64,000 nucleotides of DNA, from assembly GCF_021341785.1 (NCBI RefSeq), contig NZ_JAJTTF010000007.1, positions 186,001 to 250,000 of the forward strand. Direction: 5' to 3'. The translations under genes and the position numbers were made by a program. Below are positions 1-64,000 of this stretch, in pieces (the stretch's first letter is position 1; every line of letters starts with the position of its first letter). The notes under the pieces are model-generated. The model worked only from the letters and a program-made list of their open reading frames with translations. It did not search any database and was not told the origin of the DNA. This DNA comes from Microbacterium sp. Au-Mic1. GTDB lineage: Bacteria; Actinomycetota; Actinomycetes; Actinomycetales; Microbacteriaceae.

Positions 1-799
1 GGAGGTTGTCCGAGGCCGGAGCCCGGTCGTCCGGACCGGCGGCGGACGGGGTCGGACCGGGTGCGGTCACACGCTCGCGATCGGCGGCGTGCCCGGCCAG
101 TGCGTTGAGCACGGGATGGTCGAGGTCGTGCGCGTCGCGGGCCATCGCGGTGCCGACATCGGCGAAGGTGGACACCACCATGCGCGGCTGCACCGAGAAC
201 GTGTCGACGGACGACGTCGCCGCACGGAGCATGTCGATGGCGGGCTGCGGGGCGAACACCCCGTTCTGATATGCCAGGGCCGCGAGCCTGGCATCGTCGA
301 TCGTGATCCCGAAGTGATCACGGGCGATGCGCACGAGCTCGGGGTTGAGGAAGAACTGTCCGTGCAGCTTCAGCTCATAGTCGGCGTAGTGCCGTCGGAT
401 CGCGAGCGGCCGCAGCAGCATCGGGGCGGCGTAGTCGACACCGCCGATCCGCCAGGTGCACAGCCCGACCGCGAGGTGCACGGCGTCGAGACCGCGCACG
501 GTGCGCAGCTCGGTGTTCTTCGCCGTGATGCGGTCAGCGGCCAGACGGGCGTTGCGCAGCCCCACCTCGTCGCGGAACAGGTTCGAGAGCAACGTGGAGC
601 GGCCGGTGATGAACTGGGGCAGGCTCCCGGGGTGCGCCCGGGAGATGTCGATCCCGCCGGCGGCGACATCGCGATAGGCCGTGAGCGGCGATGGCCCGCC
701 GAGCTCCGCGGCCTCCGCCCTGAGACGAGCCCGTTCGACGGTCGCAGCGTGCGCCACTTGCACGCCCGGCTCCGCCACGTCGACGTCGCTGGGCGTCAC
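1..799 (-). CDS. AAA-type DNA helicase-like protein, N-terminal part (runs off the left edge)
   Basis: Only the first 266 codons are inside the window; the reading frame is open to the left edge. The GTG start at 799 has a clear Shine-Dalgarno, GGAGGACAG, eight bases upstream. The visible part contains the segments LPQFITGRSTLLSNL and LAVGLCTWRI followed by LLRPLAIRR, which I associate with the N-terminal region of a large actinobacterial protein usually annotated as AAA-family ATPase or DNA helicase. No Walker motif is present in the visible part; the motor domain would lie outside the window. The assignment is from memory of the family, so only the existence of the gene is firm. It is transcribed divergently from the alkyltransferase-like gene. 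Confidence 0.55.
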   Translation of the reverse strand, partial: MTPSDVDVAEPGVQVAHAATVERARLRAEAAELGGPSPLTAYRDVAAGGIDISRAHPGSLPQFITGRSTLLSNLFRDEVGLRNARLAADRITAKNTELRTVRGLDAVHLAVGLCTWRIGGVDYAAPMLLRPLAIRRHYADYELKLHGQFFLNPELVRIARDHFGITIDDARLAALAYQNGVFAPQPAIDMLRAATSSVDTFSVQPRMVVSTFADVGTAMARDAHDLDHPVLNALAGHAADRERVTAPGPTPSAAGPDDRAPASDNL

Positions 800-999
800 G
801 GACCTGTCCTCCGCGTTCTTCCCGTCACGTCGCCACACACGACAAAGACTAGGCGTGCGGGATGGGCAGAACCGTCAGATCCGCTGGGTTTCGCCGGATT
901 CAGGCGCTTTCTTCCTCCACAGCGGGCATTTTCCGGTCGTTCCTCACCGATTGCGCCTCTACGCCTCCGCCGGTCCGGGTGGTGACCGAGGATGGGTGC

Positions 1000-1557
1000 A
1001 TGACCTACCGCTACGACTTCGCCGACACCCCGTTCGGAGATGCGCTGCTCGTCTTCTCCGACGAGGGGCTGGTCGCCTTCGACCTGCCGGAGGGGATGCA
1101 CCGCGATTCGCCCTGGGCGCTGGAGGCGACCGCGCGGATGCTGCACGCGCTGCCGGAACCTGATCCGGGTGCCGGCGCCGACGTGGAGGCACTGCTGAAC
1201 GCGTACTTCGACGGAGCCCCGATCCGCTTCGATCGGGAGCTCGCGCTGGACTGGCGCCTCGTGAACGGCTTCACCCGCGCCGCGCTGCAGGCCGTGTCCG
1301 AGATCCCCTGGGGCGAGAGCGCGAGCTACGGCGAGGTCGCGGCGATGGCCGGCAGTCCCGGCGCCGCCCGCGCGGTGGGCACGGCGTGCCGGAACACCCC
1401 TTTCTCGATCGTCGTCCCCGTCCACCGCGTGGTGCGCGCCGACGGTTCACCCGGCCAGTACGGAGCGCACCCCGAGCGCAAGCGGTACCTGCTGGACCTG
1501 GAGGCGGATGCGGCCGCCCGAGGCCGCACCGCGGACGACGTCCGCCCCGGCGTGTAG
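1000..1557 (+). CDS. Alkyltransferase-like protein: Ogt/MGMT fold without the acceptor cysteine
   Basis: The 185-residue product has the full two-domain layout of methylated-DNA-protein cysteine methyltransferases: an N-terminal domain (about 1-85) and the DNA-binding domain with IPWGESASYGEVA, the GTACRNTPF segment and a YLLDLE end. The active-site motif, normally PCHR, is PVHR here (codons 140-143, CCC GTC CAC CGC), so the methyl-accepting cysteine is a valine. Direct O6-methylguanine repair is therefore not expected. Alkyltransferase-like proteins with Trp, Ser or Ala at this position bind lesions and hand them to nucleotide excision repair; that role is an inference here. Those proteins are usually only about 100 residues, so the retained N-terminal domain is unusual. 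The ATG at 1000 follows GAGGA with a 7-base gap. Confidence 0.85.
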   Translation: MTYRYDFADTPFGDALLVFSDEGLVAFDLPEGMHRDSPWALEATARMLHALPEPDPGAGADVEALLNAYFDGAPIRFDRELALDWRLVNGFTRAALQAVSEIPWGESASYGEVAAMAGSPGAARAVGTACRNTPFSIVVPVHRVVRADGSPGQYGAHPERKRYLLDLEADAAARGRTADDVRPGV

Positions 1558-1573
1558 GCCGCCGGGGCGGACG
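1539..1573 (+). terminator. GC-rich terminator hairpin overlapping the end of the alkyltransferase-like gene
   Basis: A perfect 13-bp stem (1539-1551 with 1561-1573) closes a 9-base loop that contains the TAG stop codon. No U-run follows, as is common for actinobacterial terminators. Confidence 0.6.
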
Positions 1574-1895
1574 CGTATCCGCACGGGACGAATGCTCGCG
1601 GATTGCGGATCCGGTTCCGATTCGCGAATGCAACATAGCCTCGCGTGATCACTAATGCGGTCGGGAAACCCGACCGAGGGCGAACAGCAGGCCGAGGGCG
1701 ATGCCTCCGCGCCACTGCGCCGGGAATTGCGGCGAATGCCACCAAAGGGACACACGAAATACCAGATCAGGAACAGCACCGCGTGTCCTCGCCATTCTCC
1801 GTGGTCCTCCGGCGAGCCCCGATGCGCGCTGGAATGATAACGTCGACGCTACGAAACGACCAGACGGGGCGGGAAACCCCGGAAGTTGGTAATCG
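1574..1895. other. Intergenic stretch without a convincing gene; possible decayed small membrane ORF
   Basis: After the terminator hairpin, about 320 bases lack a convincing gene. On the minus strand (about 1820-1650), hydrophobic peptides appear in all three frames one after another: VLFLIWYFVC, then LVAFAAIPGAVAR, then GIALGLLFALG. Joined across two frameshifts they would make a small membrane protein, so this may be the remains of one. This is a weak reading by eye. The region also contains the promoter of the downstream LuxR-type gene, which I cannot place precisely. Confidence 0.25.
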
Positions 1896-2750
1896 GTGAA
1901 CTCGTTCGAGACAGTCGGATCCGATGCGGATCTGGTCGCGCAGGCCGTGCGCGACCTGATTCGGCGCACCCGTTTCCCGGTCGCCTTCGGCGGCCTGCTC
2001 GACAGCGGCGAGGTTCCCGTCACCGCGATCGTCGGCTCTCGCACGCGCAGCCTCGAGGGACTTCGCGTGCAGCCCCAGCGCGGTCTCGGCGGCCGGGCCA
2101 TGACCGAACTGCGTCCGCGGATGACGCACGACTACGGTGCCTCGCAGCAGATCACCCACGACTACGACGGCTTCGTGCTGGGCGAGGGGCTGCGCACCCT
2201 GCTCGCGATCCCCGTGATCGTGTCCGGACGGCCGCGTGGCGTTCTGTATGCGGGAGCGTGGGAGGACCCGCCGGCCGGCGGCGTCACCACCGCTCCGGCG
2301 ATGCAGATCGCCGACGCGCTCGCCAGTGAACTGCGCATCCGCGAGGAGGTGGAACGACGTCTGCATGCCGCAGGCCCACCCGCTCCCCCACCCTCGTTGA
2401 GCCCCGCGCATCGCGAGGAGTTGCGGGAGAGCTTCGCCGAGTTGCGCTCGATCGCTGCCCTCGTGCCGGATCAGGCGGTGCGTGATCGCCTCGGTGATCT
2501 GGAGCGCCGTCTGCTGGCGCTCTCCGCCCCCGCGCCCCTGCCGCGCGCCGCCGAGGTGCACCTGTCCCCGCGCGAACTGGACGTGCTGAGCTGCGCCGCT
2601 CTCGGCCAGACGAACGCGCAGGTCGCCACCGAGCTGGGGCTGCGCGAATCGACGGTGAAGGCGTATCTGGGCACGGCGATGGCCAAGCTCGATGCTCCGA
2701 CCCGTCATGCCGCCGTCGCCCGTGCTCGGCGCGACGGGCTGATCCCCTGA
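1896..2750 (+). CDS. GAF-like sensor with LuxR-type DNA-binding domain (transcriptional regulator)
   Basis: The 284-residue cytoplasmic protein has an N-terminal GAF-like region (about 1-150; the segment VLGEGLRTLLAIPVIV is typical), a short linker helix region (about 150-215) and a C-terminal LuxR/NarL helix-turn-helix beginning LSPRELDVLSCAALGQTNAQ and containing LRESTVKAYL. It should bind DNA as a dimer and respond to a ligand or protein signal through the GAF domain; the signal cannot be read from the sequence. There is no receiver domain. The start is GTG at 1896 with only a weak GGAAG upstream, so an internal start is possible. It precedes the guanidine-controlled exporter in the same orientation but is separated from it by the riboswitch, so the two are probably independent. 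Confidence 0.85.
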   Translation: MNSFETVGSDADLVAQAVRDLIRRTRFPVAFGGLLDSGEVPVTAIVGSRTRSLEGLRVQPQRGLGGRAMTELRPRMTHDYGASQQITHDYDGFVLGEGLRTLLAIPVIVSGRPRGVLYAGAWEDPPAGGVTTAPAMQIADALASELRIREEVERRLHAAGPPAPPPSLSPAHREELRESFAELRSIAALVPDQAVRDRLGDLERRLLALSAPAPLPRAAEVHLSPRELDVLSCAALGQTNAQVATELGLRESTVKAYLGTAMAKLDAPTRHAAVARARRDGLIP

Positions 2751-2809
2751 GGCTCTGCCCTGCTCCTGCCCAGGGAGTGCGGCTAGGCTCGGAATCGCGC
2801 ACCGCGCAC

Positions 2810-2853
2810 CCGGACGAGGCGGGCCAGTACCCGGACAGCGAAAAGACTGGCTC
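2810..2853 (+). promoter_or_regulatory. Guanidine-III riboswitch (ykkC-III class), upstream of the SMR exporter
   Basis: The element has the compact pseudoknot of the guanidine-III class. CCGG at 2810-2813 is followed by ACGAGG (2814-2819). The hairpin GGGCCAGT (2821-2828) with ACTGGCTC (2846-2853) pairs over 8 bp with one G-U. Its loop carries ACCCGG, whose CCGG (2831-2834) can pair with the first CCGG. From memory, this matches the Thermobifida fusca guanidine-III aptamer in the conserved CCGGACGAGG and ACCCGG blocks while the hairpin stem differs. The Shine-Dalgarno GAGGAGG (2856-2862) begins two bases after the hairpin, so ligand binding probably controls ribosome access. Guanidine should switch the exporter gene on. 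Confidence 0.88.
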
Positions 2854-2868
2854 TCGAGGAGGCCCGCC

Positions 2869-3195
2869 ATGGCGTGGATCGTGCTCATCATCTCCGGAAT
2901 GTTCGAAGCCGTCTGGGCCACTGCCCTCGGCAAATCCGAGGGCTTCACGAAGCTCTGGCCGAGTGTCGTCTTCGTGATCGGTCTCGCCGCGTCGATGTTC
3001 GGGCTGGGGTGGGCGATGCGAGAGATCCCCACGGCCACGGCCTACGCGGTGTGGGTCGGCATCGGCGCCTCGCTCACCGTCGTCTGGGCGATGATCACCG
3101 GCGATTCCGACGTGTCCTGGCTCCGGATCCTGCTGATCGTCGGATTGGTCGGGTGCATTGTCGGATTGAAACTGATCGATCCGGGGCATGCATGA
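2869..3195 (+). CDS. gdx: SMR-family guanidinium exporter (Gdx/SugE type)
   Basis: A 108-residue protein of typical small multidrug resistance length with four membrane helices (about 2-20, 30-50, 57-77, 86-104). The essential glutamate of helix 1 is present in IISGMFEAVWATALG (Glu13), and the following KSEGFTKLWPS resembles the SugE/Gdx subfamily more than EmrE. SMR proteins work as antiparallel dimers that exchange protons for the cation. The guanidine-III riboswitch directly upstream makes guanidinium the likely physiological substrate; this follows from context, not from the protein alone. The ATG at 2869 has GAGGAGG six bases upstream. Confidence 0.92.
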   Translation: MAWIVLIISGMFEAVWATALGKSEGFTKLWPSVVFVIGLAASMFGLGWAMREIPTATAYAVWVGIGASLTVVWAMITGDSDVSWLRILLIVGLVGCIVGLKLIDPGHA

Positions 3196-3249
3196 CATTC
3201 CGCATTTCAATCATTGCCGCCGGCAATTCCTGCAACTAGGTTTGTCGCC

Positions 3250-3594
3250 ATGGCACGCAAAATCGTTCATCAGCTCGTCGACGATATCGACGGTTCCGTT
3301 CTCGAAGTGGGCGAAGGCGAGACCGTTCATTTCTCGCTCGACGGATCCGCCTATGAGATCGATCTGACCAGCGCGCACGCGGCAGACCTGCGTACGGCGC
3401 TCGCCCCCTACCTCTCCGCAGGCCGGCGCACGCAGCGCGTGGCGACCGGGCGACCGACCGCAGCGGGCAAGCGCCCGAACCGCAATCCGGAGACCGCGTC
3501 GATCCGCGCGTGGGCGGGAGACAACGGCTACAAGCTCTCAGAACGCGGCCGGATCCCCGCCGATGTGATCGAGGCGTACCGCGCGGCGAACTGA
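3250..3594 (+). CDS. lsr2: Lsr2 nucleoid-associated protein
   Basis: The 114-residue protein begins [16 protein letters not shown] and has the two Lsr2 parts: an N-terminal oligomerisation domain rich in beta structure (about 1-60) and a C-terminal DNA-binding domain (about 78-114; [22 protein letters not shown]). The RGR that inserts into the minor groove of AT-rich DNA is present in SERGRIP. A basic linker containing RRTQR and AGKRPNRN joins them. Lsr2 bridges DNA and silences AT-rich, often horizontally acquired genes. A TAGGTT hexamer at 3237-3242 lies 7 bases before the ATG with no Shine-Dalgarno, so the mRNA may be leaderless. Confidence 0.95.
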
Positions 3595-3610
3595 CCGCAG
3601 GACACGAAAC

Positions 3611-3644
3611 GGAAAGGGACCGCCCGTCTGGGCGGTCCCTTTCC
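3611..3644 (+). terminator. Terminator after lsr2
   Basis: A perfect 15-bp stem (3611-3625 with 3630-3644) and a GTCT loop lie 17 bases after the lsr2 stop. The outer stem is A/T-rich (GGAAAG with CTTTCC), so it could also work for minus-strand transcription leaving the tRNA-Arg. Confidence 0.8.
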
Positions 3645-3688
3645 CACATGTGCGGCGAGGTGGCGGGGGGCCGAGATCGGGTCGCGTG

Positions 3689-3762
3689 TGCCCCCGACAG
3701 GATTCGAACCTGCGACCTGCCCTTTAGGAGAGGGCCGCTCTATCCGACTGAGCTACGAAGGC
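3689..3762 (-). tRNA. tRNA-Arg (anticodon CCT)
   Basis: On the minus strand, the acceptor stem GCCTTCG pairs with CGGGGGC (two G-U), the D arm is GCTCAGTCGGATAGAGC, the anticodon stem GCCCT/AGGGC holds loop CTCCTAA, and the T arm contains GGTTCGAATCC. The anticodon is CCT, which reads AGG. CCA is not encoded. No integrase or attachment-site duplication is visible nearby. Confidence 0.95.
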
Positions 3763-3792
3763 GCCCTCTCAGTCTAACGAGCGTCCACGGTC

Positions 3793-4290
3793 CTACGCCG
3801 CCATCGCCAGGTACGGCTCCCAGCTGGGATCGCCGCGCTCGGATCCCCGAACGGTCCACCCGGTCCCCCGCGGCGGGGCCGGCGTCAGACGCAGCTCCCA
3901 GCCCATCTCCTGCGGCGTGCGATCACTCTTGACGTTGTTGCAGCGCAGGCAGCACGCGACGAGGTTCTCCCAGGAGTTCTTGCCTCCGCGCGAGCGCGGC
4001 AGCACATGATCGATGGTGGATGCGGACTTCCCGCAATAGCCGCAGCGATTGCCGTCACGGCGCAGCACTCCCCGCCTGGTGACAGGGGCGTGCCGGCTCC
4101 TCGGCATCCGCACGTAGCGGCTCAGGACGATCACGGCGGGGCGGTCGAAGCGGCCGCTCGCCGCCCAGACGGGGTCGTCGTCGACGCGTTCGACGACCGA
4201 GGCCTTCTTGTTCATGACGAGGACGATCGCGCGTCGGAACGACACGATCGCGAGCGGTTCATACCCTGCGTTGAGCACCAGTGTGCGCAT
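3793..4290 (-). CDS. HNH endonuclease family protein
   Basis: The 165-residue protein begins MRTLVLNAGYEPL and has an HNH nuclease domain at about 76-125: RCGYCGK supplies two zinc cysteines, IDHVLPRSRGG the catalytic histidine, and NLVACCLRCNNVKS the second cysteine pair and the asparagine. This is the widespread stand-alone actinobacterial HNH family of unknown substrate; it is not part of a visible restriction system or intein. The ATG at 4290 was chosen over a longer in-frame extension because the conserved N-terminus begins there and GAAGGGATGCAGG precedes it. It lies downstream of the M23 gene but behind that gene's terminator, so it probably has its own promoter. Confidence 0.9.
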   Translation of the reverse strand: MRTLVLNAGYEPLAIVSFRRAIVLVMNKKASVVERVDDDPVWAASGRFDRPAVIVLSRYVRMPRSRHAPVTRRGVLRRDGNRCGYCGKSASTIDHVLPRSRGGKNSWENLVACCLRCNNVKSDRTPQEMGWELRLTPAPPRGTGWTVRGSERGDPSWEPYLAMAA

Positions 4291-4369
4291 CCTGCATCCC
4301 TTCGATCCGACCGGGACGGCTTCCCGGTCTCTCGACCGTGCGCAGGCGGAGGGTCCGCAGGATACGAAA

Positions 4370-4398
4370 ACGGCGCTGTCTACGAGAGACAGCGCCGT
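4370..4398 (-). terminator. Intrinsic terminator downstream of the first M23 gene
   Basis: A perfect 12-bp stem (4370-4381 with 4387-4398) has the loop ACGAG. Read on the minus strand it is followed by TTTTCG, a short U-run. It lies between the M23 gene (ending at 4582) and the HNH gene start (4290), so it insulates the two. Confidence 0.75.
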
Positions 4399-4581
4399 GA
4401 GCGCACGGATGATCCGTGCAGATCCTGCGGGCAATGCCGAAGAACGAGTCGACCGAGTGCATCCGTGGTTCGGATGCTCGGTATTCGTCCCATCGTGTTC
4501 CTCCGCCCTTGCGACGACGGAATCAGGCTAACCCATGCCGTGGCGACCACGCGGAGAACTTCCGGTGAACGCCCTGCCGGA

Positions 4582-5418
4582 TCAGCGGACGTTCACCTCG
4601 AGCCATGCCAGGGGATCGATCTCGGTGTTGTTCACGAGCACCTCGAAGTGCAGGCAGGATCCGGAGACCCATCCGGTGTTGCCGACCTCGCCGAGGTACT
4701 GTCCGGCGGTGACGCACTGGCCCACGCTCACGGCGCGGCTCCCGTAGTTCATGTGCCCGTACAGCGTGGAGATCGCGTTGGCCCCGCTCAGAGCGGGGTG
4801 CGAGAGCTCGATCGTCTCGCCGTAGCCTCCGTAGCCGTCCTGCGAGATCGTGACGCAGCCGTCAGCGGCCGCATAGATGGGAGTGCCGATCGGCGCGGCG
4901 AAGTCCTGACCCATGTGGCTGCGACCGCTACGGGCCGCGCCGAAGCCGTCGCTCAGCGTGTAGGAGCCGGCCGCCATGGGGTAGATGACCTGCCCGGGGC
5001 TCGCAATCGGCGCCATGTTGGTGCGCACGGAGGCGACCGAGGGCTTGGCTGCGGCCTCTGCGGCGGCCTTGGCCGCAGCGACGGCGGCCTCCTCCGCCTT
5101 CTTCTGCTCGATCTCCTGCGGCGTCGTCGCGGTGAAAGAACTCCGCGTGCCCGACACCGCCGTCGCCTCGGAGGCGACGACGATCGACTGCGCGTGACCC
5201 GCGGCGATCTGCTGCGCGGTCGCCGGCGACGCGGTGGCGGGCGACGCGGCGCCGGTCGCGAGAGCGGGCAGCGCGATCGCGGTCACCAGCGCTCCGACGG
5301 CGGCGAGAACGGCGAAGGTGCGGATCGGGCGCACCACGGATCGGGAGACCGGGCTCGTCGCACGCTTCGGGGAACGCGTGTCGACGGACATGTCGGTCTG
5401 TTCGAGTTCTTCGGCCAA
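4582..5418 (-). CDS. Exported M23-type (LytM-like) peptidase, variant active site
   Basis: The 278-residue protein has a cytoplasmic N-terminus, a hydrophobic anchor or signal segment (about 33-54), an Ala/Lys-rich helical linker (about 100-128) and a C-terminal M23 domain (about 145-278). The zinc ligands His168 and Asp172 (HMGQD) and His257, and the catalytic His222 (YGHM), are present. The motif usually GxHLHFE reads SGSCLHFE, so the first histidine of HxH is Cys255. M23 enzymes cut peptide cross-bridges in peptidoglycan; with this change the protein may be an altered enzyme or a non-catalytic activator like EnvC. The TTG start at 5418 has GGAGGAAG upstream and matches the architecture of the neighbouring paralogue (5653-6471); an ATG at 5391 is the alternative. 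Confidence 0.88.
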   Translation of the reverse strand: MAEELEQTDMSVDTRSPKRATSPVSRSVVRPIRTFAVLAAVGALVTAIALPALATGAASPATASPATAQQIAAGHAQSIVVASEATAVSGTRSSFTATTPQEIEQKKAEEAAVAAAKAAAEAAAKPSVASVRTNMAPIASPGQVIYPMAAGSYTLSDGFGAARSGRSHMGQDFAAPIGTPIYAAADGCVTISQDGYGGYGETIELSHPALSGANAISTLYGHMNYGSRAVSVGQCVTAGQYLGEVGNTGWVSGSCLHFEVLVNNTEIDPLAWLEVNVR

Positions 5419-5601
5419 GGGCTTCCTCCAGGCCTCGGCGCCGTGCGTCGGCTCGTCCGCATTCGCGTGCAGGTCGGGATTTCGACCTGCATCAGGATGA
5501 CCGCGGCGGTGACGAGCCGGGAGGCGGCCGCCGGGGTTATCACCGACGGGCTTCTCGTCGGCGACCTCCCCGACGTTACCCGATCGTGATGAATCTGTCA
5601 C
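5419..5601 (-). promoter_or_regulatory. Promoter and structured 5' leader of the first M23 gene
   Basis: On the minus strand, a -35 GTGACA (5601-5596) and a -10 TAACGT (5578-5573) are separated by 17 bases. Transcription should begin near 5566, and a hairpin starts almost at once: TCGCCGAC (5564-5557), loop GAGAAGCCC (5556-5548), GTCGGTGA (5547-5540), 8 bp with one G-U. A second stem, GCAGGTCG with CGACCTGC, follows further down the roughly 150-base leader. The second M23 gene has the same promoter spacing and the same hairpin loop with different stem bases. I compared it with the c-di-AMP (ydaO) riboswitch consensus from memory and do not see it. Confidence 0.65.
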
Positions 5602-5652
5602 CCCCGGATTCGGGAGAAGCGATCCGTCCGACCGATGGACGCCGAACGCCGG

Positions 5653-6471
5653 TCAGCCCGCGTTCGCGGCGAGCCAGGGTTCCGGATCGATGACCGAGCC
5701 GCCGATGCGCACCTCGAAGTGCAGGTGCGATCCGTAGGAGTTGCCGGTGTTGCCGACCAGCCCGATCAGCTGCCCCGCGGAGACCTGGTCACCCGCCTGA
5801 ACCATCCGGCTGCCGTAGACCATGTGACCGTAACGGGTCTCCACCATGGTGCCGTTGAGATTGCTCATGATCATGATCGAGACACCGTACCCGCCGATGC
5901 TCTCGGCGGACGCGGTCACGGTGCCGGCGGCTGCCGCATAGATCGGGGTGCCCTCAGGGGCGATCATGTCCCAGCCCTCATGACCGCGACCGGATCCGGG
6001 TCCTTCGCCGGGAGTGAAGCTGGTGACCGGGTAGCGCACGGCGCCCGAGCCCGGAGCGACAAGAGCCATCCCGGCGAGGGACGGGCGGGAGCTGCTGGCC
6101 GATGCTGCCGATGCGGCCGCCTCGGCAGCGCGGGCTGCGGCGGCGTCCTCGGCCTTGCGCTTCTCGATCTCGTCGGGCGTCGTCGCAGTGAACTGCCCGC
6201 GGGCGCTCGGGGCCTGCGTCGCCTCGGACGCGACCACGATCGACTGCGCGTTGTCGGCCGCCAGCTGCTCGGTGGTCACCGGAGCCGCATCGGCAGGACC
6301 ACTCGTCGACGCGAACGCCGGGAGTCCGATGGCCGCGACCAGGGCGCCGACAGCACCCAGGATCGCCACGGTGCGGACCGGGCGCACGAAAGCGGATCGG
6401 GCCGGGCCCTTCCTGAGCGTCGTCGCGTCGGCGCTCGTCGGGCTGGTGGTCTCGATCGTGGTCTCAGGCAA
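5653..6471 (-). CDS. Exported M23-type (LytM-like) peptidase, complete active site
   Basis: This 272-residue paralogue of the preceding gene (4582-5418) has the same plan: basic N-terminus, hydrophobic segment about 34-55, helical Ala/Glu-rich linker about 100-128 and a C-terminal M23 domain. All metal and catalytic residues are present: His164 and Asp168 (HEGWD), His216 (YGHM), His249 and His251 (GSHLHFE). It should be a secreted or membrane-anchored zinc peptidase acting on peptidoglycan. Both proteins share the linker segment AQSIVVASEAT and the following FTATTP, so they arose by duplication. The TTG start at 6471 is chosen for the GGAGGACAG just upstream and for matching the paralogue; an upstream in-frame ATG at 6549 lies inside the leader. 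Confidence 0.92.
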   Translation of the reverse strand: MPETTIETTSPTSADATTLRKGPARSAFVRPVRTVAILGAVGALVAAIGLPAFASTSGPADAAPVTTEQLAADNAQSIVVASEATQAPSARGQFTATTPDEIEKRKAEDAAAARAAEAAASAASASSSRPSLAGMALVAPGSGAVRYPVTSFTPGEGPGSGRGHEGWDMIAPEGTPIYAAAAGTVTASAESIGGYGVSIMIMSNLNGTMVETRYGHMVYGSRMVQAGDQVSAGQLIGLVGNTGNSYGSHLHFEVRIGGSVIDPEPWLAANAG

Positions 6472-6657
6472 AGTCTGTCCTCCGGCCTCTGCGCGGGATC
6501 GCGCCGGTCCGTCGTCGATCGGGTCGGTCCGTACGGGGTTCGGACGCATGTCTCTCCGCGGCGGCGACGGGCCGATGAGGCGAGCGCCGTGGAGTCCGTC
6601 GATGGGCTTCTCGCCGACGGCCCTTCCGACGCTACCGGAAAGTCACGAAAGTGTCAC
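6472..6657 (-). promoter_or_regulatory. Promoter and structured 5' leader of the second M23 gene
   Basis: On the minus strand, -35 GTGACA (6657-6652), a 17-base spacer and -10 TAGCGT (6634-6629). The hairpin near the expected transcript 5' end is CCGTCGGC (6620-6613), loop GAGAAGCCC (6612-6604), ATCGACGG (6603-6596), with 7 pairs including one G-U. Loop sequence and position match the first M23 leader while the stem bases differ. Direct repeats GTGACAC and GTGACTT, 11 bases apart, overlap the -35 and could be an OmpR-family site; MtrA controls M23 genes in other actinobacteria, but that link is inference. Confidence 0.65.
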
Positions 6658-6722
6658 ACTGCCCCAAGGATCTGCTGAACGTTGATTTTCCGCGGATCCA
6701 TCCGGGCGCGCACAGGCGTTGC

Positions 6723-6743
6723 CCAGGCGGCGGAACCGCCTGG
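6723..6743 (-). terminator. Hairpin just after the DtxR-family gene
   Basis: An 8-bp stem, CCAGGCGG with CCGCCTGG, and a 5-base loop lie 17 bases beyond the regulator's stop codon. There is no U-run, so this is a moderate terminator candidate. Confidence 0.5.
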
Positions 6744-6759
6744 ATGCGCCAGGGAGAGC

Positions 6760-7452
6760 TCAGGCGACCAGGAAGATGTGCGACGCGAGTTCGACCGGAA
6801 GCTCGAGCCCCTCGTCCTGCCCGTCGACCTCGATGAGCACGTAGCCCTCGTTGAAGCGGAATCGCCCGCGCGCTCCGGGGACGACACCGGCGTCACGCAG
6901 CTGTTCCAGCAGCTCGGGATCCACCTGCGCGGGTTCGGCCAGACGACGCACGGTGCCCTCGGTCGGCGTCCCCGCCGTGTTCATGTGCTCGACGAGTCCG
7001 ATCACGCCCTCGTCGAAGGTGCGCGCCGGCGTACCGCCGAGCTGGTCCAGGCCGGGGATCGGGTTGCCGTACGGCGACTCGGTGGGGTGACCGAGCAGCT
7101 CGACCAGACGGCGCTCGACCTGCTCGCTCATGACGTGCTCCCAGCGGCAGGCCTCCTCGTGCACGTACGCCCAGTCCAGTCCGATCACGTCGGAGAGCAG
7201 GCGCTCGGCGAGGCGATGCTTGCGCATCACGTCCACAGCTTTGCGGCGTCCGGCGTCGGTCAATTCGAGCCGGCGATCCTCGGAGACGACCACGAGCCCG
7301 TCGCGCTCCATGCGACCGACCGTCTGCGACACCGTGGGTCCCGAGTGCCCGAGGCGCTCGGAGATCCGGGCGCGCAGAGGGACGATGTTCTCCTCCTCGA
7401 GTTCGAGGATGGTGCGGAGGTACATCTCCGTGGTGTCGATCAGGTCGGCCAT
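6760..7452 (-). CDS. DtxR/IdeR-family metal-dependent repressor
   Basis: The 230-residue protein has the three-part layout of DtxR/IdeR: an N-terminal winged helix (about 1-65; recognition helix in SGPTVSQTVGRMERDGL), a dimerisation and metal-binding domain (about 66-140; with MRKHRLAERLL and CRWEHVMSEQVERRL, including Cys102, Glu105 and His106 of the primary site) and a C-terminal SH3/FeoA-like domain (about 150-230). It should repress iron-uptake genes when loaded with Fe(II); a manganese-sensing MntR role is less likely given the three-domain length. The ATG at 7452 follows AAGGGGGATCG. An iron box about 40 bases upstream suggests autoregulation. Confidence 0.93.
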   Translation of the reverse strand: MADLIDTTEMYLRTILELEEENIVPLRARISERLGHSGPTVSQTVGRMERDGLVVVSEDRRLELTDAGRRKAVDVMRKHRLAERLLSDVIGLDWAYVHEEACRWEHVMSEQVERRLVELLGHPTESPYGNPIPGLDQLGGTPARTFDEGVIGLVEHMNTAGTPTEGTVRRLAEPAQVDPELLEQLRDAGVVPGARGRFRFNEGYVLIEVDGQDEGLELPVELASHIFLVA

Positions 7453-7490
7453 CGATCCCCCTTGTCGTGCCGCGCATGCGGTCGCGTGGT

Positions 7491-7508
7491 GTTAGGCAAG
7501 CCTACCTT
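7491..7508. promoter_or_regulatory. Iron box (DtxR/IdeR operator)
   Basis: TTAGGCAAGCCTA at 7492-7504, followed by CCTT, matches the interrupted palindrome of the DtxR consensus TWAGGTTAGSCTAACCTWA over most positions. It lies between the DtxR-family gene and divergent serC, 40 bases from the regulator start, so it most likely mediates autoregulation. Confidence 0.7.
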
Positions 7509-7635
7509 CTGCGGATATGCGTCGGCTCTGCTGCAGAGGAGCACCGCTGCGCTGCAGCGCAGGATGTCCTGCCCCGCGCGCAGAGCCCGTCGCACGGTGT
7601 CACATGGGCAGGAGTGCCCTCCCCCCGACACCTAG

Positions 7636-8757
<1,122 letters not shown>

Positions 8758-8765
8758 ATCGCGCT

Positions 8766-8815
8766 CCGATACGAGAGAAGGCGCCTCCACTCGGAGGCGC
8801 CTTCTCTCGTATCGG
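8766..8815. terminator. Bidirectional terminator between serC and the DUF3027 gene
   Basis: A perfect 23-bp stem (8766-8788 with 8793-8815) and an ACTC loop sit between convergent genes. The flanks are not U-rich, but the stem is long enough to act in both directions. Confidence 0.85.
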
Positions 8816-8847
8816 TGCGGTCCCGGGCCGCGCCCGGAACCGGGGAC

Positions 8848-9603
8848 TCACTCCTCCTCGGAGTCGTCGTCCTCATCAGAATCGTCATCCTCGTCGGAAT
8901 CGTCCTCGTCGGAATCGTCATCCTCGGACTCGTCATCGGAGTCATCCGCGGGCTCTGCGGAGTCATCGAGTTCGTCGATGTCCACCCCGTCGAGGTCACC
9001 GGCGTGCAGACGCGGTGCCGCATCGTCCTCGTCCTCGTCGAGTTCGTCCACATCGTCCAGATCGTCGTCGTCGAGGTCGTCGTCGGATCCGTCCGAGAGC
9101 ACGTCGCCGGAAGCCTCATCGGATCCGCTCGCCTCCGCATCGTGCTGCGCCGACGCGGCGAGCTCCGCCTGATGCGCGCGGTACTCCGCGAGGCGCTCGG
9201 CCCACGGCACCCACTCCGGCGCCAGCAGCGCGCCGTCGCCGGGCAGCAGCTCGGCCTCGAGCACGGTCGGCTCCTCGTCGCCGACCTGGGCGACCGAGAC
9301 GGTCCAATACCAGCCGGGGTAGCCGCCGAGCCGATTCTCGAAGCGCAGCGAGACCACGCCGTCGACCTCGGGCAGGTAGCCCGCAGCCGGCCCCACCGAC
9401 GCGGCGGGGGTGATCTCGTGCAGGGCCGCCAGCGCGAGATCGCGCGCTCCCCGCAGACGCTCGCTCACGAGCGGCACGGCCAGCGGCTCATCGGTCGAGA
9501 AACGCTCCTCGACCGCGGGCGCGACGGTCTCGGCGGCTGCCGATCCGTCCGCAGCCTGCTCGGCCTCGACCGGCGTGGCGGCCGTGTCGTCGTCCTCAGG
9601 CAT
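8848..9603 (-). CDS. DUF3027 protein with a very acidic C-terminal tail
   Basis: The 251-residue cytoplasmic protein has an acidic N-terminus (1-30), a folded DUF3027 domain (about 38-165; YPGWYWTVSVAQV and ELLPGDGALLAPEWVPW are typical) and a C-terminal tail (about 170-251) made mostly of Asp, Glu and Ser. Function is unknown. Its gene overlaps the 3' end of the cold-shock gene by 8 bases, so the two are translationally coupled, and the same cold-shock/DUF3027/serC neighbourhood occurs in mycobacteria as I remember it. The acidic tail suggests interaction with a basic partner or a nucleic-acid-mimic role; that is inference. Confidence 0.88.
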   Translation of the reverse strand: MPEDDDTAATPVEAEQAADGSAAAETVAPAVEERFSTDEPLAVPLVSERLRGARDLALAALHEITPAASVGPAAGYLPEVDGVVSLRFENRLGGYPGWYWTVSVAQVGDEEPTVLEAELLPGDGALLAPEWVPWAERLAEYRAHQAELAASAQHDAEASGSDEASGDVLSDGSDDDLDDDDLDDVDELDEDEDDAAPRLHAGDLDGVDIDELDDSAEPADDSDDESEDDDSDEDDSDEDDDSDEDDDSEEE

Positions 9604-9976
9604 CGAAGTCCTCGGCCACGTTGCGCAGCACGGCCGCGATCTTGCGGCCGTGACTGGACGACGGGTAGCGGCCGCGACGGAGGTCGCCCCCGATGCCGTC
9701 GAGCAGCTTCACGAGGTCCTCGACGATCACAGCCATGTCGTCCGCCGGCTTGCGCTTGGACTTGGAGAGGCTCACCGGAGCCTCGAGCACGCGCACCGAG
9801 AGCGCCTGCAGGCCGCGCTTGCCGTCGGCGACGCCGAACTCGACTCGCGTGCCGGCCTTGACCGCGGACCCGGCGGGGAGGGACGTGGCGTGCAGGAAGA
9901 CGTCCTGGCCGTCATCGGTGGTGATGAAGCCGAACCCCTTCTCGTCGTCGTAGAACCTGACCTTGCCGGTGGGCAT
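9596..9976 (-). CDS. Cold-shock domain protein with a C-terminal extension
   Basis: The 126-residue protein has a cold-shock domain at 1-67 with both RNA-binding motifs, KGFGFI and DVFLH, and a helical extension of about 60 residues (MAVIVEDLVKLLDGIGGDL) absent from classical 67-residue CspA. It should bind single-stranded RNA or DNA in the cytoplasm. The extension is typical of the longer actinobacterial CspB-like proteins. The ATG at 9976 follows AGCGAGGTTC. The gene is first in an operon with the DUF3027 gene (8-base overlap). Confidence 0.93.
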   Translation of the reverse strand: MPTGKVRFYDDEKGFGFITTDDGQDVFLHATSLPAGSAVKAGTRVEFGVADGKRGLQALSVRVLEAPVSLSKSKRKPADDMAVIVEDLVKLLDGIGGDLRRGRYPSSSHGRKIAAVLRNVAEDFDA

Positions 9977-10091
9977 GGGAGAACCTCGCTGCAATTACTC
10001 GGGCGCCGGATCCGGGGGATCCGATCGGGATGCGTGCGGAAGCCCCGCACCCCACCAGCCTACCGGTCGCGGAGCGGGTAGGCTGGGACGG

Positions 10092-10367
10092 ATGAGCACT
10101 CGGCCGCCTGCCCCTGAGCCGGAGATCCGCGGGATCGATCGGTTCCTGACCTTCGGCGCGCTGACGCTGGCCGCCCTGTCGGTGATCTGCTTCTTCGTGA
10201 TCATCATCGCCACCGCGGTGGGCATGAAGCAGGCTGACTTCACGCAGGGCGCCTGGCCCGTGGTGGGCGTCTTCCCGTTCTGGGGTCTGCCGATCGCCTT
10301 CGGCATGATCATCGTGCTGCTCGTCATGAGCTTCGTGCGGAGAGGCCGCGCGGCGCGGCGCTCCTGA
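10092..10367 (+). CDS. Small membrane protein with two TM helices, function unknown
   Basis: The 91-residue product has a short Pro-rich cytoplasmic N-terminus, two membrane helices (about 18-42 and 57-82) and a basic end (VRRGRAARRS), which suggests both termini are inside. I do not recognise a family with a known function. TAGGCT at 10079-10084, seven bases before the ATG, suggests a leaderless transcript. It precedes the helicase-associated gene by 23 bases and is probably co-transcribed with it. Confidence 0.8.
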   Translation: MSTRPPAPEPEIRGIDRFLTFGALTLAALSVICFFVIIIATAVGMKQADFTQGAWPVVGVFPFWGLPIAFGMIIVLLVMSFVRRGRAARRS

Positions 10368-10390
10368 CGCCGCCGCGAGCCGTCCTCACC

Positions 10391-12172
10391 ATGAGCACCC
10401 ATGCGCGCCTTCTCGCCGAGGCGCTGTCCGCGCGCACCGATGACGAGCTCGCCGCGCTCTTCGGACGCCGTGAGGTGCGCCCCGACGCCGGTTGGCATGA
10501 CTTCTTCGACGCCGCCGAGGGGCTGCTGGATCCGTCGTCCGTGACACGGGTCCTGCCTCGTCTGACCCGCGCCGAGGCCACAGGTCTCGTCGCCGCCGCA
10601 TCCGGCTCGGATCCCGGTGCGGTCTCCGAGACGCTGCGCGCCCTCGCCCTGCTTCCGCCGTCGGGTACGACACTGCCGCCGACGGTGGCGGCGGCCGTCG
10701 CCGGACGCGACGCCGCCGCGGACCCGCTCCTCACGGCGACCGACTCGGCTTCGGGCGTCCTCGCCGCGAGTGCCGACGAGCCCTCGTCCGCCCGAGCCGC
10801 CGAACGAGCCTTCACCACGGTCGCGACCCTCGCCGACGCGCTTCTGCTCGCCGAGGAGGGTCCGCTGGCGCTGCTCGCGGGAGGCACGGTGGGCCTGTCC
10901 GAGAAGCGCCGGATGAGCGAACGCGGCCTTCCCGACGACCCGGGGCTGCTCGACGACCTGCTCGCACTCGGCACGGCCGCGGGGCTGCTCCGGCCGATCG
11001 AACGCACCCTGCACCTGTCCGATGCGGGTGCGGAATGGCTCCGGCTACCCGGTTCCGAGCGCTGGTCGCGACTGGTCGCGGGCTTCCGGGAAGCGCTGCC
11101 CCCGGTGCTGCGCTCCGAGGACGGCGGATGGATCCCCCTGTCGGACTGGCCGGGCGAGCACCCCTGGGATCCGAGCTGGCCGGGGCGCACCGACGCGCTG
11201 GTCCGGCAGGCCCGGCTGATCGGCCTCGTCGCGGACGCGGGCCAGGACGGAGCCGCCGCGGAGAGCCCCTGGGCCGAGGCGCCGCGGCGCGGAGCGGATC
11301 CGGATCCCTCCGCCCTCGCCGCGTACGTGCCCGCCGAAGTCGACCGGATCTTCCTGCAGAACGACCTCACCGCGATCGCGCCGGGCCCGCTGCTGCCCGC
11401 CCTGGATCTGCGGCTGCGCGGCATGGCGGCTCGCGAGTCGGCGAGCCAGGCCTCCTCCTACCGCTTCACCGCCGATTCGCTCAGCACGGCGCTGTCCGCC
11501 GGCGAGACGGAGGAAGGCGTCCTGACCTTCCTCGAGGGCATCTCGCTGACCGGGGTGCCGCAGCCGCTGCGCTATCTGCTGGCGCAGAGCGCGAGCCGGC
11601 ACGGCCAGGTGCAGGTCGGGATCGATCCTGCGACCGGACGCACCCGCGTGCGCAGCCGCGACGCGCATCTTCTGCAGGCGATCGGCGTGGACCAGGCCCT
11701 GCGCCCCCTGGGCCTCGTGCCCGAGGACACCGCCGAGGACACCACGGTGCTGACCACGCGCGTCAACCGCGACACGGTGTTCTGGGCACTCACCGACGAG
11801 CACTACCCCGCTGCGCTCGTAGATGCGGCGGGTGCCGTCGAACGGCCGGTGCGCACCACGGCGGAGAGCGCGCCCCCGCCGCCCCCCGATGCGCAGCGCT
11901 ATGCGGCGCTCATCGCTCGACTGCGCGAGGCGCGCGAGGGCAACGCGGACGCGGCCTGGCTGGAGCGCGAGCTCGAGCACGCCGCGAAGCAGCGTGCGGT
12001 GCTGGCCGTCGAGGTGGCCATGCCCGACGGCACGGCGCGCGAGCTGGTGCTCGAGGTGACCGGCTTCGGAGGCGGTCGCGTGCGCGGACGCGACCGGGCG
12101 AGCGACGTCGAGCGCACCCTGCCGATCCGCTCGATCCTCTCCACACGTGCGATCGAGGACGCCGAATCCTGA
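10391..12172 (+). CDS. Helicase-associated domain protein, partner of the XPB helicase
   Basis: The 593-residue protein is mostly helical and carries a C-terminal region (about 390-520; ISLTGVPQPLRYLLAQSASR and TRVRSRDAHLLQAIG) of the helicase-associated family (Helicase_C_3) that sits next to XPB genes in actinobacteria. No Walker motif or DExH box is present, so it is not itself an ATPase. A middle segment, PAEVDRIFLQNDLTAIAPGP, is the most conserved block I recognise. Its constant pairing with XPB, as in the Rv0862c-Rv0861c pair of M. tuberculosis, suggests an accessory subunit for DNA unwinding or repair; that is inference. Confidence 0.85.
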   Translation: MSTHARLLAEALSARTDDELAALFGRREVRPDAGWHDFFDAAEGLLDPSSVTRVLPRLTRAEATGLVAAASGSDPGAVSETLRALALLPPSGTTLPPTVAAAVAGRDAAADPLLTATDSASGVLAASADEPSSARAAERAFTTVATLADALLLAEEGPLALLAGGTVGLSEKRRMSERGLPDDPGLLDDLLALGTAAGLLRPIERTLHLSDAGAEWLRLPGSERWSRLVAGFREALPPVLRSEDGGWIPLSDWPGEHPWDPSWPGRTDALVRQARLIGLVADAGQDGAAAESPWAEAPRRGADPDPSALAAYVPAEVDRIFLQNDLTAIAPGPLLPALDLRLRGMAARESASQASSYRFTADSLSTALSAGETEEGVLTFLEGISLTGVPQPLRYLLAQSASRHGQVQVGIDPATGRTRVRSRDAHLLQAIGVDQALRPLGLVPEDTAEDTTVLTTRVNRDTVFWALTDEHYPAALVDAAGAVERPVRTTAESAPPPPPDAQRYAALIARLREAREGNADAAWLERELEHAAKQRAVLAVEVAMPDGTARELVLEVTGFGGGRVRGRDRASDVERTLPIRSILSTRAIEDAES

Positions 12173-12265
12173 GCCCGATCCTCCCGCCCGGATCGCTCGC
12201 GCGCCGAACCGGATCGAGGGGCGCCGAGCGCCGGCTCCCCGGTGCGACCGGTAGACTGGGCCGCT

Positions 12266-13909
12266 ATGTCTGATGGCCCGCTGATCGTCCAGAGCGACCG
12301 CACCGTGCTGCTCGAGGTCGCGCACCCCGACGCCGAGAGCGCTCGGCACGAGCTCGCGATCTTCGCCGAGCTGGAACGCGCCCCCGAGCACATCCACACC
12401 TATCGGGTCACCCGGCTGGGGCTGTGGAACGCCCGCGCGGCCGGCCACACCGCCGAGGACATGCTGGAGACGCTGGACCGCTGGTCGCGCTTCCCGGTGC
12501 CGCCATCGGTGTCGGTGGACATCCGTGAGACCGTGAACCGCTACGGCCGGCTCGTGATCGAGCGCGACGACGAGGGCGTGCTCATCCTGCGCTCCACCGA
12601 TCCCGCCGTGCTCACCCAGGTCGCGGGGAACAAGCGGATCCAGCCGCTGCTCGTCGGCCACCCTTCCCCCGACACGTATGTCGTGGACGCCTGGGCGCGC
12701 GGGCAGATCAAGCAGGAGCTGCTGAAGATCGGCTGGCCCGCGGAGGACCTCGCCGGCTACACGCCCGGCACGCCGCACGAGATCACGCTGGCCGAGGACG
12801 GCTGGACGATGCGCCCGTATCAGCAGGATGCCGTCGACGCGTTCGCGAAGGACGGATCCGGCGTCGTCGTGCTCCCCTGCGGCGCCGGCAAGACGATCGT
12901 CGGCGCCGGCGCGATGGCGGCGACAAAGACCACCACGCTGATCCTCGTCACGAACGCGGTCTCGGCACGGCAGTGGCGCGACGAGCTGATCAAGCGCACC
13001 AGCCTGACGGCCGAAGAGATCGGGGAGTACTCCGGGCAGGTGAAGGAGGTCAAGCCGGTCACGATCGCGACGTACCAGATCCTCACCGCGAAGCGGAAGG
13101 GCCAGTACGCGCACCTGTCGCTGCTGGACGAGATGGACTGGGGCCTCGTGGTCTACGACGAGGTGCACCTGCTGCCCGCGCCCGTGTTCAAACTGACCGC
13201 CGACCTGCAGGCACGCCGACGGATCGGTCTCACCGCCACCCTCGTGCGCGAGGACGGCCGGGAAGGCGACGTGTTCAGCCTCATCGGTCCGAAGCGGTTC
13301 GACGCGCCGTGGAAGCAGATCGAGGCACAGGGCTTCATCTCCCCCGCCGCCTGCTACGAGGTGCGCGTCGACCTGCCGCCGGACGACCGGCTCGAGTACG
13401 CCGCGGCGACCGACGACGAGCGCTACCGCCTCGCCGCCTCGGCCCCGGCGAAGATCACGGCCGTCCGCGAGCTCATCGCGAAGCACCCAGGCGAGCGCAT
13501 CCTCGTGATCGGGCAGTATCTCGACCAGCTCGAGGAGCTCTCCGAGGCGCTGAACGCGCCGTCGATCACGGGCGCGACGCCCGTCGATGAGCGCGAGGAG
13601 CTGTATCGGCAGTTCCGCGAGGGCGAGATCGAGCTGCTCGTGGTGTCGAAGGTCGCGAACTTCTCCATCGATCTGCCGGAAGCCTCGGTGGCGATCCAGG
13701 TGTCGGGATCCTTCGGTTCACGGCAGGAGGAGGCGCAGCGCCTCGGCCGCCTGCTGCGACCGAAGCAGTCCGGGCACACCGCGAGCTTCTACACGCTGAT
13801 CGCTCGGGACACGGTCGACCAGGACTACGCGCAGAACCGCCAGCGCTTCCTCGCCGAGCAGGGCTACAGCTACACGATCCTGGACGCGCACGAGCTCGAG
13901 GCGGCCTGA
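12266..13909 (+). CDS. xpb: XPB/Rad25-type DNA repair helicase
   Basis: The 547-residue superfamily-2 helicase has an N-terminal DNA-damage-recognition-like domain (about 1-190), helicase domain 1 with VVLPCGAGKTIVG (Walker A) and VVYDEVHLLP (DEVH box), the XPB-specific RED motif in GLTATLVREDGREGD, and helicase domain 2 ending with GSRQEEAQRLGRLLRPK. It should unwind DNA 3' to 5' in ATP-dependent repair. Bacterial XPB has no TFIIH around it and its physiological role is not settled. The ATG at 12266 is preceded by TAGACT (12252-12257) with an 8-base gap and no Shine-Dalgarno, so it may have a leaderless promoter of its own besides read-through from the gene upstream. Confidence 0.96.
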   Translation: MSDGPLIVQSDRTVLLEVAHPDAESARHELAIFAELERAPEHIHTYRVTRLGLWNARAAGHTAEDMLETLDRWSRFPVPPSVSVDIRETVNRYGRLVIERDDEGVLILRSTDPAVLTQVAGNKRIQPLLVGHPSPDTYVVDAWARGQIKQELLKIGWPAEDLAGYTPGTPHEITLAEDGWTMRPYQQDAVDAFAKDGSGVVVLPCGAGKTIVGAGAMAATKTTTLILVTNAVSARQWRDELIKRTSLTAEEIGEYSGQVKEVKPVTIATYQILTAKRKGQYAHLSLLDEMDWGLVVYDEVHLLPAPVFKLTADLQARRRIGLTATLVREDGREGDVFSLIGPKRFDAPWKQIEAQGFISPAACYEVRVDLPPDDRLEYAAATDDERYRLAASAPAKITAVRELIAKHPGERILVIGQYLDQLEELSEALNAPSITGATPVDEREELYRQFREGEIELLVVSKVANFSIDLPEASVAIQVSGSFGSRQEEAQRLGRLLRPKQSGHTASFYTLIARDTVDQDYAQNRQRFLAEQGYSYTILDAHELEAA

Positions 13910-13926
13910 GGGCGCACGACGCGAGA

Positions 13927-14823
13927 TCAGGTGGTGCGGGTGAACCAGTCCAGCGCGAGCCGGGCGACCTCGCGCGGCTGATCGTCCGTGAGGAAATGAG
14001 CCCCGTCGTCGACGAACGCGAGCTCGAACCTGTCGGCATGCTGCCCGTGGTTCCTGCAGATGCGGCGCACCGTCGGCTCCGCGAACGGGCCGTCCTCGCT
14101 GCCGAACACGCAGAGCATCGGCGGGCGCAGACGCATCCGCTTGTAGACCCCTCCCATCAGCCGTCGCGAGACCGGTATCACCATGCCCCGGTAGAGCGCG
14201 GTCACGGCCCGCTCGATCTCAGGCCGCTCGTGCACCCGCAGGTAGGCCTCGACCGTCTCGTCGGTCATCGGCTTCGCCGCATAGCGGGATCCGAACAGGT
14301 ACCTGAGCGACCTTCCCGCGCGGTGCATGAGCAGCGCCGGCATGTGCGCGAACGCGGGCATCACCCGGGGCGAGAACTCCATGAAGCCCGGCGGCACGGC
14401 GACCTGCACGATCGCCCGCACGCGCTCCGGACTGCCGTACGCGAGCTGCATCCCCGAGATCGCTCCCATGTCGTGGCAGAGGAAACGCGCGGTGCCGATG
14501 CCGAGCGCATCCAGCACGGCGACCACGTCGTCCAGCTGGGATTCCGGGCCGAATCGCGGGTCATCGGCCTCCGTCCAGCCCGAGCCGCGCAGATCGGCGC
14601 AGATCACGCGATACCCCTCCGCAGCGATGATCGGCGCGATGATGCGCCATTGCCACCAGTGCATCGGAAAACCGTGCAGAAGCACGACGGGATCGCCCTC
14701 GCCGATCGACGCCACATGCGTGCGCAGCCCCGGCGTGGCGATCATCGTGTGTTCGAATCCGGCCGCGTCGGGAAGCGGCGGCGACCATTCCCGTTGGAGT
14801 CGCGAGGGTTCCGGGGTATCCAT
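13927..14823 (-). CDS. Alpha/beta hydrolase, epoxide hydrolase-like
   Basis: The 298-residue protein has an oxyanion motif LLHGFPMHWWQW, the nucleophile elbow FLCHDMGAISG with Asp118 as nucleophile, and DGAHF with His276 as the general base. Aspartate as nucleophile places it with epoxide hydrolases and haloalkane or fluoroacetate dehalogenases rather than with serine esterases. A cap domain lies at about 140-225. The substrate cannot be predicted. A GGGAGG Shine-Dalgarno precedes the ATG. It is divergent from a TetR gene with palindromic sites between them, so TetR probably controls it. Confidence 0.87.
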   Translation of the reverse strand: MDTPEPSRLQREWSPPLPDAAGFEHTMIATPGLRTHVASIGEGDPVVLLHGFPMHWWQWRIIAPIIAAEGYRVICADLRGSGWTEADDPRFGPESQLDDVVAVLDALGIGTARFLCHDMGAISGMQLAYGSPERVRAIVQVAVPPGFMEFSPRVMPAFAHMPALLMHRAGRSLRYLFGSRYAAKPMTDETVEAYLRVHERPEIERAVTALYRGMVIPVSRRLMGGVYKRMRLRPPMLCVFGSEDGPFAEPTVRRICRNHGQHADRFELAFVDDGAHFLTDDQPREVARLALDWFTRTT

Positions 14824-14879
14824 GGCGAGACCTCCCTGTCATCGCACCGCGCGGACCACTGCGGTTCGCCGGGAAGTTT

Positions 14880-14916
14880 ACTACGCTCGTAGTGTCAGCG
14901 CACTATGAAAGTAGTG
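14880..14916. promoter_or_regulatory. Putative TetR operator sites
   Basis: Two inverted repeats lie between the divergent hydrolase and TetR genes: ACTACG-CT-CGTAGT (14880-14893, perfect 6-bp arms) and CACTA-N6-TAGTG (14901-14916). The second overlaps the region just upstream of the TetR -10-like TACGCT. These are the best candidates for the operator of the adjacent TetR protein. Confidence 0.6.
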
Positions 14917-14931
14917 ATCTACGCTCGTCCC

Positions 14932-15468
14932 ATGAGCAGTACGCGCCGTCGGGCGCTCGACGCCGCCGTGACCCTGATCGGCACGGAGGGGATCCGCGCG
15001 CTCACGCACGGCCGGGTGGATGCCGCAGCCGCGCTGCCGCCCGGATCCACATCGAATCACTTCCGCACGCGTGCGGCGCTGGTCTCAGGGGTGATCGAGT
15101 GGCTGGCGACACAGGAGCGCGCGGACGCCGGTCTGCCGGACATCGGCTCCGCCGACGAATTCATCGACGCCGTGTCCCGGATGATCCAGCTCCAGTCCGG
15201 TCCGCTCGCGGCGCGGACCAGGGCGCGCTACGCGCTGTTCCTGGAGGCGGATGAAGACGCCGTGCGACCGCTGCGCGAACAGCGGCTCGGCATGGAGGCG
15301 TGGGTGCGCGGGATCCTCACGAGCCTCGGCGGGGACACCGCGGCTCGGCACGCCGCCTTCGTCATGGCCACCGGCGACGGCCTCCTGCTGCACCGGGTCA
15401 CCGTGGATCCCGACGCACCCATCCGCGAGGTGATCGCTCACGCCGTGCATGCCGCCCTGAGCGGCTGA
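14932..15468 (+). CDS. TetR-family transcriptional regulator
   Basis: The 178-residue protein has an N-terminal helix-turn-helix (about 1-48; ALDAAVTLIGTEGIRALTHGRVDAAAALPPGSTSNHF) in two short runs typical of TetR, then an all-helical ligand domain. The start was placed at the ATG at 14932 because TACGCT lies six bases upstream, giving a leaderless mRNA; nine codons upstream would add an unconserved segment overlapping the operator. It probably represses itself and the divergent hydrolase. The inducer is unknown. Confidence 0.88.
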   Translation: MSSTRRRALDAAVTLIGTEGIRALTHGRVDAAAALPPGSTSNHFRTRAALVSGVIEWLATQERADAGLPDIGSADEFIDAVSRMIQLQSGPLAARTRARYALFLEADEDAVRPLREQRLGMEAWVRGILTSLGGDTAARHAAFVMATGDGLLLHRVTVDPDAPIREVIAHAVHAALSG

Positions 15469-15514
15469 CCGGTGCACTGACGCGGTCGGCGCGTGCGGGC
15501 CTCGATCGAGGTGC

Positions 15515-15652
15515 TCAGACGCGGGGATCCTCCCCCGGCCTCAGACCGCAGCGCCAGCACGGCGCGGTCGGATCGTCGAGCAGAGCCCCGCACTCCGGGC
15601 AGACCCGAGCCAGCCAGCAGGCGGAGTCCCCGCCGCGCTCCTCGTCATCCAT
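15515..15652 (-). CDS. Small zinc-ribbon protein
   Basis: A 45-codon frame ending at 15515 encodes two CxxC pairs, CPECG and CWRCG, 13 residues apart, in an otherwise polar sequence. This is the spacing of a rubredoxin-like zinc ribbon. The gene starts about 45 bases after the FMN reductase stop in the same direction and could be co-transcribed. The ATG at 15652 has GGAG directly adjacent, which is too close to work well; a GTG six codons upstream (15670) is an alternative. Function unknown. Confidence 0.6.
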   Translation of the reverse strand: MDDEERGGDSACWLARVCPECGALLDDPTAPCWRCGLRPGEDPRV

Positions 15653-15696
15653 CTCCGGATGCTGCGTCACCGTGGACGGTGCGGATCCGGCCAGGA

Positions 15697-16290
15697 TCAG
15701 GTCTGCGGGATGACCGTCAGCACGCGAGCCGTGAACTCGGCGAAGGCCGACATGAACTGGCGCAGGAACTCCTCGGTCCCGGGCGTCGTGACGCGGCCGT
15801 CGTCGTCGATCAGGCCGGGCGAGTAGTGGATGTAGGCCTCGGGCGCAGTCATCTGCCGGGCGTTGAGGAAGCCGAGCGTCCCGCGCAGGGACTGCTGGCC
15901 GACGGCCGTGCCGATCGCGCCCATCGATGCGCCCACCACGCCGGTCGGCTTGTGCGCCCAGACGTTCTGCCCCCAGGGCCTGCTGCCCCAGTCGATCGCG
16001 TTCTTCAGCGGTCCCGGCAGCGAACGGTTGTACTCCGGCGTGACGAAGAGCACCGCGTCGGCGCTCGTCACCGCGTCCTTGAAGTCGAGGGCGACCTGCG
16101 GATAGTCGGCGTCGAAATCGCGGTTGTACAGCGGCAGGTCGGCGTAGGAGATCTCGAAGAACTCGAAACCCTCGGGCGCGAGATGCGTCAGTGCGTTCGC
16201 CAGACGGCGGTTGATGGACTCCCGGGAGAGACTGCCGACGATGACGCCGACACGGTACGGTCCCTCGTGCTCGATGATGTCGATCTTCAT
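15697..16290 (-). CDS. NADPH-dependent FMN reductase family protein
   Basis: The 197-residue flavodoxin-like protein contains VGVIVGSLSRESINRRLA (the phosphate-binding loop for FMN), VLFVTPEYNRSLPGPLKNAIDW and GVVGASMGAIGTAVGQQSL, the standard blocks of the ChrR/azoreductase-like FMN reductase family. It should reduce quinones or other acceptors with NAD(P)H in the cytoplasm; the physiological acceptor is unknown. The start is set at the ATG at 16290 (MKIDII); a second ATG three codons upstream is possible, and neither has a good Shine-Dalgarno. A zinc-ribbon mini-gene follows. Confidence 0.9.
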   Translation of the reverse strand: MKIDIIEHEGPYRVGVIVGSLSRESINRRLANALTHLAPEGFEFFEISYADLPLYNRDFDADYPQVALDFKDAVTSADAVLFVTPEYNRSLPGPLKNAIDWGSRPWGQNVWAHKPTGVVGASMGAIGTAVGQQSLRGTLGFLNARQMTAPEAYIHYSPGLIDDDGRVTTPGTEEFLRQFMSAFAEFTARVLTVIPQT

Positions 16291-16413
16291 GGGACACACT
16301 CTGCACCCGAAAGGGGCCGATCGTCACGCTTCCTGAGGCGCCGCATAGCCGATCCCTAGGAAAGTTCCGCCCCCAATCAGCCCGAACACGGATCGGGTCA
16401 CCATAATGGGGGC

Positions 16414-17106
16414 ATGACTGAAGCGCGCATCCTGGTCGTCGACGACGAACCCAACATCCGCGATGTCCTCTCCACGGGCCTGAGCTTCGCCGGCTTCTCG
16501 GTGAAGACCGTCGCCAACGGCGCCGCCACGATCTCGGCCGTGCTGGAGGAGGAGCCCGATCTCATCATCCTCGACGTGATGCTGCCCGACATGAACGGGT
16601 TCAGCGTCACCAAGCGGCTGCGCGGCGCAGGTTTCACAGCGCCGATCCTGTTCCTCACGGCGAAGGACGACACCGAGGACAAGATCGAGGGTCTGAACGC
16701 CGGCGGAGACGACTACGTCACCAAGCCGTTCGCCCTGGACGAGATCGTCGCGCGCGCGCAGGCCATCCTGCGGCGCACCATGCAGGCGGACGAGGAGTCC
16801 GTGATCCGCGCCGGCGAGCTGTCGATGGATCAGGACACGCATGACGTGTTCGTCGGATCCACTCCCATCGAGCTCAGCCCCACCGAGTTCAAGCTCCTCC
16901 GCTACCTCATGCTCAACCCGAACCGGGTGCTGTCGAAGGCGCAGATCCTCGACCACGTGTGGGAGTACGACTTCAACGGCGACGCGGGCATCGTCGAGAG
17001 CTACATCTCGTACCTCCGCCGCAAGATCGATCCGCACACCGAGGAGCCCGTCATCCAGACCAAGCGCGGCTTCGGCTACATGCTCAAGGTGGGGAAGACC
17101 GCGTAA
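16414..17106 (+). CDS. OmpR/PhoB-type response regulator
   Basis: The 230-residue protein has a receiver domain (1-120) with the acidic pair Asp10-Asp11, phospho-acceptor Asp54 in IILDVMLPD, the switch Thr in LTAK and Lys in VTKPF, and a C-terminal winged helix (about 135-230) ending KRGFGYMLKVG. It resembles the mycobacterial PhoP/TcrX group more than RegX3. The partner histidine kinase follows after three bases. A CATAAT hexamer (16402-16407) six bases before the ATG suggests a leaderless start, although GGGGG could also serve as ribosome site. The regulated genes cannot be read here. Confidence 0.93.
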   Translation: MTEARILVVDDEPNIRDVLSTGLSFAGFSVKTVANGAATISAVLEEEPDLIILDVMLPDMNGFSVTKRLRGAGFTAPILFLTAKDDTEDKIEGLNAGGDDYVTKPFALDEIVARAQAILRRTMQADEESVIRAGELSMDQDTHDVFVGSTPIELSPTEFKLLRYLMLNPNRVLSKAQILDHVWEYDFNGDAGIVESYISYLRRKIDPHTEEPVIQTKRGFGYMLKVGKTA

Positions 17107-17109
17107 GGG

Positions 17110-18816
17110 ATGGCAGAGCCCGACGCGATCACGCGATGGTGGCGCCGGATCAGCCTTCGGGCGAAGGTGACCGGCGTCACCGTCGGCGTGCTCGCGCTCG
17201 GGCTCGTCGTCACCGGCATCGGCACGATGCCGATCCTGCGCAACCTGCTCATCGACAACGTCGAATCCCAGCTGCCGACGCTGGTGACGAGCGACCTCGC
17301 CACGATCACGCCCGACGGCTCCGGTGCGTTCAGCGTCACCCTGAAGGACGAGACTCTGGGTCTCGCGGACTACTTCGTCGCGGTCTACGACACGGCCGGA
17401 GCCCTCGTGTACTCCGGAGGCGGCGCGCCGAAGGCCGGCAAGCCGGAGTTCCCGACCTCCTACCCCCTGGCCCGGGCCACGCTCGAAGCCGGTCGCGCGG
17501 ACCCGATGGTGCTGCGCGGCGCGGACGGATCCGAGTTCCGCGCTGCCGTGGCCGTGCGGGAGGACCCCAGCACCAACATCACGTACACGCAGATCGTGGC
17601 GGTGTCGCTGGACGAACCGGACCGCATCCTGGCGACGTTCTTCGGGGTCTTCACCACGGTGGCGCTCGTGACGATCATCATCGCCGCGCTCGCCACCCGG
17701 GGTCTGGTGACACTCGCCTTCCGCCGGCTGGGCCGTGTGGAGTCGACCGCCATGGCGATCGCCGCGGGCGACTTCAGCCAGCGGCTCACCGATCTCGAGC
17801 CGACCACCGAGGTGGGGCGGCTGAACGGCGCCATCAACACCATGCTCGACCGGCTGGACGCGGCGATCGCCCAGCGCGATCGCTCGGTGCAGCAGATGCG
17901 CCGCTTCGTCGGCGACGCCAGCCATGAGCTGCGCACACCGCTGGTGAGCGTGCGCGGCTACGCGGAGCTGTATCGGATGGGCGCCATCAAGCCCGGCGAG
18001 GACACCGCGCGGGCGATGGACAGGATCGAGAAGGAAGCGCTGCGGATGGGGGTCCTCGTCGAGGATCTGCTCGCCCTCGCCCGTCTGGACGAGCAGCGCG
18101 AGCTCACCATCGAGCCACTGGACCTCCGTCCGCTCGCGCAGGACGCGGCCCTCGACCTCCGCGCGGCCGCGCCCGAGCGCCCGGTCACGGTCATCGACAT
18201 GACCGCCGAGGCGCACTCCGCCGATCTGCCCGCACCGTCGCACATCGCGATCACGCGTCCGGCCCCGATCACCCGCTCCACACCCACGCGCGGCCGCATA
18301 CCGGCGATCCTGCGCCGACGCCCCCGCGACGGCGACCCGGTTCCCGAGATCGACTTCTCCGAGGCCGTCGTCGCGCCCGTCTCCACCCCGCCGATCGTGC
18401 TCGGCGAGGAGAACAAGGTGCGCCAGGTGATCGCCAACCTGCTCGGCAACGCCCGGCGCTTCTCCCCCGGCGACTCGCCCATCGAGGTGGTCGTCGGAGC
18501 GGACCGACGCCGCGACGTGGGCTGGTTCGCGATCGTCGACCACGGCGAAGGCGTGCCCGAGCAGATCCGTGATCAGATCTTCCAGCGCTTCTGGCGCGCC
18601 GACTCGTCCCGCACCAGGGACACCGGCGGCGCCGGCCTGGGTCTCGCGATCGTCGCGTCCATCGTGCGCGCGCTGAACGGCTCGGTGCAGGTGACCGAGA
18701 CACCGGGCGGCGGCGCGACGTTCACCGTGTCGCTGCCGCTCGCACCGCCGCGGGCGACGCCCGAGCACCTGCTGCAGGACACCCAGCCCATCGAGCCGCT
18801 CGACCTGTCGCGCTGA
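17110..18816 (+). CDS. Sensor histidine kinase with a disordered insertion
   Basis: The 568-residue membrane kinase has TM1 (about 20-43), an extracytoplasmic sensor of about 130 residues, TM2 (about 176-198), HAMP (about 199-253), HisKA with phospho-acceptor His272 in ASHELRTPL, and an ATPase domain with N-box NLLGNARRF, the G1 box DHGEGVP and GGAGLGLAI. Between HisKA and the N-box, residues about 365-427 form a Pro/Arg/Thr-rich low-complexity insertion (ITRPAPITRSTPTRGR) not seen in most members. It is translated from GTAAGGG right after the response regulator stop, so the two genes form one operon. The signal is unknown. Confidence 0.93.
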   Translation: MAEPDAITRWWRRISLRAKVTGVTVGVLALGLVVTGIGTMPILRNLLIDNVESQLPTLVTSDLATITPDGSGAFSVTLKDETLGLADYFVAVYDTAGALVYSGGGAPKAGKPEFPTSYPLARATLEAGRADPMVLRGADGSEFRAAVAVREDPSTNITYTQIVAVSLDEPDRILATFFGVFTTVALVTIIIAALATRGLVTLAFRRLGRVESTAMAIAAGDFSQRLTDLEPTTEVGRLNGAINTMLDRLDAAIAQRDRSVQQMRRFVGDASHELRTPLVSVRGYAELYRMGAIKPGEDTARAMDRIEKEALRMGVLVEDLLALARLDEQRELTIEPLDLRPLAQDAALDLRAAAPERPVTVIDMTAEAHSADLPAPSHIAITRPAPITRSTPTRGRIPAILRRRPRDGDPVPEIDFSEAVVAPVSTPPIVLGEENKVRQVIANLLGNARRFSPGDSPIEVVVGADRRRDVGWFAIVDHGEGVPEQIRDQIFQRFWRADSSRTRDTGGAGLGLAIVASIVRALNGSVQVTETPGGGATFTVSLPLAPPRATPEHLLQDTQPIEPLDLSR

Positions 18817-18961
18817 GCGCTGCGATCGGCTGCCTCCGCGATCGGTCCGCACAGTCCGCGTCCGGCGGAGGTTCCGCACCGCTTGCGTGACGAGCCCGCA
18901 ACGACTGTCGCACGATCTCTAGCGTCAGGTGCATCCGATGCACCATGACGAAAGGATCCTC

Positions 18962-19249
18962 ATGTCCGTCTTCACCGTCGACACCGACGCCGTCCTCACC
19001 ACCAGGCTGTCCGTGCAGGCCACCGCCGAACGGCTGCAGAGCGACTCCGCGGCCATGATGTCGCAGCTCACCCAGCTGACATCGTCCTGGAGCGGCGGCG
19101 CCTCCGTCGCCTGCCAGAACGCTGGGGAGCAATGGCGCGGAGCGCAGGCCCACGTGGAGCAGGCGCTCGCGGCCATCGCGCAGGCGCTCGGCTCCGCGGG
19201 TCAGCTCTACGCGCAGGCCGAGAACGACTCCATGGCGTTGTTCCACTGA
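18962..19249 (+). CDS. WXG100-family small secreted-type protein
   Basis: The 95-residue helical hairpin protein has the WxG turn as WSG in LTSSWSGGAS at about residue 42-44, with flanking amphipathic helices, the size and layout of ESAT-6/WXG100 proteins. Such proteins are usually exported as dimers by type VII secretion. No EccC ATPase, mycosin, EccB/D/E or second WXG100 gene is in this window, so it is an orphan copy, either secreted by a system elsewhere or intracellular. The ATG at 18962 follows GAAAGGATCC. It is monocistronic and ends at a strong terminator. Confidence 0.85.
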   Translation: MSVFTVDTDAVLTTRLSVQATAERLQSDSAAMMSQLTQLTSSWSGGASVACQNAGEQWRGAQAHVEQALAAIAQALGSAGQLYAQAENDSMALFH

Positions 19250-19297
19250 GCGGAGGTTCGCCGCCGGACGTTCACCCGCAGAGCAGCCCCGCAGACG

Positions 19298-19333
19298 GAG
19301 AAGACCCCCGGGACGGATCCCGGGGGTCTTCTC
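19298..19333. terminator. Bidirectional terminator between the WXG100 gene and groEL
   Basis: A perfect 16-bp stem (19298-19313 with 19318-19333) and a CGGA loop sit between the convergent genes. The outer base pairs are A/T-rich (GAGAAGA with TCTTCTC). Confidence 0.85.
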
Positions 19334-19346
19334 GAAGGGGCTGGAC

Positions 19347-21002
<1,656 letters not shown>

Positions 21003-21029
21003 TTAGCACTCAGATCAGTCGAGTGCTAA
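21003..21029. promoter_or_regulatory. CIRCE operator (HrcA site) of groEL
   Basis: TTAGCACTC (21003-21011), a nine-base spacer and GAGTGCTAA (21021-21029) match the CIRCE consensus exactly. It lies 37 bases upstream of the groEL start codon and should bind the heat-shock repressor HrcA. Confidence 0.95.
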
Positions 21030-21039
21030 ACCCAGTCTG

Positions 21040-21060
21040 GCACTCGACCCCTGTGAGTGC
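21040..21060. promoter_or_regulatory. Second, degenerate CIRCE-like repeat
   Basis: GCACTC (21040-21045), a nine-base spacer and GAGTGC (21055-21060) repeat the CIRCE core and spacing while the outer three bases of each arm are lost. It lies 10 bases beyond the perfect CIRCE on the promoter side. Confidence 0.65.
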
Positions 21061-21084
21061 AAGCCGTGGAGGGAGCGTCCCGGC

Positions 21085-21690
21085 TCAGCCCGCGGAACCG
21101 TCGCCCGAGGTGTCGGCGGGGGTCGGTTCGGTCGTCGGGGCGTTCTTCGCGAGATCCAGCCCGAGCACCACCGTCAGCTGCTTCTGACCCGCCACGACAT
21201 CGTCGCCGTACTGGTCGCTCACGGCGATCTTCGTCGCCCCGATGAGGTTCGCGAGCGCCTGCGCCGCGGGCTTGTCCGCCTCGGTCTTGTAGTACACCGT
21301 GGTCGTCGGGAAGTCCTGGGTGCTCGCATCGCTCGCCGCGACAGCGTTCCCGGCGAACCCGGCATTGACGATCGTGTCGCGCGTGCTCGCCGCGAGGCCG
21401 TTCGCGCCGGTCGCGTTGAGCACCAGCACGGCATAGGAGGTGTCCAGCGCCGGCGCGGAGGCGGTCGCCGTCCGCGAGACACTCGGAACCGGTGCGCCGC
21501 CGTCGAAGCTGATCCGGCCCATGGCGAGCATCGCGGCGAAGATCCCGACGGCGATGAGGACCGCGGTCGCCACTGCAGCCCAGAGCAGCACGAACCAGCC
21601 GCGCATGCCGGGGTTCTCGGCGCGGTGGGCGCCGACGCGTCCCTGTGCGTGCGGGATCACGTCGAATCGGTCGCGGGCGGATTCTGGCAT
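21085..21690 (-). CDS. Single-pass membrane protein with LytR_C domain
   Basis: The 201-residue protein has a cytoplasmic N-terminus (1-29), one TM helix (about 31-57) and an extracytoplasmic LytR_C domain (about 85-180; YAVLVLNATGANGLA and TTVYYKTEADKPAAQALA) of the kind found at the end of LytR-CpsA-Psr proteins or alone. The Pro/Thr/Ser-rich C-terminus is probably disordered. It likely acts at the cell wall, role unknown. TAACAT (21702-21697) six bases upstream of the ATG suggests a leaderless transcript. Confidence 0.85.
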   Translation of the reverse strand: MPESARDRFDVIPHAQGRVGAHRAENPGMRGWFVLLWAAVATAVLIAVGIFAAMLAMGRISFDGGAPVPSVSRTATASAPALDTSYAVLVLNATGANGLAASTRDTIVNAGFAGNAVAASDASTQDFPTTTVYYKTEADKPAAQALANLIGATKIAVSDQYGDDVVAGQKQLTVVLGLDLAKNAPTTEPTPADTSGDGSAG

Positions 21691-21761
21691 TCCCCGATGT
21701 TATCCGGGGTCCTCCTGCGGTTTCGGTGAACGACAGGCCGAGGATCCTGAGCGGGTGCGTC

Positions 21762-22019
21762 TCAACCGGCGGAGAGGGCGGTACGACCCGCTCGCCGCGC
21801 CGCCGCGTCGTCGCGGATCCGACGCAGCCGCCGCACCAGCATCGGGTCGGCGACCAGCGCCTGTTCGGACTCGATGACGCGGTCCAGCAACTGGTAGTAG
21901 CGCGCCGGCGTCAGCTCCAGCTCGGCGCGGATCGCCTCCTCCTTGGCACTGGAGTGCCCGGGGCGCCGCGCCTCGAACGCGAGGATCACGCGCTCGCGGT
22001 CGCTGAGGAGGTCGGTCAC
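21762..22019 (-). CDS. DUF3263 family protein (helix-turn-helix-like)
   Basis: The 85-residue protein begins with LLSDRERVILAFEARRP and contains LELTPARYYQLLDRVIE, which are the DUF3263 family blocks. The fold resembles a sigma-factor region 4 or LuxR-type helix-turn-helix, so DNA binding is likely but unproven. The start is GTG at 22019 with TAGCCT six bases upstream (leaderless pattern). It is divergent from msrB. Confidence 0.88.
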   Translation of the reverse strand: MTDLLSDRERVILAFEARRPGHSSAKEEAIRAELELTPARYYQLLDRVIESEQALVADPMLVRRLRRIRDDAAARRAGRTALSAG

Positions 22020-22125
22020 CCCCTCAGGCTACGTCGCCGCCGGCGCCCGGCCAGGACGGCGCGCCCGGCAGTCGCCCTCACCGGCCCGGAACGCGCGAGA
22101 ATGGATCCGACCCCCGGGAGGATCC

Positions 22126-22542
22126 ATGTCGCACCGCGTGACCAAGACCGACGCCGAATGGCGGGCCGAGCTCGACCCTCAGCAGTACGCCGTGCTGCGC
22201 GAGGCCGCGACCGAGCGGGCGTGGACGGGCGAGCTGCTCGACGAGCACCGCGCCGGCCTCTACACCTGCGGCGCGTGCGGCGCCGAGCTGTTCCGCAGCG
22301 GCACGAAGTTCGACTCGGGCTGCGGCTGGCCGAGCTTCTACGAATCCGTCCGCCCCGAGGCCGTGGAGCTCATCGAGGACAACAGTCTCGGCATGCAGCG
22401 CACGGAGGTGCGCTGCGCGAACTGCGGTTCGCACCTGGGCCACGTCTTCCCGGACGGGTTCGGCACGCCGACCGGCGACCGCTACTGCATGAACTCGATC
22501 GCGCTGTCCTTCCAGCCGGACGAATCCGCCACCGGGGCATGA
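22126..22542 (+). CDS. msrB: Peptide-methionine (R)-S-oxide reductase
   Basis: The 138-residue enzyme repairs the R-sulfoxide of methionine in oxidised proteins. The catalytic cysteine is in RYCMNSIAL, the structural zinc is held by CGACG and CANCG, and CGWPSFYESV is a family block. There is no signal peptide, so it is cytoplasmic. GGGAGGATCC precedes the ATG. Its stop overlaps the start of the nitroreductase gene (ATGA), so the two are translationally coupled and probably share an oxidative-stress role. Confidence 0.96.
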   Translation: MSHRVTKTDAEWRAELDPQQYAVLREAATERAWTGELLDEHRAGLYTCGACGAELFRSGTKFDSGCGWPSFYESVRPEAVELIEDNSLGMQRTEVRCANCGSHLGHVFPDGFGTPTGDRYCMNSIALSFQPDESATGA

Positions 22543-23261
22543 GTGCACTGGAGGCGGTCAGCCGTCGGCAGTCCTGGTCCAAGGTGACCCCCGAAGCGCC
22601 GACCCGCGAGCAGCTGCTGCCGTTGATCGCCGCCGCGGGCCGGGTCGCAGATCATTCCTCGCTGCGCCCCTGGCGTCTGATCGAGTTGCGCGGAGAGGAT
22701 CGGGAACGGCTGGGTGCCGCGATCGCGGAGGAGACGGGCGACTCCTCGCCCTCGACCAAGCCGCTGCGCGCCTCCCTGCTGATCGCCGTCGTCGCCAGTT
22801 ACCGCCGCAGCGACAAGGTGCCCCGGTGGGAGCAGGAGGCGGTCGCCTCGGGCGTCGCGCACGTGCTCAGCCTGCTGCTGGACGAGGCCGGCTGGGGTGT
22901 CATCTGGCGCACCGGCGGCTACACCCGCACCCCCGCCGTGGCACGAGCGCACGGACTCGGTCCCGACGAGGAGCTGCTGGGCTGGCTCTACGTCGGCGGC
23001 AAGCCGGGCAAGGAGCCGGGTCGGCGCCGGGCGCTCGACGCGGACGCGGTTCTGAGCCGGATGCCGGTCCGGAGCACGCCCGAAGAGGCGACGACGTCAC
23101 CGGACTCCCGCACGCCCGAGACGCGCGCCAAGACCGGCGAGTGCGCCAGCAAGAAGGCCAGGAAGAAGGCCAAGAAGAAGGCCAAGAAGGCCGCGAAGAA
23201 GGCGCGGGAGAAGGCGGCGAAGCAGCAGCGGCGGCTCAGGAAGGCCGCGAAGAAGGACTGA
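22539..23261 (+). CDS. Nitroreductase-family flavoprotein with a lysine-rich C-terminal tail
   Basis: The 240-residue protein has a nitroreductase-like domain (about 1-170): SSLRPWRLIEL binds the FMN phosphate region and LLLDEAGWGVIWRTGG is a conserved helix. It should use NAD(P)H to reduce a small acceptor. Residues about 196-240 are nearly all Lys, Ala and Arg in repeats such as KKAKKKAKKAAKKA, resembling histone H1 or the tails of mycobacterial HupB. Such a tail could bind DNA, RNA or polyphosphate; no function is assigned. The start overlaps the msrB stop. The last 26 bases overlap the convergent transporter gene. Confidence 0.85.
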   Translation: MSALEAVSRRQSWSKVTPEAPTREQLLPLIAAAGRVADHSSLRPWRLIELRGEDRERLGAAIAEETGDSSPSTKPLRASLLIAVVASYRRSDKVPRWEQEAVASGVAHVLSLLLDEAGWGVIWRTGGYTRTPAVARAHGLGPDEELLGWLYVGGKPGKEPGRRRALDADAVLSRMPVRSTPEEATTSPDSRTPETRAKTGECASKKARKKAKKKAKKAAKKAREKAAKQQRRLRKAAKKD

Positions 23262-24225
23262 TCCGGCGCCTCCCCCATGGCAGCGCGACGAGAACCGACA
23301 GCACCGCCGCGAGCACCATGACGAGCACCTGCCATGCGGCAGGGCCTGCGGCGGGCGGCCAGATCACGTCGATCAGCACCGACACCACGAGCTGGCCGAG
23401 GACCGCGCCCAGTCCCATCAGCAGCACTCCGGTGCGCGCCACGATGATCACGCCCAGCAGGATGTAGGTCGCGCCGAGAAGCCCGCCCAGGTACAGCCAC
23501 AGGTCGCCGGGCAACGCAACCGGGAACGGCTCCGGCGCCCCGGTGACGAGCAGGCTCGTGGCCGCCGACACGGACAGCACGAGCACGCCCCCGAGGAAGC
23601 TCATGTACGTCGCGCCGAGAGGCGAGGCGATGCGCTGCCCGAGCCGGCCGTTCACGGCGGACTGGAAGGCGATGCCGGCACCGGTGAGGAATGGCAGCAC
23701 CAGCATCCACAGCGGCGCCCGCGCCAGCACGTCACCGCCGAGCGAGACGCCGACCGCGATGAGCGCGAACGCTCCGCCGAGCAGCCGCCCCGGGGTGATG
23801 GCGACCACGCCCGCGGGGCCGAATCCCACCCGATCCAGCAGCAGGCCGTGCAGCGTCTGGCCGGCCACGACCCCCACCGTGAACAGAGCGACGCCGAGGA
23901 CGCCCGCGACCAGCCCCTGCGTCGACACGGTCAGCGCGCCGCAGGCCCCGCCGAGCAGCATCCACCACGGCACCTCCCCGGTGCGGATCCCCCGCCAGAG
24001 ACGGCCGAGCCCCGCGCGTCCGGAGCGGGTGAGCAGCATGGGGAAGCTCAGCAGCGCCAGACCGACCGCGAACGACACCCAGCCCGCGAGGACGCCGTTG
24101 TCCAGGCGCACCCCGAGCTGACCGTTCACGCGCGCCTGGATCGCCGTCATCGCGCCGATGGCGACCGCTCCGCCGAGCGCCGTCGCGGTGCGCCCGCGAT
24201 TCGGCTTCGGAGAGTGCGCAGTCAC
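23236..24225 (-). CDS. DMT-superfamily transporter (two YdcZ/DUF606 units)
   Basis: The 329-residue membrane protein has about ten helices arranged as two repeats of the DUF606 (YdcZ) unit: each begins with a conserved AxNGxLG segment, AIQARVNGQLG near residue 30 and AFQSAVNGRLG near 190. It is probably a metabolite exporter or importer; no substrate can be given. The GTG start at 24225 has TAGTCT seven bases upstream and no Shine-Dalgarno. Its C-terminal codons overlap the nitroreductase gene on the other strand. Confidence 0.87.
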   Translation of the reverse strand: MTAHSPKPNRGRTATALGGAVAIGAMTAIQARVNGQLGVRLDNGVLAGWVSFAVGLALLSFPMLLTRSGRAGLGRLWRGIRTGEVPWWMLLGGACGALTVSTQGLVAGVLGVALFTVGVVAGQTLHGLLLDRVGFGPAGVVAITPGRLLGGAFALIAVGVSLGGDVLARAPLWMLVLPFLTGAGIAFQSAVNGRLGQRIASPLGATYMSFLGGVLVLSVSAATSLLVTGAPEPFPVALPGDLWLYLGGLLGATYILLGVIIVARTGVLLMGLGAVLGQLVVSVLIDVIWPPAAGPAAWQVLVMVLAAVLSVLVALPWGRRRISPSSRPS

Positions 24226-24298
24226 CGTTCCGAGACTACTCGCGCGCGGATTCGCTCACGACCGCGCCGATGTCCCCCGCCCGAGGTACGCTCCAGCC

Positions 24299-24955
24299 AT
24301 GTGCGCGAGCTACGGCCTGGATCCGCGATTCAGCGATCAGCAGCTGATCGAGGAAGCCGACGACGAACTCATGGAGGGGATCCGCGCGTGGGCGCGGCAC
24401 AACGCGGAGGAGACCCTGCGCCCGACCGGACGCCTCCTGCGCAACCTCAACCCGATCGTCGTGCCCTCGGAGACGGCGTCGCCGCAGCTCGAGCAGGCAT
24501 GGTGGGGATTCCTCGTCGACGGCCGGCCGTCGCGGTTCCCTTCCATCAACACCCGCTCCGAACGCCTGCAGGAACGCCCCGGAAGCCTGAAGGGGAGGGC
24601 CATCGTCCCCGCCACGAGCTGGTACGAGATGCAGAAGCCGCAGAAGGCCTGGCACGAGTTCGGCTTGGGCGGAGCCCTGTTCGGCATGGCGGCGATCACT
24701 CAGCGCGGCCGCACCGAAGACGGCACCTGGTACACGTGCTATTCGATCGTGATGCAGCCGGCGCCCGAACGCCTCGCCGGGATCCACGACCGGATGCCGG
24801 TGCTGCTTCCCGCGGCGTTCGCCCTGGACTGGCTGAGCGGCGCCGCCGCCGCACGCGAGCTCATCGACGATGCGCTGCTGGCGTCCGCCGAGACCACCGC
24901 GCGCGTCGCCGCGACGCCACGCGCCGATGACAAGGGCACGGATCGACTCTTCTGA
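24299..24955 (+). CDS. SRAP/HMCES-type abasic-site shielding protein
   Basis: The 218-residue protein keeps the SRAP signature: catalytic Cys2 directly after the initiator Met (MCASYGL), an asparagine in FPSINTRSE, a glutamate in PATSWYEM and the histidine in GIHDRMPVLLP. Family members such as E. coli YedK and human HMCES form a stable thiazolidine link with abasic sites in single-stranded DNA. The ATG position is fixed by the need for Cys2. TACGCT (24287-24292) six bases upstream gives a leaderless start. It is divergent from the DMT transporter. Confidence 0.93.
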   Translation: MCASYGLDPRFSDQQLIEEADDELMEGIRAWARHNAEETLRPTGRLLRNLNPIVVPSETASPQLEQAWWGFLVDGRPSRFPSINTRSERLQERPGSLKGRAIVPATSWYEMQKPQKAWHEFGLGGALFGMAAITQRGRTEDGTWYTCYSIVMQPAPERLAGIHDRMPVLLPAAFALDWLSGAAAARELIDDALLASAETTARVAATPRADDKGTDRLF

Positions 24956-25008
24956 GTGCCGCAGACGTGTCGTGGGCGCGTCACGCGCGCCCGACAGGAA
25001 GGGATCGG

Positions 25009-25081
25009 AGCCTCCTGCCGGACTCGAACCGGCCACCTGCGGTTTACAAGGCCGCTGCTCTACCAGATGAGCTAAGGAGGC
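25009..25081 (-). tRNA. tRNA-Thr (anticodon TGT)
   Basis: On the minus strand, acceptor stem GCCTCCT pairs with AGGAGGC, the D arm is GCTCATCTGGTAGAGC, the anticodon loop is CTTGTAA and the T arm contains GGTTCGAGTCC. Anticodon TGT reads ACA. The anticodon stem GCGGC/ACCGC has a C-A mismatch next to the loop. Confidence 0.93.
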
Positions 25082-25179
25082 GAGAGTGGCCGGCGCCGTC
25101 ACGGCGCGACCGCTCCACAGCGTAGCAATTCGCCACGCCCTCGACGCGCAGGCGATCCCGACCCGGATGGGTCCGGACG

Positions 25180-26148
25180 CTACTTGGCGGCGGACGGCGA
25201 CGGCGTGGGCGACAAGGTGGGGCCGGGCGTGCCGTAGTACGAGTCGCTCGCGACCGACAGCACGAACTGGCTGAACTCCGCGGCGTCGGTGAGCGATCCG
25301 GCGTAGACCTGGCCGTTCACGACGATCGTCGGAGCGCCGCTCAGGGCCTCCTTCTTGGAGCCGGGCAGCGGCCCGTCCACCGCGCGCTGCGTGACATCCT
25401 TCACCCACGAGTCGTAGGTGTTCTCCTCGACGCAGTTCTGAAGGCCCTTGGCGTCCTTCACCCCGCTCGACACGGCGAGGGCGATGAGTTCCTTGTCGCT
25501 CTTGCCGTCGGTGTCCTGCTTGGGCTGGTCGACGAGCAGTGCGTGGTTGAACGCGTAGAAGACGTCGGGCTGCATCGAGGCGACACAGGCGGCCGCGGAC
25601 GCGGCGCGCAGCGAGTACTTCGTGCCGTTGGAGTTCGCGGTCAGCAGCGCGACCGGGTGGTACGTCACGGTGGCCGCGTCCTGATCGACCCAGGTGGCGA
25701 GCTGCTTCGCGTTCGCACGCTCGAAGTCACTGGCGCCCGGCGAGAGGTAGTCGACGTAGACGTGGATGTCGACAGCGCCCGCGGTGGCGGTCGGGTCAGG
25801 GGTCGGCGAGGCCGATCCGGTCGGCGAAGCACTGCCCGCCGTGGTCGGCGAGGGCGTGGGGGTGCTGGCCGACCCGGCGCGAGCGGAGGCCAGATCCTTC
25901 TTGGTCACCACGACGCCGTCGTCCTGCAGATTCGACGGGGTGAGCGAAGGCTTCGACACGGCGGAGCCCACGGCCCAGGCTACGGCGCCTCCCGCGGCGC
26001 CGACCACGACGACCGCGACCGCGGCGATGATCACGCGTCGCATGATCCGGGCGCGGGACTGCTTGGCGTTCACCTGCTGGGCCTTCTCCCGCACAGCCGC
26101 GCGCGAATGCGGCGGAGTGGGGACGTTCGGCGTTTCGTCGCTCGACAT
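25180..26148 (-). CDS. Membrane-anchored DsbA/thioredoxin-fold protein lacking the CxxC
   Basis: The 322-residue protein has a cytoplasmic N-terminus, a TM helix (about 37-60), a Ser/Thr/Pro linker (about 92-122) and an extracytoplasmic DsbA-like domain (about 125-305). The start of the domain, VDIHVYVDYLSPGASDFE, aligns with the usual DYxCPxCxxFE, but both active-site cysteines are replaced (SPGA, residues 136-139). The cis-proline loop (GAPTIVVNG) is kept. It cannot act as a dithiol oxidase; a chaperone or binding role is inferred. Two other cysteines (in AAACVAS and LQNCVEE) could form a structural disulfide. AGAGGAACG precedes the ATG at 26148. Confidence 0.87.
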   Translation of the reverse strand: MSSDETPNVPTPPHSRAAVREKAQQVNAKQSRARIMRRVIIAAVAVVVVGAAGGAVAWAVGSAVSKPSLTPSNLQDDGVVVTKKDLASARAGSASTPTPSPTTAGSASPTGSASPTPDPTATAGAVDIHVYVDYLSPGASDFERANAKQLATWVDQDAATVTYHPVALLTANSNGTKYSLRAASAAACVASMQPDVFYAFNHALLVDQPKQDTDGKSDKELIALAVSSGVKDAKGLQNCVEENTYDSWVKDVTQRAVDGPLPGSKKEALSGAPTIVVNGQVYAGSLTDAAEFSQFVLSVASDSYYGTPGPTLSPTPSPSAAK

Positions 26149-26431
26149 CGTTCCTCTTGGTTTCTCGGGACCTGTGTCCCTGCAGCCTGCTGCCGACGGG
26201 CGCGGCACGGCACGGTCCGATGCTAGCCAGACAGGCTGAGAAATGACCAGACGGCCCCTGGTCGGACCCTGCGAGATCGCCCTCGGAAAGCGCTTCACCG
26301 GGATTGCTGGACCTCGCCGGAGCTCTCATGTCATACTGATCCCGGCCCGATGGCGGGCCACGGCGGGTTCACCCTCGTCGCTTTTTCACTACGGATCGTC
26401 CGGCACGTACCTGCCGGTGAAGGAGAAGACA

Positions 26432-27535
<1,104 letters not shown>

Positions 27536-27547
27536 TCATCGTCTGAT

Positions 27548-27582
27548 CGACGCGGCGCGGGGGCCTCCCCCGCGCCGCGTCG
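27548..27582 (+). terminator. Terminator after the ABC ATPase gene
   Basis: A perfect 16-bp GC stem (27548-27563 with 27567-27582) and a 3-base loop are followed by TCGTCTTC. It separates the ATPase from the DUF4032 gene. Confidence 0.85.
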
Positions 27583-27616
27583 TCGTCTTCCCCCGCCGAT
27601 CCCCCGAGGAGCACCG

Positions 27617-28921
27617 TTGAAGGATGCCCTGACCATCACGGCCAGCGCCGTGGATCCGGGTCTGCTGTCGCTGCCCTGGTCGCAGCCGCTGTCGAAATGG
27701 CCGTCCGAGGTGATCGTCTCGCTGCCCAAGGGCCTGTCCCGGCACCTGGTGCGCTTCGCGGATCTGTCCGGATCCGTCGTCGCCGTGAAGGAGACCACGG
27801 AGGAGATGGCGCGCCGCGAGTACGACATGCTGGGCAACCTCGCCCGCCTGGACGTGCCGTGCGTGTCGCGCGTCGCGGTGATCGCCGGCCGCACCGACGG
27901 CAAAGGCGAGCAGCTGCCGGCAGCGCTGGTGACCTCGCATCTGCGCTTCTCGATGCCGTACCGCGCCCTGTTCACGCGCGTGCTACGGCCGGACACCGCC
28001 ACGCGCCTGGTCGACGCGCTGGCCCTGCTGCTGGTGCGACTGCACAACGTCGGCTTCTACTGGGGCGACGTGTCCTTGTCGAACGCGCTGTTCCGTCGTG
28101 ACGCGGGGGCGTTCGCCGCATACCTCGTCGACGCCGAGACCGGCGAACTGCACGAGGAGGGGCTCACCGACGGCCAGCGAGCCTATGACCTGGATCTGGC
28201 CCGCACCAACATCGCCGGGGAGATCCTGGACCTCGCCGCCGGCGGACGGCTCGAGCGGGGCGTGGACGCGATCGCGATCGCTGACGGGATCGTGTCGTCC
28301 TACCGATCCCTGTGGGCGGCTCTCACCGCCCACGAATCCTTCGCCGCGGGCGAGGCCTGGCGGATCACCGAGCGCGTGGAGCGGCTGAACGCGCTCGGCT
28401 TCGACATCGGCGAGATGTCGATCCTGACCACCGCCGACGGCACCAGGGTCGAGATCGAGCCGAAGGTCGTCGACGCGGGCCATCATCAGCGCCGTCTGAT
28501 CCGTCTCACCGGACTGGACGTCGAGGAGAACCAGGCCCGTCGGCTGCTGAACGACCTGGACGAGTTCCGCGCCCGCTCCACCAAGCACTGGGCGGACGAG
28601 GAGATGTACGCCCACGAATGGCTCACCCGGGTGTTCGAACCGGTGGTGCGCGCGATCCCCTACGACCTGCGCGCCAAGCTCGAGCCCGCAGAGGTGTTCC
28701 ACCAGGTGCTCGAGCACCGCTGGTACATGTCGCAGGCGCAGGGACGATCCGTACCGCTGGCCGAGGTGCTCACGTCGTACATCAACGACGTGCTGCGGCA
28801 TCGGCGTGACGAGGCTACGATCATGGGCCCGCCCACGGAGACCATGTCGCTGCCGGTGATCACCGGGTCCGTCCCGCTCGACGACGACGGCGCCGACATC
28901 GACTGGCGCGACCTGGTCTGA
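27617..28921 (+). CDS. DUF4032 protein with kinase-like N-terminal region
   Basis: The 434-residue cytoplasmic protein combines an atypical kinase-like region (about 50-200) with the DUF4032 domain (about 215-385). The kinase-like part shows a candidate ATP lysine (VVAVKETTEE), a catalytic-loop-like LHNVGFYWGDVSLSN with the Asp and Asn in the usual spacing, and AYLVDAETGEL where DFG would lie, similar to lipopolysaccharide or RIO-type kinases. Substrate unknown. The start is TTG at 27617, chosen because GAGGAG precedes it at normal spacing. It lies 81 bases after the sugar ATPase but behind a terminator. Confidence 0.82.
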   Translation: MKDALTITASAVDPGLLSLPWSQPLSKWPSEVIVSLPKGLSRHLVRFADLSGSVVAVKETTEEMARREYDMLGNLARLDVPCVSRVAVIAGRTDGKGEQLPAALVTSHLRFSMPYRALFTRVLRPDTATRLVDALALLLVRLHNVGFYWGDVSLSNALFRRDAGAFAAYLVDAETGELHEEGLTDGQRAYDLDLARTNIAGEILDLAAGGRLERGVDAIAIADGIVSSYRSLWAALTAHESFAAGEAWRITERVERLNALGFDIGEMSILTTADGTRVEIEPKVVDAGHHQRRLIRLTGLDVEENQARRLLNDLDEFRARSTKHWADEEMYAHEWLTRVFEPVVRAIPYDLRAKLEPAEVFHQVLEHRWYMSQAQGRSVPLAEVLTSYINDVLRHRRDEATIMGPPTETMSLPVITGSVPLDDDGADIDWRDLV

Positions 28922-28933
28922 CCGTTCGCGCTC

Positions 28934-29016
28934 GCCGAGCCACCCCTTTCAACGCGAGCCACCCCATTGCACGCCGCCCCGAAGGGGGCGGTTCGCACAC
29001 AAGGGGGTGGCTCGGC
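28934..29016. terminator. Bidirectional nested inverted repeat between convergent genes
   Basis: Outer arms GCCGAGCCACCCC (28934-28946) and GGGGTGGCTCGGC (29004-29016) enclose an inner hairpin CCGCCCC-N4-GGGGCGG (28974-28991). GAGCCACCCC also occurs a second time in direct orientation. The position between convergent stops fits a bidirectional terminator. Confidence 0.6.
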
Positions 29017-29041
29017 GTTCGTGGACGCGGCGCGGATCCCG

Positions 29042-29683
29042 TCAGTAGCCGACGGTGAACCGCTCGCGGCGGTGCTTGCCGTTCTCGATCTCGTCGACGA
29101 AGGCGACCGCGTAGTCGGCGCCGGAGATGTACGAACGGCCGTCGGCGTCCTCGACGAACACCTCGCCGCCGTCACGGTACGAGCCGGTGCGCTCCCCGGC
29201 CGCCCAGGCGCCGAACTCCTTCGGCGGGTGCACGTAGAACCAGTCCAGGTCAGCGGGCGACGCCTGCAGGATGTCCAGGGAGTCCATGCCGAACTTCGCC
29301 TCGTGCCGGTACTCCTCGGGGACTCCGAGATCCCACAGCGCAGGCCCACCGGGGGCGCTGAGGCTGCCCATCGCCCCGCCCACGACCCCGAGGCGGGTCG
29401 GGGTGCCGGTCAGCGCCTGAACGAGCGCGCGCACCGCGTCGAGGCCCGAGTCGGTCATGTCCCCGCGCGGCGAGATGGCCGACACGACCACATCGGCGCC
29501 GGCGAACGTGTCGGCGAGGGACGCCGCGTCCAGCACATCGCCCTGGACGTACTGGACGCCCGCGATCGGCTCGGACGGCTTCGAACGCGACACCGAGACG
29601 ACCTCGTGTCCGCGCGAAGCCGCCTCCGCGGCGATGTGGCCGCCGGCAAAGCCGGTGCCTCCGATGACGATGATGCGAGCCAT
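29042..29683 (-). CDS. NAD(P)-binding atypical SDR (YwnB/NmrA-like)
   Basis: The 213-residue protein starts with a Rossmann motif, IIVIGGTGFAGGHIA, then GDVLDAASLADTFAGADVVVSAI, and keeps the LGVVGGAMGS segment of the NAD(P)H-binding family that includes flavin or biliverdin reductases and BVR-B. There is no YxxxK active site, so it is an atypical SDR; it may reduce flavins or quinones. GGAAGGAAAGC precedes the ATG at 29683. It is separated from rlmB by about 155 bases and is probably its own unit. Confidence 0.87.
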   Translation of the reverse strand: MARIIVIGGTGFAGGHIAAEAASRGHEVVSVSRSKPSEPIAGVQYVQGDVLDAASLADTFAGADVVVSAISPRGDMTDSGLDAVRALVQALTGTPTRLGVVGGAMGSLSAPGGPALWDLGVPEEYRHEAKFGMDSLDILQASPADLDWFYVHPPKEFGAWAAGERTGSYRDGGEVFVEDADGRSYISGADYAVAFVDEIENGKHRRERFTVGY

Positions 29684-29839
29684 GCGCTTTCCTTCCGTTG
29701 CTGCACTGGGTACGGAGAGGGGAAGGATCCACCCTCTCGCGCTATTCCACGCGCGTGCGTTCACTGCACGAACGTGCACTCCGGATCAACGCCGTGCGCG
29801 GTGCGTCATGCGGACCGCCCCGCTCGTGCGCCCTTCCGA

Positions 29840-30865
29840 TCAGCTCTTGGCGGCGCGGACCGTCGAGACCTGGTAGAGCGCGACGGAGGCCGCGATGCCG
29901 GCGTTGAGCGACTCGGTCGCCGCCGAGATCGGAATCGAGACGATCTGGTCGCACGTCTCGGTGACCAGGCGCGACAGCCCCTTGCCCTCGGATCCGACCA
30001 CGATGACGACAGGACGGTCCGCGAGTTCGATCGCGGGCAGCGACACGTCGCCGCCGCCGTCGAGTCCCAGCACGAACACGCCCTGCTTCTTGAACTCCTT
30101 GAGCATGCTGGTGAGGTTCGCCGCGAGCGCGACCGGGATGCGGGCCGCGGCTCCGGCGCTGGTCTTCCATGCGGCCGAGTTCACGCTCGCGGAGCGACGC
30201 TGCGGCAGGATCACGCCGTGCCCGCCGAACGCGGCGGTCGAGCGGATGATCGCGCCGAGGTTGCGGGGATCGGTGATCCCGTCGAGTGCCACGAACAGCG
30301 GGGTCTGGCCGCGGTCGATGACCTCCTCGAGCAGGTCCTGCGGGTGCGCGTACTCGTACGGCGGCACCTTGAGCGCGACGCCCTGGTGCACGCCGTCGAA
30401 GCCGGCCATGCGGTCCAGCTCCTGACGGGTGACCTCGAGCACGGGGATCTCGCGATGCCGGGCGATCGCCAGCATCTCCTTGACGCGGTCGTCCATCTCC
30501 ACGCGCTGCGCGATGTACATCGTGGTGGCGGGGATCTTCGTGCGCAGCGCCTCGAGCACCGAGTTGCGCCCGGTGACGGTCTCGGTGTCATTCGAGGCCG
30601 ACGAGGAGGACACGCGGCGGTTCGGATTGGATCCGCCCTGCGGCTTCTGGCCCGCACCCGAGCGCGCGCCGGGACGGCCCTTGCCGCCCGCCGCGGCGTA
30701 GCGCTCCTGCGCCGCCTTGCGCTTGCCGGCCACATGCCAGGCGCGATCCTCCGCCTTCGGCGTGTTGCCGCGACCCTCGAGCGCCTTGCGGCCGAGGCCG
30801 CCGGTGCCCTTGGTGGCGCCCTTCTTCTTGCTGTTGCCCGCTCCGGGCCTGCTCGGCTTAGCCAT
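29840..30865 (-). CDS. rlmB: 23S rRNA 2'-O-methyltransferase RlmB (SpoU family)
   Basis: The 341-residue protein has a long basic, disordered N-terminal extension (about 1-95; [21 protein letters not shown]), the SpoU substrate-binding domain (starting [12 protein letters not shown]) and the trefoil-knot SPOUT methyltransferase domain with [28 protein letters not shown] and [16 protein letters not shown]. It methylates the 2'-oxygen of a guanosine in the 23S rRNA peptidyl-transferase region. The ATG at 30865 follows TTGGAGC and overlaps the cysS stop by 8 bases, so the two genes are coupled. Confidence 0.95.
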
Positions 30866-32270
30866 CGATGCTCCAATGAGTTCCGTCTGGAGTGTCCTCC
30901 AGGGTGATGCCCGCCGCACCGATCGCATCGCGGATGCGGTCGGCGGCGGGCCAGTCCTTGTCGGCGCGGGCCTGCGCGCGCTGGGCGATCATCGCCTGCA
31001 CGAGCGCGTCCAGCGCGGTCGTCGTCTTCGTGTCGGATCCGGTCCCACGCCACTCCGGCGAGATCGGGTCGATGCCGAGCACGCCCGTCATCGCGCGCAC
31101 GGCGCTCATCGCGACGCGCACCTCGTCGGCGTCGCCTCGATCCAGAGCGGCATTGCCCGCGCGCACGGTCTCGTGCAGCACGGCGATCGCCTGCGGCACA
31201 CCGAGGTCGTCGTCCATGGCCGAGGCGAAGGCGCCGGGGAGGGCGTCTGCAGGCACCTCTTCGCCAGCGACGACTGCCCGCTGCGCGCGCTCCAGGAAGG
31301 TGCGAATCCGCCCCAGCGCCGCCTCCGCCTCGCTCCACGACGAGTCGGAGAGGTCGAGGCTCGAGCGGTAGTGCGCCGCGGCGAGCGCGTAGCGCACCAC
31401 GAGCGGATCGTGCCGTCCGAGCACGTCGGCGGCGAGAGTGAAGTTGCCGAGCGACTTCGACATCTTCTGCCCGTCGACGGTCACGAGCCCGTTGTGCACC
31501 CAGTGCCGCGCGAACGCGTCACCCGCCGCGGTCGACTGCGCCAGCTCGTTCTCATGGTGCGGGAAACGCAGGTCGAGGCCGCCGCCGTGGATGTCGAACT
31601 CGGCGCCGAGATAGCGCCGCGCCATGGCCGAGCACTCGATGTGCCAGCCGGGACGCCCGGCGCCCCAGGGCGAGGCCCAGATCGCGTCGGCGGGCTCGTC
31701 CGGCTTCGAGCCCTTCCACAGTGCGAAGTCCTGCGGGTTGCGCTTGCCGCGCGGATCCGCATCCTCCGCGGCCTCCATCGCGTCGACGGACTGGTGCGTG
31801 AGCTCGCCGTAGGCGGGCCAGCTGCGCACGTCGAAATAGACGTCACCCGATCCGTCGGCGGCCGGGTAGGCGTGCCCCCGCTCGATGAGGCGCCCGATGA
31901 GCTCCTGCATCTGCGGGATCGACGCGGTCGCCCGCGGTTCATAGGTCGGCGGCAGGATCCCGACGGCGGCGTACGCGGCCGAGAACTCCTGCTCCATCCG
32001 ATACGCCAGCCCCCACCATGCCTCGGTGTCGGTCGCGTTGGCGAGCACCTTGTCGTCGATGTCCGTGACGTTGCGGACGAAGGTGACGCGGCCGTACCGC
32101 AGCTGCAGCCAGCGCCGCAGCAGGTCGAAGCTCAGTGCCGCGCGCACGTGCCCGATGTGCGGGCCGGACTGCACGGTGGGTCCGCACACGTACATCGTCA
32201 CGTTCGAGGCATCGAGCGGAACGAAGTCGCGCAGTTCCTGCGCGCGCGTGTCATGGAGGCGGATCGTCAC
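30858..32270 (-). CDS. cysS: Cysteinyl-tRNA synthetase
   Basis: The 470-residue class I synthetase has the zinc cysteine YVCGPTVQ, the HIGH motif as GPHIGHVR, zinc ligands in GWHIECSAM and [14 protein letters not shown], the KMSKS loop as KMSKSLGN and a C-terminal DALR-like helical domain. It charges tRNA-Cys in the cytoplasm. The GTG start at 32270 has TAGGCT six bases upstream and no Shine-Dalgarno, so it is probably leaderless. It is followed by rlmB with an 8-base overlap, as in the carD-ispD-ispF-cysS-rlmB cluster of mycobacteria. Confidence 0.97.
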
Positions 32271-32299
32271 CGCTCAAGCCTACCGGGGCGCTCCTGCGA

Positions 32300-32362
32300 G
32301 TTTCGGGGAGCGTTGTTCGTCGTCATTCCGGGTCGGAACGCGCCGACATCGCTCCCCGAAAC
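32300..32362 (-). terminator. Long-loop inverted repeat after the oxidoreductase gene
   Basis: Arms GTTTCGGGGAGCG (32300-32312) and CGCTCCCCGAAAC (32350-32362) are perfectly complementary over 13 bp and lie 9 bases past the stop of the minus-strand oxidoreductase. The 37-base loop is long for a terminator but contains a smaller hairpin, TTCCG-N3-CGGAA. Confidence 0.55.
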
Positions 32363-32370
32363 GGGTGCGG

Positions 32371-33348
32371 TCAGGGCTGCAGCAGGATCTTGCCCTCGCG
32401 CCCTGCGCGGAGATTACCCTCCGACGCCTCCCCGATCCGCTCGAAGGGCAGCACCGCCGAGACCGGGAGGGTGAGCACGCCCTCCCGGATGCGCTGGAGC
32501 AGCTCGCCGAAGAGGGCTCCGCGCTGGTCGGCCGGCATCGCGGCCGCGACCTTCGAGCCCCAGAAGCCGCGCACGGTCAGCTGCTTGAAGATCACGTCGC
32601 CCGAAGAGATCCGCATGGTCGGCGAGGCCATCGCGCCGAACACGACGAGCAGACCGCCCTCGCCGAGCATCGTCGCGACCTGACCGCTCGCGTCGCCGCC
32701 CACGGAATCGATGCCGGCGCGGATCGGGGCACCGCCGGTGAGTGCGCGGACCTGGTCCTGCCAGTCCTCCGCGTCGGTCGCGACGACGTTCCGCACACCC
32801 TGCGCCTCGAGCTCCGCGATGCCGTCCGCGCGGCGGACCAGGCTCACCACGTGCACGCCACGGGCCGCGCCGAGCTGGGCGACCATGCGCCCGACGGCGC
32901 CGTTGGCCGCGTTCTGGATCATCCAGTCGCCGGCCGCGATGCCGAGCGAATCCAGCACGCTGATGGCGCTGAACGGCATGGAGCCGAGCTGTGCCGCCTG
33001 CTCGTCCGGGATGTCGTCGGGCACCGGGATGAGCCCCGCGGCGGGCGCCAGCACGAACTCCGCCCAGGCGCCGAACGCGCCGCCGACGGTGACCCGACGC
33101 CCGAGGAGCGCGTCGTCGACGCCCTCGCCGACCGCATCCACGACGCCGACGGCCTCGGTGCCGGAACGCGCCGGCAGCTCGGGCTTGTAGCCGTAGAGGC
33201 CGCGCACGGTCAGCAGGTCGTGGTTGTGCACGGTGGCCAGCAGCACCCGCAGCCGCACCTGCCCCGGACCGGGCTCGGGCAGCGGCACGTCCTGCACGGT
33301 GAGGACTTCGGCGGGATCCCCGAAGGAGGAATGGACGAGTGCGCGCAT
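32371..33348 (-). CDS. Zinc-independent MDR-family NADPH:quinone oxidoreductase
   Basis: The 325-residue protein has the GroES-like N-terminal domain (ARSGTEAVGVVDAVGEGV) and a Rossmann domain with NAANGAVGRMVAQLGAARG, the AxxGxVG pattern of quinone reductases. The structural zinc cysteines of alcohol dehydrogenases are absent, and the catalytic-site region reads ATVHNHDLLTVRG. It should reduce quinones or enones with NADPH. GAGAGGTCACC precedes the ATG at 33348. It interrupts the ispDF-cysS linkage and is probably a local insertion. Confidence 0.9.
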   Translation of the reverse strand: MRALVHSSFGDPAEVLTVQDVPLPEPGPGQVRLRVLLATVHNHDLLTVRGLYGYKPELPARSGTEAVGVVDAVGEGVDDALLGRRVTVGGAFGAWAEFVLAPAAGLIPVPDDIPDEQAAQLGSMPFSAISVLDSLGIAAGDWMIQNAANGAVGRMVAQLGAARGVHVVSLVRRADGIAELEAQGVRNVVATDAEDWQDQVRALTGGAPIRAGIDSVGGDASGQVATMLGEGGLLVVFGAMASPTMRISSGDVIFKQLTVRGFWGSKVAAAMPADQRGALFGELLQRIREGVLTLPVSAVLPFERIGEASEGNLRAGREGKILLQP

Positions 33349-33458
33349 GACGGTGACCTCTCTGCGACGTCTGCGGGGTGCGGGCGGCCGCATCATCCAG
33401 CGTAAGCACGCAGGCAAGAGGCCGGATGCGAATCCGGAGGATCCCTACGGTTATGGAT

Positions 33459-34679
33459 TCAGCCCTGGGCGATCGAATGCACGAGAGCCACAGCCGTGAC
33501 GGCGATGCCCTCCCCCCGTCCGGGGAAGCCGAGCCCGTCGGTCGTGGTCGCGGAGACGGCGACGGGAGCACCGCCGAGCGCCGCCGACAGCGCCTGCTCG
33601 GCCTCGGCCCGGCGTGCGCTGAATCGCGGTCGATTGCCCTGGAACTGCACGGAGACGTTGCCGATCGCGAACCCGGACTCCGTCAGGATCTCGGCGGTGC
33701 GAGCGAGGAACACATCACCGTGCGCGCCCGCGTACTCGGGGTGCGCCGTGCCGAAATGCTGTCCGATGTCGCCGAGACCGGCCGCACCCAGCAGCGCGTC
33801 CACGATGGCATGCGCGACGGCGTCACCGTCCGAATGCCCCTCGAGCGCAGGCTCGCCCGGCCAGTCCAGACCGGCAAGGCGCAGCGTGCCGCCCGAGGAG
33901 AAGGCGTGCACGTCCGTTCCGATGCCGATCCGAGGGATGACCATGCCCGCGACCGGTCTCCCGGTCTCGCGAGGGCCAGGAGCCGCCACGGCGTCGAGGA
34001 TCATGCGGGCGCGCTCCAGGTCGTGCGGGGTGGTGATCTTGAAGGCCTCCTCGGATCCGAGGACGTGACGCACCGCTCCACCGGCGGCCGCGAAGAGCGC
34101 CGCATCGTCGGTGTACTCGACGCGCTGATCCACCGCCCGCGCGTACGCGGCCACGAGCTCCGTCCGGGGGAAGCCCTGCGGGGTCTGCGCGGCGGCGAGC
34201 TCCGCACGGTCGACCGGGGCCACGACCTCGCCGCCGTGCACGCGCTTGAGCGTGTCGACGACCGGCAGCGCGGGGATCACGCCGACGCCGGGGGCGACCG
34301 CTGCGGCCACCGCGGCGAACTGCGCGGACGGGGTGAGGGCGCGCGCGGCGTCGTGCACGAGCACCGTGTCGATGCCGTCGGCGAGGACCGCGAGTCCGGC
34401 CTCCACGGAACCCTGCCGGGTGTCGCCGCCGACGACGACCTCTGCAGGGTGCCCCCCGGTCATCGACGAGGCGACGGACTCGAAGCCCACCGGCACGACG
34501 AGGATCACCTGCGCCGGACCGGCGGCGAAGACGCCGTCGAGCGCGTGCCCGAGGACCGTGCTCTCGCCGAGCGGCACGAACGCCTTGGGGGCTCCGGCGG
34601 CGAGCCGCGTGCCGGATCCGGCCGCCACGACGATCACCGCGCTGTGCGCGAGGGGCGAGGACGAGGACTGGTCGTTCAC
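33459..34679 (-). CDS. ispDF: Bifunctional IspD-IspF of the MEP isoprenoid pathway
   Basis: The 406-residue fusion joins IspD (about 1-235; [33 protein letters not shown] and [13 protein letters not shown]) to IspF (about 245-406; [30 protein letters not shown] and [17 protein letters not shown]). IspD makes CDP-methylerythritol and IspF makes the cyclic diphosphate; IspE acts between them. The metal ligands of IspF, Asp and His in TDVHAF and the later His in EGHSDGD, are present. The GTG start at 34679 has TAACGT six bases upstream (leaderless pattern). It faces the PadR gene divergently. Confidence 0.96.
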
Positions 34680-34738
34680 GCTCTCACGTTAGCGCCGGAT
34701 CCTCCGCTCCCCCGATTCCGGATCCGTTCGACAAAACC

Positions 34739-34776
34739 CTTGCGTGAACGAGTACTTGATCTGATACAGTACTTGA
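34739..34776 (+). promoter_or_regulatory. PadR promoter with overlapping operator
   Basis: TTGCGT (34739-34744) and TGATAC (34762-34767) with a 17-base spacer form a likely -35/-10 pair. The repeat AGTACTTGA occurs at 34751-34759 and 34768-34776, and GTACT-N11-AGTAC (34752-34772) is a palindrome across the -10. Binding here by PadR would block the polymerase. Transcription would begin only a few bases before the PadR ATG. Confidence 0.6.
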
Positions 34777-34777
34777 C

Positions 34778-35119
34778 ATGAACGATGACGCCTTCTCCGC
34801 GGACCTCCTGCGCGGGCACACCGACACGATCGTGCTCGGGATGCTGCGCGGCGGCGACCGCTACGGCTTCGAGATCTACAAGACCATCCGGGACGCCACC
34901 GGAGGGGATCACGAGATCAAGGAGGCCACCCTCTACGCGACCTACCGCCGTCTGGAGAAGGACGGCCTGGTCGAGTCGTACTGGGGCGACGAGACGCAGG
35001 GCGGCCGTCGCAAGTACTACCGGATCACCGACGCGGGCCGCGCGGTGTACCGACGCAACGTCGCGGCCTGGGTCGCCACCCGCCGCGTGATCGACACGCT
35101 TCTGGACGCGAAGGACTGA
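34778..35119 (+). CDS. PadR-family transcriptional regulator
   Basis: The 113-residue protein is a PadR subfamily-2 winged helix: DTIVLGMLRGGDRYGFEIYKTI opens the domain in two short blocks, EATLYATYRRLEKDGLVES contains the recognition helix and GGRRKYYRITDAGR the wing. It lacks a long C-terminal domain and dimerises through a terminal helix. It starts an operon with a membrane protein, an ABC ATPase and an ABC permease, so it probably represses this exporter until its substrate appears. The ATG is almost at the predicted transcription start. Confidence 0.93.
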   Translation: MNDDAFSADLLRGHTDTIVLGMLRGGDRYGFEIYKTIRDATGGDHEIKEATLYATYRRLEKDGLVESYWGDETQGGRRKYYRITDAGRAVYRRNVAAWVATRRVIDTLLDAKD

Positions 35120-35123
35120 ACTC

Positions 35124-36017
35124 ATGAACACCGACATCCACCGCCTCCTGGACGAGGCCTTCGCCGGGATCGAGATGACCCCGGCCGCGCAGGACCTGAA
35201 GGAGGAGATCCGCGCGAACCTCGCAGCACAGGTCGACGAGCTGGTCGCTGCAGGCGCCTCGCCCGCCGAAGCCGCACGGAAGGCCGTCGCCGATCTCGGC
35301 GATGTGCGCGCGCTGCTCGAGGACGACCCTTCCGCCGGCCCTGCGCACGCACCCGGCTGGGAGGCGCTGACCGCCCGCAACCGGGTGCGGCCGAAGCCCG
35401 GCTTCGTGGTGCGCGCGGTGCTGCTGAGCCTCGTCGCGGCCGCCGCCCTGGTGGGCATCCTCCTCGTGGTGCTGCTGATGCAGCCGGCCGCACCGCTCTC
35501 GGTCGCCGGGCTCGGCGCCGTCGTCGCGGTCGCGCTGGGCATCGTCACGACGGACGCGCTGCTGCAGGAGACCACGACCAACCACCCGCTGCCCGCCGCC
35601 CGCGCCGTCGGGTTCGGCCTGGCCACCGGTGGCACCCTGCTCGCGCTCGGGCTCGGCGGTGCCTTCGCGCTCGCGCTCGATCAGCTCTGGCTCGTGATCC
35701 TCGCCGCCGTGCTCCTGGTCGGATCCATCGCGCTGTTCTCCTACCTCGGCGCGACGCAGACCAACCGACACAAGGCCTGGACCCGCGGCGCCATGATGCA
35801 GATGCCGCCGAACCGCTTCGAGACGGACCCGGAGTCCGCCGCCCGCTTCGGGATCTACACGGCCGCGATCTGGTTCCTCACCCTCGCCGTGATCGTCGTG
35901 CTCGTCTTCACGGTGGGCTGGTGGTGGGCGCCGGTGGCGTTCGTCGGCGGTCTCGCCGCCATGATGCTGCTCCTGGCACGCATGCTCTACGCACCGCGCA
36001 GCGGCGACCACCGCTGA
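35124..36017 (+). CDS. Permease-prefix-domain membrane protein
   Basis: The 297-residue protein has a soluble helical N-terminus (about 1-75; the HAAS/permease prefix domain, with AAQVDELVAAGASPAEAARK) and six predicted membrane helices (about 93-292). Proteins of this kind are usually encoded directly behind PadR regulators and are thought to act as their membrane partner or as part of an exporter. It begins four bases after the PadR stop. No transport motif is visible. Confidence 0.82.
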   Translation: MNTDIHRLLDEAFAGIEMTPAAQDLKEEIRANLAAQVDELVAAGASPAEAARKAVADLGDVRALLEDDPSAGPAHAPGWEALTARNRVRPKPGFVVRAVLLSLVAAAALVGILLVVLLMQPAAPLSVAGLGAVVAVALGIVTTDALLQETTTNHPLPAARAVGFGLATGGTLLALGLGGAFALALDQLWLVILAAVLLVGSIALFSYLGATQTNRHKAWTRGAMMQMPPNRFETDPESAARFGIYTAAIWFLTLAVIVVLVFTVGWWWAPVAFVGGLAAMMLLLARMLYAPRSGDHR

Positions 36018-36111
36018 CCGGTCCGGCGGATCCGGCTCCCGCGCGACGGCCAGCCTGATCCGCCCTCCCCCCACAACGCAGAGAACCCTCAGAACGGAAG
36101 GGATGTTCGTC

Positions 36112-37140
36112 ATGCCCGTGAACCACCGCATCGACGGCGACGCCATCGTCGCCGACGATCTCGTCAAGGAGTACCGCGGCCGCGGTCGCCGCCCCGCCGT
36201 CCGCGCCCTGGACGGCCTGAGCTTCACCGTTCCGGCCGGACGCGTCTTCGGACTGCTCGGCCCGAACGGCGCCGGCAAGTCCACCACCACCAAGATCCTC
36301 ACCACGCTGTCGCGGGCGACCGCCGGCGGCGCCCGCGTGGCCGGGCATGATGTGACAGACGCCCCCGGGGCCGTGCGCGCCGCGATCGGCTACGTCTCGC
36401 AGGGCACCGGAACGGATCCGAACCTCACGGCGACGGAGAACCTCGAGATCGCCGGACGCATGCGCGGCCTCGGCGGCTCCGACGCCAGAGCTCGCGCGGC
36501 GCGACTGCTGACCGAGTTCGGGCTCGCGGACGCCACCCGGCGCCCGGTGCGCACGTTCTCCGGCGGCATGCGGCGCCGCCTCGACGTCGCCGCCGCCCTG
36601 GTGCACCGTCCGCAGGTGCTCTTCCTCGACGAGCCCACCACGGGCCTCGACCCGGAGGCCCGTGCCGCCATGTGGGCCGAGATCCGGCGCCTGGCCGGTG
36701 AGGAGGCTCTCACGGTGGTGCTCACCACGCACTATATGGAGGAGGCCGACCGTCTCGCCGATGAGCTGCTGCTGGTGAACCGCGGCCGGGCCGTAGCCCA
36801 GGGCACGCCCGATCAGCTCAAGGCCGCGCTGCACGGCGACGCGGTCCGGGTGACACTGATCGAGCCGGATCCGGTCGCCGTGCGCGCCGCGGTCTCGTCC
36901 CTGCCCGGGCTGCGCGATGTGCTCGTCGAAGCAGCCGGAGTCGACGGCCTGCTCGTCGCCCGCACCGACGACGCCGGCTCGGCGGTCGGCGCGGTCATCG
37001 CCGCGCTCGACGGCGCCGGGATCCGCTACGGCCAGGTCGCGGCGTCCCACCCGACCCTCGACGATGTGTACCTGCACTTCGTCGGCCACACCTTCGGCGA
37101 CGCGCCTGCGTCCGCCCCCACGGAAGAAGTCGCCGCATGA
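36112..37140 (+). CDS. ABC exporter ATPase (DrrA family)
   Basis: The roughly 342-residue ATPase has Walker A LGPNGAGKST, signature FSGGMRRRLDVA, Walker B LFLDEPTTGLDP and H-loop LTTHYMEEADRLAD, and a C-terminal extension (about 215-342) seen in DrrA-type drug exporters. It should power the permease encoded next (ATGA overlap). Two ATGs are possible; 36112 has GGAAGGG nine bases upstream, while 36103 is too close to it. It belongs to the PadR operon. Confidence 0.93.
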   Translation: MPVNHRIDGDAIVADDLVKEYRGRGRRPAVRALDGLSFTVPAGRVFGLLGPNGAGKSTTTKILTTLSRATAGGARVAGHDVTDAPGAVRAAIGYVSQGTGTDPNLTATENLEIAGRMRGLGGSDARARAARLLTEFGLADATRRPVRTFSGGMRRRLDVAAALVHRPQVLFLDEPTTGLDPEARAAMWAEIRRLAGEEALTVVLTTHYMEEADRLADELLLVNRGRAVAQGTPDQLKAALHGDAVRVTLIEPDPVAVRAAVSSLPGLRDVLVEAAGVDGLLVARTDDAGSAVGAVIAALDGAGIRYGQVAASHPTLDDVYLHFVGHTFGDAPASAPTEEVAA

Positions 37141-37955
37141 GCGCGATCGCAGTCTCCCCCGTCCCCGCCACGACCCCGGCCCGCTCCGACTGGTTCACCC
37201 AGACCGGGCAGGTGCTGCGTCGGTGGTCGATCGTCTCGATCCGCCAGGCCTGGGGCCCCGTGATGAGCCTCATCCAGCCGGTCATCTGGATCCTGCTGTT
37301 CGGACAGGTGTTCCGCACCCTCGGCGCCCTCCCGCAGTTCGGCGGTCACGGCTACATCGACTATCTGGTCCCGGGGATCCTGATGATGACGGTGCTGTAC
37401 TCGGGTGCATGGGCCGGCACCGGTTACATCGACGACATCGAATCGGGGGTGATGGACCAGTACCTCACCTCGCCGCTGCGCCGCTCGTCGATCATCGCCG
37501 GACAGCTCCTGCAGCAGCTCATCATCAACGTGCTGCAGTCGCTCGTCGTCCTCGGGATCGGCTGGCTCGGCGGCGCGCGCTATCCCGGCGGCGTCGGCGG
37601 GATGCTCATCGCGCTCGGCATCGCCACGCTGCTCGCGGCGATCTTCTGCTGCGCATCGACAGCGGTCGCGCTCACCGCCCGCAGCCAGATCGCGTTGATC
37701 AGCCTGTCCCAGTTGATCGTGCTGCCCGCGACCTTCCTGTCGACGACGATGATGCCGGCCGCCGCCATGCCCGAGTGGGTGCAGAACGTGTCGCGGTGGA
37801 ACCCGATGACCTGGGCCGTCGAGCTCGGCCGCGGCGGGCTGTCCGGCGTCTACCCCGGCGAGGGCTGGTGGCAGGCCGCGGGCCTCGCCCTGCTCGCTGC
37901 CCTCGCGTTCTCCTGGGCGCTGCGCGCGATCCGCAGCTACCAGCGCTCGATCTGA
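37137..37955 (+). CDS. ABC-2 type permease (DrrB family)
   Basis: The 272-residue membrane protein has about six helices and the ABC-2 signature region (LSQLIVLPATFLSTTMMPAA and PEWVQNVSRWNPMTWAVELGR), the typical DrrB layout. With the ATPase it should export a drug, lipid or antibiotic; the substrate is unknown. Its start overlaps the ATPase stop. The operon ends at the terminator shared with carD. Confidence 0.92.
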   Translation: MSAIAVSPVPATTPARSDWFTQTGQVLRRWSIVSIRQAWGPVMSLIQPVIWILLFGQVFRTLGALPQFGGHGYIDYLVPGILMMTVLYSGAWAGTGYIDDIESGVMDQYLTSPLRRSSIIAGQLLQQLIINVLQSLVVLGIGWLGGARYPGGVGGMLIALGIATLLAAIFCCASTAVALTARSQIALISLSQLIVLPATFLSTTMMPAAAMPEWVQNVSRWNPMTWAVELGRGGLSGVYPGEGWWQAAGLALLAALAFSWALRAIRSYQRSI

Positions 37956-37981
37956 CGGGCTCCGATTCCGGCTGCGGACAC

Positions 37982-38020
37982 GACGAAGGGGTGGATGCCA
38001 TCGGCATCCACCCCTTCGTC
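37982..38020. terminator. Bidirectional terminator between the ABC permease gene and carD
   Basis: A perfect 18-bp stem (37982-37999 with 38003-38020) and a 3-base loop sit between convergent stops. Confidence 0.85.
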
Positions 38021-38028
38021 AGCAGAAC

Positions 38029-38511
38029 TCAGGAGGCGAGGACCTCGTCGAGCAGCGCTCCGGCCTTCTCCTCGTCGATCTTCTCCGCGAGCGCGAGCTC
38101 GGAGGTGAGGATCTGACGGGCCTTGGCGAGCATGCGCTTCTCACCCGCGGAGAGCCCGCGGTCCTGGTCGCGGCGCCACAGGTCGCGGACGACCTCGCTG
38201 ACCTTGATCACATCGCCGGAAGCGAGCTTCTCGAGGTTCGCCTTGTAACGGCGCGACCAGTTGGTCGGCTCCTCGGTGAACGGGGCGCGCAGCACCTCGA
38301 ACACCCGGTCGAGCCCCTCTTGGCCGATCACGTCGCGCACGCCGACCAGGTCGACGTTCTCCGCAGGCACCTCGATGATGAGGTCTCCCTGCGTGACGTT
38401 CAGCTTCAGGTACTTCTTGGTCTCCCCCTTGATCACACGGTCCTTGACCTCGATGATCGTCGCGGCGCCGTGGTGCGGATAGACCACGGTCTCACCAACC
38501 TCAAAAAGCAT
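38029..38511 (-). CDS. carD: RNA polymerase-binding transcription factor CarD
   Basis: The 160-residue protein begins [19 protein letters not shown], the RNA-polymerase interacting domain, and continues with a helical DNA-binding domain (about 65-160; [17 protein letters not shown] and the Trp in [13 protein letters not shown] that wedges the upstream edge of the bubble). It stabilises open promoter complexes, notably at rRNA promoters. The start is placed at 38511 because the conserved N-terminus begins there and AAAGGA precedes it. The usual neighbour ispDF is 3.3 kb away behind the inserted PadR cassette. Confidence 0.96.
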
Positions 38512-38679
38512 AAAGTCGTGTCCTTTCGGCAACCTCCAGGATACCACAGCGGGAATGCGCTAAGGTTCGCGCCCCCCGCCTCGACGAACAGCACCGCGCG
38601 CACGCGAGGCGAGCCGTGCGTCGCGGACGGGTGCCCCTAGAATGGTGCTGGATCATCACGTGAATTTTCTGGAGGACCC

Positions 38680-39225
38680 GTGAAATCGCGCCTTGCTGCG
38701 TCCATCGCCCTCAGCGCCCTCGTCATCGTCGGCGCCACCGGGTGCGCCGGGATCACTCCGCAGGCGACCACCATCGACTACTCGGCCTCCGACGGCGCGA
38801 ACGTTCCCAAGAACGGCCCGATCGAGGTCCGCAACGCCTTCATCGTGGTGAACGACGCCGGCACGCTCGGCAACCTCGTCGCGGGCTTGGTCAACACCAC
38901 GTCCGACGCGCAGACGATCCACATCTCGATCGGAGACGGCCCGAGCCAGAGCGTCCGCATCGCGGGCCAGAAGGCGGTGAGCCTCGGTGGCGACGACGCG
39001 AAGCCGATGACCTTCGAGAACCTCGACACCAAGGCCGGGGAGACCATCGACGTCTACTTCCAGTCCGGCGACGCGGAGGGCGTCAAGTACGCGATCCCCG
39101 TGCTCGACGGCACCCTCTCCTACTACTCGCAGCTGGTCCCGACCGCGCAGCCGAGCCCGACCTCCACCCCGGTCGCCCCGGCCGTCGAGGTCACCCCGAC
39201 GCCCAGCGAGACCCCGGTCGGCTGA
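38680..39225 (+). CDS. LpqE-like lipoprotein
   Basis: The 181-residue protein has a lipoprotein signal peptide (1-21) with lipobox ATGC and lipidation at Cys22, then an immunoglobulin-like beta domain (about 35-150; IEVRNAFIVVNDAG, YYSQLVP) and a Pro/Thr/Ser tail. It corresponds by position and pattern to LpqE, which lies next to carD in mycobacteria and has a PCu(A)C-like fold; the Met/His copper ligands are not obvious here, so copper binding is not claimed. The GTG start follows GGAGGACCC, with TAGAAT at 38638-38643 as likely -10. Confidence 0.83.
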   Translation: MKSRLAASIALSALVIVGATGCAGITPQATTIDYSASDGANVPKNGPIEVRNAFIVVNDAGTLGNLVAGLVNTTSDAQTIHISIGDGPSQSVRIAGQKAVSLGGDDAKPMTFENLDTKAGETIDVYFQSGDAEGVKYAIPVLDGTLSYYSQLVPTAQPSPTSTPVAPAVEVTPTPSETPVG

Positions 39226-39241
39226 GCCCCGGCGTTCCGCA

Positions 39242-39278
39242 GAGAGCCCCCGGAATCCGTGAGGATCCGGGGGCTCTC
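39242..39278. terminator. Bidirectional terminator between the LpqE-like gene and regX3
   Basis: A 16-bp stem with one bulged A (39242-39258 with 39263-39278) and a GTGA loop lies between convergent stops. Confidence 0.75.
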
Positions 39279-39292
39279 GCGTGTGCGGCGGG

Positions 39293-39976
39293 TCAGCCCT
39301 CGAAGCGGTACCCGAGCCCGCGCACGGTGACGAGCATGACCGGCTCGGACGGGTTCTGCTCGATGCGCGAGCGGATCCGCTTGATGTGCACGTCGAGGGT
39401 CTTGGTGTCGCCGAAGTAGTCGCTCCCCCACACCCGGTCGATCAGCTGGCCGCGGGTGAGCACGCGCCCGGAGTTGCGCATGAGCACCTCGAGCAGCTCG
39501 AACTCCTTGAGCGGCATGTTGATGACCTCGCCGTCGACCGCGACGGTGTGCCGGTCGATGTCGACGGTGACGCGGCCGCCCTCCAGGATGCGCTCATCGA
39601 CGTCCTCCTCGGCCTGCACGACCCGCCGCAGCACGGCACGCATGCGGGCGAGCAGTTCGCGGGAAGAGTACGGCTTGGTGATGTAGTCGTCGGCCCCCAG
39701 CTCGAGACCCACCACGATGTCCACCTCGGAGTCCTTCGCGGTGAGCATGATGATCGGCACGGCGGACGCGGTGCGGATCTGACGACACACCTCTGTGCCG
39801 GGCATGCCGGGCAGCATCAGATCGAGCAGGACGATGTCGGCCCCGCCCTCGCGGAACAGGGCGAGGGCCGTGGGGCCGTCCTCGGCGATCTCGACCTCGT
39901 AGCCCTCCCGGCGCAGCAGGTAGGCGAGCGGGTCGGCGAGATCGGGCTCGTCTTCGACGAGGAGGATGCGGGTCAT
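39293..39976 (-). CDS. regX3: Response regulator RegX3 (phosphate regulation)
   Basis: The 227-residue OmpR-family protein has phospho-acceptor Asp52 (LLDLMLPG), Lys101 (ITKPY) and a winged helix ending VTVRGLGYRFEG. Sequence and operon with senX3 identify RegX3, the functional PhoB equivalent in actinobacteria. When phosphate is scarce it should activate pst, ppk-related and phosphatase genes. Its gene overlaps senX3 by four bases. Candidate Pho boxes lie upstream of pstS (54141) and in the senX3-phoU gap (41318). Confidence 0.95.
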   Translation of the reverse strand: MTRILLVEDEPDLADPLAYLLRREGYEVEIAEDGPTALALFREGGADIVLLDLMLPGMPGTEVCRQIRTASAVPIIMLTAKDSEVDIVVGLELGADDYITKPYSSRELLARMRAVLRRVVQAEEDVDERILEGGRVTVDIDRHTVAVDGEVINMPLKEFELLEVLMRNSGRVLTRGQLIDRVWGSDYFGDTKTLDVHIKRIRSRIEQNPSEPVMLVTVRGLGYRFEG

Positions 39977-41244
39977 ACGAGTTCTCCGGTATCGGTGCGG
40001 ATCGTGTCCGTGGTGTTCGCGGGCGACGGGGCGAGACGCGAGGCCTTGCGCGCCTGACGCTTCTTCTTGCTCTTGTCCTTCGGTTTCTTGCTCTTGCGCG
40101 AGACGACATCCTCATCGACATCGGGGCTCGCGATCTGCGGCAGGCGCATGGTGAACGTGGAGCCGCGGCCCGGGCGCGACCACAGCCGCACCTCGCCGCC
40201 GTGACGCTGCGTGGCGTGCTTCACGATCGACAGCCCGAGGCCGGTGCCGCCGGTGCGACGGGAGCGGGCCTCGTCGGCCCGGTAGAACCGTTCGAAGATG
40301 CGCTCGCGGTCGGCCTCCTCGATGCCGATGCCCTGGTCCGCGACCGAGATCTCGACCACGCCGTCGTCGATGCGCACGCCGACGCCCACGCGGGATCCGC
40401 GCGGTGAATAGACGATCGCGTTCGCGATGAGGTTGCCGACCGCCTCGATGAGGATCTGGCCGTCGCCCTGCACCCAGGCGCCGCGGTCGCCGCCGCGGCT
40501 CAGCTCGACCCCGGCCGAGGCCGCCTGCACGGCGTGCGCCTCGACGCTGGTGGCGATGACCTCGTCGATCGCGACGGCGCCGAACGTGCCGAGCCCGTCG
40601 GAGGACTGCAGCCGGGAGAGGCTCATGATGCGGCCGGTGAGTTGGCCGAGACGCGCGGCCTCGGCCTGGATCCTGGTCGCGAACGCCCGTACCTGGGCGG
40701 GGTCGTCGGCGGCCGACTCGATGGCCTCGGCCAGCAGACTCACGGCTCCCACGGGGGTCTTCAGCTCGTGACTGGTGTTGGCCACGAAGTCGGTGCGCAT
40801 CTGCTCGAGGCGCTCCTGCTCGGTGACGTCGCGGATGATGAGAAGGCTCAGGCGCGGGCCGATGCGGCTCGCCCTGGCGGCCACCAGCCGCGGATCGAGG
40901 TTGCGCCCGCCGCGCGCGAGGCGCAGCGTCGCCGTCTCCGAGCCGCCCTCGCGCACCGCGCGTACGAGCCGGCTCAGCTCGGCGTTCTCGAGCGTGGCGC
41001 CGACACCGATGCCGAAGCGCGCGGCGGCCGTGCTCGCAGCCGTGACGAGCCCGGACGGATCCACCGCGCAGGCGGCGTCGTCCATGGCTGCCAGCACGTC
41101 GGTGAGGCCGTCGGGGAGCTCGCTGGACGCCTGCTGCTCCGCCGCGGTCCTCGCGCGCATCGCGGCCACGATCATCGCAGTGATGCCTGCGCCGATCGCG
41201 ACTCCGAGCCCGAGGGCGAGGAGGGCGAGCAGAGTGCTGTCCAT
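39973..41244 (-). CDS. senX3: Sensor histidine kinase SenX3
   Basis: The 423-residue kinase has one N-terminal membrane helix (about 4-30), a PAS-like domain (about 45-140), HisKA with His159 in NTSHELKTPVG, and an ATPase domain with NLIANAIVYSP, DQGIGI and GGTGLGLSIVKH. The short periplasmic part means it senses through partners, in other bacteria PhoU and the Pst transporter. The C-terminal tail (about 388-423) is rich in Lys (KSKKPKDKSKKKR), which I do not recall from the mycobacterial protein. It is divergent from phoU. Confidence 0.95.
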   Translation of the reverse strand: MDSTLLALLALGLGVAIGAGITAMIVAAMRARTAAEQQASSELPDGLTDVLAAMDDAACAVDPSGLVTAASTAAARFGIGVGATLENAELSRLVRAVREGGSETATLRLARGGRNLDPRLVAARASRIGPRLSLLIIRDVTEQERLEQMRTDFVANTSHELKTPVGAVSLLAEAIESAADDPAQVRAFATRIQAEAARLGQLTGRIMSLSRLQSSDGLGTFGAVAIDEVIATSVEAHAVQAASAGVELSRGGDRGAWVQGDGQILIEAVGNLIANAIVYSPRGSRVGVGVRIDDGVVEISVADQGIGIEEADRERIFERFYRADEARSRRTGGTGLGLSIVKHATQRHGGEVRLWSRPGRGSTFTMRLPQIASPDVDEDVVSRKSKKPKDKSKKKRQARKASRLAPSPANTTDTIRTDTGELV

Positions 41245-41317
41245 GGTGACCAGCGTAGAGGTCGTTCATCCCCCGGATCCGCGGGTTCGCGCCTCGCGCA
41301 CCCCCTGGCGCGCTAGT

Positions 41318-41346
41318 GTTCACGAGGACGGCACCAATCGTTAACC
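41318..41346. promoter_or_regulatory. Candidate Pho box between senX3 and phoU
   Basis: GTTCACG (41318-41324) and GTTAACC (41340-41346) are 22 bases apart, two turns of the 11-base period used by PhoP/RegX3-type repeats; the middle unit is degenerate. The site is 129 bases upstream of phoU. Confidence 0.45.
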
Positions 41347-41474
41347 TTCGCCGAAGAGAATCGCCACGTGCGTGTCACGACCCGTGATGGGCACCGTCCC
41401 GTGCCCGCTCTGCGGGCCGCCGTGCGACTCAGACCATCCGGTGCCCCGGGTCACAGAACGAAAGGTGCGCAGCC

Positions 41475-42185
41475 ATGCGCGAAGTCTTCCACCAGTCCCT
41501 CGAGGATCTGCAGTCGCAGCTCGTCGAGATCGCCGACCTCGTGGCCGTGTCGATCGAGAAGGCCACCCGCTCGTTCGCGACCAGCGACGTCGCACTGGCC
41601 GAGGAGGTCATCGCCGACGACGCCCGCATCGACGAGCTCGCGGTCGCGCTCGACGAGCAGGCCATCGAGATCCTCGCCCGCCAGCAGCCCGTGGCCCGCG
41701 ACCTGCGCATCGTCGTGACGGCGCTGCGGGTGAGCGCATCCCTCGAGCGCATGGGCGACATGTCCGAGCACATCGCCCAGCTTGCACGACTGCGCTTCCC
41801 CGAGCGCGCCATCCCGAAGGGCCTGAAGGGCACCTTCACCCGCATGGGCGAGCTGGACGTCGAGATCGCGCGCACGCTCTCCGAGCTGCTGCGCACGCAG
41901 GACCTGCGCTTCGCCGACGCGATCCGCAACGCCGACGACGACGTGGACGAGCTGCACGCCAGCGTCTTCGAGAAGGTGCTCAGCGACAACTGGAAGGGCG
42001 AGGCCGGCGCCACCGTCGACGCCACCCTGGCCAGCCGCTACCACGAGCGCTTCGCCGACCACGCGGTCGCCGTCGCGAAGAAGGTCGTCTACCTGGCCAC
42101 CGGCGACTGGGCCGTCGATGAGGAGCACATCGCCCTCGCCGTCGAGGCGCAGGCGGAGGCTGAGGCCGGATCCGGTCTGGCCTGA
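41475..42185 (+). CDS. phoU: Phosphate signalling protein PhoU
   Basis: The 236-residue protein has two PhoU repeats, each a three-helix bundle with the metal-binding ExxxD pattern (SLERMGDMSEHIA in the first, ERFADHAVAVAKK in the second). PhoU holds SenX3 in its inactive state when phosphate is plentiful and limits Pst activity. GAAAGG lies about nine bases upstream of the ATG. It is divergent from senX3 and ends at a strong terminator. Confidence 0.95.
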   Translation: MREVFHQSLEDLQSQLVEIADLVAVSIEKATRSFATSDVALAEEVIADDARIDELAVALDEQAIEILARQQPVARDLRIVVTALRVSASLERMGDMSEHIAQLARLRFPERAIPKGLKGTFTRMGELDVEIARTLSELLRTQDLRFADAIRNADDDVDELHASVFEKVLSDNWKGEAGATVDATLASRYHERFADHAVAVAKKVVYLATGDWAVDEEHIALAVEAQAEAEAGSGLA

Positions 42186-42197
42186 CCCCGCCACGTC

Positions 42198-42335
42198 GAA
42201 GATCCGCCCCGCCGTTCGGTTCGGGGCGGATCTTCTCGTTTCGGGGCGCGTCACGATCGGAATTCCCGGGAGAGCGCGCCCCGGAAAGACGGATCCCGCC
42301 CCGAACCGGCTCTGAGAACCGGTCGGGACGGGATC
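42198..42335. terminator. Terminator cluster between phoU and gpmA
   Basis: Three hairpins fill the gap between convergent phoU and gpmA. The phoU one is a perfect 14-bp stem (42198-42211 with 42222-42235) followed by TCGTTTCG. A middle one has GGGGCGCG with CGCGCCCC. The gpmA one (42292-42335) pairs about 16 bp with one mismatch and one bulge. Confidence 0.75.
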
Positions 42336-42348
42336 GACGTTCTCCGGC

Positions 42349-43092
42349 CTACTTCTTGCCCTGGTTCGCCACCGCCGCGGCACCCGCAGCGGCCGCCTCG
42401 GGGTCGAGGTAGCGACCGGGCCCGGTGGGCACGTTGTCGTCGTCGAGCTCGTAGACCAGCGGGATGCCGGTCGGGATGTTGAGCTCGGCGATGTCGGCGT
42501 CGCTGATGCCCTCGAGGTGCTTCACGAGACCGCGCAGCGAGTTGCCGTGCGCCGTGACGAGCACCGTCTTGCCGCTCTCGAGATCGGGCACGATCGCCTC
42601 GTGCCAGTAGGGCAGCAGACGGTCGATGACGAGCTTGAGCGACTCGGTGCGGGGAACTTCGCCGTCGATGCCGACGTAGCGGGGGTCGTTCACCTGGCTG
42701 TACTCGCTGTCGTCGTCGAGCGGGGGCGGCGGCACATCGAAGGAGCGGCGCCACAGCTGGAACTGCTCGGGCCCGAACTCCTCGAGCGTCTGCGCCTTGT
42801 CCTTGCCCTGGAGGGCGCCGTAGTGGCGCTCGTTGAGGCGCCAGGAACGGCTCACCGGGATCCACAGCCGATCAGCGGCGTCGAGCGCGATGTTCGCGGT
42901 CTGGATCGCGCGGCTGAGCAGCGACGTGTGCAGCACGTCGGGCAGGATCCCCGCCTCGGCGAGCAGCTCGCCACCGCGGAGGGCTTCCGCCCTCCCCTGC
43001 TCGTTCAGACGGACGTCCACCCAGCCGGTGAACAGGTTCAGCTCGTTCCACTCGCTCCGGCCGTGGCGGAGCAGGATCAGGGTGCGGGTCAT
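42349..43092 (-). CDS. gpmA: 2,3-bisphosphoglycerate-dependent phosphoglycerate mutase
   Basis: The 247-residue glycolytic enzyme has the RHG motif [10 protein letters not shown] with the phospho-accepting His, then [15 protein letters not shown], the [16 protein letters not shown] block and the second catalytic His in [12 protein letters not shown]. It interconverts 3- and 2-phosphoglycerate. Full length. TAGGCT six bases upstream of the ATG gives a leaderless pattern, though GGGAGC is also present. Confidence 0.96.
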
Positions 43093-43240
43093 GCTCCCAG
43101 CCTACGGCGTGCCCCGCACGGGCTCGACGCCCGCGTCATCGCATGACGGCGCCTCCTTAGAAGACGCATAGCGGACGGATAGGCCCGGATCCGACGGGCT
43201 CGAGAGGATCCTTCTGTCAGCACCGAGAGAGGATCCGGAC

Positions 43241-44206
43241 ATGAGCACCTTCCCCGACCCGACCCGCACGCCCGACGGCCCCGCGTACGAGGGCCGCCTG
43301 CTCGATCGCCCCGAGGAGGAGGTCGTGGATCAGGGCGCGCCGTTCGACATCCGCACCCTGATGTCGCGTCGCACGGTGCTGAGCCTCGTCGGGCTCGGCG
43401 CGGGCGGTGCGGTGCTGGCGGCGTGCGCACCGGTGGCCTCGAACGCCGCGTCCACGGCGTCCCCGATGCCCACCGTCACCAGCACGCCGAGCCCGTCCGC
43501 GACGTCGGCGGCCACCACGGCCGTGCCCGCGGCGGAGATCCCCGATGAGACCGCCGGCCCCTACCCCGGCGACGGCTCGAACGGCCCGGATGCGCTGACC
43601 GATTCCGGCATCGTGCGGCAGGACATCCGCTCGTCGATCGGAGGGGGCACCACGGCGTCCGGCGTGCCGCTGACGTTCTCACTGAACATCCTCGACATGG
43701 CGCCCGGGGACGCGCCGTTCGCCGGTGTCGCCGTCTACGCCTGGCACTGCAACGCCGCCGGAGGGTACTCGATGTACTCATCGGGCATCGAGGACGAGAC
43801 CTACCTGCGCGGGGTCCAGGTCGCCGACGCCGACGCCGACGGGAGGGTCTCCTTCACCTCGATCTTCCCCGGCTGCTACTCGGGGCGCTGGCCGCACATC
43901 CACTTCGAGGTGTATCCGACCGCCGCCGATGTCACCGACTCTGCGAACGCGATCGCCACCTCGCAGATCGCCTTGCCCCAGTCCGCCTGCGCGGCCGTGT
44001 ACGCGACCGCGGGCTACGACGGCTCGGCGCAGAACCTCGCGCAGACCTCGCTGTCCACCGACAACGTGTTCGGCGATGACGGCGGTGCGCTGCAGATCGC
44101 GGCGATGACCGGCGACGCGGCGAGCGGCTACACCGCGACGCTCACCGTGCGCGTGGACACCCGGACCGCCCCGACGGGCGGGTCGATGGGCGCGGGTCCG
44201 CGCTGA
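43241..44206 (+). CDS. Exported intradiol dioxygenase-like lipoprotein
   Basis: The 321-residue protein has a twin-arginine-like signal (MSRRTVLSLVGLGAGGAVL) with lipobox LAAC, preceded by about 40 extra N-terminal residues, then a Ser/Thr linker and a beta-sandwich domain (about 100-290). The non-haem iron ligands of intradiol dioxygenases are all present: Tyr176, Tyr213, His219 and His221 (WPHIHFE). The Tat signal fits export of a folded iron enzyme. The substrate is unknown; an extracellular catechol or a structural role are both possible. GAGAGGATCC precedes the ATG. Confidence 0.87.
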   Translation: MSTFPDPTRTPDGPAYEGRLLDRPEEEVVDQGAPFDIRTLMSRRTVLSLVGLGAGGAVLAACAPVASNAASTASPMPTVTSTPSPSATSAATTAVPAAEIPDETAGPYPGDGSNGPDALTDSGIVRQDIRSSIGGGTTASGVPLTFSLNILDMAPGDAPFAGVAVYAWHCNAAGGYSMYSSGIEDETYLRGVQVADADADGRVSFTSIFPGCYSGRWPHIHFEVYPTAADVTDSANAIATSQIALPQSACAAVYATAGYDGSAQNLAQTSLSTDNVFGDDGGALQIAAMTGDAASGYTATLTVRVDTRTAPTGGSMGAGPR

Positions 44207-44218
44207 CCGCCGTGCGCG

Positions 44219-44722
44219 CTATGCCCCCGTCGGCCGCGTCGCGGGCGCCGGGGTCAGGTCCTTCCCGTACCAGCGGTCGGCGTAGGGCTCGGCGTTGAAC
44301 GCCTCGACCGAGAGGAAGCCGAGGCTCTCGTACATCGCGCAGGCCTCGACGAGATCGGAGCGGGTGTTGAGTCGGAGCGATCGCAGGCCCCGAGCGCGAG
44401 CGGCCTCCTCGAGTGCGAGGATCAGGCAGCGCGCGATGCCCCTGCCCCGCGCGGCCGGCAGCGTGAAGACCTTGGTGAGCTCGGCATGGCCCTCCACGAA
44501 GCGCGCCCCGGCGCATGCGACGACGGCCTCGCCGTCCCGTACCAGGAGCAGGATCCCGGTGTCGCCCTGCAGGTCGTCGTAGGGCTCGTCCGCCAGGACC
44601 GCCGCCCGTTCCGCCTCCGTGGCGGGCCTGCCGTGATACCGCGAGACGACCTCGGTGAGATAGGTGCGCACGATCGCATCCGCGTCCGCGGTGCCCGGGA
44701 TTCCGACCTCGATCGTCTGCAC
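44219..44722 (-). CDS. GNAT-family N-acetyltransferase
   Basis: The 167-residue protein has the acetyl-CoA binding motif A (FTLPAARGRGIARCLILAL) and a C-terminal NTRSDLVEACAMYESLGF typical of GNAT enzymes. The acceptor is unknown. The GTG start at 44722 has TAGGCT six bases upstream and no Shine-Dalgarno. It is divergent from the methyltransferase gene. Confidence 0.88.
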   Translation of the reverse strand: MQTIEVGIPGTADADAIVRTYLTEVVSRYHGRPATEAERAAVLADEPYDDLQGDTGILLLVRDGEAVVACAGARFVEGHAELTKVFTLPAARGRGIARCLILALEEAARARGLRSLRLNTRSDLVEACAMYESLGFLSVEAFNAEPYADRWYGKDLTPAPATRPTGA

Positions 44723-44762
44723 TCGGAAAGCCTACGGGGTCGCGACCGGGCAGGATGGTCCC

Positions 44763-45584
44763 ATGGCGTCCTCTCCGCTCGGCCGGCCCACCCGGGGCAC
44801 CACCGGCACCAACCGGCTGCGACGCAACGACCGCTGGATCGCCGCCTCGCCCGCGTTCCGTCGTGCGGCGGATCCGCTCGTCGTCGACCTGGGTTTCGGA
44901 GCCAGCGGCGTCACCGCCTTCGAGCTCGCCGCACGCCTCATCCGGGTGCGACCGGACGCCGAGGTGCTCGGGCTCGAGCTGGACCCCGAGCGCGTGGCGA
45001 CGGCGCTGGCCCAGCTCTCGGAGCTCCGCGGCGGCGCCGGCCACTTCGCCGCCGACCTGCCCGTCTCGTTCGCCCGGGGCGGGTTCGAGGTGCCGCTGCC
45101 GTCGGGGCGCAGGGCCGCCGTGATCCGCGCGATGAACGTGCTGCGGCAATACGACGAGGCCGACGTGCCCGAGGCATGGGCCCGGATGGCGTCGCGGCTC
45201 GCCCCCGGCGGTCTGCTCGTGGAGGGCACCTGCGACGAGATCGGCCGCATCGCGACCTTCGTCGACGTGGATCAGGGCGGCGTGCCGCAGCGTTTCACGC
45301 TGTCGCTCCGGCTCGCGGATCTGGAGCGGCCGTCGGTCGTCGCCGAGCGCCTGCCCAAGGCCCTCATCCACCACAACGTGCCGGGCGAGCGGATCCACGC
45401 CCTGCTCGCGGATCTGGACCGCGAGTGGGAGCGCGCGGCGCCGCTGTCCGCATTCGGGGCGACCCAGCGCTTCCTCGCCGCCGTCGCGGCTCTCCGCGAA
45501 GCCGGTCACCCGGTGCTCGGCACCCGCGCCCGCTGGCGCCTGGGTGAGCTCACCGTGCCGTGGAGCGCCGTGACCCCGAGCTGA
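44763..45584 (+). CDS. SAM-dependent class I methyltransferase
   Basis: The 273-residue protein has motif I VVDLGFGASG, an acidic end of strand 2 in GLELDPERV, and AVIRAMNVLRQYDEADV at the active-site region. The fold is a standard Rossmann methyltransferase; neither an RNA- nor a DNA-specific motif is present, so the substrate is open. The ATG at 44763 is chosen where the conserved region begins. It is divergent from the GNAT gene. Confidence 0.87.
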   Translation: MASSPLGRPTRGTTGTNRLRRNDRWIAASPAFRRAADPLVVDLGFGASGVTAFELAARLIRVRPDAEVLGLELDPERVATALAQLSELRGGAGHFAADLPVSFARGGFEVPLPSGRRAAVIRAMNVLRQYDEADVPEAWARMASRLAPGGLLVEGTCDEIGRIATFVDVDQGGVPQRFTLSLRLADLERPSVVAERLPKALIHHNVPGERIHALLADLDREWERAAPLSAFGATQRFLAAVAALREAGHPVLGTRARWRLGELTVPWSAVTPS

Positions 45585-45590
45585 GCCCGC

Positions 45591-47816
45591 TCACGCCTCA
45601 GGGAACGCCGCGCCGGTCAGCCGCAGCAACGGGCGCGCCTTGACCACGGTCTCGGCGTACTCGTCATCGGCGTCCGAGAGCGAGACGATCGCGCCGCCGA
45701 CGCCGTAGTCGAGGCCCCCGTCGTGCACGACGAGCGTGCGGATGATGACGCTGAGATCCACGGCGCCGTCGAAGGAGAAGTACCCGAGCGCACCGCTGTA
45801 CAGTCCGCGCGGGCCGCCCTCGAGCCCGTCCAGGATCGTCATGGTCCGCAGTTTCGGCGCGCCGGTCATGGAGCCGGGCGGGAAGGCCGCGCGCACGCAG
45901 GCGACGGGTGTCTCCGCGAGCCGCGAGCGCACCGTCGAGACCAGTTGATGCACGGTGGCGTAGCTCTCCACGCGGAACAGCCCGTCCACGTGCACGGATC
46001 CGAGCTCCGCCGTGCGCCCGAGATCGTGGCGGACGAGATCCACGATCATCAGGTTCTCGGCGCGGTCCTTCTCCGATGCCGCGAGCTCGGCGCGGATCCG
46101 CTCGTCCTCGGCCGCGTCCGTGCCGCGCGGACGAGTGCCCTTGATCGGGCGGGACTCGACCGCGCCGTCCGCCGAGATCCTGAGGAAGCGCTCGGGCGAG
46201 GTGCTCAGCACGCTCACCCCGTCGATGCGCAGGAACGCGCCGAAGGGTGCCGGGTTCTGCGCCCGCAGCGCGAGGTAGGCGGGGAGCGGGTCGATGGCGG
46301 TGTCCGCCTGCAGCAGGTTGGTCAGGCAGGCCTCGTAGGTCTCCCCCGCCGCGATCTGCTCCTGAGCCTCGGCGATGAGCCGCAGGTACTCGATGCGCGA
46401 GTGCCGGGCAGCGAGCACGAACGGCGTGGTGGACGAATACGGTGCGGCGCTCTCGCTCTCGCCCTCGCCCTCGCCGTCGACGGCGGCCTGCGGCGTCCCG
46501 ATCGCCGCGATCCGCTCCTCCGTCTGCGTGAGCCACGTCTCGTCGTCCAGCGCGAGCAGATGGATCAGCCCCTCACGATGATCCACGACCACCGCACGAT
46601 CGAGTCGGACCATCATCGCGTCGGGCGTCGCGGATCGACGCTGATGCGGAGACCCGCATTCGGCGCGCAGCTCGTAGCCGAGGGCGCCGACCCAGCCCAG
46701 GGCGAACGGCAGGTCGCCCGCCTCGGTGACGGTGCCCGCCAGCTCGGCGTCGAGCCAGTCGAAGAAGCCCGTGCGGATGACGTCCTCGGTCCGGCCGTCG
46801 CGCACCGTCACCGTGCCGGCCTGCACGTCGGCGACCGCCGTCGGCAGCTCGTTTCCGCCGCCCAGGATGGAGTACCGGGCGCGGTCATCACCGCCGCGGC
46901 CGCCGTCGAGCCAGACCGCCTGCGCGGCATCGCCGAAGAGCACGGTGAAGAGCGCCGCCGTGTCCGCGTGCAGCGGCAGGGTGCGTCGGAGCACAGGGCG
47001 GGGCACGGGCGCAGCCCGGTCCGCATCGACAGGGCGATGCTGCTCGGCCCCGAGCGGGCGGTCCGGCGCACCGATGCGGACCGGCGCCTCGGTGTCTCCC
47101 GGTGCCTCGACCTCGCCCCGCGCGGGCGCGGGCCCCGGCAGCCGTCCTGCGCGCATCGCACGTGCGAACGCGACGAAGTTCGCCACCATGCGGGTGCCGT
47201 CGAGCGTGCCGATCGACTCGGGGTGGAACTGGACGCCCCACAGTGGCAGCTCGCGGTGGCGCACGCCCATGATCACGCCGTCGTCCGCGCGCGCGGAGAC
47301 GACGAGCTCGTCGGGCACCTCATCGATCATGAGCGAGTGGTAGCGCACCACTTCGACGGGCGAGGAGAGACCGTGGAAAGGGCCGGTCCCGTCGTGCACG
47401 ACCGGAGAGGGCCTGCCGTGACGGGGCTCCGGGGCACGCCGCACCCTGGCGCCGAAGGCGTGGCCGATCCCCTGATGCCCGAGACAGACGCCGAGCAGCG
47501 GGATGCGCCGCTCGGCAGCGATCCGGATCGCGTCGGCGCAGATCCCGAAGTCCGCGGGCACGCGCGGATCGCCCGGCCCGGGCGAGAGCACGATCGCGTC
47601 GTACCCGTCGAGGACCGACGGGTTCCACCCGGCCCAGTCGTTGTGCACGACGACCGGTGCGCGGCCCGCGGTCGCCGCGATCTGATGCACGAGGTTGTAC
47701 GTGAAGGAGTCGTAGTTGTCGATCAGCAGGATGCGCAGCGCCCGCTCCTGCCGCAGCTCCGCGCCCGGGGCGGCGTCGGTCGCCGTGCTCTCGATCTCCG
47801 AGCCCACCGGTCGCAC
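45591..47816 (-). CDS. pabAB: Fused aminodeoxychorismate synthase (PabA-PabB)
   Basis: The 741-residue fusion has a glutaminase part (about 28-225) with nucleophile Cys in LLGVCLGHQGIGH and the His-Glu pair in GVQFHPES, and a chorismate-binding part (about 280-741) with SRPIKGTRPRG, DLVRHDLGR and GSMTGAPKLRTM. The lysine in PIKGT is the PabB mark, as opposed to anthranilate synthase. It makes 4-amino-4-deoxychorismate for folate. The linker (226-275) is Pro/Ala-rich. The GTG at 47816 lies four bases after the ygfZ stop; pabC is 13 kb away in this window. Confidence 0.93.
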   Translation of the reverse strand: MRPVGSEIESTATDAAPGAELRQERALRILLIDNYDSFTYNLVHQIAATAGRAPVVVHNDWAGWNPSVLDGYDAIVLSPGPGDPRVPADFGICADAIRIAAERRIPLLGVCLGHQGIGHAFGARVRRAPEPRHGRPSPVVHDGTGPFHGLSSPVEVVRYHSLMIDEVPDELVVSARADDGVIMGVRHRELPLWGVQFHPESIGTLDGTRMVANFVAFARAMRAGRLPGPAPARGEVEAPGDTEAPVRIGAPDRPLGAEQHRPVDADRAAPVPRPVLRRTLPLHADTAALFTVLFGDAAQAVWLDGGRGGDDRARYSILGGGNELPTAVADVQAGTVTVRDGRTEDVIRTGFFDWLDAELAGTVTEAGDLPFALGWVGALGYELRAECGSPHQRRSATPDAMMVRLDRAVVVDHREGLIHLLALDDETWLTQTEERIAAIGTPQAAVDGEGEGESESAAPYSSTTPFVLAARHSRIEYLRLIAEAQEQIAAGETYEACLTNLLQADTAIDPLPAYLALRAQNPAPFGAFLRIDGVSVLSTSPERFLRISADGAVESRPIKGTRPRGTDAAEDERIRAELAASEKDRAENLMIVDLVRHDLGRTAELGSVHVDGLFRVESYATVHQLVSTVRSRLAETPVACVRAAFPPGSMTGAPKLRTMTILDGLEGGPRGLYSGALGYFSFDGAVDLSVIIRTLVVHDGGLDYGVGGAIVSLSDADDEYAETVVKARPLLRLTGAAFPEA

Positions 47817-47820
47817 CGCG

Positions 47821-48951
47821 TCAGTGCGCGTCGCGCGGATCCGGCGCGGACGGGCGCCTCGACAGCCGCGTCAGCCGAGGCACGTCGGCCGTCGCACCCG
47901 CATCGGCCGGGACGATGATCTCCTGCGCGGCGGCGATGTCGCCGTCCGGCGTGCGCACGACGAGGTCGCCGACGGGCGCACGACGCGACAGGATCGCCAG
48001 GGCGATCGGCCCGAGCTCATGATGCCGGGCGGCCGAGGTGATGCGCCCGACCTCGTCCTCTGTGCCGTCCGCGCCGACGGCCAGCACCGGGGCACCCGCG
48101 TCGGGCAGCAGGCTCTCACTGCCGTCCAGGTGCAGGGCAGCGATGCGACGCGGCGGGTGGCCGAGGTTGTGCACCTTCGCCACGGTCTCCTGGCCGCGGT
48201 AGCAGCCCTTGTTCAGATGCACGGCGCTGCGGATCCAGTCCGTCTCGTGCGGCAACGAGCGCTCATCGACCTCGGCGGCCCAGCGGGGGCGCCAGGCTGC
48301 GATCCGCAGGGCCTCCGCGGCGAGTGCGCCGGCCCAGGTCGTCTCGTGGTCTGCGGCGAGCGCCGCGGCTGTGGACTCGTCGAGCACGGCAGTGCGCCAG
48401 CGGTACCCCGAGCCGGGGTGCTCGCCGACGTGGTACTGGTGTCCGCCGGGCTGCACGGTCGGCCACGGGTCGGTCCAGACGACGGCCGTGCCGTGCGGGG
48501 AGAGGGCGACGCGTTCGGCGCGCTGCTCCGCCCCCGCGCCGGCGAAGAAGCCGACGACGAGCAGTTCGGGGCGCACCGCGACCTTCACGTCAGCGCGGAA
48601 CACCATCCGCTGCAGCCAGATGGCGAGCGGCTCGACATCTGCGGCGTCGGCGATCAGCCACGTGGACGAGCCGTCATCGAAGACCGCGGCCACATGCTCG
48701 ACCCGCCCCTGCGGATCCAGCACGAGCAGCTCGGCGCTCTCCCCCACCCGAAGGTGCGCGACCGACTGCGACGTGATCGAGTCGAGCCAGGTGAGGCGCT
48801 CGGATCCGGTCAGCTCGATCACGGAGCGGTCGCCGAGCGGTGCGAGTGCGTCACCGCGCTCCAGCGCGCGCTGCTCGCGGATCGGATCCCCGAAGTGCTG
48901 TGCGATGCCGCCGTCGGCGATCACGCCGGGCAGAGGCGGGAAGCCGGCCAC
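47821..48951 (-). CDS. ygfZ: YgfZ/GcvT-like folate-binding protein
   Basis: The 376-residue protein carries the YgfZ signature KGCYRGQE (NKGCYRGQETVAKVHN) and an aminomethyltransferase-like fold. YgfZ-type proteins help repair or assemble iron-sulfur clusters in a folate-dependent way. The start is set at the GTG at 48951, two bases after the stop of the nitrobindin-like gene and behind GAAGG; longer versions run into that gene. It lies upstream of pabAB in the same operon, which fits a shared folate theme. Confidence 0.92.
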   Translation of the reverse strand: MAGFPPLPGVIADGGIAQHFGDPIREQRALERGDALAPLGDRSVIELTGSERLTWLDSITSQSVAHLRVGESAELLVLDPQGRVEHVAAVFDDGSSTWLIADAADVEPLAIWLQRMVFRADVKVAVRPELLVVGFFAGAGAEQRAERVALSPHGTAVVWTDPWPTVQPGGHQYHVGEHPGSGYRWRTAVLDESTAAALAADHETTWAGALAAEALRIAAWRPRWAAEVDERSLPHETDWIRSAVHLNKGCYRGQETVAKVHNLGHPPRRIAALHLDGSESLLPDAGAPVLAVGADGTEDEVGRITSAARHHELGPIALAILSRRAPVGDLVVRTPDGDIAAAQEIIVPADAGATADVPRLTRLSRRPSAPDPRDAH

Positions 48952-48953
48952 GA

Positions 48954-49577
48954 TCAGACCTTCGCAAGCCGGGCGGAGGCGTGCGAGCGCAGCCCGGCGC
49001 CGAGTGCGGCGATGTCCCACGCCCAGAGCAGATGACCGTCCACCAGGCCGTACATCCGCGAGGCGGCGCCGTACTCCTTGGCGCCCTCGGCACGAACGAT
49101 CGCGTCGGTGGCGATGTCGATGCGGGGTCCGTCGATGCGGCCGAGGTAGAGCTCGAGCATGCCGTCCGAGTGCGCGATCGACACCTCGATCGCGAAGCCG
49201 CCCTCCGGCAGGCGCAGCGCCTCGACGTCATCCACCGTGCGCTCGGCCGTGCGCGCCTCGCGGGGCGGCAGCAGCGCCGGTCCCGCGTCCTGCGCGTCGG
49301 CGGGCCGTGTCAGGCGCCAGAACCCCGATTCGGCCACGAGCGCGAGCGGCTCGCCCTCCTCCGGGGTGAAGGTCGCGGTCGCCGCGTAGTTCAGGAAAGG
49401 GCCGCCGTCATGGCTGAAGCTCACGCGGTGCGCGAACTCGCCGCGGTAGCGGTGCGCATCATCGTCGCCGTCGGGTCCGGGCACCTCGTAGTCGATGACG
49501 CCGGTGCCTTCCCACACTCCGAGCAGCCACGACAGCGGCACGATGTCGGCGGGCAGGTCGGAGGGAAGATCGAGCAC
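48954..49577 (-). CDS. Nitrobindin-like FABP-family protein
   Basis: The 207-residue beta-barrel protein has the GxWxGxG motif as GVWEGTG, the FLNYAATATF segment and the ESGFWRLTRP block of the DUF1794/THAP4-like nitrobindin family. Members bind haem b and scavenge or isomerise reactive nitrogen species. The usual proximal histidine region near the C-terminus is not clear here, so haem binding is likely only by family. It starts the operon with ygfZ and pabAB. Confidence 0.87.
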   Translation of the reverse strand: MLDLPSDLPADIVPLSWLLGVWEGTGVIDYEVPGPDGDDDAHRYRGEFAHRVSFSHDGGPFLNYAATATFTPEEGEPLALVAESGFWRLTRPADAQDAGPALLPPREARTAERTVDDVEALRLPEGGFAIEVSIAHSDGMLELYLGRIDGPRIDIATDAIVRAEGAKEYGAASRMYGLVDGHLLWAWDIAALGAGLRSHASARLAKV

Positions 49578-49618
49578 GAGCAGCCTTCTCTCAGCAGATG
49601 TCGCGGGGCGGGCGCTGA

Positions 49619-49732
49619 TCAGCGCTGGCCGCGGAACAGGTTGACCAGGACGGCCCCTGCGCAGAAGGCGATCGCGAGCCCCGCGAGGACCAGCAGGCCG
49701 ACGAAGAAGAGTTCGAGCGCGACGATGTCCAT
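49619..49732 (-). CDS. Very small single-TM membrane protein (37 residues)
   Basis: The frame encodes a 37-residue peptide with one membrane helix (about 7-31; LELFFVGLLVLAGLAIAF) and a basic end NLFRGQR. AGAGG lies close upstream of the ATG at 49732. It sits 42 bases before the nitrobindin-like gene in the same direction, so it may lead that operon. No family recognised. Confidence 0.6.
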   Translation of the reverse strand: MDIVALELFFVGLLVLAGLAIAFCAGAVLVNLFRGQR

Positions 49733-49799
49733 GCCTCTACTCTATGCCGTCCGCGGCCTGCGCAGCGCCGGGCGAGGCCCGACGCAGCACGGTGCGCCG

Positions 49800-50090
49800 T
49801 CAGCCGCCGAAGAGAGCCGAGATGCCGAAGCCCGCCGACACGATCCCCATCACGAGCAGCGCGCCGAGGCTCCCCGCCGAAACGCGAAGGATGAACCCGC
49901 GCGTCTCACCGCGGAACAGCTGCACGGTGAACGACAGCAGCACGCAGACGCCGAACCCGATCACGTACCAGGTCATCAGCAGCGTGTCCGGCGCGAGCAG
50001 CCCGATCAGGACGGCCCCCACCGCGGCGACGGCCCAGGTGACGACGAGCCCGACGAAGGGGCTGCGCGGAGCGAGGACGGGTTCGGCCAT
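49800..50090 (-). CDS. Small membrane protein with three TM helices
   Basis: The 96-residue protein has three predicted helices (about 12-32, 38-58, 69-92) and the motif VQLFRGETRGFILR between the last two. Function unknown. The ATG at 50090 was chosen because the hydrophobic region follows directly; an ATG six codons upstream is possible. GACAAT six bases before it resembles a leaderless -10. It is divergent from the GlnR-like gene. Confidence 0.75.
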   Translation of the reverse strand: MAEPVLAPRSPFVGLVVTWAVAAVGAVLIGLLAPDTLLMTWYVIGFGVCVLLSFTVQLFRGETRGFILRVSAGSLGALLVMGIVSAGFGISALFGG

Positions 50091-50158
50091 GCGCCCATTG
50101 TCACCCATCCCGGCGATGCTCGCAGTCCTGAGTAAGGTGTCAGCAGGAAAGGATCCGC

Positions 50159-50851
50159 GTGGCGCAACTGCTGGTGCTGACGTCGTCTCCCGCTGCGGGG
50201 CCGGTTCTGCCCGCCCTGGAGCTGCTCGGCCACCGCGTCCGGGTGATCCCCGCACAACCCGCGGAGCTGGTGACCGCGCCCGATGCCGACGCCGTGATCG
50301 TGGACGCGCGCACCGACCTCGTCGCCGCCAAATCTCTGTGCACGCTGATCCGCACCACGGGCCTGCGCGGGCCGCTGCTGCTCGTGGTGACCGAAGGCGG
50401 GATGACCGCCGTGAACGGCGAATGGCGCATCGACGATGTGCTGCTCACCGGCGCCGGCCCCGCCGAGATCGACGCCCGCATCCGCCTCGCACTGTCCCGG
50501 GAGGCGCCGGCGGCGGAGCCCGTCAAGGTGCAGACCTCGGGACTCACGATCGACGAGCAGTCCTACTCCGCGAAGCTGCGCGGCACCCCGCTGGATCTCA
50601 CGTACAAGGAGTTCCAGCTGCTGCACTTCCTCGCCACGCACCCCTCGCGGGTGTTCACGCGCGAGCAGCTGCTCAGCGAGGTGTGGGGCTATGACTACTT
50701 CGGCGGCACCCGCACCGTCGACGTGCACGTGCGACGGCTGCGCGCCAAGCTGGGCGACCAGGAGCACATCATCGGCACGGTGCGCAACGTCGGCTACCGC
50801 TTCAACGTCGATGAGGACGAGACGCGCCCCGTCTCACCCGGAACCCGCTGA
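50159..50851 (+). CDS. GlnR-like atypical response regulator
   Basis: The 230-residue protein has a winged helix of the OmpR class (about 130-225; [30 protein letters not shown]) and an N-terminal receiver-like domain without the usual acidic pair or the Lys of KPF; only Asp49 (VIVDARTD) remains. That is the pattern of GlnR, which works without phosphorylation. In mycobacteria glnR lies beside phosphate-uptake genes, as it does here. It may regulate nitrogen genes. The GTG at 50159 follows AAAGGATCC. No kinase gene is adjacent. Confidence 0.85.
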
Positions 50852-50953
50852 GCGGATCCCCGGGACACCCGATCCGCCCGGCGGTGCGTTCGGTCGATCC
50901 GGATCCCGATCCTGTTCACCTGCAGGCAACATCCTCCTGCAATGATGGGGCGC

Positions 50954-53119
50954 ATGATCGATCCCGCATTGGCAGACTCCGGCCTCGGCGACGCCGAGGA
51001 CGACGACTTCGACGAACTCGTCGCGCCGGACGACTCGCTCCTCCCGGAGGACCGGTATCTCGACCGCGAGGTGAGCTGGCTGGCGTTCAACCAGCGCGTG
51101 CTCGAGCTCGCCGAGGACGAGACCCTCCCGGTGCTCGAGCGGGCGAACTTCCTCGCGATCTTCGCGAGCAACCTGGACGAGTTCTTCATGGTGCGTGTCG
51201 CCGGCCTGAAGCGCCGCATCGTCACGGGCCTCGCCGTCCCCACCAACGTGGGCCGCGCCCCCGCCGACGTGCTCGCCGACATCTCGGCCGAGGCGCACAA
51301 GCTGCAGCTGCGTCATGCCGTCGCGTGGACCGGACTGGTCCGACCCGCGCTGGCCGCCGAGGGCATCACCATCGTGGACTGGGAGGACCTTGACGGAGAG
51401 GCCAAGGCCGAGCTCACCGACTACTTCCAGACCAACGTCTTCCCGGTGCTGATGCCTCTCGCGGTCGATCCTGCGCACCCGTTCCCGTACATCTCCGGCC
51501 TCTCGCTGAACCTCGCGATCCGGATCCGCAACGCCCGCACCGGCCGTCAGGAGTTCGCGCGCCTGAAGGTGCCGCCCATGCTGCCGCGCTTCGTCGAGGT
51601 GCCCTCGGAGGACGGCGCGCTGCGCTTCATCCGCCTGGAGGAGCTGATCGCGAACCACCTCGACGACCTCTTCCCCGGGATGGAGGTGCTCGACCACCAC
51701 GCGTTCCGACTCACCCGCAACGAGGACGTGGAGATCGAGGAGGATGAGTCCGAGAACCTCATCCAGGCGCTGGAGGCCGAGCTGCTGCGCCGCCGGTTCG
51801 GCCCGCCGATCCGCCTCGAGATCACCGACGACATGGACGATGTGACGCTCGACCTGCTCCTCACCGAGCTCGACATCACCGACCAGGAGGTCTACCGCCT
51901 CCCCGGGCCGCTCGATCTGCGCGGCCTGTTCGGGCTCGGCCGGATCGATCGTCCGGACCTGCGGTACACGCCCCACGTGCCCACCACCGCGCTGGCGTTC
52001 AAGCCGGGCGCGAACGAGCGCATCGACATCTTCAAGGCGATCCGCAAGGCCGACGTGCTCGTGCACCACCCGTACGAATCGTTCACCACCAGCGTCGTGG
52101 CGTTCCTCGAGCAGGCGGCGCGCGATCCGCACGTACTCGCCATCAAGCAGACGCTGTACCGCACCTCGGGCGACAGCCCGATCGTGCAGGCCCTCATCGA
52201 CGCCGCCGAATCCGGCAAGCAGGTGCTCGCCCTCGTGGAGGTCAAGGCCCGCTTCGACGAGGCGAACAACATCGTCTGGGCCCGCAAGCTCGAGAAGGCC
52301 GGAGTGCACGTCGTGTACGGCCTGGTGGGGCTGAAAACGCACTGCAAGCTCGTCAACGTCATCCGCGAGGAGGACGGCGTGCTGCGCAGCTACAGCCACA
52401 TCGGCACTGGCAACTACAACCCGAAGACCAGCCGGATCTACGAGGACTTCGGCCTGTTCACCGCCGATCCGCAGGTCGGCAAGGACCTCACCCGCCTGTT
52501 CAACGAGCTCAGCGGCTATGCGATCGAGAAGAAGTTCAAGCGTCTCCTGGTCGCCCCCCTGCACCTGCGCAAGGGCCTGCTCCGGCAGATCGAGAAGGAG
52601 CGTCAGAACGCGCTCGACGGCAAGCCGGCGCACATCCGCATCAAGGTGAACTCGATGGTGGACGAGCAGATCATCGACGCGCTCTACCGCGCGAGCGCCG
52701 CCGGCGTTCCGGTGGACGTGTGGGTGCGCGGCATCTGCAGCCTGCGCACGGATCTGCCCGGCATCACCGACAACATCACGGTGCGCTCGATCCTCGGGCG
52801 CTACCTCGAGCACTCGCGCATCTTCGCGTTCCACAACGACGGAGATCCGCAGGTCTTCATCGGCAGCGCGGACATGATGCACCGCAACCTCGACCGCCGG
52901 GTGGAGGCGCTGGTACGGGTCACGGATCCCGCCCACATCGAGGAGCTGGTCGGGTTCTTCGACCTCGCGCTCTCCCCCGACACGTCGTCGTGGCACCTGG
53001 GAGCCGACGGCGAATGGATCCGGCGTGCGTTCTCCGAGGTTGGCGCACCGCTCGTCGACCTGCAGGATAGGACCATGTCGCAGATCCAGAAGCGTCGCAG
53101 GGCACGGGCGGTGCGATGA
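50954..53119 (+). CDS. ppk: Polyphosphate kinase
   Basis: The roughly 721-residue enzyme makes polyphosphate from ATP. All four domains are present: the N-terminal domain ([31 protein letters not shown]), the head domain ([15 protein letters not shown]), and two C-terminal catalytic domains with the phospho-accepting His in [11 protein letters not shown] and [17 protein letters not shown]. Two other in-frame ATGs lie at 50942 and 50945; none has a strong Shine-Dalgarno. The stop overlaps the start of the MutT1-type gene, as in mycobacteria. Confidence 0.96.
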
Positions 53120-54123
53120 CCCCCAGCCCCGCCGGACCCTCCACCGCCACCGCGGACACCACGGGCCTCACGGTCGTCGCCGAACGCCCCGATCGTGCCG
53201 TGTACGCGGCCGGCGGACTGGTGTGGCGCGTCGTGGAGGACAAGCTGCGGATCCTGCTGATCCACCGCACCAAGTACCGCGACGTGACCTTGCCCAAGGG
53301 CAAGGTCGATCCGGGAGAGATGCTCGCCGAGACGGCCGTGCGGGAGATCTTCGAGGAGACCGGGATCCGCGTCTCGCTGGGGGCGCCGGTGGGCGTCTCC
53401 CGGTACACGATGGCCAACCGCAAGCAGAAGGTCGTGCACTACTGGGCCGCGGAGGCGACCGACGAGGCCGTCCGCGCTTCGGTGTTCGTTCCGAACCGCG
53501 AGATCGCCGCCCTGGAGTGGGTGAGCCTGAAGAAGGCGCGCGCGCGGCTGAGCTACCCGGTGGACGTCGAGATCCTGGAGGCGTTCGCGAAGCTGGTCGA
53601 TGACGGGGCGCTCCGCACCTTCCCGCTCATCGTGCTGCGGCACGCGAAGGCGGCAAGCCGCGGCGTGTGGCTCGGAACCGACGCCTCCCGACCGCTGACC
53701 CCGCGCGGGCACGCCCAGTCGAAGGCGATCGTGGGGCCGCTGCGGGCATTCGGTGTGCAGAAGATCGTGTCCAGCGACGCACGGCGCTGCGTCGAGACCG
53801 TCAAGCCCCTGGCGAAGTCGCTCGAGCTCAAGGTCACGAAGACGCCGCTGCTCAGCCAGGACGCCTGGGAAGAGGGCGAATCGGATCCGCGCACGGTGGT
53901 GGGCAAGCGCGTCCGGGCCGGCAAGCCGACCGTGCTCTGCAGCCATGGCCCCGTGCTGCCCGACATCCTCCGCGAGATCGCTCTCGCCACGGGCACCATG
54001 CACGGGTCCTACCTCGGCAGCGCCTCCGCGCTCGAGGTCGGCGCGTTCAGCGTCGTGCATCTGAGCGCCACCAACCCCGGATCCGGCATCATCTCGATCG
54101 AGACGCACCTGCCGAAGATCTGA
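53116..54123 (+). CDS. mutT1: MutT1-type protein: Nudix plus histidine phosphatase
   Basis: The 335-residue protein has a Nudix domain (about 30-165) with the box [22 protein letters not shown] and a SixA-like histidine phosphatase domain (about 168-320) with [11 protein letters not shown] and [11 protein letters not shown]. Mycobacterial MutT1 hydrolyses 8-oxo-GTP and dinucleoside polyphosphates by combining both domains. It overlaps ppk by four bases and is followed by the pst operon, so it belongs to the phosphate-related block. Confidence 0.93.
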
Positions 54124-54140
54124 GGGGGACGCCGATCTTC

Positions 54141-54158
54141 GTTCACCCCCCGTTTACC
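54141..54158 (+). promoter_or_regulatory. Pho box upstream of pstS
   Basis: GTTCACC (54141-54147) and GTTTACC (54152-54158) are direct repeats 11 bases apart, the spacing and sequence of PhoP/RegX3 boxes in actinobacteria. The site ends 88 bases before the pstS start, so RegX3 probably activates the pst operon here. Confidence 0.75.
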
Positions 54159-54246
54159 TTCGATCTTTGATCGCGTAACAGACGCCGCATATCGTCTGGC
54201 GTGGCCCTGCACCAGGGCACACTCGACACAGCGAAGGACTTACATA

Positions 54247-55374
54247 GTGAAGCTCAACCGCATCACCACGATCGGCGCAGCCGGCGTGCTCGCCGCGATC
54301 GCGCTCGCGGGCTGCTCCTCGACGCCCAGCAGCACGAGCACCGAATCCTCCTCGGCCGCTCCGACCTCGAGCGGCGTCACCTCCAAGGTGGACGCCTCGC
54401 TGACCGGCACGATCACCTCGGGCGGCTCCAGCGCGCAGGCGAACGCACAGGCTGCGTGGACCGCTGCGTACAACGCGCAGGTCAAGGGCGTCACGATCAA
54501 CTACGACAAGTCCCAGGGCTCGGGCGGTGGCGTCACCAACTTCCTCAGCGGCGCCTACGACTTCGCCGGCTCCGACTCCCCGCTGAACGCGGACCAGACC
54601 ACCCAGTCGAAGGCCCTGTGCACCGAGGGCGGCATCAACATCCCCGTCTACCTCGACGGCGTCTCGATCATCTTCAACGTCCCCGGCGTGACCGACCTGA
54701 AGCTCAGCGGCGAGACCATCGCCAAGATCTTCGCCCTGCAGATCACCGACTGGTCCGACGCGGCGATCACCAAGGACAACGGCAAGGCCCTCCCCGCCGG
54801 CAAGATCACCACGGTGGCGCGCTCGGACGGTTCGGGCACCACGGCGAACTTCACCAACTACCTCGCCGCCACGCAGAAGAGCGTCTGGACGTTCCCCGCG
54901 GGCAAGGACTGGCCGGTCGAGGGCGACGTCTCCAAGCAGAAGGGCGGCTCGGGTGTCGTCCAGGCCGTCGAGGCCGGCACGGGCACGATCGGCTACGCCG
55001 ACCACTCCGCGATCGGCAAGCTCGCCAGCGCGTCGATCCTGCAGGACGGCAAGGCCGTCGCGTTCAGCCCCGAGGCCGTCTCGAAGACGTTCGAGGTCGC
55101 CGCGGTGGACGCCTCCAACGGCGTCAAGGGTGACCTGTCGAAGAAGTTCGATTACTCGAAGCTGACCGCCGAGACCTACCCGATCCCGCTGGTGTCGTAC
55201 GCGATCGCGTGCACCACCTTCAAGACCCCGGCCCAGGCCGCCCTGGTGAAGAGCTACATCGGCTTCATCGACAGCACGATCGGCCAGCAGGTCGCCGTGA
55301 AGAACGCCGGCGCGGCGCCGCTTCCGGACTCGGTCCTCAAGGCCGCTCAGGAGTCGCTCGCGACCATCAAGTAA
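54247..55374 (+). CDS. pstS: Phosphate-binding lipoprotein PstS
   Basis: The 375-residue protein has a lipoprotein signal with lipobox LAGC (Cys near residue 22), then the phosphate-binding fold: SGGSSAQANAQAAW, GSGGGVTNFLSG, AGSDSPLN and RSDGSGTTANFTNYL. It captures phosphate outside the membrane for PstCAB. The GTG at 54247 follows GAAGGA. A UUCG-capped hairpin follows the gene and probably lowers expression of pstCAB relative to pstS. Confidence 0.96.
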   Translation: MKLNRITTIGAAGVLAAIALAGCSSTPSSTSTESSSAAPTSSGVTSKVDASLTGTITSGGSSAQANAQAAWTAAYNAQVKGVTINYDKSQGSGGGVTNFLSGAYDFAGSDSPLNADQTTQSKALCTEGGINIPVYLDGVSIIFNVPGVTDLKLSGETIAKIFALQITDWSDAAITKDNGKALPAGKITTVARSDGSGTTANFTNYLAATQKSVWTFPAGKDWPVEGDVSKQKGGSGVVQAVEAGTGTIGYADHSAIGKLASASILQDGKAVAFSPEAVSKTFEVAAVDASNGVKGDLSKKFDYSKLTAETYPIPLVSYAIACTTFKTPAQAALVKSYIGFIDSTIGQQVAVKNAGAAPLPDSVLKAAQESLATIK

Positions 55375-55385
55375 GCATCAGGCCG

Positions 55386-55417
55386 GCCCGGGTCGACTCT
55401 TCGGAGTCGACCCGGGC
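55386..55417 (+). terminator. UUCG-capped hairpin between pstS and pstC
   Basis: A perfect 14-bp stem (55386-55399 with 55404-55417) is closed by a C(UUCG)G tetraloop. No U-run follows. It may partly terminate transcription or protect the pstS message. Confidence 0.8.
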
Positions 55418-55541
55418 TGGGCTGGGCAGCCGACCCCGGTCGGAGGCCCTGCCGAGTTTCCGTGCTGGCCCGATCCCTCTCCTGCCACAGGCCGGAGCAC
55501 AAAGAAAGACGCGCACACCATGCGAGATGAAGAGTGGCACC

Positions 55542-56555
55542 GTGACTGACGTCGCGCAGCGTGATGCGGCGACCCCGGTCGCCGCCGAGAACCTCGTCGG
55601 GAAGCGTCGCGCCGGCGACAGTTTCTTCCTGGGCCTGTCGACGACGGCCGCCGCGTCGATCATGGTGATCCTCGCCGGTGTTGCGATCTTCCTGATCCTC
55701 AAGGGTCTGCCCGCCATCACGGCGAACTGGGAGACGAACGGCGACCTCGCCGGCTATCAGAACAAGCACTGGGGCAGCTTCTGGAACTACGTCGCCCCGA
55801 TGCTCTGGGGCAGCATCTGGTCGGGACTGATCGCACTGATCCTCGGCGCCCCCGTCGCGATCGGCATCGCCCTGTTCATCTCGCACTACGCGCCGCGCCG
55901 GCTCGCCAGCGCGCTCGCGTACGTCGTGGACCTGCTCGCCGCCGTGCCGTCCATCGTGTTCGGCCTGTGGGGTGTCATCGTGATGCGCCCGTTCCTGCTG
56001 CCGCTCTCGGAGTTCCTCAACCAGTACTTCGGCTGGATCCCGCTCTTCGAGGGTCCGGTGTCCAGCACCGGCTCGACCATGCTCGCCGGTGGCGTGGTCC
56101 TGGCGGTGATGATCCTGCCGATCATCACCGCGCTGACCCGCGAGATCTTCCTGCAGACGCCGCGGCTGAACGAGGAGGCCGCCCTCGCCCTCGGCGCCAC
56201 GCGCTGGGAGATGATCAAGCTCGCCGTCTTCCCCTACGCCCGCAGCGGCATGGTCTCCGCCATCCTGCTCGGGCTCGGCCGGGCGCTCGGCGAGACGATG
56301 GCGATCGCGCTGATCATCTCGCCGTCGCTGCTGTTCTCGGTGAAACTGCTCACCGACGGATACAACTCGCAGACGATCGCGGGAAACATCGCGCTGAACT
56401 TCCCGATCGCGACCGACATCCAGCGCTCCGCCCTGATCGGCACCGGCCTCATGCTCTTCGTGGTGTCGCTCGCCGTCAACATGATCGCCCGCGGCATCCT
56501 CGGTCGCTCCGAGCGCAAGGCACGCACCTCGCCGAAGATTGGAAAGCGCGTATGA
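55542..56555 (+). CDS. pstC: Phosphate ABC transporter permease PstC
   Basis: The roughly 337-residue inner-membrane protein has six helices and the permease EAA loop (NEEAALALGATRWEMIKLAVFP). With PstA it forms the phosphate channel. The GTG at 55542 is preceded by GAAGAG; an ATG five codons upstream (55527) is the alternative. The stop overlaps pstA (ATGA). Confidence 0.94.
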   Translation: MTDVAQRDAATPVAAENLVGKRRAGDSFFLGLSTTAAASIMVILAGVAIFLILKGLPAITANWETNGDLAGYQNKHWGSFWNYVAPMLWGSIWSGLIALILGAPVAIGIALFISHYAPRRLASALAYVVDLLAAVPSIVFGLWGVIVMRPFLLPLSEFLNQYFGWIPLFEGPVSSTGSTMLAGGVVLAVMILPIITALTREIFLQTPRLNEEAALALGATRWEMIKLAVFPYARSGMVSAILLGLGRALGETMAIALIISPSLLFSVKLLTDGYNSQTIAGNIALNFPIATDIQRSALIGTGLMLFVVSLAVNMIARGILGRSERKARTSPKIGKRV

Positions 56556-57646
56556 CCGCCGTCAGTCCTGCGCCGACGACCGCGCCGCCGATGAGCCTCA
56601 CCAGCGGGCAGCTGCCCCGCTGGATCGAGCCCGTGCTCGCGATCGGCACCGCGGTGGTCGTGGCCGCCGTGCTCCTGGTGATCCAGCTCTTCAACCCCGC
56701 GGTGTGGCTCGTACTCACCGCCGTGGTCTACCTCATCGCGATCGGCGTCGGATCGAGCATCGTGGAGGGCCGCCGCAAGGCCGTCGACCGCGTCGTGCGC
56801 GGCCTCGTCGTATGCGCCTTCGTCCTCGCCGTGGCACCGCTGATCTCCACGGTCTGGACCGTGGTCGCGCAGGGCCTCAAGGTGGTCAACTGGGACTTCG
56901 TGACCAAGGTCGGCGGCACCGTCTTCGACCCGAACACGCTCGCCGTGACGAACACCCCCGGCGCCCTGCAGGCCGTCGTCGGCACCCTCATCATCACCGG
57001 GATCGCCGCACTGATCTCGGTGCCGATCGGGATCCTGGCCGCGGTGTATCTGACCGAGTACGCACAGCCGAGCAACCCGATGCGTCGCACGGTCACGTTC
57101 CTCGTCGATGTCATGACCGGCATCCCGTCGATCGTCGCCGGTCTGTTCGCGTTCTCGCTGATGGCGCTCATCGTCGGCCCGAAGGCGTTCAGCGGATTCT
57201 CCGCATCGATCGCGCTCTGCGTGCTGATGATCCCGATCGTGATCCGCTCCACCGAGGAGATGATCCGGCTCGTGCCGAACGAGCTGCGCGAGGCCTCGCT
57301 CGCCCTCGGAGTGCCGCGCGCCACGACCATCATCAAGGTCGTGCTGCGCACGGCCGCGAGCGGCATCGTGACGGGGGTCGTGCTGGCCGTGGCCCGCGTG
57401 ATCGGCGAGACCGCGCCGATCTTCATCGCGGCGAGCTTCACCGACAACTTCAACGCCAACCCGTTCAATGGGCCCATGCAGACCCTGCCGGTGATGGCCT
57501 ACACGGCGTACAGCTTCCCGGGCAAGGACATCGAGGCCTCTCAGGCGCAGGCCTGGGGTGCTGCCCTGCTGCTGGTCATCGTCGTCGTCATCTTCAACCT
57601 CATCGCTCGGATCGTCGCGAAGGCATTCGCGCCGAAGAGCCGCTAA
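56552..57646 (+). CDS. pstA: Phosphate ABC transporter permease PstA
   Basis: The 364-residue permease has an extra pair of N-terminal helices before the six-helix core, and the EAA loop (LREASLALGVPRATTIIKVVL). It pairs with PstC. The start overlaps the pstC stop by four bases. The first 30 residues are polar and probably cytoplasmic. Confidence 0.95.
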   Translation: MTAVSPAPTTAPPMSLTSGQLPRWIEPVLAIGTAVVVAAVLLVIQLFNPAVWLVLTAVVYLIAIGVGSSIVEGRRKAVDRVVRGLVVCAFVLAVAPLISTVWTVVAQGLKVVNWDFVTKVGGTVFDPNTLAVTNTPGALQAVVGTLIITGIAALISVPIGILAAVYLTEYAQPSNPMRRTVTFLVDVMTGIPSIVAGLFAFSLMALIVGPKAFSGFSASIALCVLMIPIVIRSTEEMIRLVPNELREASLALGVPRATTIIKVVLRTAASGIVTGVVLAVARVIGETAPIFIAASFTDNFNANPFNGPMQTLPVMAYTAYSFPGKDIEASQAQAWGAALLLVIVVVIFNLIARIVAKAFAPKSR

Positions 57647-57664
57647 CTCAGGAAGGCACGCAGC

Positions 57665-58444
57665 GTGTCCAAGAGCATCGAAGTCAACGATCTGAACGTC
57701 TTCTACAGCGACTTCCTCGCCGTCGAGGACGTGTCCATGAACATCGAGCCCCGCACCGTGACCGCCTTCATCGGCCCGTCCGGCTGCGGGAAGTCGACGT
57801 TCCTGCGCACCCTCAACCGGATGCACGAGGTCATCCCCGGCGCGACGGTCAAGGGCAGCGTGTACATCGACGGCGAGAACCTGTACGCCCCGGGCGTCGA
57901 CCCGGTGCTCGTGCGCCGCCAGGTGGGCATGGTGTTCCAGCGTCCCAACCCGTTCCCGACGATGTCGATCAAGGAGAACGTGCTCGCCGGCGTCCGCCTG
58001 AACAACAAGCGGATCTCCGCCTCGGACGCGGACGCTCTCGTGGAGAAGTCGCTGCGCGGCGCCAACCTGTGGAACGAGGTCAAGGACCGCCTCGACAAGC
58101 CGGGCGCGGGTCTCTCCGGCGGACAGCAGCAGCGTCTGTGCATCGCCCGGACCATCGCCGTGTCCCCGCAGGTGGTGCTGATGGACGAGCCGTGCTCGGC
58201 CCTCGACCCCATCTCCACGTTCGCGATCGAGGAACTCATCACCGAGCTCAAGAACGAGTTCACGATCGTGATCGTGACCCACAACATGCAGCAGGCGTCG
58301 CGTGTGAGCGACAAGACGGCGTTCTTCAACATCGCCGGCACCGGCAAGCCGGGCAAGCTCATCGAGTTCGCCGACACGGCGACCATCTTCACCTCGCCGA
58401 AGGAGCAGGCCACCGAGGACTACGTCTCCGGCCGCTTCGGATGA
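57665..58444 (+). CDS. pstB: Phosphate ABC transporter ATPase PstB
   Basis: The 259-residue ATPase has Walker [10 protein letters not shown] followed by [10 protein letters not shown], signature LSGGQQQR, Walker [14 protein letters not shown] and H-loop IVTHNMQQA; the [10 protein letters not shown] form is typical of PstB. The GTG at 57665 follows AGGAAGG. It ends the pstSCAB operon before a hairpin and the second pstS. Confidence 0.96.
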
Positions 58445-58451
58445 TCGTCGA

Positions 58452-58484
58452 CCGAGTGCACCCGGCGCCGCCGCGTGCACTCGG
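58452..58484 (+). terminator. Hairpin between pstB and the second pstS
   Basis: CCGAGTGCAC (58452-58461) pairs perfectly with GTGCACTCGG (58475-58484) across a 13-base loop, 8 bases after the pstB stop. It is a likely terminator for pstSCAB. Confidence 0.6.
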
Positions 58485-58530
58485 CCCTCGTGCGCTGGGC
58501 TATCCTGGCCCACGACCGAGGGGATCCATC

Positions 58531-59640
58531 GTGACGACGTGCCGCTTCGCGGGCCTCGCAGCGCTCGCCGCCGTCTCGGCGCTTGTGCTCGCGAGCTGCG
58601 CAGGTCCGGATGCGGGTGCTCCGCGCACCACTGCGCCGACGATCCCGCCGCCGCCCCCGCTCTCCGGCGGCATTCTGGGCGCCGGTTCCTCGGCGCAGCA
58701 GGGCGCGATCGGTTCCTGGTCCGCGCTCCTCACCGCCGCCCACCCCGATGCTCACGTGGCATTCGACCCATCCGGATCCGGAGCCGGTCGTCAGTCGTTC
58801 CGTGAGGGTCGGGTGTCGTTCGCAGGTTCGGACGTGCCCTTCACGACCGACGAGGTCGCAGCCAGTGGCTTCACGGCGTGTGCCAAGGGGTCCGAGCTCA
58901 TCGAGATCCCCGCGTACGTCTCGCCGATCGCCATCGTCTTCACCCTCCGCGGCGTCGACTCTCTGAAGCTCGATCCGAAGACCCTCGCGGGTATCTTCAC
59001 CGGCGCCATCACGGCCTGGAACGACCCTGCGATCGTGGCCACCAACCCGACGGCGAAGCTGCCTGCGTCGCCGATCGTCCCGGTGCACCGCTCCGATGCC
59101 TCGGGCACCACCGCCAACTTCACCGACTACCTTGACCAGACGTCACCGGATGTCTGGACCGCCGGCGTTGTCGACAGCTGGCCGACAGGTCTCGGCGGCG
59201 AACCCGCCCAGAAGTCATCCGGCGTCGCCGCCGCAGTGCGGGGAGGCGAAGGCCGGATCGGCTACATCGACGCCGGCGAGGCCGAAGGCCTGGCCTCGGT
59301 CGCGATCAGAGTCGGGAACGACTGGGTGGGGCCCTCCGCTCAGGGAGCGAGCGCCGCGTTGGATGCGGCGAGGACGGAGCAGGGCCGCGCACCGGGCGAT
59401 GTCGCGATCCGGATCGACCGCGGCACCACCGCCGAGGGGGCCTACCCCTTGCTGTTGGTGGGGAGCCTCATCGGCTGCGCTCGGTACGACAGTGCAGAGA
59501 CCGCGGCGCTGACGAAGGCCTTCTTCTCGATCGCCGTCTCGGGCGAAGGGCAGCGGGCGGCCGCTGCCGCCACCGGCAGCGCTCCGATCTCGGACGAACT
59601 GCGCACCAAGGCCCAGTTCGCGATCGACCTGATCGTCTAG
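58531..59640 (+). CDS. Second PstS-like phosphate-binding lipoprotein
   Basis: The 369-residue protein has a lipoprotein signal with lipobox LASC and a Pro-rich stretch, then the PstS fold with GAGSSAQQGAIGSWS, DPSGSGAGRQSF, AGSDVPFT and RSDASGTTANFTDYL. The phosphate-contacting serines and Asp of PstS appear retained. It is a diverged paralogue of the first PstS and may differ in affinity or substrate. The GTG at 58531 follows GAGGGG. A hairpin separates it from pstB, so it may have its own promoter. Confidence 0.92.
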   Translation: MTTCRFAGLAALAAVSALVLASCAGPDAGAPRTTAPTIPPPPPLSGGILGAGSSAQQGAIGSWSALLTAAHPDAHVAFDPSGSGAGRQSFREGRVSFAGSDVPFTTDEVAASGFTACAKGSELIEIPAYVSPIAIVFTLRGVDSLKLDPKTLAGIFTGAITAWNDPAIVATNPTAKLPASPIVPVHRSDASGTTANFTDYLDQTSPDVWTAGVVDSWPTGLGGEPAQKSSGVAAAVRGGEGRIGYIDAGEAEGLASVAIRVGNDWVGPSAQGASAALDAARTEQGRAPGDVAIRIDRGTTAEGAYPLLLVGSLIGCARYDSAETAALTKAFFSIAVSGEGQRAAAAATGSAPISDELRTKAQFAIDLIV

Positions 59641-59744
59641 CACCGCCGAACGGGTGAGATCAGGATCCGGCGGCTACGACAGGACCGACCGCCACGGGAC
59701 CTCGATGGTCCGCACGATGCCGGACGCGCCGTGTGCGCCTGCCG

Positions 59745-60476
59745 TCAGCGGTACTCGGGATTGGCGTCGTAGCCCCAGCGCTCGCCGTCGTTCCATGCCT
59801 GTCGCAGGTTCCCGTAGGCGGGGATGCCGCCGGCATCCTTGAGCCGCCTCGCCGTGTGCAGGAGGTTCCAGGTCATGAACGTCGTGTTGCGATTGGTGAA
59901 GTCGCTCTCCGGGCCGCCCGAACCGGGATCCAGATAGCTCGGTCCGGGCCCGATCGCACCGATCCACCCCGCATCCGCCGCCGGCGGGATGGTGAATCCG
60001 ATGTGCTGCAGGCTGTACAGGATCGACATCGCTGCGTGCTTGACGCCGTCCTCGTTGCCGGTGATGATCGCGCCGCCGGTCTTGCCGTAATAGACGTACT
60101 GGCCCTTGTCGTTGAACAGGCCGCTCATCGCGTAGAGCCGCTCGATGAGCTTGCGAGTGATCGAGGCGTTGTCACCGAGCCACAGCGGCCCGCCCACCAC
60201 GAGGATGTCGGCAGCGTCGATCAGCGGCCAGATCTCGTCCGGCCACGCATCGCTCGCCCAGCCGTGCTCGCGCATGTCGGGGTAGACCCCGGTCGCGACG
60301 TCATGGTCGATGAAGCGGATGCCGTCGACGGTCACGCCCTGCGATCGCATCAGCGCGATGCTGCGATCCATCAGCCCCTGGGTGTGACTGAGTTCGGGAC
60401 TGCGCTTCAGAGTGCAGTTGACGAACACCGCACGAAGGTCGTCGTAGGCCGCAGGAGCGACCGGGAGCTCTGCCAT
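59745..60476 (-). CDS. Flavodoxin-fold NAD(P)H-dependent reductase
   Basis: The 243-residue protein has an FMN-binding fold: AVFVNCTLKRSPELSHTQ forms the phosphate loop and ADILVVGGPLWLGDNASITRK the second loop. It resembles flavodoxin-like quinone or azo reductases. The C-terminal third (NTTFMTWNLLHTARRLKDAG) is typical of the group. The substrate is unknown. TAGTCT six bases upstream of the ATG suggests a leaderless start. Confidence 0.86.
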   Translation of the reverse strand: MAELPVAPAAYDDLRAVFVNCTLKRSPELSHTQGLMDRSIALMRSQGVTVDGIRFIDHDVATGVYPDMREHGWASDAWPDEIWPLIDAADILVVGGPLWLGDNASITRKLIERLYAMSGLFNDKGQYVYYGKTGGAIITGNEDGVKHAAMSILYSLQHIGFTIPPAADAGWIGAIGPGPSYLDPGSGGPESDFTNRNTTFMTWNLLHTARRLKDAGGIPAYGNLRQAWNDGERWGYDANPEYR

Positions 60477-60526
60477 GTGGGCAGACTACGACCTTCACTC
60501 CCCGCGGAACAGGCCTTCAGCGAACC

Positions 60527-61417
60527 TCAGTCCCGCGCGGAGAGCAGGTAGGCGTTCAGGCCGTCGGTGAATGCATGGTCGACGGTGAGCGTCGCCTCAT
60601 CGATCGCGGTGATCGGGGCTGCCAGGCGCACACTCGAGAGAAGCCAGGCGTGGTCCGCGGTGGCGAGGTCCGCAGTCGGCACGGTGGCGTACTCCGTGAC
60701 GTACCCTTGAGCCTCGAGGTGCGCGAAGAGGCTGATCTGCGTGGTGCCCTGCAGGATGCCGCCATGGGGCGCCGGCGTGACGAAGCGGTCGCCGAAGCGC
60801 AGGATGAGCGAAGCCGTCGGCGCCTCCAGCACGACGCCGTCCGTGGTGACGAAGATCGCGTCGTCGGCATCGCGGCGGTGCGCCTCCCGGAGCGCGGACA
60901 TGTTCACCGCGTACGACAGCGTCTTCGCGCCCAGCAGCAGCCAGGGCGAGCGCTCGGCGGCGCCGCTGTCATAGCCGCGGTCGAGAGTGACGACGCGGAT
61001 CCCCTCGGAGCGTGCGGCGGAGAAGTCGGCAGCCGGGGCGGCGGTGACCCACGCCGTGGGCGCCGGACCGTGGTCGACGCCACGGCTGAGGATGAGCTTG
61101 ATGACCCACTCCCCCGAACCGCACTCGGCGGCGGCGAGCGCGATGGCCTGACGCCATTGCTCGCGGTGCGGTTCGGGCAGTTCGCACAGAGCGGCCGAGT
61201 GCGCGAGCCGCTGCACGTGCGCTTCGACCTCCTGGGCGTGCCCGTCGACGACGCCGATCGACTCGAAGATGCCGTCGCCGCGCTGCGTGCTCAGCTCGCC
61301 CACGCTGAGGGCGGGAGCACCCGGGTCGATCCGGCGGAAGCCGTCGCTGAAATCCGCCCGCTCCTCATCCGTGGACTCGGCGGGGGTGATCAGCAGGGCG
61401 AATCGGGCTGCGGCCAT
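60527..61417 (-). CDS. pabC: 4-amino-4-deoxychorismate lyase (aminotransferase class IV)
   Basis: The 296-residue PLP enzyme has the class IV blocks RGDGIFESIGV, LLLGAKTLSYAVNM with the PLP lysine, and GVVLEAPTASLILRF. It releases pyruvate to give p-aminobenzoate, the step after PabAB. A D-amino-acid or branched-chain transaminase is the other class IV possibility, but the pairing with pabAB in this window favours PabC. TAGGCT six bases before the ATG gives a leaderless pattern. Confidence 0.87.
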   Translation of the reverse strand: MAAARFALLITPAESTDEERADFSDGFRRIDPGAPALSVGELSTQRGDGIFESIGVVDGHAQEVEAHVQRLAHSAALCELPEPHREQWRQAIALAAAECGSGEWVIKLILSRGVDHGPAPTAWVTAAPAADFSAARSEGIRVVTLDRGYDSGAAERSPWLLLGAKTLSYAVNMSALREAHRRDADDAIFVTTDGVVLEAPTASLILRFGDRFVTPAPHGGILQGTTQISLFAHLEAQGYVTEYATVPTADLATADHAWLLSSVRLAAPITAIDEATLTVDHAFTDGLNAYLLSARD

Positions 61418-61487
61418 AGGACGAGCCTAGGGCGTGCACGACGCGCCCGGCGTCGCGGTCGACGGGAATACCGCCGCCCCCGACGCG

Positions 61488-61586
61488 TTACACTTGATCG
61501 GCCGGGCCGCATAACCCCGGGCTCCATTTTTCGCCGCTGCGAGCGGCCTTCCGCCGAGAGGCGTTCTTGCGGCCCGGCTTCTTCAT
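61488..61586. other. Structured intergenic element; possible small basic peptide on the minus strand
   Basis: On the plus strand, GCCGGGCCGCA near 61501 pairs over 11 bp with TGCGGCCCGGC near 61578 and is followed by TTCTTC; TACACT (61489-61494) lies just before. Inside is a small hairpin GCCGC-N5-GCGGC. On the minus strand the same DNA reads as a 32-codon frame from ATG 61586 to TAA 61488 with a strongly basic start, MKKPGRKNASRRKAARSGEK, but no Shine-Dalgarno. It may be a small RNA, a small protein or both; I cannot decide. Confidence 0.4.
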
Positions 61587-61661
61587 GTCCGGGCGCAGAC
61601 GCGACCCTGTCGGGAGTGATCGCCGGATCCGGTCGTCGTCAACGGCGCCTCGAGGATCCGC

Positions 61662-62291
61662 TCAGTTCAGCGAACCGTCGCGCCACGCGGCGGCGGAAGC
61701 CGTCAGATCCAACGCGAAGGCGCTGAGTCGGGCCGCGCGCGTGGTGAGCTCGCTCGCCCGGTCGGGCTCGGTCGGGTCGTAGTCGTCGGCGATGTGCGTC
61801 GAGCCCGAGGCCTGCACGCGGCAGAACGCCGCCGCGCGCTCGAGCGCGATCGCGAAGTCGCCCGAGAACGCGCCGTGCAGGATCGTGTCGATGAGTGCCA
61901 CGAGCTCGTCCGGGCCGGCCGGAACCGGTGCGCCTGCCACGAGCGCGTCGACGGACGGCAGCTCAACCCGGCCGCGCTCATGAAGGAGCGCGGCGAGGGA
62001 CGGATCCGTGTGGATCGAAACCTGCAGCAGGTAGAGCCGCCACAGGGTTCCCGGCAGCGAGACGGCAGGGCTCTTCGCCCAGAGCTCCGCGACCTCGTCG
62101 ATGCCGTGCTCGGTCGCATAGGCCACGAGTCGCTCAGCGCTCACGCCGCTGTCGTCCGCACGCACCCGAGCCAGCAGCGCCGACGCGGTGGCGTGCGCCA
62201 TGCGCGTCTGCTCGGCCGGGTCGTGGGATCCGAGCAGATAGTCGAACGTCTCCGGGGAGAGGCGGACGGGGCGATGGAACGGTGCGGGCAC
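61662..62291 (-). CDS. Hypothetical helical protein
   Basis: The 209-residue protein is mostly helical and begins MPAPFHRPVRLSPETFDYLL. I do not recognise a domain. The segment FDYLLGSHDPAEQTRMAHATA and a later ALERAAAFCRV could form a helical bundle. The GTG start at 62291 has TAGCCT six bases upstream, a leaderless pattern that supports a real gene. It is divergent from tRNA-Lys. Confidence 0.75.
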   Translation of the reverse strand: MPAPFHRPVRLSPETFDYLLGSHDPAEQTRMAHATASALLARVRADDSGVSAERLVAYATEHGIDEVAELWAKSPAVSLPGTLWRLYLLQVSIHTDPSLAALLHERGRVELPSVDALVAGAPVPAGPDELVALIDTILHGAFSGDFAIALERAAAFCRVQASGSTHIADDYDPTEPDRASELTTRAARLSAFALDLTASAAAWRDGSLN

Positions 62292-62355
62292 CGACCCAGG
62301 CTACGCGCGGTGTCCGACTCGGGCACCCAGTCGCGACCGATAGACTCGACGACAC

Positions 62356-62428
62356 GGGCCTCTAGCTCAGTTGGCAGAGCATCGGACTTTTAATCCGCGG
62401 GTCGTGGGTTCGAGCCCCACGGGGCCCA
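62356..62428 (+). tRNA. tRNA-Lys (anticodon TTT)
   Basis: Acceptor stem GGGCCTC with GGGGCCC, D arm GCTCAGTTGGCAGAGC, anticodon loop CTTTTAA and T arm GTGGGTTCGAGCCCCAC. TAGACT at 62341-62346 is a likely -10. CCA is not fully encoded. The first base pair of the anticodon stem is a T-C mismatch. Confidence 0.95.
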
Positions 62429-62445
62429 CCGATCTTGCGCTCGGA

Positions 62446-63933
62446 TCAGCGCTCCCTGCGGCGCAGCGCGGCCAGGAGGAGATGAGCTGGCAGTACCTCG
62501 GCCGGATCCGACAACGTCACACCGAGCTCCTCCGCCCGCCGCAGCCGCGTCTGCACCGTGTTCCGATGCGCGCCGAGTCGCACGGCGGCGGCAGAGACCG
62601 AGCCACACGACGAGAGGTACGCCAGCACGGTGTCGATGATCTGCCCTGCCCCGGGATCCCCGAGGAGTCGCGGGTAGAGCACGTCGACGAGCTGCGCAGC
62701 GAGGTCGGCCGGCACGAGGCGTCCGAGCAGCCGCGCGGGGATCCGGCCGAAGTCCACGAACGCGTCCGCGCGCGGCGCGTCCGGCGATGGATCAGCGAGG
62801 CGCGCCGCGAGCCACGCCTCGCGGACGGCATGCCGCGCCTCCGCCGCCGAGCGGTGCACCTGGGAGGCTCCGCCGGCGAGCGGCAGCCCGGCGGTGTGCA
62901 CGAGACCGTCGCGTACCCGGTCCAGGCTCTCGGCGCCGCGCTCCGGATCCGTCACGGGGAGGAACCCGATCCACCCGCCGTCGAACCGCGCGAGGGGGGA
63001 ATCGGGGAACGCGAGGCGCCAGAGTTGATGCACGAGCGCGCCGAGCCGCTCCGGCTCGTCGGAGAGCAGGCAGACGGCGTGGAAGGCGTCGTCGAACGGC
63101 CCGGCCGAGATGCCCGCGGGGCTCTGGAACGCCGGCTCGTCGAAGGCGGCGACGGGCGCGAGCCCCGTGAGCGCCGTGATCGCGACGGCGGGCAGTGAGT
63201 CATGCGTCGCGGCGAGCCGCAGCTCGAGCAGCAACGCCCGGAGCGACGGCGCCGCCCCGGCGAGAAGAGCCCCCGCGAACCCCGCCGCGGCGGCCGGCAC
63301 CGCCGCGCGCAGGGCTCCGTCATCGCCGTCGCGCGGGGAGAGATCGGCGCGCACGAGCGTCACTGGAGGGCCGGAGGGACGCGGCTCCCCTCCCGCACCG
63401 GCCGGCGCCGCGAACGTCCGTACCCCGGCCGACTCGACCCAGACCGGGGCTCCGTCCAGCTCTCCGGAGAGCAGCGCCACCGCCTGTGCCGGGTCGTCCG
63501 CCGCGGCGAGCCGGTCGACGGCCGATCGCACCCGTGCGGCCGACTCGGCGCGGGCCGCGCCGATCCGGATCGCGACGTCGAGCGCGAGCCGGGTCATGTC
63601 GCGCCGTGTGCTGAGAAGAGACACTCCGAGGCGTTTCGCGAGTTCGATCACCGAGGCGGTGAACGGCTGCTCGGGGATGATCACCGCGCACGCGCGTCGC
63701 TCCCACGCGTAGCGGAGGGCTGCCGAGATCATCCATCCGCCGCGGGTTTCCCCGGGGGCGAGCAGGATCACCGTGTCGGGGCCGACCGCGGCGATGTCCT
63801 CGAGGTCGGAGATGAGCGCGAGATCGCGTACCGGGCTCCCTTCGGAGACGAGGTGGAGCACGAAGAGCCCATCGAGCTCGCGGGTGTCCGTGAGGTCGCG
63901 CAGCTCGACGGCCCCGGACAGGGCGCGGTTCAC
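62446..63933 (-). CDS. PucR-family transcriptional regulator
   Basis: The 495-residue protein has an N-terminal PucR (purine catabolism) domain (about 15-125; DLTDTRELDGLFVLHLV, VILLAPGETRGG), a GGDEF-like middle and a C-terminal helix-turn-helix (about 435-480; CGSVSAAAVRLGAHRNTVQTRL). Such proteins activate purine, amino-acid or amine catabolism. The GTG at 63933 overlaps the stop of the upstream gene (GTGA), so it is at the end of an operon whose first genes lie outside the window. Confidence 0.9.
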   Translation of the reverse strand: MNRALSGAVELRDLTDTRELDGLFVLHLVSEGSPVRDLALISDLEDIAAVGPDTVILLAPGETRGGWMISAALRYAWERRACAVIIPEQPFTASVIELAKRLGVSLLSTRRDMTRLALDVAIRIGAARAESAARVRSAVDRLAAADDPAQAVALLSGELDGAPVWVESAGVRTFAAPAGAGGEPRPSGPPVTLVRADLSPRDGDDGALRAAVPAAAAGFAGALLAGAAPSLRALLLELRLAATHDSLPAVAITALTGLAPVAAFDEPAFQSPAGISAGPFDDAFHAVCLLSDEPERLGALVHQLWRLAFPDSPLARFDGGWIGFLPVTDPERGAESLDRVRDGLVHTAGLPLAGGASQVHRSAAEARHAVREAWLAARLADPSPDAPRADAFVDFGRIPARLLGRLVPADLAAQLVDVLYPRLLGDPGAGQIIDTVLAYLSSCGSVSAAAVRLGAHRNTVQTRLRRAEELGVTLSDPAEVLPAHLLLAALRRRER

Positions 63934-64000
63934 AGGCGGATCCTTCCGCGGTCGGGCAGCAGCGTGTGCAGGGTCTCCGGGGCCGCGAGGCGCCGACCCT
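63930..64000 (-). CDS. C-terminal end of a gene running off the right edge
   Basis: The last 22 codons of a minus-strand frame read GRRLAAPETLHTLLPDRGRI-RL and stop at 63930, overlapping the PucR start by four bases. It is too short to identify. Catabolic enzymes or transporters often precede PucR genes. Confidence 0.5.
   Translation of the reverse strand, partial: GRRLAAPETLHTLLPDRGRIRL

Follow-up and report, generated by a model that had tools for sequence, protein, structure and literature searches.

A covarying leader RNA, probably cis-regulatory, upstream of cell wall hydrolase genes in the Microbacteriaceae

Here we describe a folded leader RNA of about 155 nt that precedes two tandem M23 peptidase genes in Microbacterium sp. 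Au-Mic1 and cell wall hydrolase genes in many of its relatives. The leaders are best explained as an undescribed family of cis-regulatory RNA of the Microbacteriaceae that gates hydrolase translation, a reading that we hold to be probable without being secure, as there is no experiment behind it and the gating is inferred. Two general features of a structured cis-regulatory leader are present, namely a covarying structure and a constant site 5' of one class of genes, near the Shine-Dalgarno (SD) sequence. A first-pass annotation of this DNA had recognised the promoter elements and one hairpin; to these we add helices P2 to P6, a pseudoknot, the position of P3 beside the SD, NlpC/P60 and CHAP genes behind the leader, a DtxR-family neighbour and an MtrA-type repeat.

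Peptidoglycan hydrolases can kill the cell that produces them. How a bacterium without any sign of c-di-AMP restrains these enzymes is an open question.

Results

Organization of the window locus

The window is a stretch of 64,000 nt from the Au-Mic1 genome. On its minus strand a DtxR-family gene is followed by the tandem M23 genes B and A, each with a putative promoter, a leader and a GGAGG ahead of a TTG codon (5418-5416 in gene A, 6471-6469 in gene B). The leader scores below are from R1, a covariance model built from 27 leader sequences.

4582..5418, minus strand: gene A, M23 peptidase, 278 aa, TTG start; Peptidase_M23 match, signal-like N-terminus by eye
5416..5572, minus strand: leader RNA A, from after the -10 hexamer to the TTG; R1 94.8 bits, E 1.7e-24; used in training R1
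5425..5429, minus strand: Shine-Dalgarno GGAGG of gene A
5573..5601, minus strand: promoter A, putative, by conservation; GTGACA 5601-5596, 17-nt spacer, TAACGT 5578-5573
5653..6471, minus strand: gene B, M23 peptidase and tandem copy, 272 aa, TTG start; Peptidase_M23 match, signal-like N-terminus by eye
6469..6628, minus strand: leader RNA B; R1 84.4 bits, E 1.2e-21; not used in training R1
6479..6483, minus strand: Shine-Dalgarno GGAGG of gene B
6629..6657, minus strand: promoter B, putative, by conservation; GTGACA 6657-6652, 17-nt spacer, TAGCGT 6634-6629
6760..7452, minus strand: DtxR-family regulator, the usual neighbour upstream of the leader

The arrangement first described, GTGACA, a 17-base spacer, TAACGT or TAGCGT and about 155 bases to a TTG start behind GGAGG, is present in every element, with 154 nt (gene A) or 157 nt (gene B) separating the -10 hexamer from the TTG. 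Because leader B lies outside the 27 sequences of R1 and still scores 84.4 bits, the resemblance of the window leaders goes beyond chance. The host genome encodes a third M23 gene (L041, G000:C13:182387-183058), which shares 64% identity with gene A where the two align; lacking both a leader match and a nearby DtxR motif, it provides a natural leaderless comparison.

Elsewhere in the window, TTAGGCAAGCCTACC lies at 7492-7506, upstream of the DtxR-family gene; it resembles an iron/manganese repressor box, perhaps for autoregulation. Rfam matches to an msiK RNA (26373-26432) and a Guanidine-III riboswitch aptamer (2792-2855) were also seen.

Helices of the leader RNA

The leader is modelled as a six-helix fold, P1 to P6, in which P2 crosses P4 and P3. 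The hairpin of the first-pass annotation is P1; its stems are exactly as written there, and it is only one of the six conserved helices. All of the following are on the minus strand.

5538..5566: leader A P1, GGTCGCCGACG / CGTCGGTGATA around AGAAGCC, 10/11 model pairs
5501..5536: leader A P2, CCCCGGCG (5536-5529) with CGCCGCGG (5508-5501), 7/8
5450..5518: leader A P4, GGCTCGTC (5518-5511) with GACGAGCC (5457-5450), 8/8
5432..5525: leader A P3, GCCTC (5525-5521) with GAGGC (5436-5432), 2 nt before GGAGG
5459..5490: leader A P5, the least supported helix, 3/4
5438..5448: leader A P6, weak, 3/5 model pairs
6594..6622: leader B P1, GGCCGTCGGCG / CATCGACGGAC, loop AGAAGCC, 9/11 model pairs
6556..6592: leader B P2, CCACGGCG (6592-6585) with CGCCGCGG (6563-6556), 7/8
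6506..6573: leader B P4, GGCCCGTC (6573-6566) with GACGGACC (6513-6506), 7/8
6485..6581: leader B P3, GCCTC (6581-6577) with GAGGC (6489-6485), 1 nt before GGAGG
6515..6547: leader B P5, the least supported helix, 2/4
6491..6504: leader B P6, GCGCG/CGCGC, 5/5

The loop of P2 in leader A contains the 5' strands of P3 and P4. Between the two leaders a U-A pair of P4 in A is replaced by C-G in B, which also carries one mismatch. Across the 88 leaders aligned below, the end of P3 lies 1-4 nt from GGAGG (3 nt in 77 of them) and the leader matches terminate in TTG in 86.

Both window hairpins contain GAGAAGCCC, whose outermost G and C form a pair in the model and leave AGAAGCC as the loop itself. 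This loop, described earlier as conserved, is indeed identical in the two hairpins but is frequent rather than invariant among the 88 leaders, where AGAAGCC occurs 52 times and AAGAAGCC 14 times; L151-L153 keep the P1 stem with a different loop. A second motif of the AAGCC/AAACC type, an echo of the P1 loop, is found just 3' of P2.

Folded alone, leader A is more stable than its shuffles (z -4.65) and leader B is no better than its own (z +0.93). No intrinsic terminator was found in the leaders, whose T runs do not exceed 4, and no upstream ORF is conserved, an SD-like sequence with a start and an in-frame stop occurring in at most one of the 88 at any column. Both an intrinsic terminator and a coding leader peptide were thereby rejected.

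Covariation of the helices

The claim that the stems differ and keep pairing, as a selected RNA structure would, is upheld by covariation in three alignments, A3, A5 and A7, with weaker support from a pooled null. A3 is a MAFFT alignment, not fitted to structure, of 27 of the 42 leaders then in hand, leaving out rows shifted by MAFFT, window leader B and some near copies; R1 was built from it with its structure limited to P1, P2, P5 and P6. In A3, 90.2% of cells are paired, as against 30-47% when partners are slid by 1-3 columns, and both partners differ in 19 of the 41 pairs, a count that none of 500 shuffles reached (their mean being 11.7). A5 comprises 88 leaders, 84 from the genus (out of 143 matches) and four from Labedella. 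Stems that failed to covary in more genomes would have counted against an RNA structure; in A5 both partners vary in 34 of the 41 pairs, a count that none of 500 shuffles reached (their mean being 24.5), and slid versions give 12-21.

Alignments A4, A5 and A6 were fitted to model structures, which biases their counts toward the structure; A3 and A7 were not. P3 and P4 are 97-98% paired in A4 and A5, with compensatory changes, and this is not a product of the fitting, because the R1 structure had neither helix. Run unguided on A4, RNAalifold recovered P1, P3, P4, P5 and P6, with 27 pairs, 21 of them showing compensatory change. Under a tree-based null computed pair by pair, the top 12 z-scores of all 11,175 column pairs include 11 that fall on the structure, the highest per helix being 14.9 for P2, 9.7 for P1, 7.9 for P3 and for P6, 7.7 for P4 and at most 3.4 for P5; this null is an in-house one, on a FastTree tree of the same alignment, and not R-scape. 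The cruder pooled null retained only two column pairs at E<=0.05, both in P2.

The NlpC-class leaders described below were aligned separately with MAFFT only (A7, 18 of 20, without L203 and L205), P2 being counted on its three inner pairs and the P4 and P6 columns corrected by hand. In A7, 94.0% of cells are paired and 14 of 27 pairs changed on both sides (0/500 shuffles). Both P3 and P4 could be identified with 6 bp or more in 17 of the 18, compared with 6% of shuffles that preserve single-base content only. P3 lies 1-2 nt from the SD in all 18; the search was limited to 1-3 nt, so that this is partly by construction.

The 5' strand of P3, GCCUC, is also able to pair with GGAGG of the SD; such a pairing was rejected, because the covarying partner of this strand is GAGGC rather than the SD. 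Compensatory variants of P3 are GCCCC/GGGGC in L004 and CGUCCCGA/UCGGGACG in Labedella. The crossing of P2 with P3/P4 can be a pseudoknot or two competing states: covariation supports the pairings, and their coexistence is inferred. As a separate observation, the NlpC-class P6 loop ACCUAGU could pair with AUUAGGU, which lies within the first hydrolase codons of L208, L210, L212, L213, L215 and L220, a pairing that is present in several genera and not kept in L200, L218 and genus g32.

Distribution within Microbacterium

The promoter and loop pattern occurs in 7 of 149 genus genomes, and further leaders were reached through M23 protein matches. A search for more homologues with a covariance model, as proposed at the outset, was productive: R1 at E<=1e-8 places the leader in 140 of 148 Microbacterium genomes (130 of 134 good ones) and, with the models described next, relatives were found in eleven further genera. 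There is one copy per genome, except for three genomes with a tandem pair, that of the window included. G043, one of the eight genomes without an R1 match, has a diverged copy. An M23 motif lies downstream of all 88 leaders of A5, and leaderless M23 paralogues occur.

Distribution beyond the genus and exchange of the enzyme

Outside Microbacterium, R1 gave one convincing match, in Labedella, with compensatory changes in P3 and P4; most of the weak ones (E<=0.01) looked by eye like coding sequence and were set aside. R2, a covariance model with P1, P3, P4, P5 and P6, matched 35 of 299 Microbacteriaceae genomes at E<=0.01. In all, the leader is found in eleven further genera of the family, Labedella and ten others (g32, g38, g58, g86, g87, which contains Humibacter, g90, g93, g99, g108 and g109), a count that leaves out the weakest R2 matches (g53, g55, g72). 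The RNA-model searches of genomes score 7-19 candidates per genome, so misses are likely; g108 genomes that had escaped R2 were found by R3. Among 347 genomes drawn from the order and 394 drawn from the class, the matches listed, 17 in each draw, all belong to the Microbacteriaceae, although the first-look filter lets some slip by. A P1 pattern, sought in 84,980 species genomes, gave 37 stretches, all titled as Microbacteriaceae or its genera.

In the ten further genera the gene behind the leader encodes an NlpC/P60 protein, as found for 5 of 5 proteins given to Pfam. The 35 further records, some of them duplicates, comprise 29 with NlpC/P60 and four with M23 by motif; the remaining two, from Labedella, were missed by motif and are M23 by homology. 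R1, trained on M23 leaders, matches all 19 loci tried (18 NlpC-class and L207) at E<=4.2e-5. The catalytic domains of the M23 and NlpC/P60 proteins belong to different families, and their N-terminal parts are homologous (hhalign probability 99.6, E 7e-24, 100 columns).

Two arrangements place different enzymes side by side. In Labedella L229 and L230 the next gene after M23 encodes an NlpC/P60 protein (by Pfam for L229), and a second, weaker leader match accompanies it (E 0.0017 and 0.0063). In g90 (L201/L271) the NlpC/P60 gene is followed by one for a CHAP-domain protein (L271 226-1467, G247:C3) whose N-terminus looks similar by eye; both genes have the leader, the second at E 2.4e-7. Leader and N-terminal module thus stay together while the catalytic domains differ, and we infer that tandem duplication probably lies behind this pairing.

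The M23 genes of genus g31 (L096-L099) have upstream regions that are leader-like by eye and give no R3 match up to E 0.5; the sole R1 match there (L098, E 0.0064) is on the strand opposite the gene. L096-L099 also show a possible P4-like GAGTCGC/GCGACTC pairing and may represent a more diverged version of the leader.

The DtxR-family neighbour

Short DtxR-family motifs accompany the leader at all 46 source loci of A4, all 35 further records and 37 of 40 later loci. Of the three without the standard motif, L158 has a variant of it, and L161 and L187 have a different upstream protein. The motif is absent at eleven leaderless M23 loci (L012, L014-L017, L024, L027, L033, L041, L043, L054). Given the exceptions L161 and L187 and these leaderless loci, the link to DtxR is strong and not absolute, and the leader goes with the hydrolase. 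The upstream gene at L161 and L187 (also as L273 and L274) is not of the DtxR family; that of L274 looks by eye like an arsenate reductase type.

Promoter and MtrA-type repeat

The shared promoter that had been claimed is borne out by its hexamers, spacing and conservation but not by a sigma-70 consensus scan of 5380-6720, which gave no promoter-like site at its threshold; the word promoter therefore rests on conservation. GTGACA also begins a direct repeat. In promoter B it reads GTGACA-n5-GTGACT and passes a strict MtrA-type pattern; in promoter A it reads GTGACA-n5-ATCACG, with a degenerate second half-site, and fails. A second half-site follows GTGACA after 11 bp (GTnAC-n6-GTnAY) no more than 60 bp upstream of 79 of the 88 leaders, at -29/-30 in 74; the pattern failed in nine, window A included. 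The background is 0.012 per 60 bp over all loci, leaders included.

The published Streptomyces MtrA site is GtnAcC-n5-GTnAcn (PMC13189361; similarly in PMC5650626), and the MtrA targets of C. glutamicum include wall peptidases (PMC3353115). The host genome encodes MtrA, with one match above the NF040689 cut-off (383.6 bits). Two features of an MtrA regulon promoter, a direct GTnAC repeat with a 5-6 nt spacer and the presence of mtrA, are found, without binding data. GTTAY repeats with an 11-bp period occur farther upstream at L091-L093 and L095 (Labedella) and at many of the NlpC-class promoters (L200-L219), possibly as a second MtrA-type site.

Discussion

Comparison with known RNAs and systems

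The first-pass annotation did not match the leader to any actinobacterial leader known to it; in Rfam 15 no family covers it at the gathering threshold (window and 20 loci), and leaders of both classes give only chance-level matches at E<=10. The NLPC-P60 and lysM-Actino motifs are said to be candidate cis-regulatory RNAs near actinobacterial wall-enzyme genes; our leaders match no Rfam family above chance, the Rfam entries of these two motifs being unchecked. B. subtilis cwlO is an endopeptidase gene with a long leader, an OmpR-type regulator and a known mRNA instability. The parallel lies in the long leader on an endopeptidase gene; the bacterium is unrelated, and no sequence comparison was made.

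Another likeness is to C. glutamicum nlpC, a wall peptidase gene and MtrA target with a structured, terminator-less leader, which is controlled by a c-di-AMP riboswitch, reportedly acting on translation, together with MtrA (PMC9960051). Unlike that gene, our leaders have no Rfam match, and the host has neither RF00379 nor a diadenylate cyclase match. The C. glutamicum genes mepA, mepB and nlpC are likewise wall peptidases under MtrA, with direct-repeat sites; in contrast to our loci, no common leader is mentioned for them in the passages concerned (PMC3353115, PMC5650626, PMC13189361). The titles and opening lines of abstracts returned by searches of open-access papers contain no description of such a leader.

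Proposed mechanism

Transcription would probably begin at the base of P1, driven by a promoter that overlaps the MtrA-type repeat; this is inferred, the starts being unmapped. The RNA would fold P1 and then the pseudoknot, P4 arising when a downstream strand pairs with the loop of hairpin P2; P5 and P6 would form in between, and P3 would close 1-4 nt before the SD. Formation of P3/P4 would most likely limit ribosome loading on the TTG-started hydrolase mRNA, an inference by analogy with the C. glutamicum nlpC riboswitch and its reported action on translation (PMC9960051). Some signal, at present unknown (a small molecule, ion, protein or temperature), may shift the balance between P3/P4 and P2.

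In 72 of the 88 leaders the state with P3/P4 is more stable than the alternative. Simple energies show no switch, since the SD is almost equally accessible in the forced states (0.24 free, 0.32 with P2, 0.35 with P3/P4). Further points against a regulatory family are that there is nearly always one locus per genome and not a scattered regulon, and that leaderless M23 paralogues exist.

Alternative explanations

A sharper form of the preferred reading, for which ligand-binding data do not exist and which we can put forward only tentatively, is a new riboswitch class that senses a metabolite or an ion, with the P2/P4 pseudoknot as aptamer and P3 as expression platform. It would account for a pseudoknotted core with invariant pairs at a close, fixed distance from the SD, and it has a precedent in nlpC of C. 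glutamicum, under a riboswitch reported to act on translation plus MtrA (PMC9960051). The usual neighbour, a metal regulator of the DtxR family, would suit it as well, but is missing at two loci; moreover, the leader is nearly always at one locus per genome and within one bacterial family in the draws made, and no transport or biosynthesis gene lies beneath it to indicate a ligand. The fullest version, a new riboswitch class for a metal ion or wall signal that gates wall hydrolases without c-di-AMP, the RNA and the N-terminal module travelling together while M23, NlpC/P60 and CHAP domains are exchanged, is about as tentative. A protein might instead bind the leader, for example at the P1 loop, and set translation or decay; AGAAGCC does recur (52/88 M23-class and 9/18 NlpC-class leaders), as does the AAGCC/AAACC-type motif after P2 (both motifs in 24/88 M23-class leaders, the second in 10/18 NlpC-class ones), but the loop is lost in some genomes that retain the rest and no partner is known, which leaves this on the unlikely side while worth keeping in mind.

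The other readings find less support. The first-pass annotation had offered a cis-regulatory RNA or a 5' stability element for wall hydrolase mRNAs; homologues and covariation support this pair of options, and the choice within it is undecided. That the folded leader merely protects or destabilises the mRNA, with no sensing, fits P1 at the predicted 5' end and has a parallel in the unstable cwlO leader of B. subtilis, but a hairpin of that kind would need no covarying long-range P3/P4 beside the SD, and we regard it as doubtful. Conservation at the DNA level, as regulator sites, or of a coding leader peptide could draw on the conserved DNA repeat in the promoter part; stems that covary while their sequence changes, and the near absence of an SD-like sequence with start and in-frame stop (at most 1/88 at any column), make it very improbable. 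Least credible is a diverged c-di-AMP (ydaO/kimA) riboswitch, to which the first-pass annotation could not match the leader either. The kind of target gene is that reported for C. glutamicum, but RF00379 matches neither the leaders that were scanned nor the host genome (99.52% complete), which also gives no match to diadenylate cyclase PF02457, whereas among 14 control genomes B. subtilis and C. glutamicum were positive for RF00379 and 11 of the 14 for PF02457; this candidate was rejected.

Conclusions

Our preferred reading remains that of a cis-regulatory RNA family gating hydrolase translation. The same folded RNA is kept across relatives of a soil-type bacterium even where the enzyme family behind it differs, and for this reason the leader probably controls the amount of potentially self-destructive hydrolases. 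The alignments and models could serve directly as the basis of a new RNA family entry.
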